A stretch of 45,739 nt of DNA from Bacteroidales bacterium (GTDB lineage: Bacteria; Bacteroidota; Bacteroidia; Bacteroidales; P3): positions 1 through 45,739 of the forward strand of contig JAFTBM010000052.1 in assembly GCA_017455205.1 (NCBI GenBank), given 5' to 3'. Of this stretch, positions 1 through 45,739 are shown piece after piece (the stretch's first letter is position 1; each line of letters starts with the position of its first letter). The translations under genes were made by a program, and so were the position numbers. The notes below the pieces were generated by a model that did not search any database, was not told the DNA's origin, and was given only the letters and a program-made list of their open reading frames with translations.

Positions 1-247
1 TAAAATTTCGAGTTCCTTTACAAAATTACGAAGAATAATCCATTCAACTAACTGGCAATCAATTTATTAACTAACATAGTTATCAACAATTTAGCATTCT
101 CTCACCTAGTAAAATTATAATTCAAAACAGTTTCTTAATATCAATCATAGCCTCATCACCCTCATAAATCACGTGAAAATGAGGTGGGTTATGGTCATCT
201 ACATACATGTAAATCAGTATCCCGTAGAATTTGCTTATTTCTGGCAT
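1..247 (-). pseudogene. DUF4160 protein gene, broken (extends past left edge)
   Basis: The minus strand from 247 reads 41 residues beginning MPEISKFYGI and containing DDHNPPHFH, the hallmark of the DUF4160 family, then stops at 122-124 after MIDIKKLF. Family members run to about 80 residues. A second frame at 1-54 reads QLVEWIILRNFVKELEIL, which resembles the family's C-terminal helix with its conserved EW, but it lies in another phase behind two stops. I therefore infer a gene disrupted by a frameshift and stop codons. DUF4160 genes often sit beside DUF2442 genes and have been suggested to be toxin-antitoxin-like; their function is not established. A partner, if any, lies left of the window. 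Recognition of the N-terminal half is firm; that of the C-terminal remnant is tentative. Confidence 0.72.
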
Positions 248-269
248 ATCAAATTATTTTTCCGAAGTG

Positions 270-277
270 CAAATTTA
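270..277 (-). promoter_or_regulatory. -7 promoter element upstream of the DUF4160 remnant
   Basis: The minus strand reads TAAATTTG, a match to the Bacteroidota -7 consensus TAnnTTTG. A possible -33 TTTG lies at 294-297. The DUF4160 start at 247 follows about 20 nt after the expected transcription start, so the element fits that gene. Confidence 0.55.
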
Positions 278-807
278 CATAAAAAAATTGGATTCAAACA
301 CTGGGGGAAATCAGCATTGACTCCACACCCCTCCTACCCCTCATCTGCCCTGTCGGCCATTGTCGCCCCGTGGCACATCCCTCTTGCCCCCTCTGCCGCC
401 ACCTATTTCCCCCTCCCGACCCTCAAAGCACCCCCCTCGCAAATGCGACGCATCCACCCCGTATCCGCACCGCCCGGATACGGACTTGATACGGAGCGGA
501 TACGGAGGGGATACGGAGGGGATACGGAGCAGATGCCTACCAGAGGGTATTAAGAGGCTGTATTTCATATAGTTATCATTTTGCCGTAGTCCTATACATA
601 CTGAAAACCAATCGATTGCGGTTTGTTTTGGAGGTGGCGAAAGGGGTAGAATTTCTCGTTTATTTCGCATGCGAAATGTTTTCGGGAGGCATTTTTCCGC
701 CTGCCGAGTCGAGAGGGGATGCGACACCTGCCGACAGGCGGTGCGACACATACTACGGAGCGGATTCCGCACGTTAGAGAGGCGATTTTTTATCTGACGA
801 GAAGACT
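278..807. other. Intergenic region without a convincing gene
   Basis: About 530 bases separate the DUF4160 promoter from folK. The stretch 310-460 is C-rich and 560-700 more AT-rich. Open frames here have proline/arginine-rich shadow composition and no family motif. The recognisable content is copy A of the composite repeat (438-677). No clear TAnnTTTG element is seen directly before folK. Confidence 0.6.
438..677 (+). repeat. Composite repeat, copy A (11-mer array flanked by dyads)
   Basis: The 66-bp core at 476-541 consists of 11-bp units of the form GGATACGGAGC, starting GGATACGGACTTGATACGG and ending GATGCCTACC. The core recurs at 29686-29751 with the same length and only about five differences. 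In front lies a small dyad TCGCAAATGCGA (438-449) and a GTATCCG/CGGATAC inverted pair (460-466 with 475-481). About 100 nt behind the core comes CGAAAGGGGTAGAA (near 640), also shared with copy B in the form CGAAAGGGGCAGAA. The perfect 16-nt palindrome ATTTCGCATGCGAAAT follows at 662-677. No protein is encoded convincingly. I read it as a dispersed non-autonomous or structural repeat. Confidence 0.7.
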
Positions 808-1305
808 ATGGAGAATGGTTTGCGACACACGGCAGTGCTGCTGCTGGGGGGCAACGAAGGCGACCGCTACGCTCGGCTTGCCCAGGCACGGGAGCTTATC
901 GGGCAACGCATAGGTGAGGTGGAGGCGGCTTCGGCGGTGAGGGAAACCGAGCCGTGGGGCGATTTTGGGGCGACGCAGCCGCAAGCCTTTCTCAACCAGG
1001 CGCTGGTGGTAGCCACCGATTTGGAGGCACACGAGGTGCTGCGCGAGGCACTGGCCATTGAGGCGGAGCTGGGTCGGCGACGCTCCACTGCCAACCACTA
1101 CAGCTCTCGGCCTATGGACATTGACATTATTTTTTTCGACAATGCCGTCATCGACCAGCCTTCGCTCCAAATCCCACACCCGAGGATGCACCTGCGCCGC
1201 TTCGTGCTGGAGCCACTGGCCGAGCTGATGCCCAGCTTCTGCCACCCGACGCTGGGGCGCACCATGGCGGCTCTGCTTCGCTCGCTCCCAGCAGATAGCA
1301 AATAA
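808..1305 (+). CDS. folK: 2-amino-4-hydroxy-6-hydroxymethyldihydropteridine pyrophosphokinase (HPPK)
   Basis: This cytosolic enzyme transfers pyrophosphate from ATP to 6-hydroxymethyl-7,8-dihydropterin, the step before dihydropteroate synthase in folate synthesis. The 165-residue protein has the usual HPPK length and order. An N-terminal strand with LLLGGNEGDR (residues 11-20) is followed by ETEPWG (47-51), the signature RPMDIDIIFF (101-110) whose Asp104 and Asp106 correspond to the magnesium-binding aspartates, and IPHPRMHLRRFVLEPL (122-137). The start at 808 puts the first strand a few residues in, as is normal. It stands alone: no other folate gene is in the window. Only 50 bp separate it from the downstream TonB receptor, which has its own promoter-like element. 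Identification is secure. Confidence 0.95.
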   Translation: MENGLRHTAVLLLGGNEGDRYARLAQARELIGQRIGEVEAASAVRETEPWGDFGATQPQAFLNQALVVATDLEAHEVLREALAIEAELGRRRSTANHYSSRPMDIDIIFFDNAVIDQPSLQIPHPRMHLRRFVLEPLAELMPSFCHPTLGRTMAALLRSLPADSK

Positions 1306-1342
1306 TTGCCACAGCGGCACAATATATCCCTCCGCCAGCCGT

Positions 1343-1350
1343 TATCTTTG
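1343..1350 (+). promoter_or_regulatory. -7 element TATCTTTG directly before the TonB receptor start
   Basis: TATCTTTG matches TAnnTTTG and ends only 5 nt before the ATG at 1356. A transcript starting a few nucleotides after it would have almost no leader. I see no TTG at the usual -33 distance, so the promoter assignment is moderate. Confidence 0.5.
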
Positions 1351-1355
1351 CCACT

Positions 1356-3809
1356 ATGAACCGACGCTTCCTCCTCCTCATCATTGCCCTGCTGCTGCCG
1401 GTGATTTCCGTTCTGGCACAGAGCTACACCATCAGCGGCACACTGACCGACAGCAAGACCGGCGAGACCCTCATCGGGGCCACGGTGGTGGACACCCGCA
1501 GCGGCAAGGGGACGGTGAGCAACGCCTACGGCCACTTCTCGCTGACGCTTCGGCGCGACAGCGTCGGCCTGAAAGTGCACTATGTGGGCTACGAACCGCA
1601 GCACTTCGACTTCTACCTCGACCGCAACCGCGAGCTCAGCGTGCGGCTTCGCCCAAGCGTAGAACTGGCCGAGGTAACCATCACCGCCGAACGCGTGGGC
1701 AGCACCCGGTCGGCACAGATCAGTGCCACCGAGATGACGGTGGAGAAAATCAAGTCGGTACCCGTGCTTTTCGGCGAAGCCGACATCATCAAGACGCTGC
1801 AGCTGATGCCAGGTGTGCAGAGTGGAAGCGAGGGCAACAGCGGCATGTATGTGCGCGGTGGCGGCCCCGACGAGAACCTTTACCTGCTCGATGGTGTCCC
1901 ACTCTACAACATAAGCCACCTCGGAGGCTTCTTCTCGGCGTTCAACACCGATGCCGTCAAGAACGTTACGCTCTACAAGGGGAGCTTCCCTGCGCGTTTT
2001 GGCGGGAGATTGAGCTCGGTGGTGGAGGTTACGCAGAACAACGGCAACGACCGCGAGCTGCACGGCAACGCCTCAATAGGCTTCATCTCGGCCAAGTTCA
2101 ACCTCGAAGGACCCATAGTCAAGGAGCGTACCACGTTCAACCTCTCGGCACGCCGCACCTACGCCGAGCTGACCCTGCTGCCACTGCTGACAGCCATGGT
2201 CAGCAGCCAGGCCAAAGAGACGGCCAGCGGCAGTGCCGAGGCGGAGAATGCCAGCCTCGACGCAGGCTACTACTTCTACGACCTCAACGCCAAGCTTTCG
2301 CACAAATTCAGCGAGCGGAGTCGCCTCTACGGGAGCTTCTACCTCGGGCAGGACCACGTCCACGGGCAGGTGGCTACCGTCTCCAGCCTGGGCGAGGACA
2401 TAGACCTTGGGATGCAGGACGGCTGGGGCAACCTGCTGGGAAGTCTGCGCTGGAGTCGGACGCTCACGCCTCGGCTTTTCCTCAACGCATCGGCTTCCTA
2501 CAGCCAATACACCAACAGCATCGTCGGGTCAATCAAAAAGGACGATGTCGGGGTGGGGCGCGAGGGGTCGACCATCGAGGGGGATTACCGCTCGGGCATC
2601 CGCGACCTGATAGGCCGTGCCGACTTCGACTACACCCCCGTGCCCGAACATGGCATCAAGTTCGGCCTCGGACTGACGCGGCACTGGTTCCAGCCCGAGG
2701 TGGCGAGCATCTCGGTGGACTACTACGACTCGGTGCAGATGGAGGGTGCATTCCGAATGGACAGCTCGCTGTTCAACGAGGTGATGCCAGCCACGGAGCT
2801 GGAGGCATACGTGGAGGACGAGTGGAGCCTGGGCGAGCGGGTGAAGATAGACGGCGGGCTGCACTGGAGTGGCTTCCGCGTGGAGAGCTCGTTCTATCCC
2901 TCGCTTGAGCCGCGTTTGAGTGGGCGCGTGATGCTGACCGACGACCTCTCGGTGAAGGTCGGCTACGCTCGAATGAGCCAATACGTCCACATGCTCTCCA
3001 CCAGCAGCATCAGCCTGCCAACCGACCTGTGGGTGCCGGTAACCGACCGCGTGAAGCCGATGGTGAGCCGGCAGGTGGCTGGGGGCCTATTCTACAGCCG
3101 CAGTGGGATAGCCGATTTCTCGGTGGAAGGATACTACAAGCGGATGCAGAACCTGATAGAATACAAAGACGGGGCTACCTTCCTCGGCTCGTCGGAACAC
3201 TGGGAGAACCTCGTCTACGCAGGCGACGGCTGGAGCTACGGCATCGAGCTGCTGGTGCGACGCGACATCGGGAAGCTCACGGGTTGGGTGGCCTACACCT
3301 GGAGCCGCACGATGAGGCAGTTCGACCGCGAGGGACAGGTGCTCAACGATGGCAAGGCCTTCCCCGCCAAGTACGACCGTCGGCACGACGTCTCGATAGT
3401 GCTCTCCTACAAGCCCAACGACAAGATGGATTTCAGCGCCACGTGGGTCTTCTCCACGGGCAATGCAGCCACCCTCACCACCCAGCGCTACCCCGTGGCC
3501 TCCGACGACCCGTCAGACTACGAGACCCCCGCCAACTACCAGGGTGCTGGGCAGCTCGCCTACCACGCAGGGCGAAACAACTACCGCCTGCCCGACTACC
3601 ATCGCCTTGACCTCGGTGCCAACTTCCACCGCAAGTTCAAACGGGTTCGCCGCACCATCAACATCAGCATCTACAACGTCTACAACCGCCAGAACCCCTA
3701 CATGATATATCCCAGCCGCCACCAGCCCTACAAGCAGTACCCCACCTCGCTGATGCAGCTCTCCCTCTTCCCCATCATCCCCTCGGCGGCCTACACCTTA
3801 TATTTCTGA
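1356..3809 (+). CDS. TonB-dependent outer-membrane receptor with carboxypeptidase-regulatory-like N-domain
   Basis: An 817-residue outer-membrane receptor expected to import an unknown ligand using TonB/ExbBD energy. The N-terminal signal peptide (about residues 1-21, ending VLA) leaves Gln as first mature residue. It is followed by a carboxypeptidase-regulatory-like beta-sandwich (YTISGTLTDSKTGETLIGA to about residue 100). The plug domain has YVRGGGPDENLYLLDGVPLYN (about 165-185) and PARFGGRLSSVVEV. A large beta-barrel follows, ending in Tyr-Phe as barrels do. No SusD-like gene is adjacent; instead a DUF4249 lipoprotein gene starts 2 nt after the stop, a recurrent arrangement in Bacteroidota. 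Ligand unknown. The general assignment is firm. Confidence 0.93.
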   Translation: MNRRFLLLIIALLLPVISVLAQSYTISGTLTDSKTGETLIGATVVDTRSGKGTVSNAYGHFSLTLRRDSVGLKVHYVGYEPQHFDFYLDRNRELSVRLRPSVELAEVTITAERVGSTRSAQISATEMTVEKIKSVPVLFGEADIIKTLQLMPGVQSGSEGNSGMYVRGGGPDENLYLLDGVPLYNISHLGGFFSAFNTDAVKNVTLYKGSFPARFGGRLSSVVEVTQNNGNDRELHGNASIGFISAKFNLEGPIVKERTTFNLSARRTYAELTLLPLLTAMVSSQAKETASGSAEAENASLDAGYYFYDLNAKLSHKFSERSRLYGSFYLGQDHVHGQVATVSSLGEDIDLGMQDGWGNLLGSLRWSRTLTPRLFLNASASYSQYTNSIVGSIKKDDVGVGREGSTIEGDYRSGIRDLIGRADFDYTPVPEHGIKFGLGLTRHWFQPEVASISVDYYDSVQMEGAFRMDSSLFNEVMPATELEAYVEDEWSLGERVKIDGGLHWSGFRVESSFYPSLEPRLSGRVMLTDDLSVKVGYARMSQYVHMLSTSSISLPTDLWVPVTDRVKPMVSRQVAGGLFYSRSGIADFSVEGYYKRMQNLIEYKDGATFLGSSEHWENLVYAGDGWSYGIELLVRRDIGKLTGWVAYTWSRTMRQFDREGQVLNDGKAFPAKYDRRHDVSIVLSYKPNDKMDFSATWVFSTGNAATLTTQRYPVASDDPSDYETPANYQGAGQLAYHAGRNNYRLPDYHRLDLGANFHRKFKRVRRTINISIYNVYNRQNPYMIYPSRHQPYKQYPTSLMQLSLFPIIPSAAYTLYF

Positions 3810-3811
3810 CC

Positions 3812-4876
3812 ATGAAACAGCGCACCACTATCATCCGCCTCGCCCTCGCAGCACTGGCTGTGCTGACCGCAGCCTCGTGCGAGAAGGTGATTGAAATCGA
3901 CGAGGCCGACTACCCGCCGCAGCTGGTGCTCAACGGGCTTCCCTCGGCAGGGCAACGTGCCTTCGTCAATTTCAGCTATACCCATTTCTTCCTCGACCCC
4001 AACAACGCACAGCCCGTCGGTGGTGCAGAGCTGCGGCTGACGGTGGGTGGCACCACCTACCGCCCCGATAGCGTCGACGGCTGCAACTACTTCTTCCCCT
4101 ACACCTGCCAGCCAGGCGACACGCTGCGGATGGACATCGAGGCCGCTGGCACGTCGGTCAGTGCGCAGACCTACATCCCCCCGATGCCAGCCATCGATGG
4201 CTTCACTGCCCACACCTTCGCTGGCGGCTCGTTTCGCTTCTACCGCACACGCTTCACGCTCCACGACCACGGGGATGTGCCAGAATACTACTACCTGACC
4301 GTCGAAGTGCGCGACAGCGGCCTGCGCTACAATCCCTACCAGCACAAGGTGGACACCGTGGATACCATCAGCCACAACTACTTCGGCTTCCGTGGGTCGG
4401 GCGAGGAGATTACCTCGAGCGACGTAACGCCGTTCATCCCCCTCGGGGGCTACCTCTACAGCCAGCTGCTGTTCACCGACAAGCGCATCGACGGGCAGGA
4501 CTACCCCGTGGAGCTCTACATCCTCAACCTCATCGACACCAACGAGATCAATACCGAGACCGACACCTTCCGCCATTGGTATACCATTAGGCTGGAGTCG
4601 ATCACGCCAGCGCGGTGGAACTACCAGCTGTCGGTGGTGCGTTCGCAAAGCATGGGGAGCTATTTTGCCGAGCAGGCGAGGGCGTGGAGCAACGTCAGCG
4701 GTGGCGTGGGCATCTTTGCTGGCATGGCCAAGCAGACCTTCACCTTCACGCCCGACACGCTGATGCCGTTTGTTCCCCCTCTGCTGAAGTCTCCTGCGAG
4801 GGTCGAAGAGCATAGAGCCGTGCAACCGCAGCTATCTGGCGAGGAGGCATTCTACATCAGGCCAAGCCGCTGGTAG
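3812..4876 (+). CDS. DUF4249 lipoprotein, partner of the TonB receptor
   Basis: A 354-residue protein with a lipoprotein signal: hydrophobic stretch, then lipobox TAASC with Cys about residue 23. The mature start CEKVIEIDEADYPPQLVLNG is characteristic of the DUF4249 family, which is almost always encoded directly after a TonB receptor of this type. By analogy with SusD it may be a surface lipoprotein lidding the receptor, but the family has no proven function. Later parts show alternating beta strands and GGVGIFAGMAKQTFTFTP near residue 300. The last 40 residues (rich in Pro, Arg, Glu) look less typical. The 3' end overlaps the convergent radical SAM gene by 25 bp, so this tail could be an extension gained by loss of an earlier stop; that is inference. 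Confidence 0.88.
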   Translation: MKQRTTIIRLALAALAVLTAASCEKVIEIDEADYPPQLVLNGLPSAGQRAFVNFSYTHFFLDPNNAQPVGGAELRLTVGGTTYRPDSVDGCNYFFPYTCQPGDTLRMDIEAAGTSVSAQTYIPPMPAIDGFTAHTFAGGSFRFYRTRFTLHDHGDVPEYYYLTVEVRDSGLRYNPYQHKVDTVDTISHNYFGFRGSGEEITSSDVTPFIPLGGYLYSQLLFTDKRIDGQDYPVELYILNLIDTNEINTETDTFRHWYTIRLESITPARWNYQLSVVRSQSMGSYFAEQARAWSNVSGGVGIFAGMAKQTFTFTPDTLMPFVPPLLKSPARVEEHRAVQPQLSGEEAFYIRPSRW

Positions 4877-5925
4877 TGGCAGGTGAGGAGCTGCTGGTGG
4901 TCGTCGTAGAGGTGAAGTCCACTACCTTCGCAGTAGCGATAGACTTTGCACGTAGCGCACTGCCCCTTGCGGGTCCACTCCCGATGGCGCATTGCTTGGA
5001 AGCGGTGCTGCCAGACGTCCCAAAGGTCGTCGGTGTAGATATTTCCTTGGCTCATCGGGCTGCGCACCGAGGTGCAGCCGCCGATGCTCCCATCGCAGCG
5101 GATAGAGGCCACCTCGATGCCCGAACGGCAGAAGAAGAGATGGTCGCGGACGCGCCCTTCGTATTCACCGAGGAAGCCTTCGCAGGCGTAGCTCAAGCGG
5201 ATAGGGTCGCCCGCGGCACGGCTGCTGACAATGAAGTCCATCAGCCCACGAAGCTGCTCGGGTGCGAGCTGCAACTGGCGGTCGGACGCTGCCCGGCCCA
5301 TAGGGGCGATGGAGAAGAGCCGCCAGTGGCGCACACCGCGCCCGATGAGGTGCTGCTTGAGGTCGGCGAGGTGGTCGAAATTGAGGGGGCTGACGCAGGT
5401 TACCACATCCCACAGCACCTCGTGCTGCTGTGCCAATAGGCCGAGAGCCCTATCGGCATGAGCAAACGCCGAAGGGCAGCGGCGCAAACTGTCGTGCTGC
5501 GGGGCAAGGCCATCGAGGCTGACCGTCAGGCTGTGCATCCCCGACTCGGTGAGGCTCGCCAGGCGCTGGCTATCGAGCAGGAACGCATTGGTAACCACCC
5601 CCCACGGGTAGCCGCGGCGGTAGAGTTCCCACCCCACCTCCTCAAGGTCTGGCCGAAGCAATGCCTCGCCTCCAGTGAGGATAATAAAAGTGCGGTGAGG
5701 GTCAAGATGAGGCGTCAAGCTGTCGATGGCACGGAGAAAGTCGGCAGCGGGCATGTCTGCCACATCGGGTTGCTGCCTGCAGTCGCTACCACAGTGGCGG
5801 CAGTGCATATTGCAACGCAGCGTACATTCCCAAAAAAGGCTGCGCAACGGGTGCAACTGGGCAGCAGCATGGCGCTGGCTTCGAGCCAGCTCAAGGCCAA
5901 TGCGCTGACGCAAAGAAAGGCTCAT
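4852..5925 (-). CDS. Radical SAM/SPASM enzyme of the rSAM/lipoprotein system
   Basis: A 357-residue radical SAM protein. Taking the ATG at 5925 gives MSLSLRQRIGLELA and a 4-nt ATGA overlap with the stop of the lipoprotein gene, so the two are translationally coupled; an upstream in-frame ATG at 5976 lies inside that gene and is less likely. The cluster motif is C38-x3-C42-x2-C45 within WECTLRCNMHCRHCGSDC, with extra Cys34 and Cys49. The SAM-binding GGE motif follows in ILTGGEALLRPDL. A C-terminal SPASM-like region has CRSG, CDGSIGGC, CATCKVYRYC and a final Cys, enough to bind auxiliary iron-sulfur clusters. The family pairs with a small lipoprotein in Bacteroidota (TIGR04133/TIGR04134 from memory). 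Substrate and chemistry are unknown; modification of the partner lipoprotein is the obvious guess. Confidence 0.9.
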   Translation of the reverse strand: MSLSLRQRIGLELARSQRHAAAQLHPLRSLFWECTLRCNMHCRHCGSDCRQQPDVADMPAADFLRAIDSLTPHLDPHRTFIILTGGEALLRPDLEEVGWELYRRGYPWGVVTNAFLLDSQRLASLTESGMHSLTVSLDGLAPQHDSLRRCPSAFAHADRALGLLAQQHEVLWDVVTCVSPLNFDHLADLKQHLIGRGVRHWRLFSIAPMGRAASDRQLQLAPEQLRGLMDFIVSSRAAGDPIRLSYACEGFLGEYEGRVRDHLFFCRSGIEVASIRCDGSIGGCTSVRSPMSQGNIYTDDLWDVWQHRFQAMRHREWTRKGQCATCKVYRYCEGSGLHLYDDHQQLLTCHYQRLGLM

Positions 5926-6467
5926 CTCGGCAGGAGCTTGACATCCACCTCGCGAGTGTACTTGCCGAGGTTCCATCCATCAGCCTCGCGTTTGTCCACC
6001 TCGTTATCCTTCACTTCAAGTTCCACAATCTGGTTGGCGAAAGAGCCGTTGGCGGGGCCATCGATGTCGCGCAGCAGCAGGCGGAGCTCACGCTGCGGCA
6101 GCCCACTCTGATGCACCTCAAAGCGACCATCTTCACCTGTGCGGACAGAGGTCTCGGCAAGGTAGCGGCGGATGTTCTCCTGGTCGCCATAGATTGTGTC
6201 GGGCGTGGCTTCGAGGCCACGCTCAAGCAGGTTGACCTCAATGCCTTCGATGGGACGACCTGCGGGGTCGTGGACATAGCCGCGGACGGTAAAGTCCATC
6301 GTCGGCACGCCGTACATCAGCCTTATCTCCTCCCGCTCCTGCGGCATAGGCGCTCCCTGCGGCTGTTTCGAGGCCGTCTTGCGGCTACTTTGGCAGGCCG
6401 AAAAGCCCAACGCTCCCAGCAGGGTGGCCAGCAACCAATGCTTCAATTTGAGGTAGTGCAGCTTCAT
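5922..6467 (-). CDS. Lipoprotein partner of the radical SAM enzyme
   Basis: A 181-residue predicted lipoprotein. The ATG at 6467 gives MKLHYLKLKHWLLATLLGAL followed by GFSAC, a lipobox with Cys25. An ATG nine codons upstream (6494) would only lengthen the basic n-region and is disfavoured. The mature part begins with a polar linker, then IRLMYGVPTMDFTVRGYVHD (about residues 48-67), which resembles the conserved YGxPxAxFxxxG segment of lipoproteins paired with rSAM/SPASM enzymes. A carboxypeptidase-regulatory-like beta-sandwich follows (GRPIEGIEVNLLE, then TGEDGRFEVHQSG) and the protein ends KYTREVDVKLLPR. It probably sits in the outer membrane. It is first in a two-gene unit, its stop overlapping the enzyme's start. 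Whether it is modified by the enzyme is not known. Confidence 0.85.
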   Translation of the reverse strand: MKLHYLKLKHWLLATLLGALGFSACQSSRKTASKQPQGAPMPQEREEIRLMYGVPTMDFTVRGYVHDPAGRPIEGIEVNLLERGLEATPDTIYGDQENIRRYLAETSVRTGEDGRFEVHQSGLPQRELRLLLRDIDGPANGSFANQIVELEVKDNEVDKREADGWNLGKYTREVDVKLLPR

Positions 6468-6783
6468 GACAATCGGTAATGGGGTTGATTTCATTCCAAT
6501 TCACAACAGATTAACCTGCAAAAGGCAATTTTATTGTGCCAAGGACAAGAGACTATGAAAAATGAGCGGAAAAAACCATAGCCGTAGTGCTCAAGTGGAG
6601 GCTTTTTCAAGGATTAAAGCAACTCTCTTTGAATTTTATTTTCATAGCCATTTGCCAATATATCAGCTGCTTTGCAAGCAATCTGTATTTTTTTTGAAAG
6701 AAAAAGTTGGCCAGTTTGGAAAAAGGTTGTAACTTTGCACCCGCTTTCGAGAGGGAAAGCCTGCCTGCACAGCAGAGAGAGAT
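6468..6783. other. Intergenic region between the lipoprotein gene and tRNA-Asn
   Basis: About 316 AT-rich bases between divergent transcription units. The right part contains the tRNA promoter. On the minus side TAAAATTG (near 6528-6535) is a one-mismatch -7 element that could serve the lipoprotein/rSAM pair. No ORF or RNA is recognised between 6545 and 6700. Confidence 0.5.
6707..6737 (+). promoter_or_regulatory. Promoter of tRNA-Asn
   Basis: A -33 TTG at 6707-6709 and a -7 TAACTTTG at 6730-6737, 20 nt apart, match the Bacteroidota housekeeping promoter. The mature tRNA starts 46 nt further on, leaving a short 5' leader for processing. Confidence 0.75.
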
Positions 6784-6857
6784 TCCTCCTTAGCTCAGTT
6801 GGTTAGAGCACCTGACTGTTAATCAGGGGGTCGAAGGTTCAAGTCCTTCAGGGGGAG
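6784..6857 (+). tRNA. tRNA-Asn (GTT)
   Basis: A 74-nt cloverleaf. The acceptor TCCTCCT pairs with AGGGGGA (6850-6856) with one G-T pair. The anticodon stem CCTGA/TCAGG closes loop CTGTTAA with anticodon GTT at 6818-6820, reading AAC/AAU. The T-arm is GAAGG-TTCAAGT-CCTTC. After discriminator G6857 the genome reads CAA, so the CCA end is not encoded and must be added by nucleotidyltransferase. Confidence 0.96.
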
Positions 6858-6858
6858 C

Positions 6859-6888
6859 AACGGGCGTCAGCGATGGCTGATGCCCGTT
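6859..6888 (+). terminator. Hairpin immediately after tRNA-Asn
   Basis: A 13-bp stem AACGGGCGTCAGC / GCTGATGCCCGTT with one G-T pair closes a GATG loop. It begins 2 nt after the tRNA. There is no clean T-run behind it (ACCATTTATC), so it may be a weak terminator or a 3'-processing structure. Confidence 0.6.
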
Positions 6889-7264
6889 ACCATTTATCGG
6901 ATGCGTTGAGCCTATGACACAGATAAAGAGCAAAGATTGACGAACTGCTACCCCTCGCGGGGGACGACGTTCTGGCAGATGAATGCTATGGGACAACTGT
7001 TGGACACTATCCCCCTCGCGTTTGAGCGAACTGATGCACGGCAGAATGGAGCCTCTCTACCGCATCTCACGCGCATTGTGCAAGAAACTTGACATCCCGA
7101 CAACGGTGGCTTGGGGGGTTGCTGCAATTGGGGATGGGGTGGGATTTCGACGGCTTGAAGGGACTGCCTGGCACACTTTCTGACTGAACTTGGCACACTT
7201 TTTGATGGGAAAAAGAATTGTTGCGAAACAAAAATGCCCTTTTTGCGTTAAAGGGGAGTACGAT
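6889..7264. other. Region upstream of lon with no recognisable gene
   Basis: About 375 bases. A 66-codon plus-strand frame (6983-7183) contains RLSELMHGRMEPLYRISRAL, faintly like a helix-turn-helix, but has no full domain and composition close to chance. TGGCACACTTT occurs twice, at about 7169 and 7191. CCCCTCGCG also occurs twice (near 6951 and 7012). No good TAnnTTTG is seen before lon. The stretch may be decayed sequence. Confidence 0.45.
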
Positions 7265-9754
7265 ATGAAAAAGACACCTACGCTGAAAGATTTGGGCGAG
7301 ATGCTCGCCCACGGAATGAATATCAGGGCCGACATAGTGCCCATCATCGATGAGGATAGCGAGAATTTGCTGCTGAATGTGGACAATTCGGCGGCGGAGT
7401 TGCCAGTGCTGCCGGTGATGGATCAGGTGCTGCTACCTGGGGTGGTGCTGCCGATTGTGGTGCGTCGCGAGAAGAGCCTACGCCTGCTGCACGATGCGCA
7501 GGAGGGGAAGAGCAACATCCTGGTGCACACGCAGCTCAATGACAACGAGGAGCCAGCCGAGGCCGACCTTTGTGCGATGGGAGTGGTGGCACGGGTGATG
7601 AAGGTGTTTGAGGTGAAGAAGAACATCTCGGTGGCTATTTTGCAGGGGATGACCCGCAGCTGTCCGCTGGTACTCACCCAGCGGGAGCCCTACATGAAGG
7701 GAATGGTACAGTTGTGTCCCGAGAGCGATGAAGGCACGCGGAGCGTGGCCTTCAAACGCAAGGTGAAGAAGTTGCGCAAGCAGTATTCGGACTTGATGGC
7801 GATGCGCATCGGCGAGGAGGAGGGGAGCGATATTGTGGCGAACATCGGGAGCGACAAGATATTCCTCAACTTTGTGGCATCGCATCTGGAGACCGATGTG
7901 GAGGTCAAATGCAAACTTTTGGAAGCCAACACCTACACCGAGAGGCTCGACATGCTGCTTGAGCAGATGGCCTCGCAGCGGGGTTTGGAAGAGCTCAAGC
8001 GCGAGATAGAGAGTCGCACACAAGACGTCATCGGGAAGCAGCAGCGCGAATACTTTCTGCGCAACCAGCTGAACGTCATCCAGGAGGAGCTTGGGCATCA
8101 GGACGACGATGATGCGTCGTGGAAGAATAATCCCGAGCTGAGCGAGTTGGCGGCCAAGGCCGAGAAAGCTGGGCTGACGGAGGAGGTGAGAGCGCTGTTT
8201 GACAAAGAGTTGAAGAAATTGAGCCATATACCCAACTTTGCCTCGGAATACACAGTGCAGTACAACTACTTGGAGACGCTGCTGGAGGTGCCGTGGCAGA
8301 AGCAGGCGGAGGGGAAACTCGACATCGGCGAGGCACGCCGAGTGCTGGATCGCGACCACTACGGAATCAAGAAGGTGAAGGAGCGGATAGTGGAGTACTT
8401 GGCGGTGATGAAGCGCGTGGGCGAGAAAGGTGGGAAGGAGCACAAAGCGCAGGTGCTCTGCTTGGTAGGGCCTCCAGGGACGGGCAAGACCTCCATTTGC
8501 CGGAGCATAGCCACGGCCATGGGCAGGCCCTATCGGCGCATTGCCCTCGGCGGCCTGCACGACGAGGCCGAGATACGCGGCCACCGCCGCACCTACGTCG
8601 GTGCGATGCCAGGACGCATCGTGCAGGAGTTGGTCAAGGCGGGGGTGAACAACCCAGTGTTTGTGCTGGACGAGATTGACAAGGTGCAGCACTCATCGTA
8701 TAGCGGCGACCCGACGTCGGCGCTGCTTGAGGTGCTCGACCCAGAGCAGAACAGCCACTTCCACGACAACTTCCTCGGGATGGATGTAGACCTGTCGCAC
8801 GTGTTTTTCATAGCCACAGCCAACAGCCTCGGCGAGGTGCCGGCGGCGCTGGTGGATCGGATGGAGGTCATCGCCTTCAGCGGCTACGTGCAGGAGGAGA
8901 AGCTCGAGATAGCCAAGCGGCACCTGCTGCCGCGCATAGCGGCAGAGAACTGCCTCGACCGCCGGACGATGCGCTGGAGCGACGAGGTGATAGCGGAGGT
9001 GATCAATAGCTACACACGCGAGGGTGGCGTCCGCCAGCTGGAGAAGCAGCTGAGCAAGGTGGTGCGCCACCGCGTGGTGCAGGCCGAGAGCGGCGAGAAG
9101 CAGGCTGCGGCGGTGAGCCAGGCGGAGGTGAAGGAGGTGCTGGGGCTACCTATCCACACAGGCGAGCGCCTGCAGCGCGAACCACGCGAGGGGGTGGTGG
9201 CTGGGCTGGCGTGGACGCCCGTGGGCGGTGAACTGCTCTTCATCGAAAGCTCTGTGAGCCACGGCAAGGGATCGCTCTCGCTGACGGGCAACCTCGGCGA
9301 GGTGATGAAAGAGTCGGCCACGCTGGCCTTCACCTATATCAAGGCCAATGCCGAGCGCTTCGGCATCAGCGAGAAAGAGATGGAGAAAAGTGCGGTGCAC
9401 ATCCACGTACCCGAGGGTGCTACGCCGAAGGATGGCCCGTCGGCGGGCATCACGATGTTTGTGGCGATGGTGTCGGCATTGAGCCACCGCAAGGTAAACC
9501 CACGGGTGGCTATGACGGGCGAGATTACGCTTCGCGGCGAGGTGACGCCGATAGGCGGCGTGAAGGAGAAGCTGCTGGCTGCACGGCGTGCTGGCATCAC
9601 CGACGTGCTGCTTTGCACCGAAAATCGGCGCGACGTGGAGGAAATAGAGCCCGAATACCTGCAGGGCCTGACGTTCCACTACATAGAGGAAATCAGCGAG
9701 GCACTGCCGCTGGCACTGGTCGAAGAAAAACCCAAGAAAGCCCCCCGAAAATGA
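7265..9754 (+). CDS. lon: ATP-dependent protease La
   Basis: An 829-residue cytosolic AAA+ serine protease that degrades misfolded and regulatory proteins. The ATG at 7265 was chosen because AAGGGGAG (7251-7258) lies 6 nt before it and MKKTPTLKDLGEML fits the family; an upstream ATG at 7190 adds 25 residues with no match. The substrate-binding LON domain starts at about residue 40 (LPVLPVMDQVLLPGVVLPIVV). Then come a coiled linker, Walker A GPPGTGKTS (about 402) and Walker B FVLDEIDK (about 465). The C-terminal protease domain has the nucleophile Ser in PKDGPSAG (about 725) and the catalytic Lys in GGVKEKLLAARRAG (about 767). Full length and intact. Its stop overlaps the next start as ATGA, so an envelope protein is coupled to it. 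Confidence 0.97.
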   Translation: MKKTPTLKDLGEMLAHGMNIRADIVPIIDEDSENLLLNVDNSAAELPVLPVMDQVLLPGVVLPIVVRREKSLRLLHDAQEGKSNILVHTQLNDNEEPAEADLCAMGVVARVMKVFEVKKNISVAILQGMTRSCPLVLTQREPYMKGMVQLCPESDEGTRSVAFKRKVKKLRKQYSDLMAMRIGEEEGSDIVANIGSDKIFLNFVASHLETDVEVKCKLLEANTYTERLDMLLEQMASQRGLEELKREIESRTQDVIGKQQREYFLRNQLNVIQEELGHQDDDDASWKNNPELSELAAKAEKAGLTEEVRALFDKELKKLSHIPNFASEYTVQYNYLETLLEVPWQKQAEGKLDIGEARRVLDRDHYGIKKVKERIVEYLAVMKRVGEKGGKEHKAQVLCLVGPPGTGKTSICRSIATAMGRPYRRIALGGLHDEAEIRGHRRTYVGAMPGRIVQELVKAGVNNPVFVLDEIDKVQHSSYSGDPTSALLEVLDPEQNSHFHDNFLGMDVDLSHVFFIATANSLGEVPAALVDRMEVIAFSGYVQEEKLEIAKRHLLPRIAAENCLDRRTMRWSDEVIAEVINSYTREGGVRQLEKQLSKVVRHRVVQAESGEKQAAAVSQAEVKEVLGLPIHTGERLQREPREGVVAGLAWTPVGGELLFIESSVSHGKGSLSLTGNLGEVMKESATLAFTYIKANAERFGISEKEMEKSAVHIHVPEGATPKDGPSAGITMFVAMVSALSHRKVNPRVAMTGEITLRGEVTPIGGVKEKLLAARRAGITDVLLCTENRRDVEEIEPEYLQGLTFHYIEEISEALPLALVEEKPKKAPRK

Positions 9755-11238
9755 GCAGACGAGGCAAAGGCAACCAGCGGCGAGGGCTACGGCGAGCGGT
9801 GGCGATATTCGCTATGGCTGCCGTGCTGTGCGGCCATGCGGCAGGGCAGGAGACTGCCATCCAGGCCACACGGATGCCGTGCTCGGTGCTGCCAGGGAGG
9901 ATGGGTAACGTCTCGATAGTGGACGGTCAGCTCTATTGCTACGCTTCGGGGCTTCTGCTGGTGGCCCAGCGCCAGGGCAGCGAGGTGGTGGGCTTCGAAG
10001 CCGACACCCTCTATTCACGCCTCGGGGAGGGGGTGGATTACGTGGTGAAGCATCCCACATCGGGCGATGTCTACTTCACCAGCGTGGACAAAAAAGGCCG
10101 ACGCTCGCTCTACTGCTGCCGCAACGACAATGGGCGACTGAAGAAAGCCAAGCGGGTGCGTACAGGGCGGCTGGAGGCAACGCACCCCGTATTCACCACC
10201 GATGGCGGGGCGATGGTTTTTTCCGCCCAGTCGGCCTATGAAGGAAGGGGGGGCTACGACCTGTGGATAGCCGACCGCCAGGAGGAGAAGTGGAGCGAGC
10301 CCCGCAACCTCGGAAGCCGCATCAACAGCACGCACGACGAGGTGTCGCCCACGGTGAGTGGCGACTACCTATTTTTCGCCTCGGCGGGGCATGAAAGCGA
10401 GGCTGGAAGGCTTGACCTCTACGCCCTGCAACTGACCCGCAGCGGCGAGGGCGACAGCACACGGCAGACGGTGGCCGCAGAGAGCCTCGTACAGCACCTG
10501 CCAATGCCACTGAACAGCGAGGAGGGCGACGATTTCGACTTGGCTGTGGATTCTGACCAAGGGTGTGGCTACTGGGTGTCGCGCCGATTGCAGTCGGAAT
10601 GCGACTCGCAGCTCTACAGTTTCCGCGGAGGAATTGACGGCGTGAGGCTGTGGGGAATAGTGTCTGACGTCGAGGAACGAAAGATGGCTGATGTGGAGGT
10701 GGTGGTGATGCAAAACGGCACGACAGTATGCCGCACGACGACCAACGGCGAGGGACGCTACGAATGCTACCTGCCCAGCGGACAATACTACGAGGTGCAG
10801 TTCCGAAAAGAGGGATATTTCGTGGAGTTCGAGGTGGTGAACACCCTCAAGAAGCCTGGTTCGCCACTGATTACCGAAGAGCGGCGCGATGCAGCGATGA
10901 ACGGTTTGGCACACCAGCAGCCTATATACTACGACGACCTGTTTGGGCCAGGGGCCGACTTGGAGTTGAGCGACTTTGGGCGCGAGCGTCTGGCATCGCT
11001 GGTGAGCTACTTGACCGACAATCCCCGCTCGCGGGTGCGGCTGACGCTGGTGAGCGACCTGACGGAGGATGCCGGATTCAACCTGATGCTCACAAGCGGG
11101 AGGTTGCAGACGCTGGAGGGATACCTCTACGAGCGAATACCCACCTCGGTGGCTTTGGATTTTGCCAACGGCTGCGCGGGAAGCACAGGGTGCAACACGG
11201 CGACCGAGAGAGTGCGGCTGACGGTGGTTATCGAATGA
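9751..11238 (+). CDS. Exported beta-propeller / CRD / OmpA-like protein coupled to lon
   Basis: A 495-residue exported protein. The ATG at 9751 shares ATGA with the lon stop and gives a basic n-region and hydrophobic core (RRAVAIFAMAAVLCGHAAG) followed by Gln. PD40/WD40-like propeller blades cover about residues 40-290 (FTTDGGAMVFSAQSAYEGRG, YDLWIADR, DEVSPTVSGDYLFFAS). A carboxypeptidase-regulatory-like domain follows (about 305-370; DVEVVVMQNGTTVCRTTTNG). The end (about 400-495) looks like a degenerate OmpA C-terminal domain, with a helix FNLMLTSGRLQTLEGYL in place of the usual NxxLSxxRA. The T9SS protein PorE has TPR, propeller, CRD and OmpA domains in this order, but this protein lacks the TPR part and a lipobox. 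Function unknown; a periplasmic or peptidoglycan-linked scaffold is plausible. Confidence 0.8.
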   Translation: MSRRGKGNQRRGLRRAVAIFAMAAVLCGHAAGQETAIQATRMPCSVLPGRMGNVSIVDGQLYCYASGLLLVAQRQGSEVVGFEADTLYSRLGEGVDYVVKHPTSGDVYFTSVDKKGRRSLYCCRNDNGRLKKAKRVRTGRLEATHPVFTTDGGAMVFSAQSAYEGRGGYDLWIADRQEEKWSEPRNLGSRINSTHDEVSPTVSGDYLFFASAGHESEAGRLDLYALQLTRSGEGDSTRQTVAAESLVQHLPMPLNSEEGDDFDLAVDSDQGCGYWVSRRLQSECDSQLYSFRGGIDGVRLWGIVSDVEERKMADVEVVVMQNGTTVCRTTTNGEGRYECYLPSGQYYEVQFRKEGYFVEFEVVNTLKKPGSPLITEERRDAAMNGLAHQQPIYYDDLFGPGADLELSDFGRERLASLVSYLTDNPRSRVRLTLVSDLTEDAGFNLMLTSGRLQTLEGYLYERIPTSVALDFANGCAGSTGCNTATERVRLTVVIE

Positions 11239-11259
11239 GATTATTTAGGCGAGGATTAT

Positions 11260-11791
11260 TTTGCACTTTGGCGAAGTTGGTATTTCGGCAAGGAGACGAA
11301 GATTGCATCTTCGCTAAATTGCATGGCGAGGGTTGGGCGAAGTTGAAAACTTCGCATCCTTGGATTGCGGCGAGGCCGGTATCTCGGCAAGGAGGCGAAG
11401 ATTGCATCTTCGCCAAATGGCTGGGCTGGGATTGGGCGAAGTTGAAAACTTCGCCTCCTTGCACTGTAGCGAGGTTGGTACCTCGGCAAGGAAACGAAGA
11501 TTGCATCTTCGCTAAATGACAAGGCGAGGGGTGGGCGAAGTTGAAAACTTCGCCTCCTTGCACTGTAGCGAGGTTGGTACCTCGGCAAGGAGGCGAAGAT
11601 TATATCTTCGCTAAATGACAAGGCGAGGGGTGGGCGAAGTTGAAAACTTCGCCTCCTTGCACTGTAGCGAGGTTGGTACCTCGGCAAGGAGGCGAAGATT
11701 GCATCTTCGCCAAATGGCTGGGCTGGGATTGGGCGAAGTTGAAAACTTCGCATCCTTGGATTGCGGCGAGGTTGAAAACTTCGCCTCCTTG
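11260..11791. repeat. 99-bp tandem array with three hairpins per unit
   Basis: Units start with hairpin GCGAAGTTGAAAACTTCGC at 11337, 11436, 11535, 11634 and 11733, exactly 99 bp apart. There is a truncated unit from about 11260 and a truncated, rearranged end to about 11791. Each unit also holds the hairpin CGAGGTTGGTACCTCG and the hairpin GCGAAGATTGCATCTTCGC. In unit three, arms CTTCGCCTCCTTG (11548-11560) and CAAGGAGGCGAAG (11586-11598) are perfect complements, giving a larger alternative stem around the middle hairpin. Two spacer variants alternate among the units (TTGCACTGTAG versus TTGGATTGCGG). Open frames run through on both strands only because 99 is divisible by three. The array lies between the propeller gene and tRNA-Pro. 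Confidence 0.93.
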
Positions 11792-11888
11792 GGGGCTAAA
11801 GAACGGATGAGGAGGCCGCAGTGGATGCAATATGGAGAGTTAGTAGGGAATTGATATATAGGATAATGAAAGATTTTATGAAAAAATA

Positions 11889-11920
11889 TTTGGCTATATG
11901 GGTAAAATGTTGTACCTTTG
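11889..11920 (+). promoter_or_regulatory. Promoter of tRNA-Pro
   Basis: -33 TTTG at 11889-11892 and -7 TACCTTTG at 11913-11920 are 20 nt apart, a textbook Bacteroidota arrangement, 38 nt before the tRNA. Confidence 0.8.
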
Positions 11921-11958
11921 CAGCCGATTTCAACAGAGAAAGTTGAAAGAAAAGTGTT

Positions 11959-12032
11959 CGGGGTGTGGCGCAGTTGGCTAGCGCACTTGCATGGGGTGCA
12001 AGGGGTCGAAAGTTCGAGTCTTTTCACCCCGA
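11959..12032 (+). tRNA. tRNA-Pro (GGG)
   Basis: A 74-nt cloverleaf. Acceptor CGGGGTG pairs with CACCCCG (12025-12031). Anticodon stem CTTGC/GCAAG closes loop ATGGGGT with anticodon GGG at 11993-11995. T-arm GAAAG-TTCGAGT-CTTTT has a G-T closing pair. After discriminator A12032 the genome reads CAT, so CCA is not encoded. Confidence 0.95.
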
Positions 12033-12046
12033 CATTTTTTTTAGGG

Positions 12047-12076
12047 AGGGGCAGTCGCTTGTAGCTGCCCCTTTTT
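12047..12076 (+). terminator. Rho-independent terminator after tRNA-Pro
   Basis: The stem AGGGGCAG (12047-12054) with CTGCCCCT (12065-12072) encloses a 10-nt loop and runs into a T stretch to 12076. It ends tRNA-Pro transcription 10 bp before the 3' end of the convergent murF-alr gene. Confidence 0.85.
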
Positions 12077-12085
12077 GATGGATAC

Positions 12086-14560
12086 CTAACAATGGTAGTA
12101 GACGCGCTTGACTCGGGGCGAGACGGCGGTAAGAAGCTCGTAGGGGATGGTGCCAGCGGCGGCGGCATTGGCTTGGAGGAGGTCGCCCTCGCCAAATATT
12201 ATGGCTCTATCGCCCTCGGCACAGGCCACATCCGTGGCATCAACAAAGCACATATCCATGCAGACGCTGCCGATGATGGGGCACTGATGCCCCGCTATCA
12301 GCACACGCCCGCGCCCGTAGCCGAGGCCGCGGTGGAGGCCATCGGCATAGCCGATGGGGAGGATGGCAATCTGCGAGGGGCGCTGGGCTTGCCAGCGGCA
12401 ATTGTAGCCCACGGTGTCGCCAGTGGCGATGGCTTTGAGCTGCGAGATGCGAGTGGTGAGGCGGCTGACTTGCTGCAGGTGGGACTGCACCTCGGGGTCA
12501 GGGCTGATGCCATAGAGGCCAATGCCGAGGCGCACCATGTCCAGCTGCGCTTCGGGGAAACGGGTGATGCCCGAGGAATTGAGGATATGCTTGATGCCTG
12601 GCATTCCATCGCTCCACTGGTGCAGACGCGAGATTTGGGCTTGGGTGAAGCTGTCCATAGAGGGATCCTCGCTGCAGGCGAGGTGTGAAAATACGCTTTT
12701 CACTTCGAGCAGCGAGGCGAGCTCGGATAGGCGGCGACGGAGCTGCTGCACCTCGTGGCCTGCGAAACCGAGGCGGTGCATGCCGGTGTCGAACTCTATG
12801 TGGATAGGATATGGAGCGGGATTGGAGGGTGTGAGTGCTTGCCGCTGGGCGATATGGTCGGCGAAAAGATTGAGTATGCGGAAGCTGTAGATGTCAGGCT
12901 CAAGGCGGTAGGCTACGATGTCGTCGAAGGAGGCTTCTTCGGGGTTCATCACCATGATGGGGAGGGTGATACCGCCGCGTCGGAGTTCGACACCCTCGTC
13001 GGCATAGGCCACGGTGAGGTAGTCTACGTGGTTGAATTGTAGAGCCGAGGCCACTTCGACGCGCCCTGCGCCATAACTTGAGGCTTTGACCATAGCCATG
13101 AGGCGGGTAGTGGGGCGAAGGCGCGAGCGGAAATAGTTGAGGTTGGCGGTTAGGGCATCGAGGTTGACCTCCATAATGGTCTCGTGGTTTTTTCGCTGGA
13201 GGATTTTGGCTATGCGTTCGAAGGAGAAAAGTCGTGCACCTTTGAGGAGGATAGTTTGATGGGCGAGGAGAGCGGGGTCGAAGTGGTCGAGGAACTCTTG
13301 GGTAGAGGCGAAGAAGCTGGAATGGAGCTGGGAGAAAGTACCCTGGCAGCGCGAGAGGGCTTCACCGATGCCTATAAAGCGAGTAACGCCACGGCGGGAG
13401 ACCATCTGTGCCACACGGGCGTATAGGTCGGCCTCGGGAATGCCGGTCTGGAGCATATCGCTGAGGATGACAGTCCGATCGGGGAATTGGTTGACTTGGG
13501 AGAGATAGTCGAGTGCGATGGCGAGGGAGTTGAGGTCGAGGGAGTAGCTATCGTTGATAAGGAGGCTGTCGAAACGGCATTCGGAGAGTTCGAGTCGCAT
13601 TTCGATGGGGGTGAGTCTGGCGCAGCGGCGGGCTACCTCGGAGGGGAAATAGCCGAGGTGGAGCATGAGGGCGATGCAGTGCATAGCGTTTTCCTGCGAG
13701 GCGCGGTCGAGGAAGGGGATGGTGAAGTGGCAGTGGGTGCCGCTGCTGCGCAGGAGGAGGTGGAAGGTGGAGGTGAGGTCGGTGGAGGTGAGGCTTTCGA
13801 TGAGGAGGTCGGATTGAAGGGAACGCCCCCAAGTGAAGGTGGAGAAAGCTGGAGCGGGATGGAGATGGCTGACGGCGGAATGGATGTCGGCATGGTCGGC
13901 ACAATAGATAAGGGTCTGGCAATGGGTGAAGAGTTTGAGCTTCTCGGCTATTTTTTGGTTGCGGGAGGAAAAGTTTTCATCGTGAGCATGGCCGATGGTG
14001 GTGAAGATGCCGATGGTGGGTTGGATGACTTGCTGCAGATGACTCATCTCGCCTGGGAGGGAAATGCCGGCCTCGAAGAGGGCGATTTGGTCGGACTGGG
14101 AGAGTTGCCACACCGAGAGGGGGACACCGATTTGGGAGTTGTAGCTCTTGGGGCTGGCCACCACTCGGCGGTCGGCGGAGAGCATTTGCACGAGCCAGTC
14201 TTTGACTATGGTCTTGCCATTGCTGCCCGTGATACCCACCACTGGGATGGAAAAGTGCCGGCGATGGCTTGCAGCGATGGCTTGCAAAGCGGCTACTACA
14301 TCGGATACGACCCAAAGGTTGACATCGGTGTAGGGCAATGAGCATCCCGAGGGGACGATGAAAGAGCGGACGCCCTGGCGGTAGAGGTCGGCGATGTAGC
14401 GGGTGCCGCTGTTGCGCTGGGTAGGGATTGCGAAGAAGAGGGTGTCGGTCGGGGAAGAGAGATGGCGGCTGTCGGTGAGCAGATGGAGGATGTCGGCCTC
14501 GGGTTCGACCACTTGCGAGGCTATTGGGGCGATGATACTGGTTATGGTTGATGCTTTCAT
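12086..14560 (-). CDS. Fused MurF ligase / alanine racemase
   Basis: An 824-residue two-domain cytosolic enzyme. The N-terminal half is UDP-N-acetylmuramoyl-tripeptide:D-Ala-D-Ala ligase, with the ATP loop GITGSNGKTIVKDW (about residues 110-123) and HAHDENF after the central domain. The C-terminal half, from about residue 455 (MEVNLDALTANLNYF), is a fold-type III alanine racemase. Its pyridoxal-phosphate lysine is in MVKASSYGAG (about 490), and SVCMDMCFVDAT marks the second active-site segment. It would supply D-Ala and attach D-Ala-D-Ala to the peptidoglycan precursor in one polypeptide, a fusion known in Bacteroidota. The start at 14560 shares ATGA with the stop of the DUF2851 gene. In the P-loop, GKTI replaces the usual GKTT. 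Both halves look intact. Confidence 0.94.
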   Translation of the reverse strand: MKASTITSIIAPIASQVVEPEADILHLLTDSRHLSSPTDTLFFAIPTQRNSGTRYIADLYRQGVRSFIVPSGCSLPYTDVNLWVVSDVVAALQAIAASHRRHFSIPVVGITGSNGKTIVKDWLVQMLSADRRVVASPKSYNSQIGVPLSVWQLSQSDQIALFEAGISLPGEMSHLQQVIQPTIGIFTTIGHAHDENFSSRNQKIAEKLKLFTHCQTLIYCADHADIHSAVSHLHPAPAFSTFTWGRSLQSDLLIESLTSTDLTSTFHLLLRSSGTHCHFTIPFLDRASQENAMHCIALMLHLGYFPSEVARRCARLTPIEMRLELSECRFDSLLINDSYSLDLNSLAIALDYLSQVNQFPDRTVILSDMLQTGIPEADLYARVAQMVSRRGVTRFIGIGEALSRCQGTFSQLHSSFFASTQEFLDHFDPALLAHQTILLKGARLFSFERIAKILQRKNHETIMEVNLDALTANLNYFRSRLRPTTRLMAMVKASSYGAGRVEVASALQFNHVDYLTVAYADEGVELRRGGITLPIMVMNPEEASFDDIVAYRLEPDIYSFRILNLFADHIAQRQALTPSNPAPYPIHIEFDTGMHRLGFAGHEVQQLRRRLSELASLLEVKSVFSHLACSEDPSMDSFTQAQISRLHQWSDGMPGIKHILNSSGITRFPEAQLDMVRLGIGLYGISPDPEVQSHLQQVSRLTTRISQLKAIATGDTVGYNCRWQAQRPSQIAILPIGYADGLHRGLGYGRGRVLIAGHQCPIIGSVCMDMCFVDATDVACAEGDRAIIFGEGDLLQANAAAAGTIPYELLTAVSPRVKRVYYHC

Positions 14561-15837
14561 AGGCGTTTTAAGATATGGAAACCGATGCGGCACTCAAGGC
14601 AACGGCGTGGAAGGCAGTAGGCGTCGTAGAGCTGCAGGAGGGCTTGGCTTTCGGCAGCATGGGTGGGGAGAAGACCTAAAGCTTTCCAACGGCGAACGAT
14701 GGCATTATCCTCGGGAGGTAGCTGCGAGAGGAGCGCGAGGGCTTGGTCCTTATAGCTCGGCTGATTGTGCTGCTGTCCGTAGACGAGCAGTAGGGGTATC
14801 CAGGCGTTGATTATGAGCAGCTCAATCAGCATATTGCCCACCCGCTTGGTGGATGCGGAGGTGGTGGGCTGGTCGAATTGGTAGTGGTTGCACCAATAGC
14901 TGGAGGCTTGTTGGGAGAAAAGGTGCTTAATGTCTTTGACATCGGTGAGCGGAAGGAGGGAGAAGAAGAGGTGGGGAGCGGCTGACATGAGGTGAGCGAA
15001 CTGACTGATACGGATGGTGGGGAAGCTGGAGGGACGGAGGCAGTAGAACTTCCAGAGGTAGCCATCAATCGGATTGAGGTTGGCCCCCGCACGGAGTGCT
15101 GCATAGTCGGCCTGAAGTTGGCGAGGGTAATCGTCCTCGAAATAGCCTTCGAGAAGTCCAGCCTGCCCCATTAGGATAGCCTCGATGCGCTCGGGGTTGT
15201 CGGTCCAGCGGGCAAGGAAGCGAGGGTCGGTGGCTTTGGCCAGCAACTCAAATACCAGGGCGTTGACCTTCCCCCCGAAATAGCGAGCCATGAGCCAATA
15301 GCAGACGCGTTCCCAGTCGCCTCGGCTCTCTTCGAGCATCCGCATAATGAGGCCTGATTTATGCTCCATGCGCTCCATCACCAGCCTGTCGAGCATCGAA
15401 TTAACCACCAAGCGAGACACCTGGGGCAACTTGTGGCCGCAAGGGATTTCGCTTGAGGGGGTAGGTGCCGTCAGTGCTTGATAGTTGGCCACGAGCGAGG
15501 GATGAAGCCAGTGCTTGAGTTCCAGGGTGTGGGGTGATTTGCCATTTTGGAGAAAGATTTCGGCATCGTGTTCGTAGACGACGTGGAGGATGATGTTGTT
15601 GTAGGCAGGGTCGGAGCTGTGGTGGTGGGCATGCCAATGCGAGGTACTGATATGGATTTCCACATTGCCCACCCACTCCATACCACCAATACGCAGACGG
15701 GCGTTGAAGAAGTCGGGACCTGCATCGCGGTTAAGTTCTCCTGCACGCAACACTTCAACAGGCTGGCCATCGGTGGTGGTCAGCCCGCTGGAGAGCAACT
15801 GATGCTGCCAGATATAGTGCAGGAAAGCCTCTGTCAT
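14557..15837 (-). CDS. DUF2851 family protein
   Basis: A 426-residue protein recognised as DUF2851 by its N-terminal third: MTEAFLHYIWQHQLLSS, GELNRDAGPDFFNARLRIGG (about residues 32-51), VEIHISTSHWHAHHHSSDPA and YNNIILHVVYEHD. The latter His- and Asp-rich part could bind metal, but no function is proven. No signal peptide or membrane span is seen, so it is probably cytosolic. The middle and C-terminal parts are helical with many Leu and Tyr. It starts 13 bp after dnaJ and overlaps the murF-alr start by 4 nt, so it is in one unit with chaperones and a wall enzyme; the meaning of that grouping is unclear. Confidence 0.85.
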   Translation of the reverse strand: MTEAFLHYIWQHQLLSSGLTTTDGQPVEVLRAGELNRDAGPDFFNARLRIGGMEWVGNVEIHISTSHWHAHHHSSDPAYNNIILHVVYEHDAEIFLQNGKSPHTLELKHWLHPSLVANYQALTAPTPSSEIPCGHKLPQVSRLVVNSMLDRLVMERMEHKSGLIMRMLEESRGDWERVCYWLMARYFGGKVNALVFELLAKATDPRFLARWTDNPERIEAILMGQAGLLEGYFEDDYPRQLQADYAALRAGANLNPIDGYLWKFYCLRPSSFPTIRISQFAHLMSAAPHLFFSLLPLTDVKDIKHLFSQQASSYWCNHYQFDQPTTSASTKRVGNMLIELLIINAWIPLLLVYGQQHNQPSYKDQALALLSQLPPEDNAIVRRWKALGLLPTHAAESQALLQLYDAYCLPRRCLECRIGFHILKRL

Positions 15838-15850
15838 AGAGCAGCGGCTG

Positions 15851-17005
15851 TCAGTTGAATATTTCCTTCATCTTGTCGAAGAAGCCGCGTTCCTGCTTGG
15901 TCGGATTAGGCTGGAAGTTGTCGTGGCTACACAACTCTTCAAGTGTAGACTTCTCGTCCTTGTTGAGCTTTTTGGGTATCCACACGTTGAGGCAGACAAG
16001 CATATCGCCTCGCTGGCCGTAGCCGTTGAACACTGGCAGACCTTTGCCACGCAACCTGACAACACGCCCCGAAGGGGTGCCTGCGTCAATCTTTATCTTC
16101 ACTTTACCCGAGAGGGTGGGTATTTCCACTGAGCCACCGAGTGCCGCCTGACTGAAAGTGATGAAGGCATTGTAGTAGAGGTTAGCCTCCTGCCGCTCAA
16201 AAGTGTCGTGCTCCTGCTCTTCGACCAGCACAATCAAGTCGCCAGGGATGCCACCGCGTGGAGCTGCATTGCCTTGCCCTTGAATAGAGAGTTGCATTCC
16301 ATCTTGCACGCCTGCGGGTATCTTGATGGTGATAACCTCGCTGCTTTTCACTATGCCATCGCCGTGGCAGTCATGGCACTTATCCTTGACCACAGCGCCA
16401 TCGCCCCCACAGGTGGGGCAAGCATGTTGTGTCTGCATCATGCCCAACATAGTGCGGCGGGTTTCCACCACCACGCCCGTGCCGTGGCACTGGGGGCAAG
16501 TCTCGGTCTTGCCGTCGCGTGAGCCTGTTCCGCTGCAGGTTTTGCAGGGGATATACTTGCTGACCTTGATTTTCTTTTCACATCCCTGGTCAATTTCCTC
16601 TAAGGTCAGTGGCACCTTGATACGGAGATTAGAGCCTTGCCTCACGCGGCGTTGCTGCCCACCACCGCCGAAGCCACCAAAACTCCCGCGAAAGCCACCT
16701 CCACCAAAAAGGTCGCCAAAGATGTTGCCAAATTGGGAGAAGATGTCGTTCATATCCATCCCACCTTGCCCATAGGATCCTTCCATGCCCGCCATGCCAA
16801 ATTGGTCGTAGCGAGCCTTTTTGTCAGGATTGCTGAGCACATCGTAGGCTTCGGCTGCCTCCTTGAACTTCTCCTCTGCCTCCTTGTCACCAGGGTTGCG
16901 ATCGGGGTGATATTGCAGAGCCAGTTTGCGATAAGCCTTCTTCAACTCATCAGGAGTGGCATTTTTATCCACTCCAAGTACCTCATAGTAATCTCTTTTT
17001 GCCAT
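15851..17005 (-). CDS. dnaJ: Chaperone DnaJ (Hsp40)
   Basis: A 384-residue co-chaperone that delivers substrates to DnaK and stimulates its ATPase. It has all type I regions: J domain (residues 1-70, HPD in [16 protein letters not shown]), Gly/Phe-rich linker (about 85-120), four CxxCxGxG-type zinc motifs ([32 protein letters not shown], about 150-225) and the C-terminal substrate-binding barrels. It follows grpE by 14 bp on the same strand. A strong Shine-Dalgarno AAAGGAGG lies 7 nt before the ATG, unusual for this phylum. dnaK and hrcA are not in the window. Confidence 0.97.
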
Positions 17006-17012
17006 AATGCTT

Positions 17013-17020
17013 CCTCCTTT
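17013..17020 (-). promoter_or_regulatory. Strong Shine-Dalgarno site of dnaJ
   Basis: The minus strand reads AAAGGAGG 7 nt before the dnaJ ATG, touching the grpE stop codon. Most genes here have no such site, as expected for Bacteroidota, so dnaJ translation initiation may be set differently from its neighbours. Confidence 0.75.
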
Positions 17021-17547
17021 CAGCAGGCCACCACCACCTTGGCATAGCGCAACACCTTATCGTTGAGGTAGTAGCCTTTCTCTACCACGTCTACCACAAT
17101 GCCTTTCTGACCCTCCTCGGCTGCTGGGATGCGTGTGATGGCTTCATGGAGGCTCTCATCGAATTTCTCACCTTTCACCTCCATGGCCTTAAGTCCTTTC
17201 TGCTCCAAGATTTTCACCAACTTGGTGTATATCAATTTCACACCCTCTTCGTTATCCTGATGCTGCAAAGCACGTTCAAAGTCGTCAAGGACTGGCAGAA
17301 TAGCCTTAATCATCTCGCGACCGCCATTGAGCAGGAGGTCGGCTTTCTCGATGCTGGTTCGTTTGCGATAATTTTCATACTCTGAATATAGGCGGAGGTA
17401 TTTGTCGTTCAACGCAGCATACTTCTCTTCTGCCTCTACTCCCGCCGTGGAGCCCTCTTCTTGATGGTCTGATTGCTCCTCGGCTCGGGGTTGTGGCTGC
17501 TCTTCTTCTTGCAGCAACTCTTCCTCTTTATGTTCTTGTTTGCTCAT
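17020..17547 (-). CDS. grpE: Nucleotide exchange factor GrpE
   Basis: A 175-residue cytosolic exchange factor that releases ADP from DnaK. The first 40 residues are acidic and disordered ([19 protein letters not shown]). A long coiled coil follows ([20 protein letters not shown]) and the C-terminal beta domain has the family pattern [14 protein letters not shown] and [17 protein letters not shown]. Length is normal. It is directly upstream of dnaJ, the usual chaperone pair. The gap to the preceding OstA-like gene is 70 bp and AT-rich; no clear -7 consensus is visible there, so it may be co-transcribed. Confidence 0.96.
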
Positions 17548-17617
17548 ATCTTTATGTTATTTTTTTTTATTCTTTACGCTCAAAAAGGCTGCCATCATTG
17601 CTTTGACTGCCAATTTG

Positions 17618-19132
17618 TCACCACACGAAGACATCCTCTGGCTTTTTCGGTCTGCCTACCGAATACCATTGAAAACCTATCAGCCGCTGTAAATCCTCGG
17701 GCAAGGCATCTACGGGATAAGTCTGCATGTCGGGATTATCATAGGTTACCACCCTTGAGACTGCCCCACTGGTGTCGAAATATATCCTCATATCAGTGCC
17801 CACGCCCGCATTGACCCCTATCAACTGCGGATTGGAGAACTCGTCATCTTCAGTTAGGTAGTATACTATCTGTGCATTACCCAATATGTCGGCGTAGAGC
17901 GGTTGTCCCTGTTTGAAATAGACTATCCCCTGCAGACCTTTCAGCTGGTTGAACTTCACGAGATCCACCTGCTGCAAGGTAAAACACTTGCTACGCAGAT
18001 AAACACGCTTAATACCAGAAGTGTCGTGGTGGAGTTCAATGGTATCGGCTGTACACTGATAGTGGTCATACCACAACACTGGCGCTCGGTAAAGCGTTAA
18101 GATAGAATCTCTCGCATTGTAGAATGCGGAATCGCACATGCCTTGTGCATCACGACGAAAGACCTTAACCCTAAAATAGGCACTGATTGATGAAAGCCTG
18201 GATGCAGTATCGGTAACCACATACACCGTGTCGCCATGCATAAAGAGCGTATCGCCACCACTGACAAAAAGCACATGTGCACTATCGGTTACATACGAGT
18301 AATGTTGCCGTCTGCTCATCTCGCCATAGCGTCCTGTGCAGGCAACTTCATTGAGCGAATCCATTATCATCACATGACCATAAGCACGTCCGGACTCCGT
18401 CAGTTCATCATAGTAAAGCGTGTCGCTATCAATCATTCGCCCTTGATTGTCCACGTGTGAGCGGCGGAATGACTCTGCAAAGCGCGTAACGGTGTTATAA
18501 TTGCCCAACTCGCTATAGATTGTCGAGGAGTCGCTATAAATATGCGTAGGACTATCAAAATGAGCTATCTTGCTTTCTGTGCTGTAGATGAGGGTGTCCG
18601 TTACCAGTACCATTGACGAATCGGCAAGCCGAACTTCATCGTAGATATAGAACATCTTGAGGTTGGAATTGTACTGACCCTTGTGGCTATCCAGCACACG
18701 GTCTTCGCTTGTAGCATGTCCCCAGCGCGTGTAGTAGGCTGTAGCATGGTCGCGGTCGTAGGTCATGTGGTTAGCTTTAAGCGTAGTACCTCCGTCAATC
18801 AGCACCACCGTGTCCGCCCAGATGTCAAGCACCCGCGTATTGCCGTCATAGTAGAGGCGGTCTCCATAGATATGGGTGGAGTCGGTCAGTTTTATCTTCA
18901 CGCCGACAAAGGCTGTGAAGCAGTTGGTTGCCGTGTTGTAGTGAGCCGAGTCGGCTGTGAGCACCATGCCTTCGTGCGTGGACACCACATGCTGATAGAG
19001 TATCCAAACATCGGCATTATGTGGGTCGCGAGCTCCCATACCCGACTCGTAGTTAATCACTCTCTGCCCCTGCCCTACCGAACACCAAAGCAGAACTATC
19101 AACAGCAGCCACCCTTTCTTTGCCAATGCCAT
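17618..19132 (-). CDS. OstA-like (LptA/LptD N-domain-like) periplasmic protein
   Basis: A 504-residue exported protein. A signal peptide (KKGWLLLIVLLWCSVGQG) is followed by Gln. Most of the protein is a repeated beta-jellyroll pattern of LPS-transport proteins: short strands of the type TADSAHYNT, IYGDRLYYDGNTRVLDI, VVLIDGGTTLKANHMTYD, LTGTLIYSTES-like turns, and many Asp-Ser/Thr pairs. OstA/LptA domains bind and pass LPS across the periplasm, so a role in lipid A or LPS delivery is inferred. It lacks the LptD barrel. It lies between gldJ and grpE, behind a strong terminator, with only 12 nt between the T-run and the ATG, so its expression may depend on read-through. Confidence 0.82.
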   Translation of the reverse strand: MALAKKGWLLLIVLLWCSVGQGQRVINYESGMGARDPHNADVWILYQHVVSTHEGMVLTADSAHYNTATNCFTAFVGVKIKLTDSTHIYGDRLYYDGNTRVLDIWADTVVLIDGGTTLKANHMTYDRDHATAYYTRWGHATSEDRVLDSHKGQYNSNLKMFYIYDEVRLADSSMVLVTDTLIYSTESKIAHFDSPTHIYSDSSTIYSELGNYNTVTRFAESFRRSHVDNQGRMIDSDTLYYDELTESGRAYGHVMIMDSLNEVACTGRYGEMSRRQHYSYVTDSAHVLFVSGGDTLFMHGDTVYVVTDTASRLSSISAYFRVKVFRRDAQGMCDSAFYNARDSILTLYRAPVLWYDHYQCTADTIELHHDTSGIKRVYLRSKCFTLQQVDLVKFNQLKGLQGIVYFKQGQPLYADILGNAQIVYYLTEDDEFSNPQLIGVNAGVGTDMRIYFDTSGAVSRVVTYDNPDMQTYPVDALPEDLQRLIGFQWYSVGRPKKPEDVFVW

Positions 19133-19144
19133 CTTGTCTCTCTC

Positions 19145-19200
19145 AAAAAAAACACGGCTTCTGCAAGCACCTCTCTTAAGCGGTGGTATCCAGAAGCCGT
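19145..19200 (-). terminator. Terminator between gldJ and the OstA-like gene
   Basis: On the minus strand ACGGCTTCTG (19200-19191) pairs perfectly with CAGAAGCCGT (19163-19154) across a 27-nt loop, followed by eight T (19152-19145). It lies between the gldJ stop and the OstA-like ATG and should end the porP-gldJ transcript, or attenuate the downstream genes. Confidence 0.88.
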
Positions 19201-19224
19201 TTTATACCTAACAAATCCCTCTTA

Positions 19225-20799
19225 TCACTTCACGTTGGAGCCTAAATTATCCATCGCACAGCGGAATCCTATCCACGAAGTAGACTTGTCTTGGTCATAG
19301 TAGCGACGTGTGGCGGACTGAAGGTAGTAAGCACGGTCGTTCCAGTTGCCACCTTTCACCACGCGCACCCTATTATTCACCAGCGATGATATTGTACTCT
19401 TGTCCGTTGCCTCACGTGTGTACATCGCATTGGTATTGGCATCCTCTCCCACCAACGTTGTAACATCCGAAGCTTCACCCTCTTCCTCGTCGCCCTCTTC
19501 CGTAGCCATACTTTCCTCTCCTTCTTCCCCATCCTCACCTTTCTTCTCTTGCCAATAATCCTGGTTGAGGTTGGAACCGCGGTCACCATCAAGATAGTTA
19601 ACATTGTTGGCTTGACGGTAATTGCGACGATTGAAATCAGGGTCAACCTCTTTGCGAACTAACTGGCCATCGTCCCCTTGCAACACTTCACCATCCTCAT
19701 CAACTGCATAGGTGCGATAGATATTGCCACGGAACGGGTCTACATCATCGCCCCCCAACGGATTGACCACCTTGCGGTATACATCCATACACCACTCACT
19801 CACGTTACCAGCCATATTGTACAGGCCATAGTCGTTGGGGAAGTACCATTTGACTGGACATGTGTAATCCCAGCCATCATTCAAATTGCCTGCCACACCC
19901 ATGGCATCGCCACGGCTACGCTTAAAGTTGGCCAAGAATTGACCATAATATTTCTTGTTCACCGAGCGGAGGCTCTGCCCTGCCCAAGGATAAGTCTTGT
20001 GCTCAATCACGCGCTCATCGTAGGTATTGCCAATCAGACCCACAGCAGCATACTCCCATTCTGCCTCGGTTGGCAGACGGTAATAGGGGTAAAGTATACC
20101 ATCAGTACTCCGCACCGGGCGCTCCTCGCCACCAGCCGAAGGATCGTAGTTGGTCATACCTCCGCGAGTCTCACCCTCGAACTTACCTGCAAGGTAAACA
20201 TCTGTCTGAAATGCGTTGGTGCCCAAGTTCTCTTGGTCAAGCATAATAATGCCACGGTCAACAAGGACTTTCTCATTCAAGCGGTCAGTACGCCACACGC
20301 AGAACGCTTGAGCCTGCTCCCAACTGACGCCCACCACAGGGTACTCATCATACGAGGGGCTTTGGAAGTAATTATCCACAAAACTCTCACGCCAAGCCAA
20401 GCGGTCACGCCAAGCCGCCGTGTCGGGATAGATGGCTTTCACCTTATCAGGAAACTCCTCTCCGTAAGCCCGCTTCATCCAGTACACAAACTCGCGGTAG
20501 CTGCGGTTGCTTACCTCAGTCTCATCCATATAAAATGAAGAGACTGTTACCGTGTGGGCAATATTGTCCCACTGATAGCGAGTATCCTCACTGACCCGCC
20601 CCATCACGAACGAGCCACCCTCAATAAACACCAAGCCAGGAGCCGTCGGCTGCTCGGGATTAAGCGAGACCTCAAAACCACCCCATGCAGGGTCGTTATA
20701 GTTCCAGCCTGTTACCGCCGACTGCCCCGCTTTCTTGCTACACGAAGCAAGCATCAGCAGTGCCACCACGGCCAAACATGAAAATCTCAATGCTTTCAT
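19225..20799 (-). CDS. gldJ: GldJ-type gliding/T9SS lipoprotein
   Basis: A 524-residue lipoprotein. The ATG at 20799 gives MKALRFSCLAVVALLML then lipobox ASC with Cys20; upstream in-frame ATGs only prolong it. The mature part has TGWNYNDPAWGGFE, then a SUMF1/formylglycine-enzyme-like fold: GLVFIEGGSFVMG, FYMDETEVSNRSYREFVYWM, YPVVGVSWEQAQAFCVWRT, RLPTEAEWEYAA, GNVSEWCMD, RVVKGGNWND and GFRCAM. The TGWxxND motif and long insertions favour GldJ over GldK/PorK. In gliding and T9SS bacteria GldJ is an outer-membrane-associated lipoprotein needed for stability of GldK and related parts. A very acidic, low-complexity insertion lies at about residues 430-460 (GEEGEESMATEEGDEEEG). It follows porP/sprF by 76 bp. 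Confidence 0.87.
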   Translation of the reverse strand: MKALRFSCLAVVALLMLASCSKKAGQSAVTGWNYNDPAWGGFEVSLNPEQPTAPGLVFIEGGSFVMGRVSEDTRYQWDNIAHTVTVSSFYMDETEVSNRSYREFVYWMKRAYGEEFPDKVKAIYPDTAAWRDRLAWRESFVDNYFQSPSYDEYPVVGVSWEQAQAFCVWRTDRLNEKVLVDRGIIMLDQENLGTNAFQTDVYLAGKFEGETRGGMTNYDPSAGGEERPVRSTDGILYPYYRLPTEAEWEYAAVGLIGNTYDERVIEHKTYPWAGQSLRSVNKKYYGQFLANFKRSRGDAMGVAGNLNDGWDYTCPVKWYFPNDYGLYNMAGNVSEWCMDVYRKVVNPLGGDDVDPFRGNIYRTYAVDEDGEVLQGDDGQLVRKEVDPDFNRRNYRQANNVNYLDGDRGSNLNQDYWQEKKGEDGEEGEESMATEEGDEEEGEASDVTTLVGEDANTNAMYTREATDKSTISSLVNNRVRVVKGGNWNDRAYYLQSATRRYYDQDKSTSWIGFRCAMDNLGSNVK

Positions 20800-20875
20800 C
20801 TGTTTGATTTTTGTATTTCTCATCATAAACGGCACATAGCCGCTTTTTGTTTCGTTTTTTTTCTCTTTTAACTTA

Positions 20876-21889
20876 TTAGAAAGATGGGCAACGGATAGTC
20901 CGAATACGCTTCTTCTGCTCTGGTACAGGCAACAATACCCCAAGCGATATCTCATGAGCACCCGCCGTAGCATTGGCCAACTTCGACACCGTTACATCGT
21001 AACTATACCCCACTTTCCAATAATCTTGCTGCACTCCCACTTGGAAGATAAAGGCATCGGCATTCTCCAGTCCATTGCGGAACCACACCCCTACCAAGAA
21101 GGGCATCCAATCAAGGTACAGACCATAATTAAAGTAATGGAGGCCATTCTGCATTTGGTAGACGATGTTGGGCGAAATAATCGGCGTACCCAAACCAAGC
21201 GAAGATTGCCTGCGGCGTTCTTCGGCCACATTGATGCGACCACCTCCATGCACCGTTATCTTCATCGGCATCTTGTCCTCTGAATAAAAAGCCACATTGG
21301 GCTGCGTAAGGTGAGCCGCAGCCACCCCAGCATACCACTTGTCGCCATACACCACCGCTCCTGCACTGAAATCAACTGCCCACTTACTCGTCTGGTCAGG
21401 TGCTACAGCACCAGTGTTTATATGGAAACCCATCTGCGCATCAATCTGGTCAGGAAACCGCAAATACTCATCCCAGTTAAGGTTAGTGTTCATCACCGAA
21501 GCTTCCAAACCAGCACTGACATTAACCGACCGATTAAGCTTAAAATTAAACGCATACATCACACCCGCCATGTGCGTGGAAAGTGCACCATGGTCGCCCT
21601 GACGGTCGGTCAGCAGTATTGCACCCACACCACCATGCAGTGCATGGATATATTGGTCGTAGGAAGCATTCACCGTGGTAAAGGCACTGACCAACCCTGG
21701 CCATTGGTTGCGATACACCAGCGAAATTCGCGGTGCTACCGCTGTGCCAGCAAAGCCCGGATTAAGATATAGCGGATTTGCATAAAATTGAGAAAATCCA
21801 ATGTCCTGCGCTGCCACCCCACCCCCTGCTGCCACCGCCATACCGAGCAACGCCACTTTCAGATACTTTTTCAGTTTCACTTCAATCAT
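20876..21889 (-). CDS. PorP/SprF family T9SS outer-membrane protein
   Basis: A 337-residue outer-membrane barrel. A signal peptide (KVALLGMAVAAGGGVAA) leaves Gln first. The mature start QDIGFSQFYANPLYLNPGFAG is the signature of the PorP/SprF family (DPxFSQFYxxPLxLNPAxTG type). Later strands (VNASYDQYIHALHGGVGAIL, FKLNRSVNVSAGLEASVM, VGYSYDVTVSKLANATAGAHEISL) fit the family barrel. In P. gingivalis PorP is needed for T9SS secretion; SprF proteins help export or anchor specific partners such as SprB. It is first in a two-gene unit with gldJ; porL, porM and porN are not in this window. Several PorP paralogues usually exist, so the exact role is open. Confidence 0.9.
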   Translation of the reverse strand: MIEVKLKKYLKVALLGMAVAAGGGVAAQDIGFSQFYANPLYLNPGFAGTAVAPRISLVYRNQWPGLVSAFTTVNASYDQYIHALHGGVGAILLTDRQGDHGALSTHMAGVMYAFNFKLNRSVNVSAGLEASVMNTNLNWDEYLRFPDQIDAQMGFHINTGAVAPDQTSKWAVDFSAGAVVYGDKWYAGVAAAHLTQPNVAFYSEDKMPMKITVHGGGRINVAEERRRQSSLGLGTPIISPNIVYQMQNGLHYFNYGLYLDWMPFLVGVWFRNGLENADAFIFQVGVQQDYWKVGYSYDVTVSKLANATAGAHEISLGVLLPVPEQKKRIRTIRCPSF

Positions 21890-22046
21890 ATTGTAGGCCT
21901 ATAATTGGGTGCAATATTACACATTTTTTTTCATTCCCCCATGTTTTTCCAAAAAATATTTACTATCATTCAATAAATCAGCAATATAATTTTTCATCTT
22001 CAACGACGTACCACCCCAAAAAAGGGCGACTTTTTATCCTCATTTT

Positions 22047-22622
22047 TCATTTTTTTCCACTCTTCATTCTCTTGCACCCCCAAAACGTCAAATCATTGCA
22101 CGTCCGCCACGCCGTCTCCGACATTTCCACAAACTCCAATCCTTCACACATAGCGAAAGCCGAGAGCCCTACCCTACTCACTTTCTGTGGTAGCCTCACC
22201 TCTCTCATCCCTTTGCAATAGGCAAATGCACCTTCACCCACCTCCTCCAACGCCTCATTCCACATCACTCTCTGCAACCTCTCGCAGCCGCAAAACGCCT
22301 GTGCACCAATCCGCCGGCATCCCTCTGGCAATAGCACCTCTACCACACTATCGCACCTATAAAATGCATTGTCCCCCACCTCAACCACCTTATACCTTTT
22401 CCCTCCCCGTTTCACCTCGCTCGGCACGGCCACCCTCCCATTCGGCTTGCACCGACTGTAATAGGGCCAATCCTTTGCAGGATAAGTGAGTCGCACCTCA
22501 CCGCTTTCGCCAATCACCTCAAACCATAACTCATTCTCCCCCACAGCCACCGCAAACTTCTCTTGCGCCGAAACTCCCAACGTCATCAATACCAATGAGA
22601 TGATAACTGCAGCCTTCTTCAT
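22047..22622 (-). CDS. Short BspA-like leucine-rich-repeat exported protein
   Basis: A 191-residue exported protein. The ATG at 22622 gives MKKAAVIISLVLMTLGVSA and then Gln; 14 in-frame residues upstream are not needed. After a 60-residue lead come about four BspA/LRR_5-type repeats of 23 residues (VVEVGDNAFYRCDSVVEVLL, RRIGAQAFCGCERLQRVMW, EEVGEGAFAYCKGMREVRL, SRVGLSAFAMCEGLEFVEM). Each repeat has Cys at the same place. Such repeats mediate surface protein contacts. It ends GCKRMKSGKK without a T9SS sorting tail, and is short for the family, so it may be periplasmic. It diverges from bamD and carries its own TAAATTTG promoter. Confidence 0.8.
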   Translation of the reverse strand: MKKAAVIISLVLMTLGVSAQEKFAVAVGENELWFEVIGESGEVRLTYPAKDWPYYSRCKPNGRVAVPSEVKRGGKRYKVVEVGDNAFYRCDSVVEVLLPEGCRRIGAQAFCGCERLQRVMWNEALEEVGEGAFAYCKGMREVRLPQKVSRVGLSAFAMCEGLEFVEMSETAWRTCNDLTFWGCKRMKSGKK

Positions 22623-22643
22623 ATTTGTTCTATTTTCTGCCTG

Positions 22644-22651
22644 CAAATTTA
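22644..22651 (-). promoter_or_regulatory. -7 promoter element of the LRR gene
   Basis: The minus strand reads TAAATTTG 21 nt before the ATG, with a TTTG at 22670-22667 as possible -33. Matches TAnnTTTG. Confidence 0.65.
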
Positions 22652-22740
22652 CGAAAAAAAACATACCAAACCCATCATTGACCTCTTATGACGCAATAGG
22701 TAATAGAGGAAAATATTTTTATAAAGTCTGAAAAAAAGTG

Positions 22741-22748
22741 TAACTTTG
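22741..22748 (+). promoter_or_regulatory. -7 promoter element abutting the bamD start
   Basis: TAACTTTG lies 6 nt before the bamD ATG; a T-run (22716-22720) sits 20 nt upstream in the -33 position. The same string TAACTTTGCA occurs before tRNA-Asn. It predicts an mRNA with a leader of only a few bases. Confidence 0.65.
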
Positions 22749-22754
22749 CAGCCA

Positions 22755-23576
22755 ATGAAAAGGACAGTCAAAATCGCCAGCGGACTGTTAGTCTGCTTAT
22801 TCATAGTTGGTTGCAACAGCTACGACCGTCTGCTCAAGAGCAACGATTTCGATGCCAAATACGCTGCGGCTATGCGCTACTACGAGGCCAACAGCTACTC
22901 CAAGGCCATTCAGCTGTTTGAAAACCTAACGCTCTACTATCGCGGACGCGAGAACGCCGAAAACATCGCTTGGTTCTACGCCCAAGCCCTCTACAAGGAG
23001 AAAGACTACTACACAGCAGCCTACCAATTCAAACGCTTCGCCCGCCAATTCCCCTACAGCGACCGCACCGAGGAGGCCGCCTATCTATCAGCCTACTGCA
23101 AATACCTCGACTCTCCCCCCTATAGCCTCGACCAAAGCATCACACGCGAAGCCATCAGCGAGATGGAAACTTTCGTGGAACGTTGGCCGCGAAGCCTCCA
23201 CATCCCCGAGGTGAACCACTACCTCGACGAAATGCGCGAAAAACTACTCAAAAAGGACTACGAGATTGCCTACGGCTACTACTTCGTCGAGGAATATCGT
23301 GCTGCCTACGAAAGCCTCAAACACTTTATCAGCCTCTACCCCGAAGCCTCTATGCGCGAGGATGCTATCTTCTACCTTCTCCAATCAGGCTACCGCTACG
23401 CCAAAGACAGCCGTGAAGATAAGCAGCGCGAGCGCTACCAGCAAGTACTGGCCGACTACGAACGCTTCCACAGCAGCCTCCGCACCCCAAGCTACGTTTC
23501 CAATGCCGCCGACCTCTACACCAAAAGCCGAGCCGCCCTCTCTGACATTGAGGCTGCACAAAACGCCAACAATTGA
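22755..23576 (+). CDS. bamD: Outer-membrane assembly lipoprotein BamD
   Basis: A 273-residue lipoprotein of the BAM complex, which inserts beta-barrels into the outer membrane together with BamA. The ATG at 22755 gives MKRTVKIASGLLVCLFIVGC with the lipobox Cys at residue 20. Tetratricopeptide repeats fill the protein: YAAAMRYYEANSYSKAIQLF, IAWFYAQALYKEKDYYTAAYQF and KRFARQFPYSDRTEEAAYLSAYC, the typical BamD pattern, then YEIAYGYYFVEEYRAAYESLKHF. Length is normal for the phylum. It opens a plus-strand run in which rpoZ starts 24 bp after its stop. The near absence of a 5' leader is unusual. Confidence 0.92.
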   Translation: MKRTVKIASGLLVCLFIVGCNSYDRLLKSNDFDAKYAAAMRYYEANSYSKAIQLFENLTLYYRGRENAENIAWFYAQALYKEKDYYTAAYQFKRFARQFPYSDRTEEAAYLSAYCKYLDSPPYSLDQSITREAISEMETFVERWPRSLHIPEVNHYLDEMREKLLKKDYEIAYGYYFVEEYRAAYESLKHFISLYPEASMREDAIFYLLQSGYRYAKDSREDKQRERYQQVLADYERFHSSLRTPSYVSNAADLYTKSRAALSDIEAAQNANN

Positions 23577-23600
23577 TAAGCAGATAAAAACCGACAAACC

Positions 23601-23972
23601 ATGGACGAAAAGAAAAAAGTGGCCAACACCACCATCACACGCAACACCGCCGACTTCAGTCGCCAAACCGACAATATCTACGAGACCGTAGCCATGCTCA
23701 CCAAGCGCGCCAACCAAATCGCCTTTGAAGAAAAGAAAGAGCTACACAACAAGATTGACTCTTTCAAAAGCAGCAACGACCTCATCGACGACATGTACGA
23801 AAACCGCGAGCAAGTCGAGATAGTGCGCCGCTTCGAGCAAATGCCCAAGCCCGCCCTCGAAGCAATCGAAGAATACCTCGAAGGCAAGATCAGCTATCGC
23901 AACCCCGCCAAGGAGGACAAAAAAGCTCGCCACCTCGAAGAACTCGAAGAGGAAGTAATCAAAGAAATGTAA
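23601..23972 (+). CDS. rpoZ: RNA polymerase omega subunit, Bacteroidota type
   Basis: A 123-residue protein matching the phylum's omega subunit, which helps fold the beta' subunit of RNA polymerase. The core YETVAMLTKRANQIAFEEKKEL (about residues 30-51) corresponds to the RANQI segment of omega, followed by YENREQVEIVRRFEQMPKP and an acidic, Lys-rich C-terminal helix (EELEEEVIKEM). Such proteins are easily annotated as hypothetical because they differ from the proteobacterial omega. Its stop TAA overlaps the coaBC start (TAATG), so the two are coupled, an arrangement like the rpoZ/coaBC neighbourhoods in other bacteria. Confidence 0.88.
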   Translation: MDEKKKVANTTITRNTADFSRQTDNIYETVAMLTKRANQIAFEEKKELHNKIDSFKSSNDLIDDMYENREQVEIVRRFEQMPKPALEAIEEYLEGKISYRNPAKEDKKARHLEELEEEVIKEM

Positions 23973-25156
23973 TGAATATCGCCGTCGGTCTGTCAGGAGG
24001 CATCGCAGCCTATAAAGTACCCGAACTGATAAGGCTGCTGAAGAATGCAGGCCACGAGGTACGCTGCGCCGCCACCGCCCACGCCCTGCAATTCGTAGGG
24101 GTAGCCACGCTCGAAACCGTCAGTCAGAACCCCCTCTACACCGACCTATTCGCCTCTGGTGGCACCGAACACATCCGCCTGCGCGACTGGGCCGACCTGC
24201 TCATCGTCGCCCCAGCCACCGCCAACATCATCGGCAAAATGGCCTCGGGCATAGCTGATGATGCCTTAAGCACCCTCCTCCTGGCCATGCCCACCAACCG
24301 TGTAGTGCTGGCTCCAGCCATGAACAGCCAAATGTGGATGCACCCCGCCGTGCAGCGCAACATCGCCACCCTCCGCAGTTGGGACGTGCAGATAGTAGGT
24401 CCCTGCGAAGGTGCACTCGCCTGCGGCAGCAGTGGCATAGGCCGCATGGCCGAACCAGCTGACATAGCAGCCGCTATCGCATCCTCGGATGCTCCACTCG
24501 CTGGCCAACACTGGCTCGTTACCGCAGGCCCCACCTACGAACGCATCGATGCCGTCCGCTACATAGGCAACTACTCCAGCGGCAAAATGGGCTACGCACT
24601 GGCCGAAGCGCTGGCCGAGGCTGGTGCCGAAGTGGTACTCGTCAGCGGTCCCACCGCCCTCACCACCCACCATCCACGCATCGTCTGCCACCGAGTGGAA
24701 TCCGCCCAGCAGATGCACACCATCGCCACACGCGAATTCCCCCAATGCCAAGGGGCTATCCTCGCAGCCGCCGTGGCCGACTACCGCCCCGAGCAATGCG
24801 CACCCAACAAACTGAAAAAGCAAGGCACTGAAGGTCTCACCCTCCACCTCGTGCAAAACCCCGACATCCTCGCCACCCTCGGACAAATGAAAACCGACAG
24901 CCAAACCCTCGTCGGGTTTGCCCTCGAGACCGACAACGAACTCGCCAACGCCCAGGCCAAACTTACCCGCAAAAACCTCGACTACATCGTCCTCAACTCC
25001 CTGCGCGACCCGGGCGCAGGCTTCAGTGTCGACACCAACAAAGTCCTCCTCCTCGGCCGCACAGGCCGATGCCTCGACCTCCCCCTGCAAAGCAAACGCG
25101 AGGTAGCACGGCAAATAGTGGCCACCATCGCCCTCCCCAACGCCCCCAAGCCATGA
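23972..25156 (+). CDS. coaBC: Bifunctional phosphopantothenoylcysteine synthetase/decarboxylase
   Basis: A 394-residue cytosolic flavoenzyme that joins cysteine to phosphopantothenate (CoaB) and decarboxylates the product to phosphopantetheine (CoaC) in coenzyme A synthesis. The CoaC half (about 1-175) has GLSGGIAAYK, active-site His67 in TEHIRLRDWAD, APATANIIGK, PAMNSQMW (115-122) and Cys151 in ACGSSGIGRM. The CoaB half begins VTAGPTYERID and has RYIGNYSSGKMGYALAEALA, AAVADYRP and the dimer segment with GFALETDNE. All key residues are present. It overlaps rpoZ by one base and the next gene as ATGA. Confidence 0.96.
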   Translation: MNIAVGLSGGIAAYKVPELIRLLKNAGHEVRCAATAHALQFVGVATLETVSQNPLYTDLFASGGTEHIRLRDWADLLIVAPATANIIGKMASGIADDALSTLLLAMPTNRVVLAPAMNSQMWMHPAVQRNIATLRSWDVQIVGPCEGALACGSSGIGRMAEPADIAAAIASSDAPLAGQHWLVTAGPTYERIDAVRYIGNYSSGKMGYALAEALAEAGAEVVLVSGPTALTTHHPRIVCHRVESAQQMHTIATREFPQCQGAILAAAVADYRPEQCAPNKLKKQGTEGLTLHLVQNPDILATLGQMKTDSQTLVGFALETDNELANAQAKLTRKNLDYIVLNSLRDPGAGFSVDTNKVLLLGRTGRCLDLPLQSKREVARQIVATIALPNAPKP

Positions 25157-26130
25157 AAAAGCTCGCCATAGCTGCCATCGTGCTCTCCTCCATCGCCATC
25201 GCTGGCGAGATATTCATCTTTGCCACCCGTAAAGAAGCCAACAGCGACGAACTCATCCGCCGCGCCATCAAAGCCGACTATCGCGTCTACGCCCCTCCCC
25301 TGCCCGACACCCTCTCGTTCTGTGGCGAGCGCGTCCCGCTCAACATATACTACGTGCGCGAAAGCCTCGACCGCGAACTGGTCAGCAACATGTACTACCA
25401 AAGCAACACCCTCTTCTACTTCAAGCGTGCCGTCCGCACCTTCCCCATCATCGAACGCATCCTCCGCGAGGAAGGAATGCCCGACGACCTGAAATACCTC
25501 TGCGTCATCGAAAGTGGCCTGCAGAACGTCACCTCGCCCGCCGGTGCCTCGGGCTACTGGCAATTCATGAAAACCACCGCCCAGCAATACGGTCTGGAAA
25601 TCACCGACGACATCGACATGCGCAACCACCTCGACTCCTCCACCCGTGCCGCCTGCACCTACTTCAAGATGCTCCGCCAACGCTTCGGCAACTGGACTTC
25701 AGCCGCCGCTGCCTACAACTGCGGCGAAAACGGCCTCGCCCGCCGCCTCGCCAACCAGCGGCAAACAAGCTACTACGACCTCCTGCTCAACAGCGAAACC
25801 CAACGCTACGTCTACCGCATCCTCGCCCTCAAACTCCTCATGCAGCACCCGCAGGACTACGGCTTCGTCCTCCGCCGCTGCGACACCTACCCCGAGCTCC
25901 CCTTCGAAGAAGTGCAACTCTCCGAGCGCAACACCGACCTCGTCCAATTCGCCCTCGACCACGGCACCTCCTACAAAATGCTCCGCTCCCTCAACCCTTG
26001 GCTCACCTCCGACCACCTCAAAAACCCACTCTCCAAAACCTACACCCTCCGCATCCCCACCAAAAAAGGCACCGAATACAACACCATCGTCCGCGGTCGC
26101 CACGACACCACCGTCATCGAAAACCTCTAA
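25153..26130 (+). CDS. Membrane-anchored lytic murein transglycosylase (SLT family)
   Basis: A 325-residue peptidoglycan lyase that cleaves glycan strands to 1,6-anhydromuramoyl products. The ATG at 25153 overlaps the coaBC stop (ATGA) and gives a hydrophobic N-terminal anchor (KKLAIAAIVLSSIAIAGEIFIF) without a clear cleavage site. The SLT domain covers about residues 85-230: catalytic Glu in YLCVIESGLQNVTSPAGASG, then GYWQFMKTT, AAAYNCGENG and the YVYRILALKLL helix. The C-terminal 70 residues (ELPFEEVQLSERNTDLVQFA, MLRSLNPWLTSDHL, YTLRIPTKKG) look like a degenerate LysM-like wall-binding region as in MltD. It is probably attached to the inner membrane, facing the periplasm. Confidence 0.9.
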   Translation: MKKLAIAAIVLSSIAIAGEIFIFATRKEANSDELIRRAIKADYRVYAPPLPDTLSFCGERVPLNIYYVRESLDRELVSNMYYQSNTLFYFKRAVRTFPIIERILREEGMPDDLKYLCVIESGLQNVTSPAGASGYWQFMKTTAQQYGLEITDDIDMRNHLDSSTRAACTYFKMLRQRFGNWTSAAAAYNCGENGLARRLANQRQTSYYDLLLNSETQRYVYRILALKLLMQHPQDYGFVLRRCDTYPELPFEEVQLSERNTDLVQFALDHGTSYKMLRSLNPWLTSDHLKNPLSKTYTLRIPTKKGTEYNTIVRGRHDTTVIENL

Positions 26131-26147
26131 ACCCAAACCCCATCATC

Positions 26148-27155
26148 ATGGCCCTCACCGACAAACAGCTCATCGCCGAACTCGACAAAGGCACCTACAA
26201 GCCCGTCTACCTCCTCATGGGCGAAGAAGACTACTACATCGACAAAATATCCGACCACATCGAGCAGCACCTCATCGACCCCTCCCTGCGCGACTTCGAC
26301 CAGACCGTAGTCTACGGACGCGACGTAGACATGGCCACCGTCATCACCCACGCCAAACGCTTCCCCATGATGTCGCCCATCCACTTGGTCATCGTCAAAG
26401 AAGCCCAAATGATCGACCTCCGCCAGTGGGACACCCTCGCCGCCTACCTCGCCCAACCCGCCCCACAAAGCCTCCTCCTGCTCTGCTACCGCCATAAAAA
26501 ACTCGACAAACGAACCGCCGCCTACAAAGCCATCGCCAAAGCAGGCATCGTCTACGAAACCCCCAAAATCTACGACAACCAAGTCCCCGCCTGGATCAAA
26601 AGCGAAGTAGCCTCCCACGGCCACTCCATCACCGACAAAGCCGCCTATATGCTCGGCGAATTCCTCGGCACCGAACTGAGCAAAATCGCCAACGAACTCT
26701 CCAAACTCTACCCCCTGCTCACCGCCGGCACCCCCATCGACGAAACCCTCGTCGAACAACAAATCGGCATCAGCAAAGACTACAACGTCTTCGAACTCCA
26801 AAACGCCATCGGACGCCGCGACCCCGCCATGTGCAACCGCATCGTCAACCACTTCGCTGCCAACCCCAAGCAAAACCCCATCCAGCCCGTACTCGCCCTA
26901 CTCTACGGCTACTTCCTGAAAATCATGTACTACCACCAGCTCGAAAACAAAACCGACGCTCCGCAAGTGCTCGGCTGCGCCCCCATGTTCGTCAAAGACT
27001 ACGCCCAAGCAGCCTCCCACTACTCCCTCCCCAAACTCGCCTCCTGCATCGGCTACCTCTACGAAGCCGACCTCCGCAGCAAAGGCGTCCGCGCATCGGG
27101 CGAAGTGGCCGAAGGAGAAATCCTCAAAGAACTCATCTTCAAAATCATCCACTAA
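26148..27155 (+). CDS. holA: DNA polymerase III delta subunit
   Basis: A 335-residue clamp-loader subunit that opens the beta sliding clamp. The ATG at 26148 gives MALTDKQLIAELDKGTYKPV; earlier in-frame codons are a Pro/His-rich shadow of the upstream gene. Family features are YLLMGEEDYYIDKISDHIEQ (residues about 20-40), TVVYGRDVDMATVITHAKRFPMM, LVIVKEAQMID, YLAQPAPQSLLLLCYRHKKLDKR and the C-terminal collar helices (FELQNAIGRRDPAMCNRIVNHF, LYGYFLKIMYYHQ). Length is normal. It follows the transglycosylase by 17 bp and precedes a TonB receptor by 10 bp, so a replication gene is embedded in an envelope unit. Confidence 0.93.
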   Translation: MALTDKQLIAELDKGTYKPVYLLMGEEDYYIDKISDHIEQHLIDPSLRDFDQTVVYGRDVDMATVITHAKRFPMMSPIHLVIVKEAQMIDLRQWDTLAAYLAQPAPQSLLLLCYRHKKLDKRTAAYKAIAKAGIVYETPKIYDNQVPAWIKSEVASHGHSITDKAAYMLGEFLGTELSKIANELSKLYPLLTAGTPIDETLVEQQIGISKDYNVFELQNAIGRRDPAMCNRIVNHFAANPKQNPIQPVLALLYGYFLKIMYYHQLENKTDAPQVLGCAPMFVKDYAQAASHYSLPKLASCIGYLYEADLRSKGVRASGEVAEGEILKELIFKIIH

Positions 27156-27165
27156 CCCCACACCT

Positions 27166-29481
27166 ATGCTCCGACGCACCCTCCTGCTCCTTCTCACCCT
27201 CGCCGCCGCCGCCCTCGCCACTGCCCAAGGCACCATCCGCGGCACCCTCTTCGACGACTCCAACGGCGAAGCCATCCCCTTTGCCAACGTAGTGCTCGAA
27301 GGCACACGCCTCGGCTGCGCCACCGACATCTCCGGCTTCTTCCTCATCAGCCGCATCCCCGAAGGCAACTACACCCTCCGCGTCCGCTACATCGGCTACG
27401 AGGAATACACCGCCCCCGTCCAAGTAACCTCCCGCACCCAGACCCTCACCCTCCGCCTCAAGCCTTCATCCAAAATGCTTGAAACCGTGGAAATCACCGA
27501 CAGCAAAGTGGAAGAACGCCGCATGCAGACCCAGGTGAGCGTCGAAAAAATCACAGCCTCGCAAATCCAGCAAATGCCCTCCATCGGTGGCCAAGCCGAC
27601 CTGGCACAATACATGCAAGTGCTTCCCGGCATCAGCTCCACCGGCGACCAAGGAGGCCAACTCTACATCCGCGGCGGCTCCATGGTGCAAAACCTCTGCC
27701 TGCTCGACGGCATGATAGTCTACAACCCCTTCCACTCCATCGGTCTCTACTCCATCTTCGAGACCGACGTCATCCTCAACGCCGACATCTACACCGGCGG
27801 CTTCGGCGCCGAATACGGCGGACGCCTCTCCTCGGTCATGGACATCACCACCCGCGATGGCAACAAACGCCACCACAGCGGCAAACTCGGACTCAACACC
27901 TTCGGAGCCAGCCTCATCATGGAAGGCCCCCTCAAACGCGAAACCGACCGCTCCAAAACCTCCTTCACCTACCTCCTCACCGCCAAAAACTCCTTCCTCT
28001 CCCGCAGCTCCACCACCCTCTACCCCTACATCGACGGCGGCCTACCCTTCGACTTCCTCGACCTCTACGGCAAACTCACCCTCAACTCCGGAACAGGCAG
28101 CAAAGTCAGCCTCTTCGGCTTCCGCTTCGACGACCAAGTCCTCGGCTACCAAGCCCTCGCCGACTACCACTGGCAAAACATCGGCGCTGGCACCAACTTC
28201 TCCGTCGTCACCGGCACCTCCGCCATCCTCGACGGCAACATCGCCTACTCCGACTACAACATCACCCTCGACAACGGCTCCGCCAAACGCCAATACAGCT
28301 CCATCGGCGGCTTCAACCTCACCCTCCAAATCACCAACTTCCTCGCCCACGGCAAACTCAAATACGGCATCAGCATGGAAGGCTACAACACCGACTACCG
28401 CTTCACCAACACCTACGGCTACACCACCACCCAAGCCAAACCCTCCACCAACCTCGCCGGCTACGCCACCTACAAATGGGCCAGCAGCCGCCTCCTCCTC
28501 GACCCCGGCCTCCGCCTCGCCTACTACGCCACCCTCGGCCACCTCAGCCCTGAACCCCGACTGGCCGCCAAATTCAACCTCACCCCCGACCTACGCCTCA
28601 AATTCGCCGGCGGCCTCTACAGCCAAATCTTCCTCGACGCCCGCTCCGACAACGACATCGTCAACCTCTTCAACGGCTTCCTCACCGGCTCGGCCGACCT
28701 CAGCCTACCCCACACCTTCCTCGGCAACGAAATCAACACCTACACCCAAAAAGCCAAACACGCCGTCCTCGGCCTCGAATACAACCTCGGCGAACACACC
28801 ACCCTCAACCTCGAAGCCTACTACAAACACTTCGACCAACTCATCAACGCCAACCGCAACCAAATCTACGACCCACAAGACCTCACCTACCAAAGCGGCC
28901 CCTACGCACAGCCCGAATACCTGCGCACAGCCTTCATCATCGAAAAAGGCCACGCTGCCGGCCTCGACTTCAGCGCCTGCCTCGACCTCGAACGGCTCTA
29001 CCTCTGGGCCACCTACTCCCTCGGCTTCGTCAGCCGCACCGACGAAACCACCACCTACCGCCCACACTACGACCGCCGCCACACCATCAACCTCCTCGCC
29101 ACCTACGCCCTCGGCAGCCAACGCCAATGGGAACTCAGCACCCGCTGGTCCTACGGCAGCGGCTACCCCTACACCCAAACCCAAGGCATCTACCAGCAAC
29201 TCCTCTTCCCTCAAGGCATCGCCTCCGACTACACACAAGAAAACGGCCACTACAGCATCCACTACGCCGACCTCTACCAAGGCCGGCTGCCCGACTACCA
29301 CCGCCTCGACCTCGGCATCAAACGCCGATTCTCGCTCGGCAAACGCTCCGTGCTCGAAGTCAACGCCTCGGTTACCAACCTCTACAGCCGCCAAAACATC
29401 TTCTACTTCGACCGCACCACCCACCGCCGCATCAACCAGCTCCCCATCCTCGCCTGCCTCGGCCTCTCGCTCACCTACTGA
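27166..29481 (+). CDS. TonB-dependent receptor with carboxypeptidase-regulatory-like N-domain (second)
   Basis: A 771-residue outer-membrane receptor. A signal peptide (LRRTLLLLLTLAAAALATA) leaves Gln. A regulatory-like beta-sandwich (GTIRGTLFDDSNGEAIPFAN to about residue 105) is followed by the plug with LYIRGGSMVQNLCLLDGMIVYNPFHS (about 165-190) and FGAEYGGRLSSVMDITTRDG. The barrel ends LGLSLTY. There is no adjacent SusD or DUF4249 gene. It starts 10 bp after holA and appears to be last in the bamD-rpoZ-coaBC run. Third codon positions are overwhelmingly C. Ligand unknown. Confidence 0.92.
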   Translation: MLRRTLLLLLTLAAAALATAQGTIRGTLFDDSNGEAIPFANVVLEGTRLGCATDISGFFLISRIPEGNYTLRVRYIGYEEYTAPVQVTSRTQTLTLRLKPSSKMLETVEITDSKVEERRMQTQVSVEKITASQIQQMPSIGGQADLAQYMQVLPGISSTGDQGGQLYIRGGSMVQNLCLLDGMIVYNPFHSIGLYSIFETDVILNADIYTGGFGAEYGGRLSSVMDITTRDGNKRHHSGKLGLNTFGASLIMEGPLKRETDRSKTSFTYLLTAKNSFLSRSSTTLYPYIDGGLPFDFLDLYGKLTLNSGTGSKVSLFGFRFDDQVLGYQALADYHWQNIGAGTNFSVVTGTSAILDGNIAYSDYNITLDNGSAKRQYSSIGGFNLTLQITNFLAHGKLKYGISMEGYNTDYRFTNTYGYTTTQAKPSTNLAGYATYKWASSRLLLDPGLRLAYYATLGHLSPEPRLAAKFNLTPDLRLKFAGGLYSQIFLDARSDNDIVNLFNGFLTGSADLSLPHTFLGNEINTYTQKAKHAVLGLEYNLGEHTTLNLEAYYKHFDQLINANRNQIYDPQDLTYQSGPYAQPEYLRTAFIIEKGHAAGLDFSACLDLERLYLWATYSLGFVSRTDETTTYRPHYDRRHTINLLATYALGSQRQWELSTRWSYGSGYPYTQTQGIYQQLLFPQGIASDYTQENGHYSIHYADLYQGRLPDYHRLDLGIKRRFSLGKRSVLEVNASVTNLYSRQNIFYFDRTTHRRINQLPILACLGLSLTY

Positions 29482-29608
29482 TGCCGCCCACTTCGCCCCG
29501 TCGAGCCTTCCGTCCTACTCCCCCAATCCACCCACCCTGCACCCCAAGGCAGCTCGATTTCGGCCCCATACGAAAAAAAATTCAAAAAAGCAAGCACGGA
29601 CAAACTAC

Positions 29609-29913
29609 TTCGTGTGCGAACTAATTGTATCCCCCAGCCACCCACGCTGCACCCTCGCCGCTTTCCCGCCGTATTTCCTCCGTATGGATACGGACTTGAT
29701 ACGGAGCGGATACGGAGGGGATACGGAGCGGATACGGAGGGGATGCCTACCTGAAGCCAACAAGGTGCTAACAATGAGGCAGTTGAATTTCAGCAAAAAT
29801 GCTATTTCTTTGGAAATAAAATCCTTTGAGGCAATAATTGCCGGCCGAAAGGGGCAGAAAAAAATCGAAAGAAAAAGAGAAAAAAAATGAATTAGTTCGC
29901 ACACGAACTAATT
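29609..29913 (+). repeat. Composite repeat, copy B, with 18-bp terminal inverted repeats
   Basis: The 66-bp core at 29686-29751 repeats copy A (476-541) nearly base for base as 11-mers of GGATACGGAGC. It is preceded by the small hairpin CCGTAT-GG-ATACGG (29680-29693). CGAAAGGGGCAGAA lies about 95 nt after it. The whole is bounded by an exact 18-nt inverted pair, TTCGTGTGCGAACTAATT (29609-29626) and its complement (29890-29907). The right end is itself a perfect 10-bp-stem dyad, 29890-29899 with 29904-29913. Nothing coding is seen in the 581 bp between the TonB receptor and the next gene (29482-30062). Confidence 0.72.
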
Positions 29914-30062
29914 TTCGCCCCCAAAAAGTGCATTTTTCCATCCCACACGAGGTGCATAGCGGTGGCCACTTACCCCCGCCGAAAAAAGACACCCTGTGGC
30001 AGAAAAAAAATATGGTGTCGGCACACAATAAAGGGGAGCAGCTGTCGTTTGAAGAGACGGCA

Positions 30063-30668
30063 ATGAACCGAAAGGCACACATCATACTGCTGGTAGCCTG
30101 CCTCGTGGCGGGTGCGGCACAAAGCCAGGAGGCCGACAGCACCGCCCTGCGCCTACGCCTCGGCGTGGGGACTTCGGTAGAGTCGGGCTTCGGTCGCGTG
30201 CGGTCGCTGACGTGGGTAGCCCCTCGCATCGAGTGGCACCCGAGCGAGCGGCTGACGCTGACGGGGGGCTTTGCGGCGGTGGGGTCGCTGCTGCCCGAAG
30301 CTCCGCTTCAGGGCATCCAGCCCCGAAATTATGCTCCCCTTCGGCAAGGGACAAGAGCTAACATGTTGTGGGGGAAGGCCGAGGTGCAGGTGGGCGAGCG
30401 GACGTGGCTGTGGGGCAAGATGGCCTACGCTGGCGGCTGGGTGCAGCCGCTGTGGGGCGTGGGGGCACGGCCAGTGGAGGCGGTAGCCTTCAGCGGAGGC
30501 ATGGCCTACGAGATGGCGAGCGGGCGATGGCTGGAGCTGCACGTGAGCGTGCTGCACGACCGCTATGGCACCCTGCCCGAGGCTGTGGGCCTCGGGCGCG
30601 GCTGCGAGCCGTGGGGCGGCTGGTGCACCTGGGGGAGTGAGCCTTGGGGAATGGCCTTTGGATATTAG
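30063..30668 (+). CDS. Small exported protein, probable outer-membrane barrel, unknown function
   Basis: A 201-residue exported protein I do not recognise by name. The ATG at 30063 gives a signal peptide (NRKAHIILLVACLVAGAAQS) followed by Gln; a much longer in-frame extension upstream is Lys-rich and runs through the repeat, so it was rejected. The mature part alternates amphipathic strands with Gly, Trp and Tyr (LRLGVGTSVESGFGRVRSLT, RLTLTGGFAAVGSLL, MLWGKAEVQVGERTWLWGKM, WLELHVSVLHDRYGTL), which suggests an eight-stranded barrel, and it ends in Gly-Tyr. It lies 45 bp upstream of the DUF4290 gene in a unit with murA. Function cannot be inferred further. Confidence 0.72.
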   Translation: MNRKAHIILLVACLVAGAAQSQEADSTALRLRLGVGTSVESGFGRVRSLTWVAPRIEWHPSERLTLTGGFAAVGSLLPEAPLQGIQPRNYAPLRQGTRANMLWGKAEVQVGERTWLWGKMAYAGGWVQPLWGVGARPVEAVAFSGGMAYEMASGRWLELHVSVLHDRYGTLPEAVGLGRGCEPWGGWCTWGSEPWGMAFGY

Positions 30669-30713
30669 AGAAAAAAGCGGCCAAGACGACCGCAGAAAGA
30701 TAGAGACAGCAAC

Positions 30714-31331
30714 GTGGAATACAACACACAGCGACAGACACTGAAGATCACCGACTACGGGCGGGTGGTGGCCAAGATGATAGACTACGCCCGAACCATA
30801 GCCGACCGCGAGGAGCGTACCCACGCGGCGCATACCATCGTGGAGGTCATGGCGCAGGTCAATCCCAAAGTCAAAGAGCGAACCGACTATCGCCACATTC
30901 TGTGGGATCACCTGATGCTGCTGGCCGACTATAGCCTCGATGTGGACTGCCCCTACGAACTGCATCCCACCGAGTCGGTTACGCCGAAGCCACGGCAGCT
31001 GACCTACCACAACGGACAGATACGCTATCGCCACTATGGGCAGACGCTGGAGGCGATGGTCAAGGCGGTGGCCGAACTTCCCGAAAGCGAAGAGCGCACG
31101 CGACTCACCGAGCAGATTGCCCACATGATGAAGCGGCAATACCTGCAATGGAACCGCGACACAGTGGACGACCAGCTGCTGCGCGACCAACTGGAGGAGC
31201 TTAGCGGCGGCAGGCTGCGACTGGCGGAAGGGTTTAGCTTCCACGACACACAGTTCTACGGCGAGAACCTCGGCACTGGGGCTGCCAAAAAGGAGTCTAC
31301 GGCTCGGAAACGCCGCAAAAAGAAGAAATAA
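30714..31331 (+). CDS. DUF4290 family protein (GTG start)
   Basis: A 205-residue cytosolic protein. The first codon is GTG at 30714, giving MEYNTQRQTLKITDYGRVVA, which is exactly how DUF4290 proteins begin; the next Met is 21 residues in and would remove the conserved start. Later conserved parts are WDHLMLLADYSLDVDCPY (about residues 64-81) and the helical segment around MKRQYLQWNRDTVDD. The tail is strongly basic (KRRKKKK) and may touch nucleic acid. The family has no proven function, but its gene commonly precedes murA in Bacteroidales, as here (18 bp gap). Confidence 0.87.
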   Translation: MEYNTQRQTLKITDYGRVVAKMIDYARTIADREERTHAAHTIVEVMAQVNPKVKERTDYRHILWDHLMLLADYSLDVDCPYELHPTESVTPKPRQLTYHNGQIRYRHYGQTLEAMVKAVAELPESEERTRLTEQIAHMMKRQYLQWNRDTVDDQLLRDQLEELSGGRLRLAEGFSFHDTQFYGENLGTGAAKKESTARKRRKKKK

Positions 31332-31349
31332 ACGGAGAGACAGAGAGCG

Positions 31350-32666
31350 ATGGCCAGCTTTGAGATAACGGGAGGGAAGAAACTGCGGGGCGAGATAGTG
31401 CCGCAGGGGGCCAAGAACGAGGCACTGCAGGTGATATGTGCAGTGCTGCTGACGGAGGAGCGGGTGCGGATAGAGCATGTGCCCGACATTCGCGATGTGA
31501 ACCGATTGATCGAGCTGCTGCAGCTGCTGGGGGTGAAGGTGAGTGAGAACAAAGAGGCAGCCTGCGAGAGTGGACGGACGTTTGAGTTCCAGGCCGATGA
31601 GGTGAAACTTGAAGTGCTATCAAGTCCTGAATACCACGCCCAGGCTGGCACACTGCGAGGGAGCATCATGCTGGTGGGGCCGCTGCTGTCGCGCTTTGGG
31701 CGGGCGGTGGTGCCGCAACCTGGGGGCGACAAGATTGGTCGCCGCCGGCTCGACACGCACTTCCTCGGCATGGAGCAGCTGGGAGCCAAGGTGGATTATC
31801 AGTTCAACGCCTACATGGTGGAAGCCCGTCGCCTGAAAGGCACCTATATGTTACTCGACGAGGCATCGGTAACGGGGACGGCCAACCTGGTGATGGCTGC
31901 CGTCCTGGCACATGGCACCACCACCATCATGAACGCTGCCTGCGAGCCTTACGTCTACCAGCTCTGCCAGATGCTCAACCAGATGGGAGCTCGCATCAGC
32001 GGCGTGGGGAGCAACCTGCTGACCATCCGCGGGGTGCGCCAGTTGCACGGCTGCACCCACCGCTTGCTGCCCGATATGATTGAGGTGGGGTCGTTTATCG
32101 GGATGGCTGCCATGACGCAGAGCGACATCATCATCAAGAACGCACAGGTGCAGCACTTGGGGCTGATACCGCAGGTGTTTCGGAGGCTGGGGGTGGAGGT
32201 GTGGCAAAAAGGCGACGACCTATACGTTCCCCCGCTGGAGCACTACGAGATTGAGCGCTTTATGGATGGGAGCATCATGACCATAGCCGATGCACCGTGG
32301 CCTGGGTTCACGCCCGACCTGATATCGATAGCCCTCGTGGTGGCCACGCAGGCCAAAGGGAGCGTGCTGATACATCAGAAGATGTTTGAGAGCCGCCTCT
32401 TCTTCGTAGACAAGCTGATCGACATGGGTGCACAGATCATCCTCTGCGACCCGCACCGTGCCACTGTGATTGGCCTCGACCGCGAGCACAAGCTGCGTGG
32501 TGTGCGTATGGCCTCGCCCGACATCCGCGCTGGTGTAGCACTGCTCATCGCTGCCCTCAGCGCCGAGGGAAAGAGCCGAATAGACAACATCGAACAAATC
32601 GACCGCGGCTACCAGCATATCGACCGCCGATTGCGGCAGCTGGGAGCCGACATCAAGAGAATATGA
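31350..32666 (+). CDS. murA: UDP-N-acetylglucosamine 1-carboxyvinyltransferase with Asp in place of catalytic Cys
   Basis: A 438-residue cytosolic enzyme that transfers enolpyruvate from PEP to UDP-GlcNAc, the first committed step of peptidoglycan synthesis. Motifs: PQGAKNEALQVICAVLL (about 17-33, with the PEP-binding Lys-Asn), RFGRAVVPQPGGDKIGRRRLD (about 116-136), TGTANLVMAAVLAHGTT, and DIRAGVALLIAALSAEGKS near the end. At the position of E. coli Cys115 (PGGCxIG) the protein has Asp127 (codon 31728-31730). Cys-to-Asp MurA enzymes are known to stay active and to resist fosfomycin, which alkylates the Cys. The stop overlaps the next start (ATGA). Confidence 0.96.
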   Translation: MASFEITGGKKLRGEIVPQGAKNEALQVICAVLLTEERVRIEHVPDIRDVNRLIELLQLLGVKVSENKEAACESGRTFEFQADEVKLEVLSSPEYHAQAGTLRGSIMLVGPLLSRFGRAVVPQPGGDKIGRRRLDTHFLGMEQLGAKVDYQFNAYMVEARRLKGTYMLLDEASVTGTANLVMAAVLAHGTTTIMNAACEPYVYQLCQMLNQMGARISGVGSNLLTIRGVRQLHGCTHRLLPDMIEVGSFIGMAAMTQSDIIIKNAQVQHLGLIPQVFRRLGVEVWQKGDDLYVPPLEHYEIERFMDGSIMTIADAPWPGFTPDLISIALVVATQAKGSVLIHQKMFESRLFFVDKLIDMGAQIILCDPHRATVIGLDREHKLRGVRMASPDIRAGVALLIAALSAEGKSRIDNIEQIDRGYQHIDRRLRQLGADIKRI

Positions 32667-33406
32667 CTATGTTCAACTTATTCAAAAAAAAGCACTCCCC
32701 CACCCCGATTTTTTCCGTACTGGGCACAGATATGCACTGCCACCTCATCCCCCAAGTGGACGATGGCTCCAAATGCTTGGAAGAGAGCGTGGATTGCCTC
32801 AACATGCTGCAATCGGTGGGCTACAACAAGGTCATCATTACCCCCCACTTCCAGCATCCGCGCTTCCCCAACAAGGAGGAGGACATCCAGCGGCGCTACG
32901 CCGAGCTGCACCGTCAAGCCACCGAGGCGGGCGTCAGCATCGAGATGGCCGGTGTGGCGGGCGAATATCGGATTGACTCGGGGTTTAAGCAACGCCTCGA
33001 CGAGCCGCGCTTCCTGAAGATTGCCGACAAATACGTGCTGGTGGAGTTCTCGCTCAACCAGCAGATGATGGGGAGCGACGAGATGATATTCGACATGCAG
33101 ATGATGGGCTACGAGGTGATTTTGGCTCATCCCGAGCGGTATCCTTACTTGGGCGTGATGGGGCAACGGATGGAGCAACTGAAAGAGAACGGGGTGCTGT
33201 TTCAGATCAATGTGCTGTCGCTGGGTGGATTTTATGGCGAAGAACCCAAGCAGCGTGCCTACGAGATGCTGGAGCGCGGCTGGGTAGAGTTTATGGGGAC
33301 AGACACGCACAACACCATGTACGGCCAGGCACTGGTGGACTTGAGCAACGACCGCAAAGTGCAGAAAGTGCTGGAGAAGTACACCTTCCTCAACAACACG
33401 CTTTGA
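32663..33406 (+). CDS. PHP-type tyrosine phosphatase (CpsB/CapC/YwqE family)
   Basis: A 247-residue metal-dependent phosphatase of the polymerase-and-histidinol-phosphatase fold. Metal ligands are visible in order: DMHCHLIPQVDDGSK (His25, His27, Asp), ITPHFQHPRFPN, GEYRIDSGF, ILAHPERY and the C-terminal GTDTHNTMYG. In Gram-positive and Bacteroidota relatives such enzymes dephosphorylate tyrosine kinases that regulate capsule or exopolysaccharide export. The ATG at 32663 overlaps the murA stop as ATGA; a second ATG two codons later is equally possible. No kinase or polysaccharide export gene is in the window, so the substrate here is unknown. Cytosolic: the first residues are basic, not a signal. 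Confidence 0.88.
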   Translation: MTMFNLFKKKHSPTPIFSVLGTDMHCHLIPQVDDGSKCLEESVDCLNMLQSVGYNKVIITPHFQHPRFPNKEEDIQRRYAELHRQATEAGVSIEMAGVAGEYRIDSGFKQRLDEPRFLKIADKYVLVEFSLNQQMMGSDEMIFDMQMMGYEVILAHPERYPYLGVMGQRMEQLKENGVLFQINVLSLGGFYGEEPKQRAYEMLERGWVEFMGTDTHNTMYGQALVDLSNDRKVQKVLEKYTFLNNTL

Positions 33407-33441
33407 GGCCGCCCTGCCTGTTGGGCGAAGCCCTGCGGCCT
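33406..33441 (+). other. GC-rich hairpin between the phosphatase gene and mfd
   Basis: AGGCCGC (33406-33412) pairs with GCGGCCT (33435-33441), with a smaller GGGCGAAGCCC inside. No T-run follows, so termination is doubtful; it could stabilise the upstream mRNA or reduce read-through into mfd. Confidence 0.4.
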
Positions 33442-33478
33442 GCGAGCAAGGGGCGAGGGTGGATGCAGAAGGGAAAGA

Positions 33479-36400
33479 ATGGGCATGATACTGAACGAGA
33501 TATACGAGAAGTCGGCCATTGTGGAGTCGCTTTGCCAGCAACTGGAGCAGGCGAGGGCGAGGGTGCATATCGATGGGATGACGGGGTCGATGCCCGCTGT
33601 GGTGGCTGCGGCAGTGGCCACGGTGCGTCCTATGGCGAGCCACCTGATTGTGGCACCAAGCAAAGAGGATGCCTACTACCTCTGCAACGACATAGAGGCA
33701 CTGATGACCGACGGCGGGAGGGAGCGAGTAAAGCTGTTCCCCAACAGCTACCGCCGTGCCTACCACTATGCCGAGGAGGGTACGGACAACGCCAATATGA
33801 TGATGCGTGCCGAGGTGGTCAGCAGCTTGGCGGCAGGCGAGAAGCTGGTGGTGGTGAGCTATCCCGACGCACTGGGCGAGATGGTGGCCGACAAGCGGAC
33901 ACTGAAGGCGGCCACGGTGCACGTCAGCCGTGGAGAGCATCGGGATATGTGGCAACTGGTGGAACAGCTGCAACAGATAGGCTTTGAGAGGGAGGATTTT
34001 GTGGTAGAGCCTGGGCAATACGCTGTCAGAGGGGGGATAGTGGATGTGTATTCGTATGCCTCGGAGCAGCCACTACGCATAGAGTTTTTCGACGATGAGG
34101 TGGATTCCATACGCACCTACGATGCAGCCACGCAGCTCTCGACTGGGCAGCTGACGCAGGCCGACATAGTGGCCAACCTCAAGGGGGTGGAGACGACGAG
34201 CGAGGGAGGGAAAGTGGGGAGCGGACGGGTGCCGATAGTGGAGTATTTCGATGCAGACGACATAGTGTGGAGCGCGAGCCTGATGCTGACGCTTCAGCGG
34301 CTGGACGCACTGGTGGAGGCAGCTGGCAAAGACTATCAGCAGCGCTTGGACGATAAGGCACACCCCATCTTGGGCACCTTGCCCAAGCCCGAGGAGCTGT
34401 TCTGCACGGCCAATCGATGGCTGCGGAGGATGCTGGAGATGAAGGTGGTGGAATATGGCAACAGCCACTATTTCAACTACGACCGCAGCGGAGAGGACAA
34501 CCGTCGAGTGGCGACCACGGCCACGCATAGCGAACCGCAGCCAGTATTCAACAAGCGGTTCGACCTGCTGGCCGAAAACCTCGGCCTGCGTGCCGATGAA
34601 GGCTATCGGATATTCATCACCGTTGGCAACGAGAGCCAGCGGCACCGGCTGGAGAAGACGCTGCCTGGGGCGAAAATGGAGCTGCTGGATGTGAAGATAA
34701 GCCACGGCTTTGTGGACCACGATGAGAAAGTGGTAATCTACACCGACCATGAGATATTTGAGCGATACCATAAATACACCGTGCGCAACCTTGCCGCCGC
34801 ACATGAGGCAATGACCTTGAAAGAGCTGTTCGAGCTCAAGCCTGGCGACTATGTTACGCACATCGACTACGGTGTGGGGCGATTCAGCGGGCTGGAAAAG
34901 GTTACGCGCGACGGCAAAAGCCAGGAGCTCATACGATTGGTGTACAAGAACAACGATGTGCTCTACATCAGCATCCACGGCCTGCACAAGATAAGCCGCT
35001 ACGTGGGTCGCGAAGGAGAGCAGCCGCAGCTCAACCGCCTGGGGAGCAACACTTGGCAGGCACTGAAAGTGAAGACCAAGCGTCAGGTAAAGGATATTGC
35101 CAAGGATCTCATTGCTCTCTACGCCAAGCGCAAGGCGAGCCGCGGATATGCGTTCAGTGCCGACGGTGCGATGCAGGAGCAGCTGGAAGCCTCGTTTGCC
35201 TACGAGGACACCCCAGACCAGCTAAAAGCCACGGTGGCCGTCAAACGCGACATGGAGGGGAGCGCTCCGATGGATAGGCTGGTGTGTGGCGACGTGGGAT
35301 TTGGCAAGACCGAGGTCGCCATCCGAGCGGCATTTAAGGCCTGCTGCGATTCAAAGCAGGTGGCTGTGTTGGTTCCCAGCACGGTGCTTGCCTTTCAGCA
35401 CTACAACACCTTCAGCGAGCGTCTGCACGACATGCCAGTGCGCATAGACTACCTCAATCGGTTTCGCACCGCCAAAGAGAAACGGCAGATATATGCCGAC
35501 GTGGCCAGTGGGAAGATAGATATCCTGATTGGCACCCATGCCATCACCAACAAAGAGCTGAAATTTAAGGACCTCGGACTGCTGATAGTGGACGAGGAGC
35601 AGAAGTTCGGCGTGGGGGTGAAAGAGAGGCTCAAGCAGATGCGTACTGGGGTGGATTGCCTGACGCTGACGGCCACACCGATACCGCGCACACTGCAATT
35701 TTCGCTCATGGGTGCACGCGACCTTTCCGTCATCCAAACGCCGCCTCCCAACCGTCAGCCGATAGAGACAGAGTTGTCGGAATTCAGCGAAGAGCTTATC
35801 CGCGATGCTATAGGATTTGAGATGAGCCGTGGAGGGCAGACCTTCTTCATCAGCAATCGGGTGGAGAACCTGCCCGAGATGGCAGGCTTGGTGCAGCGGC
35901 TGGTGCCAGATGCCACGGTGGCCATTGCACACGGACGGATGGAGGGCAAAGATGCCGAAAGTACACTGATGCGCTTTCTCGAGGGAGAGATTGACGTGCT
36001 GGTAGCCACGTCAATCGTAGAGAACGGGTTGGACATTCCCAATGCCAACACCATGATAATCAACAACGCCCACCAGTTTGGCTTGAGCGACCTCCATCAG
36101 ATGCGGGGGCGCGTGGGGAGGAGCAACCGCAAGGCGTTCTGCTATATGCTTGTGCCGTCGCACCTGTCGCTGACCGACGATGCACAGCGGCGGCTACGTG
36201 CCATAGAGGAATTCTCCACCATCGGCAGCGGATTCAACATAGCCATGCGCGACTTGGATATTCGAGGTGCTGGCAACATCCTTGGGGCTGAACAGAGCGG
36301 ATTTATCAGCGAGGTGGGATACGACATGTACCACAAAATACTCAACGAAGCCATTGAGGAGCTGAAAGCGACCGACTTCCGCGAGCTTTTTGCCGCCGAA

Positions 36401-36874
36401 GCCGAGGAGAATCAAGAATATACACGAGACTGCACAATAGAGACTGACCTTGAGGTGCTTATACCCGATGACTATGTTACCTCTGTCAGCGAGCGGTTGC
36501 TGCTCTACAAAGAGCTCAATGGGCTTGGCAGCGAAGAGGAGCTTGCAGCCTACCGCACACGGTTGGCCGACCGATTCGGACCTATCCCTGCGGCCACCGA
36601 AGAACTTATCCGCACCATCACCCTACGGCGTATGGCCAAGTCGTTTGGGATAGAGAAACTGATATTGAAGCAGGGACGTATGGTGTGCCACTTTGTGGCC
36701 AACCAACAGAGTCCGTTCTACCAGAGCGAAGCCTTCGGCAAGATGATAGCCTATGTGCAGGCCAACCCGAGGAGTGCTGCTCTCAAAGAGACAGCGGAGC
36801 GTTTGAGCTTAAGCATTGCAAATGTGGAGAGCATTGATGCCGCACTGGAGCAGATGCAGCGGCTCTCGGCATGA
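33479..36874 (+). CDS. mfd: Transcription-repair coupling factor
   Basis: An 1131-residue ATPase that removes RNA polymerase stalled at DNA lesions and recruits UvrA. The UvrB-like N-terminal part covers about residues 1-330. The CarD-like polymerase-interaction domain starts about 450 (LKPGDYVTHIDYGVGRFSGL). The helicase domain has Walker A GDVGFGKTEVAIRAAF (about 603), VLVPSTVLAFQHYNTF, Walker B LLIVDEEQKFGVGVKERLK (about 702), TATPIPRTLQFSLMG, ATSIVENGLDIPNANTMII and QMRGRVGRSNRKAFCYM. The C-terminal TRCF domain begins about 980. All regions are present. ATG at 33479 or two codons later. Ends 20 bp before the convergent Rieske-like gene. Confidence 0.97.
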   Translation: MGMILNEIYEKSAIVESLCQQLEQARARVHIDGMTGSMPAVVAAAVATVRPMASHLIVAPSKEDAYYLCNDIEALMTDGGRERVKLFPNSYRRAYHYAEEGTDNANMMMRAEVVSSLAAGEKLVVVSYPDALGEMVADKRTLKAATVHVSRGEHRDMWQLVEQLQQIGFEREDFVVEPGQYAVRGGIVDVYSYASEQPLRIEFFDDEVDSIRTYDAATQLSTGQLTQADIVANLKGVETTSEGGKVGSGRVPIVEYFDADDIVWSASLMLTLQRLDALVEAAGKDYQQRLDDKAHPILGTLPKPEELFCTANRWLRRMLEMKVVEYGNSHYFNYDRSGEDNRRVATTATHSEPQPVFNKRFDLLAENLGLRADEGYRIFITVGNESQRHRLEKTLPGAKMELLDVKISHGFVDHDEKVVIYTDHEIFERYHKYTVRNLAAAHEAMTLKELFELKPGDYVTHIDYGVGRFSGLEKVTRDGKSQELIRLVYKNNDVLYISIHGLHKISRYVGREGEQPQLNRLGSNTWQALKVKTKRQVKDIAKDLIALYAKRKASRGYAFSADGAMQEQLEASFAYEDTPDQLKATVAVKRDMEGSAPMDRLVCGDVGFGKTEVAIRAAFKACCDSKQVAVLVPSTVLAFQHYNTFSERLHDMPVRIDYLNRFRTAKEKRQIYADVASGKIDILIGTHAITNKELKFKDLGLLIVDEEQKFGVGVKERLKQMRTGVDCLTLTATPIPRTLQFSLMGARDLSVIQTPPPNRQPIETELSEFSEELIRDAIGFEMSRGGQTFFISNRVENLPEMAGLVQRLVPDATVAIAHGRMEGKDAESTLMRFLEGEIDVLVATSIVENGLDIPNANTMIINNAHQFGLSDLHQMRGRVGRSNRKAFCYMLVPSHLSLTDDAQRRLRAIEEFSTIGSGFNIAMRDLDIRGAGNILGAEQSGFISEVGYDMYHKILNEAIEELKATDFRELFAAEAEENQEYTRDCTIETDLEVLIPDDYVTSVSERLLLYKELNGLGSEEELAAYRTRLADRFGPIPAATEELIRTITLRRMAKSFGIEKLILKQGRMVCHFVANQQSPFYQSEAFGKMIAYVQANPRSAALKETAERLSLSIANVESIDAALEQMQRLSA

Positions 36875-36894
36875 GAAAAGCCCCTTGGATGAGG

Positions 36895-37311
36895 TCAGTA
36901 GATAGACAATTCGCGTCCGTCGAAAGAGGTGCTGTATTGGTAGAGCGAACAGCCAGTGGCCGAGCCCTCAAGGGGATTGCCATAAGTGAGCTCGAAACGC
37001 GAGCCACACGAGGGACAGGAGAGCAGGACGGCGGCGTGGTCGTCGTTGGGGACGAGACGCACATCGTGGTCGTGGGGGCAGGAGCATTCAAAAGCCACAT
37101 AATTGCCCAAGGCAACGCAGGCGACCAACACCCCTTTGTGGCCAGCGTTGCCCAGCACCAAGGTGCCACCTGGATTGTTGTAGAGGTCGGCGTATTCGGC
37201 GAGCGTAACATCAATAGTCCCCACTTGACCAAAGGGTGTATCGCACTCATCGGACTTGCAAGCAGCGAGCGATGCTGCAAGCAGCAATATTCCCGTCAGC
37301 CTGCACTTCAT
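36895..37311 (-). CDS. Rieske-like lipoprotein with altered cluster ligands
   Basis: A 138-residue lipoprotein. The ATG at 37311 overlaps the stop of the glutaminyl-cyclase-like gene as ATGA and gives MKCRLTGILLLAASLAAC, lipobox Cys18. The fold pattern is that of a Rieske [2Fe-2S] domain, but the motif is CSCPHDHD (Cys76, Cys78, His80, His82) plus SCPSCGSRFEL (Cys99, Cys102). A classic Rieske protein has CxH and CxxH; here the second box is CxxC. The cluster could be ligated differently or the site could bind another metal. It probably faces the periplasm. Related exported Rieske-like proteins are common in Bacteroidota with unknown roles. Downstream partner of the cyclase. Confidence 0.78.
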   Translation of the reverse strand: MKCRLTGILLLAASLAACKSDECDTPFGQVGTIDVTLAEYADLYNNPGGTLVLGNAGHKGVLVACVALGNYVAFECSCPHDHDVRLVPNDDHAAVLLSCPSCGSRFELTYGNPLEGSATGCSLYQYSTSFDGRELSIY

Positions 37312-38318
37312 GGCTGATGAGGATAATCGGCGTAGAGTGTTGCCAGCACCACGTGAGCCACGGTGGCAAGGGTTTGTGGGCTGACGTGGTCGAGGTCGTC
37401 GGTAGTGGTATGCCAATGGGGGAAGAAACTCTCGGTGGCACTATTCTGCACAATGTCCACCATAGGGATGTCGGCAATCTGATTGACGTAGAGGTGGTCG
37501 TCGAGGATAGGGGCGGTGGGTTGGCTGATGAAGATATGGCCATAGCCGAGTGATGCAGCAGCACGCCAAAGCCTACGGGTCAGGCCAGGGGCAAAGGTTC
37601 GGCTGACCTCTTCTTGAGTGTAGCGCGGGTTGAAAGTAGCCACCATGTCGAACAATATGCCATAGGCAGCTGTATAGTAAGGCACATGGCGGTGCTTGGC
37701 CCAATACTGCGAGCCTTTGCACCAGGTATTGTCCTCATAGGTAGAAGCCCATTCGGGAATACCTTGGTCTTCCAAGTCGAAGAAAACGAAGTCTACACCC
37801 ACAGAGGGGGGCATCGTGTGCATGATGCGAGCCAGTTCCATCAGCATAGCCGCGCCCGAGGCTCCATCATTAGCCCCCGGCACTGCCGAGTGGTGCTTTG
37901 ACGGGTCGGGGTCATGGTCGGCCCAGAGGCGACTATCCCAGTGGGCAGCCAGCACCACACGCTGTGCAGCCTTCGGACGAAGTGAACCAACGATATTGCA
38001 CCCCGTGGCAGGAGTACCATCCCAAAGGTCGGTGTGGAAATCTTGCACATAGACGGTATCGCACCAGTGGTTCATCTGCCGCACAATCCAATCTCCACAG
38101 CGCTTCCAAGCAGCCGCCCCTGGGGTTCGAGGACCAAAGGCCATTTGTGCTTCAATATAAGCCACGGCGGAGTCGGCCTCAAACTGCGGAATGCTTACCT
38201 GCTTGTAGTCCACACCGATTTGAGATGCACTATCAGCATCCTTCTTCTGCTTACAGCTAACCATAAGCAACAAGCACATAGCCAGCAGGCTGATATGCTT
38301 CCAATCTGTGGCCATCAT
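37308..38318 (-). CDS. M28-family glutaminyl-peptide cyclotransferase-like lipoprotein
   Basis: A 336-residue lipoprotein (lipobox MVSC, Cys22) of the M28 metallopeptidase fold. It resembles the P. gingivalis glutaminyl cyclase: FGPRTPGAAAWKRCGDWIV, AAHWDSR, NTWCKGSQYWAKHRHVPYY, APGLTRRLWRAAASLGYGHI and PHWHTTTDDLDHVS. A single zinc site is suggested by Asp151 (GANDGASG), Glu183 (FFDLEDQG) and His303, with Trp302 next to it as in type II cyclases and DDH at 273-275. It would convert N-terminal Gln of exported proteins to pyroglutamate in the periplasm. Eight exported proteins in this window have Gln at +1, giving it local substrates. An aminopeptidase role is the alternative. It starts 6 bp after efp. 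Confidence 0.85.
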   Translation of the reverse strand: MMATDWKHISLLAMCLLLMVSCKQKKDADSASQIGVDYKQVSIPQFEADSAVAYIEAQMAFGPRTPGAAAWKRCGDWIVRQMNHWCDTVYVQDFHTDLWDGTPATGCNIVGSLRPKAAQRVVLAAHWDSRLWADHDPDPSKHHSAVPGANDGASGAAMLMELARIMHTMPPSVGVDFVFFDLEDQGIPEWASTYEDNTWCKGSQYWAKHRHVPYYTAAYGILFDMVATFNPRYTQEEVSRTFAPGLTRRLWRAAASLGYGHIFISQPTAPILDDHLYVNQIADIPMVDIVQNSATESFFPHWHTTTDDLDHVSPQTLATVAHVVLATLYADYPHQP

Positions 38319-38324
38319 GTTGCC

Positions 38325-38888
38325 CTACTTGATGCGCTCGGAGTATTCGCCCGTACGGGTATCCACCTTGATGCGTTCTCCCTCTTTGATAAACAGAGGC
38401 ACACGCACTTGCACGCCAGGCTCCACCGTGGCATCCTTCATGGCGTTGGTAGCGGTATTGCCAGCGAAACCAGGCTCGGTGTAGGTAACTACGGTCTCAA
38501 TAAAGGGAGGAAGCTCGCAGATGAGAGGGGTCTCGGTGTCGGCATCAACAGTAATTTCTACATATTGGTCGGGGCGGAGGAACTGTGGTGCGTTGATGAT
38601 AGCCTCGGGAATGTAGATTTGCTCATAGGTCTCTTGGTGCATAAAGACGTGCATATCCCCCTCCTTGTAGAGGTAGGTATAGGGGCGACGCTCCACACGC
38701 ACGATGTCAATCTTGGCACCGCTGGGGAAAGTATTCTCCAGCATACGACCGTTCTTAACATTGCGCATCTTTGTACGCACAAAAGCGGCTCCTTTGCCTG
38801 GCTTGACGTGAAGGAATTCCACGATGGTGTAGATGTCGTTGTTGAAATTGATACACAACCCGTTCTTGATATCCGTAGTGGTTGCCAT
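38325..38888 (-). CDS. efp: Elongation factor P
   Basis: A 187-residue translation factor that rescues ribosomes stalled on polyproline. Three beta-barrel domains are present: a KOW-like N-domain with the tip loop VKPGKGAAFVRTK, where Lys32 is the residue modified in many bacteria, an OB domain (EGDMHVFMHQETYEQIYIP) and the C-terminal domain with TEPGFAGNTATNAMKDATVE and GERIKVDTRTGEYSERIK. Normal length. No modification enzyme gene (epmA/B, earP or ymfI type) is in the window. Upstream of the glutaminyl-cyclase-like gene by 6 bp. Confidence 0.97.
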   Translation of the reverse strand: MATTTDIKNGLCINFNNDIYTIVEFLHVKPGKGAAFVRTKMRNVKNGRMLENTFPSGAKIDIVRVERRPYTYLYKEGDMHVFMHQETYEQIYIPEAIINAPQFLRPDQYVEITVDADTETPLICELPPFIETVVTYTEPGFAGNTATNAMKDATVEPGVQVRVPLFIKEGERIKVDTRTGEYSERIK

Positions 38889-38946
38889 AACTGAAAATTG
38901 ATAAGGTTTATACTTTGATTGAATTATCGTTGTTGCGGATAGCTGT

Positions 38947-39225
38947 TTACTGCTGCTGACCTCCGTTTTTCTTCTTTTCCTCGGCCAACAACTGGGTCAA
39001 TCGGCGGAGGTCTGCTTTAAGTTCATCGTTCTCCTCTTCGCAGGCTTTGAAGCGATGCCGCTCCATCATCCAACGCATGGCCACGGCCACCGCCACCAGC
39101 AGCATTGTGAGCGAAAGCCCTATAGTCTGGCTGTCGGATTTCAGCATAAAGTACACCACCGTAGCACCGAGTATCAGCACATACGATGTTATTTCATAAA
39201 TCTTTATAGCGGTCTTATGGCTCAT
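38947..39225 (-). CDS. Small two-TM protein with C-terminal coiled coil, unknown function
   Basis: A 92-residue membrane protein. The ATG at 39225 gives MSHKTAIKIYEITSYVLILG and fits a TAAATTTG promoter 24 nt upstream; a longer in-frame start would lie upstream of that promoter. Two transmembrane segments (about residues 8-27, and 34-51 LSLTMLLVAVAVAMRW) leave a charged cytosolic tail that should form a coiled coil (ACEEENDELKADLRRLTQLLAEEKKK). I do not recognise a family. It lies 58 bp upstream of efp. It may form oligomers through the tail. Confidence 0.7.
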   Translation of the reverse strand: MSHKTAIKIYEITSYVLILGATVVYFMLKSDSQTIGLSLTMLLVAVAVAMRWMMERHRFKACEEENDELKADLRRLTQLLAEEKKKNGGQQQ

Positions 39226-39248
39226 GAGTATATAATGTTTAATCGCTG

Positions 39249-39256
39249 CAAATTTA
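39249..39256 (-). promoter_or_regulatory. -7 element of the small membrane protein gene
   Basis: The minus strand reads TAAATTTG, ending 23 nt before the ATG at 39225. This supports the shorter start. Confidence 0.65.
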
Positions 39257-39317
39257 CACAATTTTTCTGAATTAAGCACGGCAATTCAAAAAATAGTGTC
39301 TATTGCACCGATTTGCA

Positions 39318-40586
39318 TCACGGTTTCAAGACTTGCAACTTCAACGCCTGACCATTCCCATCAGAAAGAAGGTAAACACCTGCGGGCAATTCCGCAACAT
39401 CAATGGTCTGCGCCCCTTGGGGGAAAAACCTCACTTTTCGTCCATCAAGGGTGCAAAGCCAAGAGCCCATTGCAAGCGGGGCAGAAAGAGTAAACATAGA
39501 GATAGCGGGATTGGGATAGGCAAAACGTGAGGATGCCGCCACTGAAGGCGCAGGAGGAACAGCACTGGTGGGAAGCGAATGCACCTCGGCAATATAGTTT
39601 ACCAACGCATGTTGCAGACGATACCAGTAGTTTGGCAGCTGCGAAGCCGCTGGTGTTTTCACGGCAGAAATCTCCATCGTCAGTTCAAGACAGTGGTGAT
39701 AATAATTCATATAATCCTGACGCCCGCCAGTGATGACATACCAGTCGCCACCTGCAATATAACCATCATCGCACACATCAATGAACTGTTGGGCATAGTA
39801 ACGCCGTGCAGTGTCCACAAAGCGTTTGCAGACAGCTTGCCACCAAGTGGCATCTGGGTGTGAGAGTTGAGCCGAGGTAAAGCTATCCCACGGGTAGTTC
39901 ATCACCTCGCTACCATCATGCAGATTGGCACTGAGGCGGAAACGATGACGCGAGACGTAGGCTATCATCGCCTCATTCTCGGGTTGCAATGCCTCCTTCG
40001 CTGCGACAAAGGGATTAGGAAAATTGCGATTGAGGTCGCAATAGTCGGCATTAAAGCGCATGGCAAGGCTGATATCATCATCGCCCGCAGCATAGGTGCC
40101 ATCGGGATTGGCCAACGGATTGATGCAAATCCGAGTGGTGCGAAGGAGCTGGGTGTACTGACTATTGGAGCCATAACCGAGAAGCAGCGTATCAATCAAG
40201 CGCAGCAGCATCACATAGCCCGTCAGCTCATCGCCATGAATAGATGATGAGTAGAAGAACTCGGGAAGCGAGGTATCTGTAGGATTGGCAGTAAGCTCTG
40301 CCGACAAAAGCAGCCGACCGTTGATCGAAGTGCCGATAGTATCAATGCGGCAGAGCGAGGGGAAATTGGATTCCCACTGCCTCATCATCTCCACATACAG
40401 CCCATAGGAGGGGTACTTATTCCAACCAGCCATTTGCTCCGCCGATGTGGCCACATCACCCGACTTAACAAACACCGTTTTCCCCGACACCCGAGGCGGG
40501 AAAGCATCAGGGCGCAACTTATGCTGCCCAAAAGCCGTGAGTACTGCTGTGCAAAGCAACGCAACAAGTAATGCATATCTCCTCAT
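39318..40586 (-). CDS. M14 zinc carboxypeptidase with T9SS type A sorting tail
   Basis: A 422-residue secreted peptidase. The signal peptide (LLVALLCTAVLTAFG) is followed by Gln21. The M14 domain (about 50-335) has zinc ligands His117 and Glu120 in SIHGDELTG and His223 in NLHDG, the Arg/Asn substrate segment CDLNRNFPNPF, and catalytic Glu305 in LELTMEIS. After a Pro/Ala linker comes a T9SS C-terminal domain (about 353-422): FAYPNPAISMFTL, VRFFPQGAQTIDVAELPAGV and YLLSDGNGQALKLQVLKP. So it is predicted to cross the outer membrane by the T9SS and be cleaved or surface-anchored. Its preference (basic, hydrophobic or D,L-peptide) cannot be told. Confidence 0.92.
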   Translation of the reverse strand: MRRYALLVALLCTAVLTAFGQHKLRPDAFPPRVSGKTVFVKSGDVATSAEQMAGWNKYPSYGLYVEMMRQWESNFPSLCRIDTIGTSINGRLLLSAELTANPTDTSLPEFFYSSSIHGDELTGYVMLLRLIDTLLLGYGSNSQYTQLLRTTRICINPLANPDGTYAAGDDDISLAMRFNADYCDLNRNFPNPFVAAKEALQPENEAMIAYVSRHRFRLSANLHDGSEVMNYPWDSFTSAQLSHPDATWWQAVCKRFVDTARRYYAQQFIDVCDDGYIAGGDWYVITGGRQDYMNYYHHCLELTMEISAVKTPAASQLPNYWYRLQHALVNYIAEVHSLPTSAVPPAPSVAASSRFAYPNPAISMFTLSAPLAMGSWLCTLDGRKVRFFPQGAQTIDVAELPAGVYLLSDGNGQALKLQVLKP

Positions 40587-40606
40587 ACGAATACATAATT
40601 ACATTG

Positions 40607-40614
40607 CAAATTTA
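40607..40614 (-). promoter_or_regulatory. -7 element of the M14 carboxypeptidase gene
   Basis: The minus strand reads TAAATTTG 20 nt before the ATG at 40586. The rest of the 281-bp gap to secA (40615-40867) shows no confident gene. Confidence 0.65.
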
Positions 40615-40867
40615 CACATTTATTTTGATAGTACTCTGAAATGAATAACATAATGCAATCATTTCGGCAATGACAGGCTCGATAGAAACATCTCACAATT
40701 TGTCATAATACTCTTGTGCAACTACGTTATCGTCCAAAGATGAACAAATCTTAATGCCACCAACGCCACCCATACTTGTACAACAATATTTCAGATAGGC
40801 ATATCTCACCTCCCTCGAACCGCTTGTGTATGTTAGGCCAACCACACTCCGCACAAAGTCCCGACTT

Positions 40868-44185
<3,318 letters not shown>

Positions 44186-44264
44186 ATCTATTGTTCTGTT
44201 TTGATTGCTCTTTATTACTAATAACCAACACTATGCATCCTAATTAAGGACACATTTAGGCACA

Positions 44265-44272
44265 CAAAGATA
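44265..44272 (-). promoter_or_regulatory. -7 promoter element of secA
   Basis: The minus strand reads TATCTTTG, a full TAnnTTTG match, 79 nt before the ATG at 44185. It predicts a 5' leader of about 75 nt, long for this window, which could hold a regulatory element; I see no obvious SecM-like frame in it. Confidence 0.6.
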
Positions 44273-44371
44273 CACTTTTTTTCCCAACCGCCAGCCATTA
44301 TTTTTCCGCCCGCCCAAATTTTATTCCTCCTGGAGGAGGGACACTCCTGCTGGCCGACAGCCGGCTCCCGC

Positions 44372-45085
44372 CTAAAATTCAAGTCGGAAACCACCCTTCA
44401 TGTGCTCATACCCCTCGCGGTCGAAACAATACAACCGTCCCCGCCTTCCCACAGGCCACTCCTTCCCCTCCCCTTCACCGACGCTGGCTTCCGCCTCTGC
44501 TGCCTTCAGCACCCCAGTCTGCAACATCTTCTTGCAGAAATTCCTTCGGTCAAACCGCACCCCAAGCACACTCTCGTAGAGCCGTTGAACTTCTCCCAGC
44601 GTGAACCTCTCCCCCAGCAGCTCAAAGCCGACAGGCTCGAAATGTATGTCGCGCCTCATTTGCCGCAGAGCCTGCCGCAGCATCGTGCGGTGGTCGAATG
44701 CCATCGGCGGCACTCGGTCAATCTCCCACCACTGCGCCTGCGCCGCATCGTCGCCCCCCTCCACCTCGACCTCCTTCGCCAGTGCATAATACCCCACCGA
44801 CACTACCCGCTCCCTCGGGTCGCGCCCCACATCAGAGAACACCCCGAAGAGCCTCAAACCCGACACCACAAGCCCAGTCTCCTCGCACAACTCTCGCCGT
44901 GCACACTCCTCCGTCGTCTCCTCCATCTCCATAAATCCCCCTGGGAAAGCCCAAAAACTCTCATACGGCCCTTTAGCCCGCTGTATGAGCAGCACTTTGA
45001 GCGACCACCCATCGAACCCAAACACCACGCAATCAGCTGTCAGCGCCGCATGTGGATACTTATACGTATACATTCCCTTTTCCAT
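44372..45085 (-). CDS. NUDIX hydrolase with C-terminal winged helix (NrtR-like)
   Basis: A 237-residue protein. Starts at 45085 (MEKGMYTYKYPH) or 45073 (MYTYKYPH) are both plausible; both lie after a TATCTTTG promoter, while the longest frame starts upstream of it. The NUDIX domain (to about residue 145) contains FWAFPGGFMEMEETTEECAR followed by RELCEETGL, an intact Nudix box with all catalytic Glu, so hydrolysis of a nucleoside diphosphate derivative is possible. The C-terminal part (FTLGEVQRLYESVLGVRFDR, then NFCKKMLQTGVL) is the winged helix of NrtR/AraR-type regulators. Such proteins repress NAD or sugar genes and sense ADP-ribose-like ligands. The hairpin GCCGGCTGTCGGCCAGC follows the gene at 44350-44366. 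Confidence 0.87.
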   Translation of the reverse strand: MEKGMYTYKYPHAALTADCVVFGFDGWSLKVLLIQRAKGPYESFWAFPGGFMEMEETTEECARRELCEETGLVVSGLRLFGVFSDVGRDPRERVVSVGYYALAKEVEVEGGDDAAQAQWWEIDRVPPMAFDHRTMLRQALRQMRRDIHFEPVGFELLGERFTLGEVQRLYESVLGVRFDRRNFCKKMLQTGVLKAAEAEASVGEGEGKEWPVGRRGRLYCFDREGYEHMKGGFRLEF

Positions 45086-45112
45086 AACATTCCCTTTTGC
45101 AAAATTTCGAAG

Positions 45113-45120
45113 CAAAGATA
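45113..45120 (-). promoter_or_regulatory. -7 promoter element of the NUDIX gene
   Basis: The minus strand reads TATCTTTG, with a TTG at 45144-45142 about 21 nt upstream as -33. It lies 27 nt before the ATG at 45085 and excludes the longest frame. Confidence 0.68.
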
Positions 45121-45511
45121 GCACCTTTTTTGATACCCACACAATTAATTTGCATAAAAATCCGCCAATGATTCGCTCCCGACAGATTTCCAATATGATG
45201 CACTGCCAGAACAGCCTGGCCTACAACCCTGCACTGCTTTGAAAAATAGTCGGAGAAAGCCCTTAATTTGCGTAAATTTTACGCACATTTCCTTCGTCTC
45301 GTCCCTAAAAACCACATATTTGTAAACATCTACAATCCAATGTTCTACAAACTTGCTCTTCGGTCGTTTCTCAATCGTTCTTCAATCGTTCTTCAATAGC
45401 CTATTGAAGAACGATTGAAGAACGATTGTGCAACAATCGAAAAATGAGCATATTACAAATGCCGAAGTGCAAAAACTTAGCCATCGGCCATAATTAGAAA
45501 TTGTTTTGATT
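45121..45511. other. AT-rich intergenic region before the insertion sequence end
   Basis: About 390 bases with no credible gene. It contains the 28-bp inverted repeat (45372-45428). The stretch 45430-45511 must include the end of the insertion sequence whose transposase stops at 45512; with only one end visible I cannot fix the terminal repeat. Confidence 0.5.
45372..45428. repeat. 28-bp perfect inverted repeat built from 11-mers
   Basis: The left arm (45372-45399) is CAATCGTTCTT twice plus CAATAG. After a single C (45400) the right arm (45401-45428) is its exact complement, CTATTG plus AAGAACGATTG twice. A degenerate further unit (CGGTCGTTTCT) lies to the left at 45361-45371. In RNA this would be a very stable 28-bp hairpin. 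No T-run follows on either strand. Confidence 0.92.
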
Positions 45512-45739
45512 TTATACAATAAATCTGTTAAGCATAAGCCTGATGAAAGCCAGTTGTACCATAGCCTGTAGAGAATTAGAGAAGAACTCGAAATCCGAGG
45601 TGAGTCTTCTGCACTTCTCAAGCCAGGAGAAAGTCCTCTCTACAATCCAACGCTTCGGCAGGACTATGAATTTCTTTGGGCATTCATCGGGACGAAGAAC
45701 AACTTTCAGTTCCCAGCCGTGTTTTCTGGCAGCGTTTGA
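45512..45739 (-). mobile_element. IS5-like transposase, C-terminal end (cut by window edge)
   Basis: The minus strand from the window edge to the TAA at 45512-45514 encodes 75 residues: SNAARKHGWELKVVLRPD, then KRWIVERTFSWLEKCRRLTS, DFEFFSNSLQAMVQLAFIRL and MLNRFIV. The RWIVERTFSWL segment with its Glu is the last catalytic part of the DDE domain in IS5-family (ISL2/IS427-like) transposases, and the MLNR ending is typical. The frame is open to the edge, so this copy may be intact. The N-terminal part and left terminal repeat lie outside. The subgroup cannot be settled from this piece. Confidence 0.9.

Follow-up and report, generated by a model that had tools for sequence, protein, structure and literature searches.

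What a radical SAM enzyme does to the lipoprotein encoded with it is the question raised by a two-gene locus in a 45,739-nt stretch of DNA (the window) that apparently comes from a member of the Bacteroidales, a gut-dwelling order. On the minus strand, the gene for a 181-aa lipoprotein (5922..6467), the proposed substrate, whose start matches that of its relatives in alignment A2, runs into the gene for a 357-aa radical SAM/SPASM enzyme (4852..5925), and the stop TGA of the former overlaps the start ATG of the latter in an ATGA (5922..5925, minus strand) located exactly as the initial annotation had read it. The rSAM/lipoprotein pair suspected there proved to be TIGR04133/TIGR04134, an NCBIfam pair of a radical SAM/SPASM protein with a putative lipoprotein: the enzyme scored 526 bits against TIGR04133 (curated cut-off 425), and the lipoprotein, with a lipobox seen by eye, scored 94.6 bits against TIGR04134 (curated cut-off 39.8). 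The enzyme also exceeded the cut-offs of Pfam Radical_SAM and Pfam SPASM (33.3 bits, cut-off 21.5). The window genes are members of this pair and show no difference from it, and the same gene adjacency is annotated on Parabacteroides and Treponema plasmids. The libraries used name the pair but give no reaction, and neither accession occurred in the text of the papers searched. No title or opening of an abstract in our literature search named the pair; Scott 2022, a survey with 939 predicted splicease systems, Morinaka 2018 and Lakis 2022, which lay outside that search, may already list the family.

A Tyr-Gly motif near the lipid anchor

The lipoprotein begins with a type II signal peptide (residues 1-24; 6396..6467, minus strand), a possible leader with a predicted helix at 2-23, which ends ...GFSA↓C25 at the lipid cysteine (6393-6395, minus strand). 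MYGVPTMDF (residues 51-59; 6291..6317, minus strand), the proposed modification site, lies at the end of a predicted coil (24-55) that forms a flexible linker after the lipid cysteine, immediately before the first beta strand. Residues 56-181 (5925..6302, minus strand) are predicted to form a carboxypeptidase-regulatory-like beta-sandwich, with a Pfam CarboxypepD_reg score of 21.9 bits that falls under the cut-off of 32.3. The best 50 of 1047 Foldseek matches to the lipoprotein were generic (dioxygenases, pilins, cohesins), with TM by query length of at most 0.42, and among them the 80-residue SusCdex NTE domain reached TM 0.70 by its own length; a sequence search of solved structures returned none at E ≤ 1 for the lipoprotein and general radical SAM enzymes for its partner. 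In A2, whose 26 aligned sandwich lipoproteins were picked for YG anywhere with P not required (an unrelated protein having been removed from an initial list of 27), the invariant columns were G21, C25, Y52, G53, P55, G63 and G114.

Across the family, the partner core is X-Tyr-Gly-x-Pro, often with an aromatic at +7. We counted partners around 136 enzyme loci with a home-made lipobox rule applied to ORFs on the same strand within 700 bp of the enzyme, and by this rule 112 of the 136 loci had a YGxP lipobox ORF. The motif, first spotted on part of the same data later used for its count, occurred in 130 of 166 near same-strand lipobox ORFs versus 12 of 274 others. Some of these 12 were additional partner copies. 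Residue X among 143 partners was M in 78, E in 21, C in 20, K in 12 and another residue in 12, and at 20 loci X was the lipid-bearing cysteine itself.

At 28 of the 136 loci, partners were as short as 46-110 residues (46 at L036) and retained a signal peptide, the lipid cysteine and one to three YG motifs, which, by eye, are the only features common to short and long partners; P stood at +3 in 34 of 41 short YG partners. Because such proteins are too short for the beta-sandwich, that domain was judged a dispensable carrier and rejected as the functional core. The initial annotation had described a beta-sandwich after MYGVP and a partner without a short core peptide; a domain is indeed predicted there, but it is dispensable given the short partners, and the second statement fails, with an X-Y-G-x-P core present and near-minimal partners in the family.

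The optimal surface-export signal given in the accessible part of PMC5080379, C-X-K-(D/E)2, is absent from the window lipoprotein (CQSSRKTASK) and present in some short partners (CNKDDEDD in L033 and L042). Only 33 of 143 partners carried at least two acidic residues at +2..+7, so surface display does not appear to be general.

Co-occurrence and gene neighbourhood

At E ≤ 1e−70, TIGR04133 was found in 45 of 198 order-level genomes, and all 24 genomes with TIGR04134 above cut-off fell among these 45 (Fisher p = 8e−19). The association is therefore not due to chance, and the co-occurrence across genomes that had been proposed as a check on the pair was strong. TIGR04134 was not above cut-off in the other 21 enzyme genomes, 17 of which had an adjoining YG partner (16 by the rule, L205 by eye). 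Regular occurrence of the enzyme without the lipoprotein had been named as evidence against the pairing, and among 56 order-level enzyme places most had a partner, but at five none was found. By the rule, a YGxP lipobox ORF lay within 700 bp in 45 of the 56 and YG in 47; among the other nine, a YG partner was recognised by eye in three (L177, L205 and L206), and L221 was broken at a contig edge that held the tail of a TIGR04134 protein. Neither the rule nor inspection by eye gave a YG partner at L172, L190, L193, L196 or L203; the L190 enzyme place also lies at a contig edge, and at L193 the enzyme is short, with a low score. The 4-nt overlap seen in the window was the commonest lipoprotein/enzyme spacing, shared by 14 of the 113 loci whose YG partner lies upstream.

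In the genus of the window, the enzyme was present in 57 of 59 genomes, and in a phylum-wide draw only 2 of 296 genomes, the window's own included, exceeded the TIGR04133 cut-off. Matches at E ≤ 1e−3 occurred in 229 of the 296 and mean little, because 13 of 14 control genomes matched likewise. TIGR04103 was over its cut-off in none of 198 phylum genomes.

The neighbouring TonB/DUF4249 pair is convergent, as had been noted, and the 3′ ends of the enzyme and the DUF4249 ORF overlap at 4852-4876. The link that the initial annotation had considered uncertain was not supported: among 72 enzyme clusters, TonB adjoined the enzyme in only 3 and DUF4249 in only 4, which we read as synteny among close relatives. 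No other gene family recurred beside the enzyme, the next commonest being present in 6 of the 72 clusters.

Enzyme signature and candidate reaction

The radical SAM motif CX3CX2C (residues 38-45, inside WECTLRCNMHCRHCGSDC; 5791..5814, minus strand) supplies C38, C42 and C45, present in 136 of 136 enzymes. Nine further cysteines (C49, C177, C248, C266, C284, C323, C326, C332 and C349) were each found in at least 134 enzymes, so that an earlier count of about eight was nearly right, and C34 was found in 118. The SPASM consensus cysteine set includes CX2CX5CX3C; in the SPASM region here (C266-C349; 4879..5130, minus strand) CX2CX5C is present and the cysteine of X3C is missing, while C248, C177 and C49 are extra.

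GFLGEYEGRVR (residues 250-260; 5146..5178, minus strand) is a signature common to TIGR04103 and GDL-type enzymes. Its strict form, G[YFL][YLF]GxYE...R, occurred in 1 of 1 TIGR04103, 3 of 3 GDL-type and 21 of 34 TIGR04133 rows and in 0 of 35 other radical SAM rows, 7 of which had a partial signature (for example GYYGENEKYIR in L011). A relaxed form was present in 110 of 136 TIGR04133 enzymes; the signature was lost in the most divergent members, most of whose partners retain CYGxP. TIGR04103 and TIGR03913 ranked third and fourth among the enzyme's NCBIfam matches, both extending into the SPASM part, and TIGR04053, NirJ-type and heme b synthase models scored about as well as TIGR04103. Because it scored 105.4 bits against TIGR04103, for which the cut-off is 725, the enzyme is not filed as a member of that family, and in the tree TIGR04133 sits on a long stem whose join to the TIGR04103 clan has a support of only 82.

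Both the core motif and the enzyme signature indicate the splicease clan, whose members act on XYG. The reaction, which the initial annotation had left unassigned together with the purpose, can thus be narrowed to this candidate clan; the annotation's view that a modified lipoprotein is the simplest hypothesis was upheld. Modification at YG by some chemistry is highly probable, and we favour, with a probability of about 0.55, a splicease-like enzyme acting on prolipoproteins. The pair would form a two-gene protein-modification system in which the cytosolic enzyme acts on the new prolipoprotein at X-Tyr-Gly-x-Pro, presumably before export and lipidation, removing most of the motif tyrosine (as tyramine) and homologating X. 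Variability of X would be expected from splicing, because X would only be homologated. Once exported and anchored, the lipoprotein would carry an electrophilic alpha-ketoamide in its flexible linker, between the lipid and the beta-sandwich, and short partners would yield a small lipopeptide. Protease inhibition at the envelope, with X selecting the target, may be the use, but as a purpose it is speculative.

Its strongest competitor, credible though clearly less probable, is that the motif tyrosine is altered otherwise, by a C-C or C-O link to the +7 aromatic or a nearby residue or by a change at the beta-carbon, with about 2 Da lost. By fold, the enzyme is closest to SPASM peptide maturases such as SkfB, SuiB, anSME and PqqE, which make crosslinks or other oxidations, its cysteine set is unlike that of TIGR04103, and the +7 aromatic is over-represented in short partners too (27 of 41, with aromatics in at most 22% at each of +2 to +6 and +8). 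That aromatic is nevertheless absent from 42 of 143 partners, a ring from Tyr to +2 is disfavoured by the variability of the +2 residue, which can be Gly or Pro, and motif and signature together fit the splicease clan. We consider it improbable that the substrate is some third protein or molecule not linked to the pair, with YG serving for docking or as a leader: by the rule, 89 of 136 loci have a single YG lipobox partner, which would fit a fixed helper, but 28 loci carry two to five, no third gene family is found repeatedly next to the enzyme, and the repeated motifs and short partners resemble substrates. An envelope binding protein linked only by a shared pathway to a small-molecule radical SAM enzyme is very unlikely, for although the beta-sandwich looks like widespread binding and regulatory domains and heme-type models score as stated, short partners have no room for that domain.

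Within the splicease-like reading, we tentatively propose Bacteroidales "lipo-spliceotides", in which a partner-free splicease may remove tyramine from prolipoproteins near the anchor and a divergent group may homologate the lipid cysteine. Where X is that N-terminal cysteine (...A↓C-Y-G-T-P), splicing would make the anchor a beta-amino acid beside an alpha-ketoamide.

Implications and known splicing systems

With a named site, a candidate reaction and a natural partner of 46 residues, the pair can be addressed by a single mass-spectrometry experiment. If the splicease reading is true, envelope lipoproteins of Bacteroidales would contain beta-amino acids and alpha-ketoamides, and labelling with a partner-free splicease would be simpler than with PlpXY.

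We take PlpX of PlpXY to belong to the TIGR04103 family; the ketone of a PlpXY product has been captured by means of a tetrazine probe. The likeness to TIGR04103 systems comprises an XYG substrate, a SPASM radical SAM enzyme, the GxxGxYE...R signature and HCGS after the cluster motif, the last also common to radical SAM rows without a YG peptide. Beside a Nostoc TIGR04103 enzyme, the precursor, the only one of that family examined, ends ALYGLPPELF, that is, XYGxPxxxF. In the accessible part of PMC10533398, PlpXY cuts out tyramine at XYG; the FtsZ table there marks the LYGLPI tags shown as not modified, so YGxP alone is insufficient for PlpXY in that setting, and includes a tag, GYGVVFPG, without P at +3.

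The splicease functional class is defined by an X-Tyr-Gly substrate, a PlpY-type partner protein and loss of C8H9NO (about 135 Da) leaving an alpha-keto-beta residue, and the X-Tyr-Gly site is present here (M51-Y52-G53 and relatives). Whereas PlpX works with PlpY, a phmmer search gave no PlpY match at E ≤ 10 among 2198 ORFs within 2.5 kb of the 136 enzymes, a weak test whose query was a 71-aa Nostoc protein at the PlpY position, presumed to be PlpY. The proposed substrate is an exported lipoprotein here and the substrate is a Nif11- or NHLP-leader peptide in PlpXY/TIGR04103 spliceotide systems, and C49, C177 and C248, fixed here, are missing in TIGR04103, which has one SPASM cysteine more. Unlike the TIGR04134 lipoprotein, GDL-type DUF1843 peptides are 56-64 residues long and showed neither a signal peptide nor a lipobox; the TIGR03913/DUF1843 GDL-motif systems resemble the present pair in enzyme clan and signature, and their peptides carry XY(G/A/M) near the N-terminus, with Y in all 8 and YG in 5 of them.

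The lipoprotein and radical SAM gene pair

Both genes of the pair were found where the initial annotation had placed them, with a 181-aa lipoprotein (6467-5922, minus strand) followed by a 357-aa radical SAM/SPASM protein (5925-4852, minus strand), the TGA stop of the former and the start of the latter sharing one ATGA. The enzyme scored 526 bits against the NCBIfam family TIGR04133 (cut-off 425) and the lipoprotein 94.6 bits against the partner family TIGR04134 (cut-off 39.8), a pairing that is itself already known to NCBIfam. Pfam Radical_SAM and SPASM exceeded the cut-off in the enzyme, and the CarboxypepD_reg match of the lipoprotein fell under it. The AlphaFold2 model of the enzyme was confident (mean pLDDT 92.8), and the solved structures nearest to it were those of SPASM enzymes and their radical SAM relatives, including SkfB, BlsE, SuiB, anSME, and PqqE. 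In the predicted structure of the lipoprotein, MYGVP closes an unstructured stretch (24-55) directly ahead of the first strand.

Elsewhere in the window, an intergenic tandem array (11261-11774; 99-bp unit, 5.2 copies, 87% matches) directly follows the ORF at 9613-11238, and two separate arrays (476-529 and 29686-29744) have nearly the same 11-bp unit, GGATACGGAG(G/C). An 835-aa ORF on the minus strand (12086-14593) resembles, by eye, a putative MurF-alanine racemase fusion.

A YGxP core motif in the partner lipoproteins

We compared 136 enzyme loci, comprising the window's own, the 80 top-ranking named loci among 186 confirmed in a genome scan, and 55 order-level loci, the rest of the 56 enzyme places in a draw of 198 genomes; some species may be represented in both the named and the unnamed set. 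Using a home-made lipobox rule, we searched for partners among same-strand ORFs ≤700 bp from the enzyme and found YGxP in 130 of 166 such lipobox ORFs, representing 112 of the 136 loci, versus 12 of 274 lipobox ORFs lying farther off or on the opposite strand. Since the motif was first spotted by eye on part of the same loci, the Fisher test of this near-versus-far enrichment is descriptive. Limits set at 1600 bp and at the first 130 mature residues gave a background of 5/252 for YGxP and 36/252 for YG. The order-level set alone gave, by rule, a YGxP partner at 45 and a YG partner at 47 of 56 places. Among 143 partners selected for having YG, YGxP was observed in 89% versus 1.5% after shuffling of the first 60 mature residues. 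Counting from Tyr, Pro occupied +3 in 130 of the 143 (in partners with several YG, a copy followed by Pro at +3 was preferred, which biases the count towards Pro), and an aromatic residue occupied +7 in 101.

The 24 loci without a rule-based YGxP partner were read by eye. Nine had a YGxP partner whose signal peptide failed the rule (L080, L090, L094, L100, L107, L108, L110, L177, L206), five had YG without Pro at +3 (L081, L084, L184, L201, L205), one partner carried YAGP instead (L088), and one locus had YGGP copies 3.7-4.2 kb off (L104). No partner was seen by eye at the other eight (L077, L099, L172, L190, L193, L196, L203, L221), four of which lie at contig edges (L077, L099, L190, L221).

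Residue X preceding Tyr was M in 78 of the 143 partners, E in 21, C in 20, K in 12, L in 4, A in 4, V in 3, and D in 1. In all 20 partners with X = C, this residue is the lipid-bearing Cys by the lipobox rule; they belong to 20 of the 24 loci L170-L193, and L177 is a 21st case by eye. Enzymes of this group scored about 350-500 bits on our own profile, and they may not be a single clade, as those sampled for the tree split into two groups, with SH-aLRT of 87 and 99, that meet at an open fork.

The lipoprotein had been described as lacking a short core peptide, a view that did not hold, as 28 loci together hold 34 YGxP partners whose mature part is <95 residues. The shortest, at locus L036, totals 46 residues, consisting of a signal peptide, the lipid Cys and then TKPDMYGCPPSEYNDSILNQ. 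Of the 41 short partners with YG, 34 have Pro at +3 and 27 have an aromatic residue at +7. By eye, short and long partners share only the signal peptide, the lipid Cys and the YG motif, so the core-less view is mistaken, with the beta-sandwich apparently serving as a carrier.

Distribution and co-occurrence

In the order-level draw, TIGR04133 was detected at E ≤ 1e-70 in 45 of 198 genomes (41 exceeding the cut-off) and TIGR04134 over its cut-off in 24, every one of which also had the enzyme (Fisher p 8e-19). No TIGR04134 match exceeded the cut-off in the other 21 enzyme genomes; in 17 of them a YG partner adjoins the enzyme (16 by the lipobox rule, L205 by eye), and none was found beside the enzyme in the remaining four (L172, L190, L193, L196). 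The enzyme occurs in 57/59 genomes of the window's genus (35/35 good genomes), in 38/101 genomes and 4/12 genera of its family, and over cut-off in 2/296 genomes of a phylum-wide draw, the window's genome among them. A second TIGR04133-like enzyme, ~43-45% identical to the window's, is present in 11/59 genomes of the genus.

A pair of this type also lies outside Bacteroidota, on Treponema saccharophilum plasmid pTS1 (L233), where the partner core is CYGMP. This location, beside an annotated Mpi-family DNA invertase, suggests horizontal transfer.

Possible relation to splicease and GDL systems

The chemistry proposed for TIGR04133 is that of splicease (PlpXY), which excises tyramine at XYG and whose PlpX we take to belong to TIGR04103, the family equated here with IPR026482. 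The window enzyme scored 105 bits against TIGR04103, far below the cut-off and much as against other families, versus 853 bits for the Nostoc sp. C057 enzyme, the sole TIGR04103 member compared. TIGR04133 came out as a single group with SH-aLRT 100 and a long stem, next to the TIGR04103/GDL group with support of just 82 in a tree built by a quick method with long branches included. The final Cys of CX2CX5CX3C is missing from TIGR04133, in which C49, C177 and C248 are present; these three are absent from TIGR04103. No PlpY-like neighbour was found beside the enzymes. The TIGR04133 reaction may therefore differ from that of splicease. No recurring third gene was found in the 136 loci (72 enzyme clusters): the lipoprotein family, by sequence similarity, covered 51/72 clusters and 102/136 loci, antisense ORFs of the same DNA counted, and the next family 6/72.

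Passages of the PlpXY work give MYG and LYG as natural sites and a 10-residue PlpA2 tag with GYG as sufficient in one fusion, and in the FtsZ table the LYGLPI tags shown are listed as unmodified and a longer GYGLPI tag as modified (PMC10533398). Splicease products are described, in passages citing Scott 2022, as protease inhibitors (PMC11117315; PMC10373908), and an excerpt assigns PlpX to IPR026482 (PMC11002830). To the known pair this work adds its core motif, short lipopeptides as partners, a group with the lipid Cys as X, and a link to the XYG clan; none of these is named in the literature searched, outside which the 2022 splicease survey lies.

A signature ahead of the SPASM cysteines, G[YFL][YLF]GxYE...R, is common to TIGR04103, GDL-type (TIGR03913) and TIGR04133 enzymes. 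Its strict form occurred in 1/1, 3/3 and 21/34 rows, respectively, versus 0/35 other rows (two identical), 7 of which show part of it. A relaxed form, applied to TIGR04133 only, was present in 110/136, and 15 of the 26 without it have a one- or two-residue variant. Same-strand ORFs of 25-200 residues lying up to 1.2 kb away were also inspected at five related loci that do not have the complete signature, and none encoded a convincing YG peptide; at one of these loci the stretch was short. GDL-annotated enzymes are 47-48% identical to the Nostoc TIGR04103 enzyme, and DUF1843 peptides beside three of the GDL type (L235, L242, L271) bear XY(G/A/M) sites (LYGG, PYGV, MYMA, LYAA, MYAA, PYGA, LYGV, PYGV), so GDL systems may share the XYG chemistry. 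The Nif11 precursor adjoining the Nostoc enzyme ends in ...ALYGLPPELF and fits XYGxPxxxF, like many TIGR04133-partner lipoproteins.
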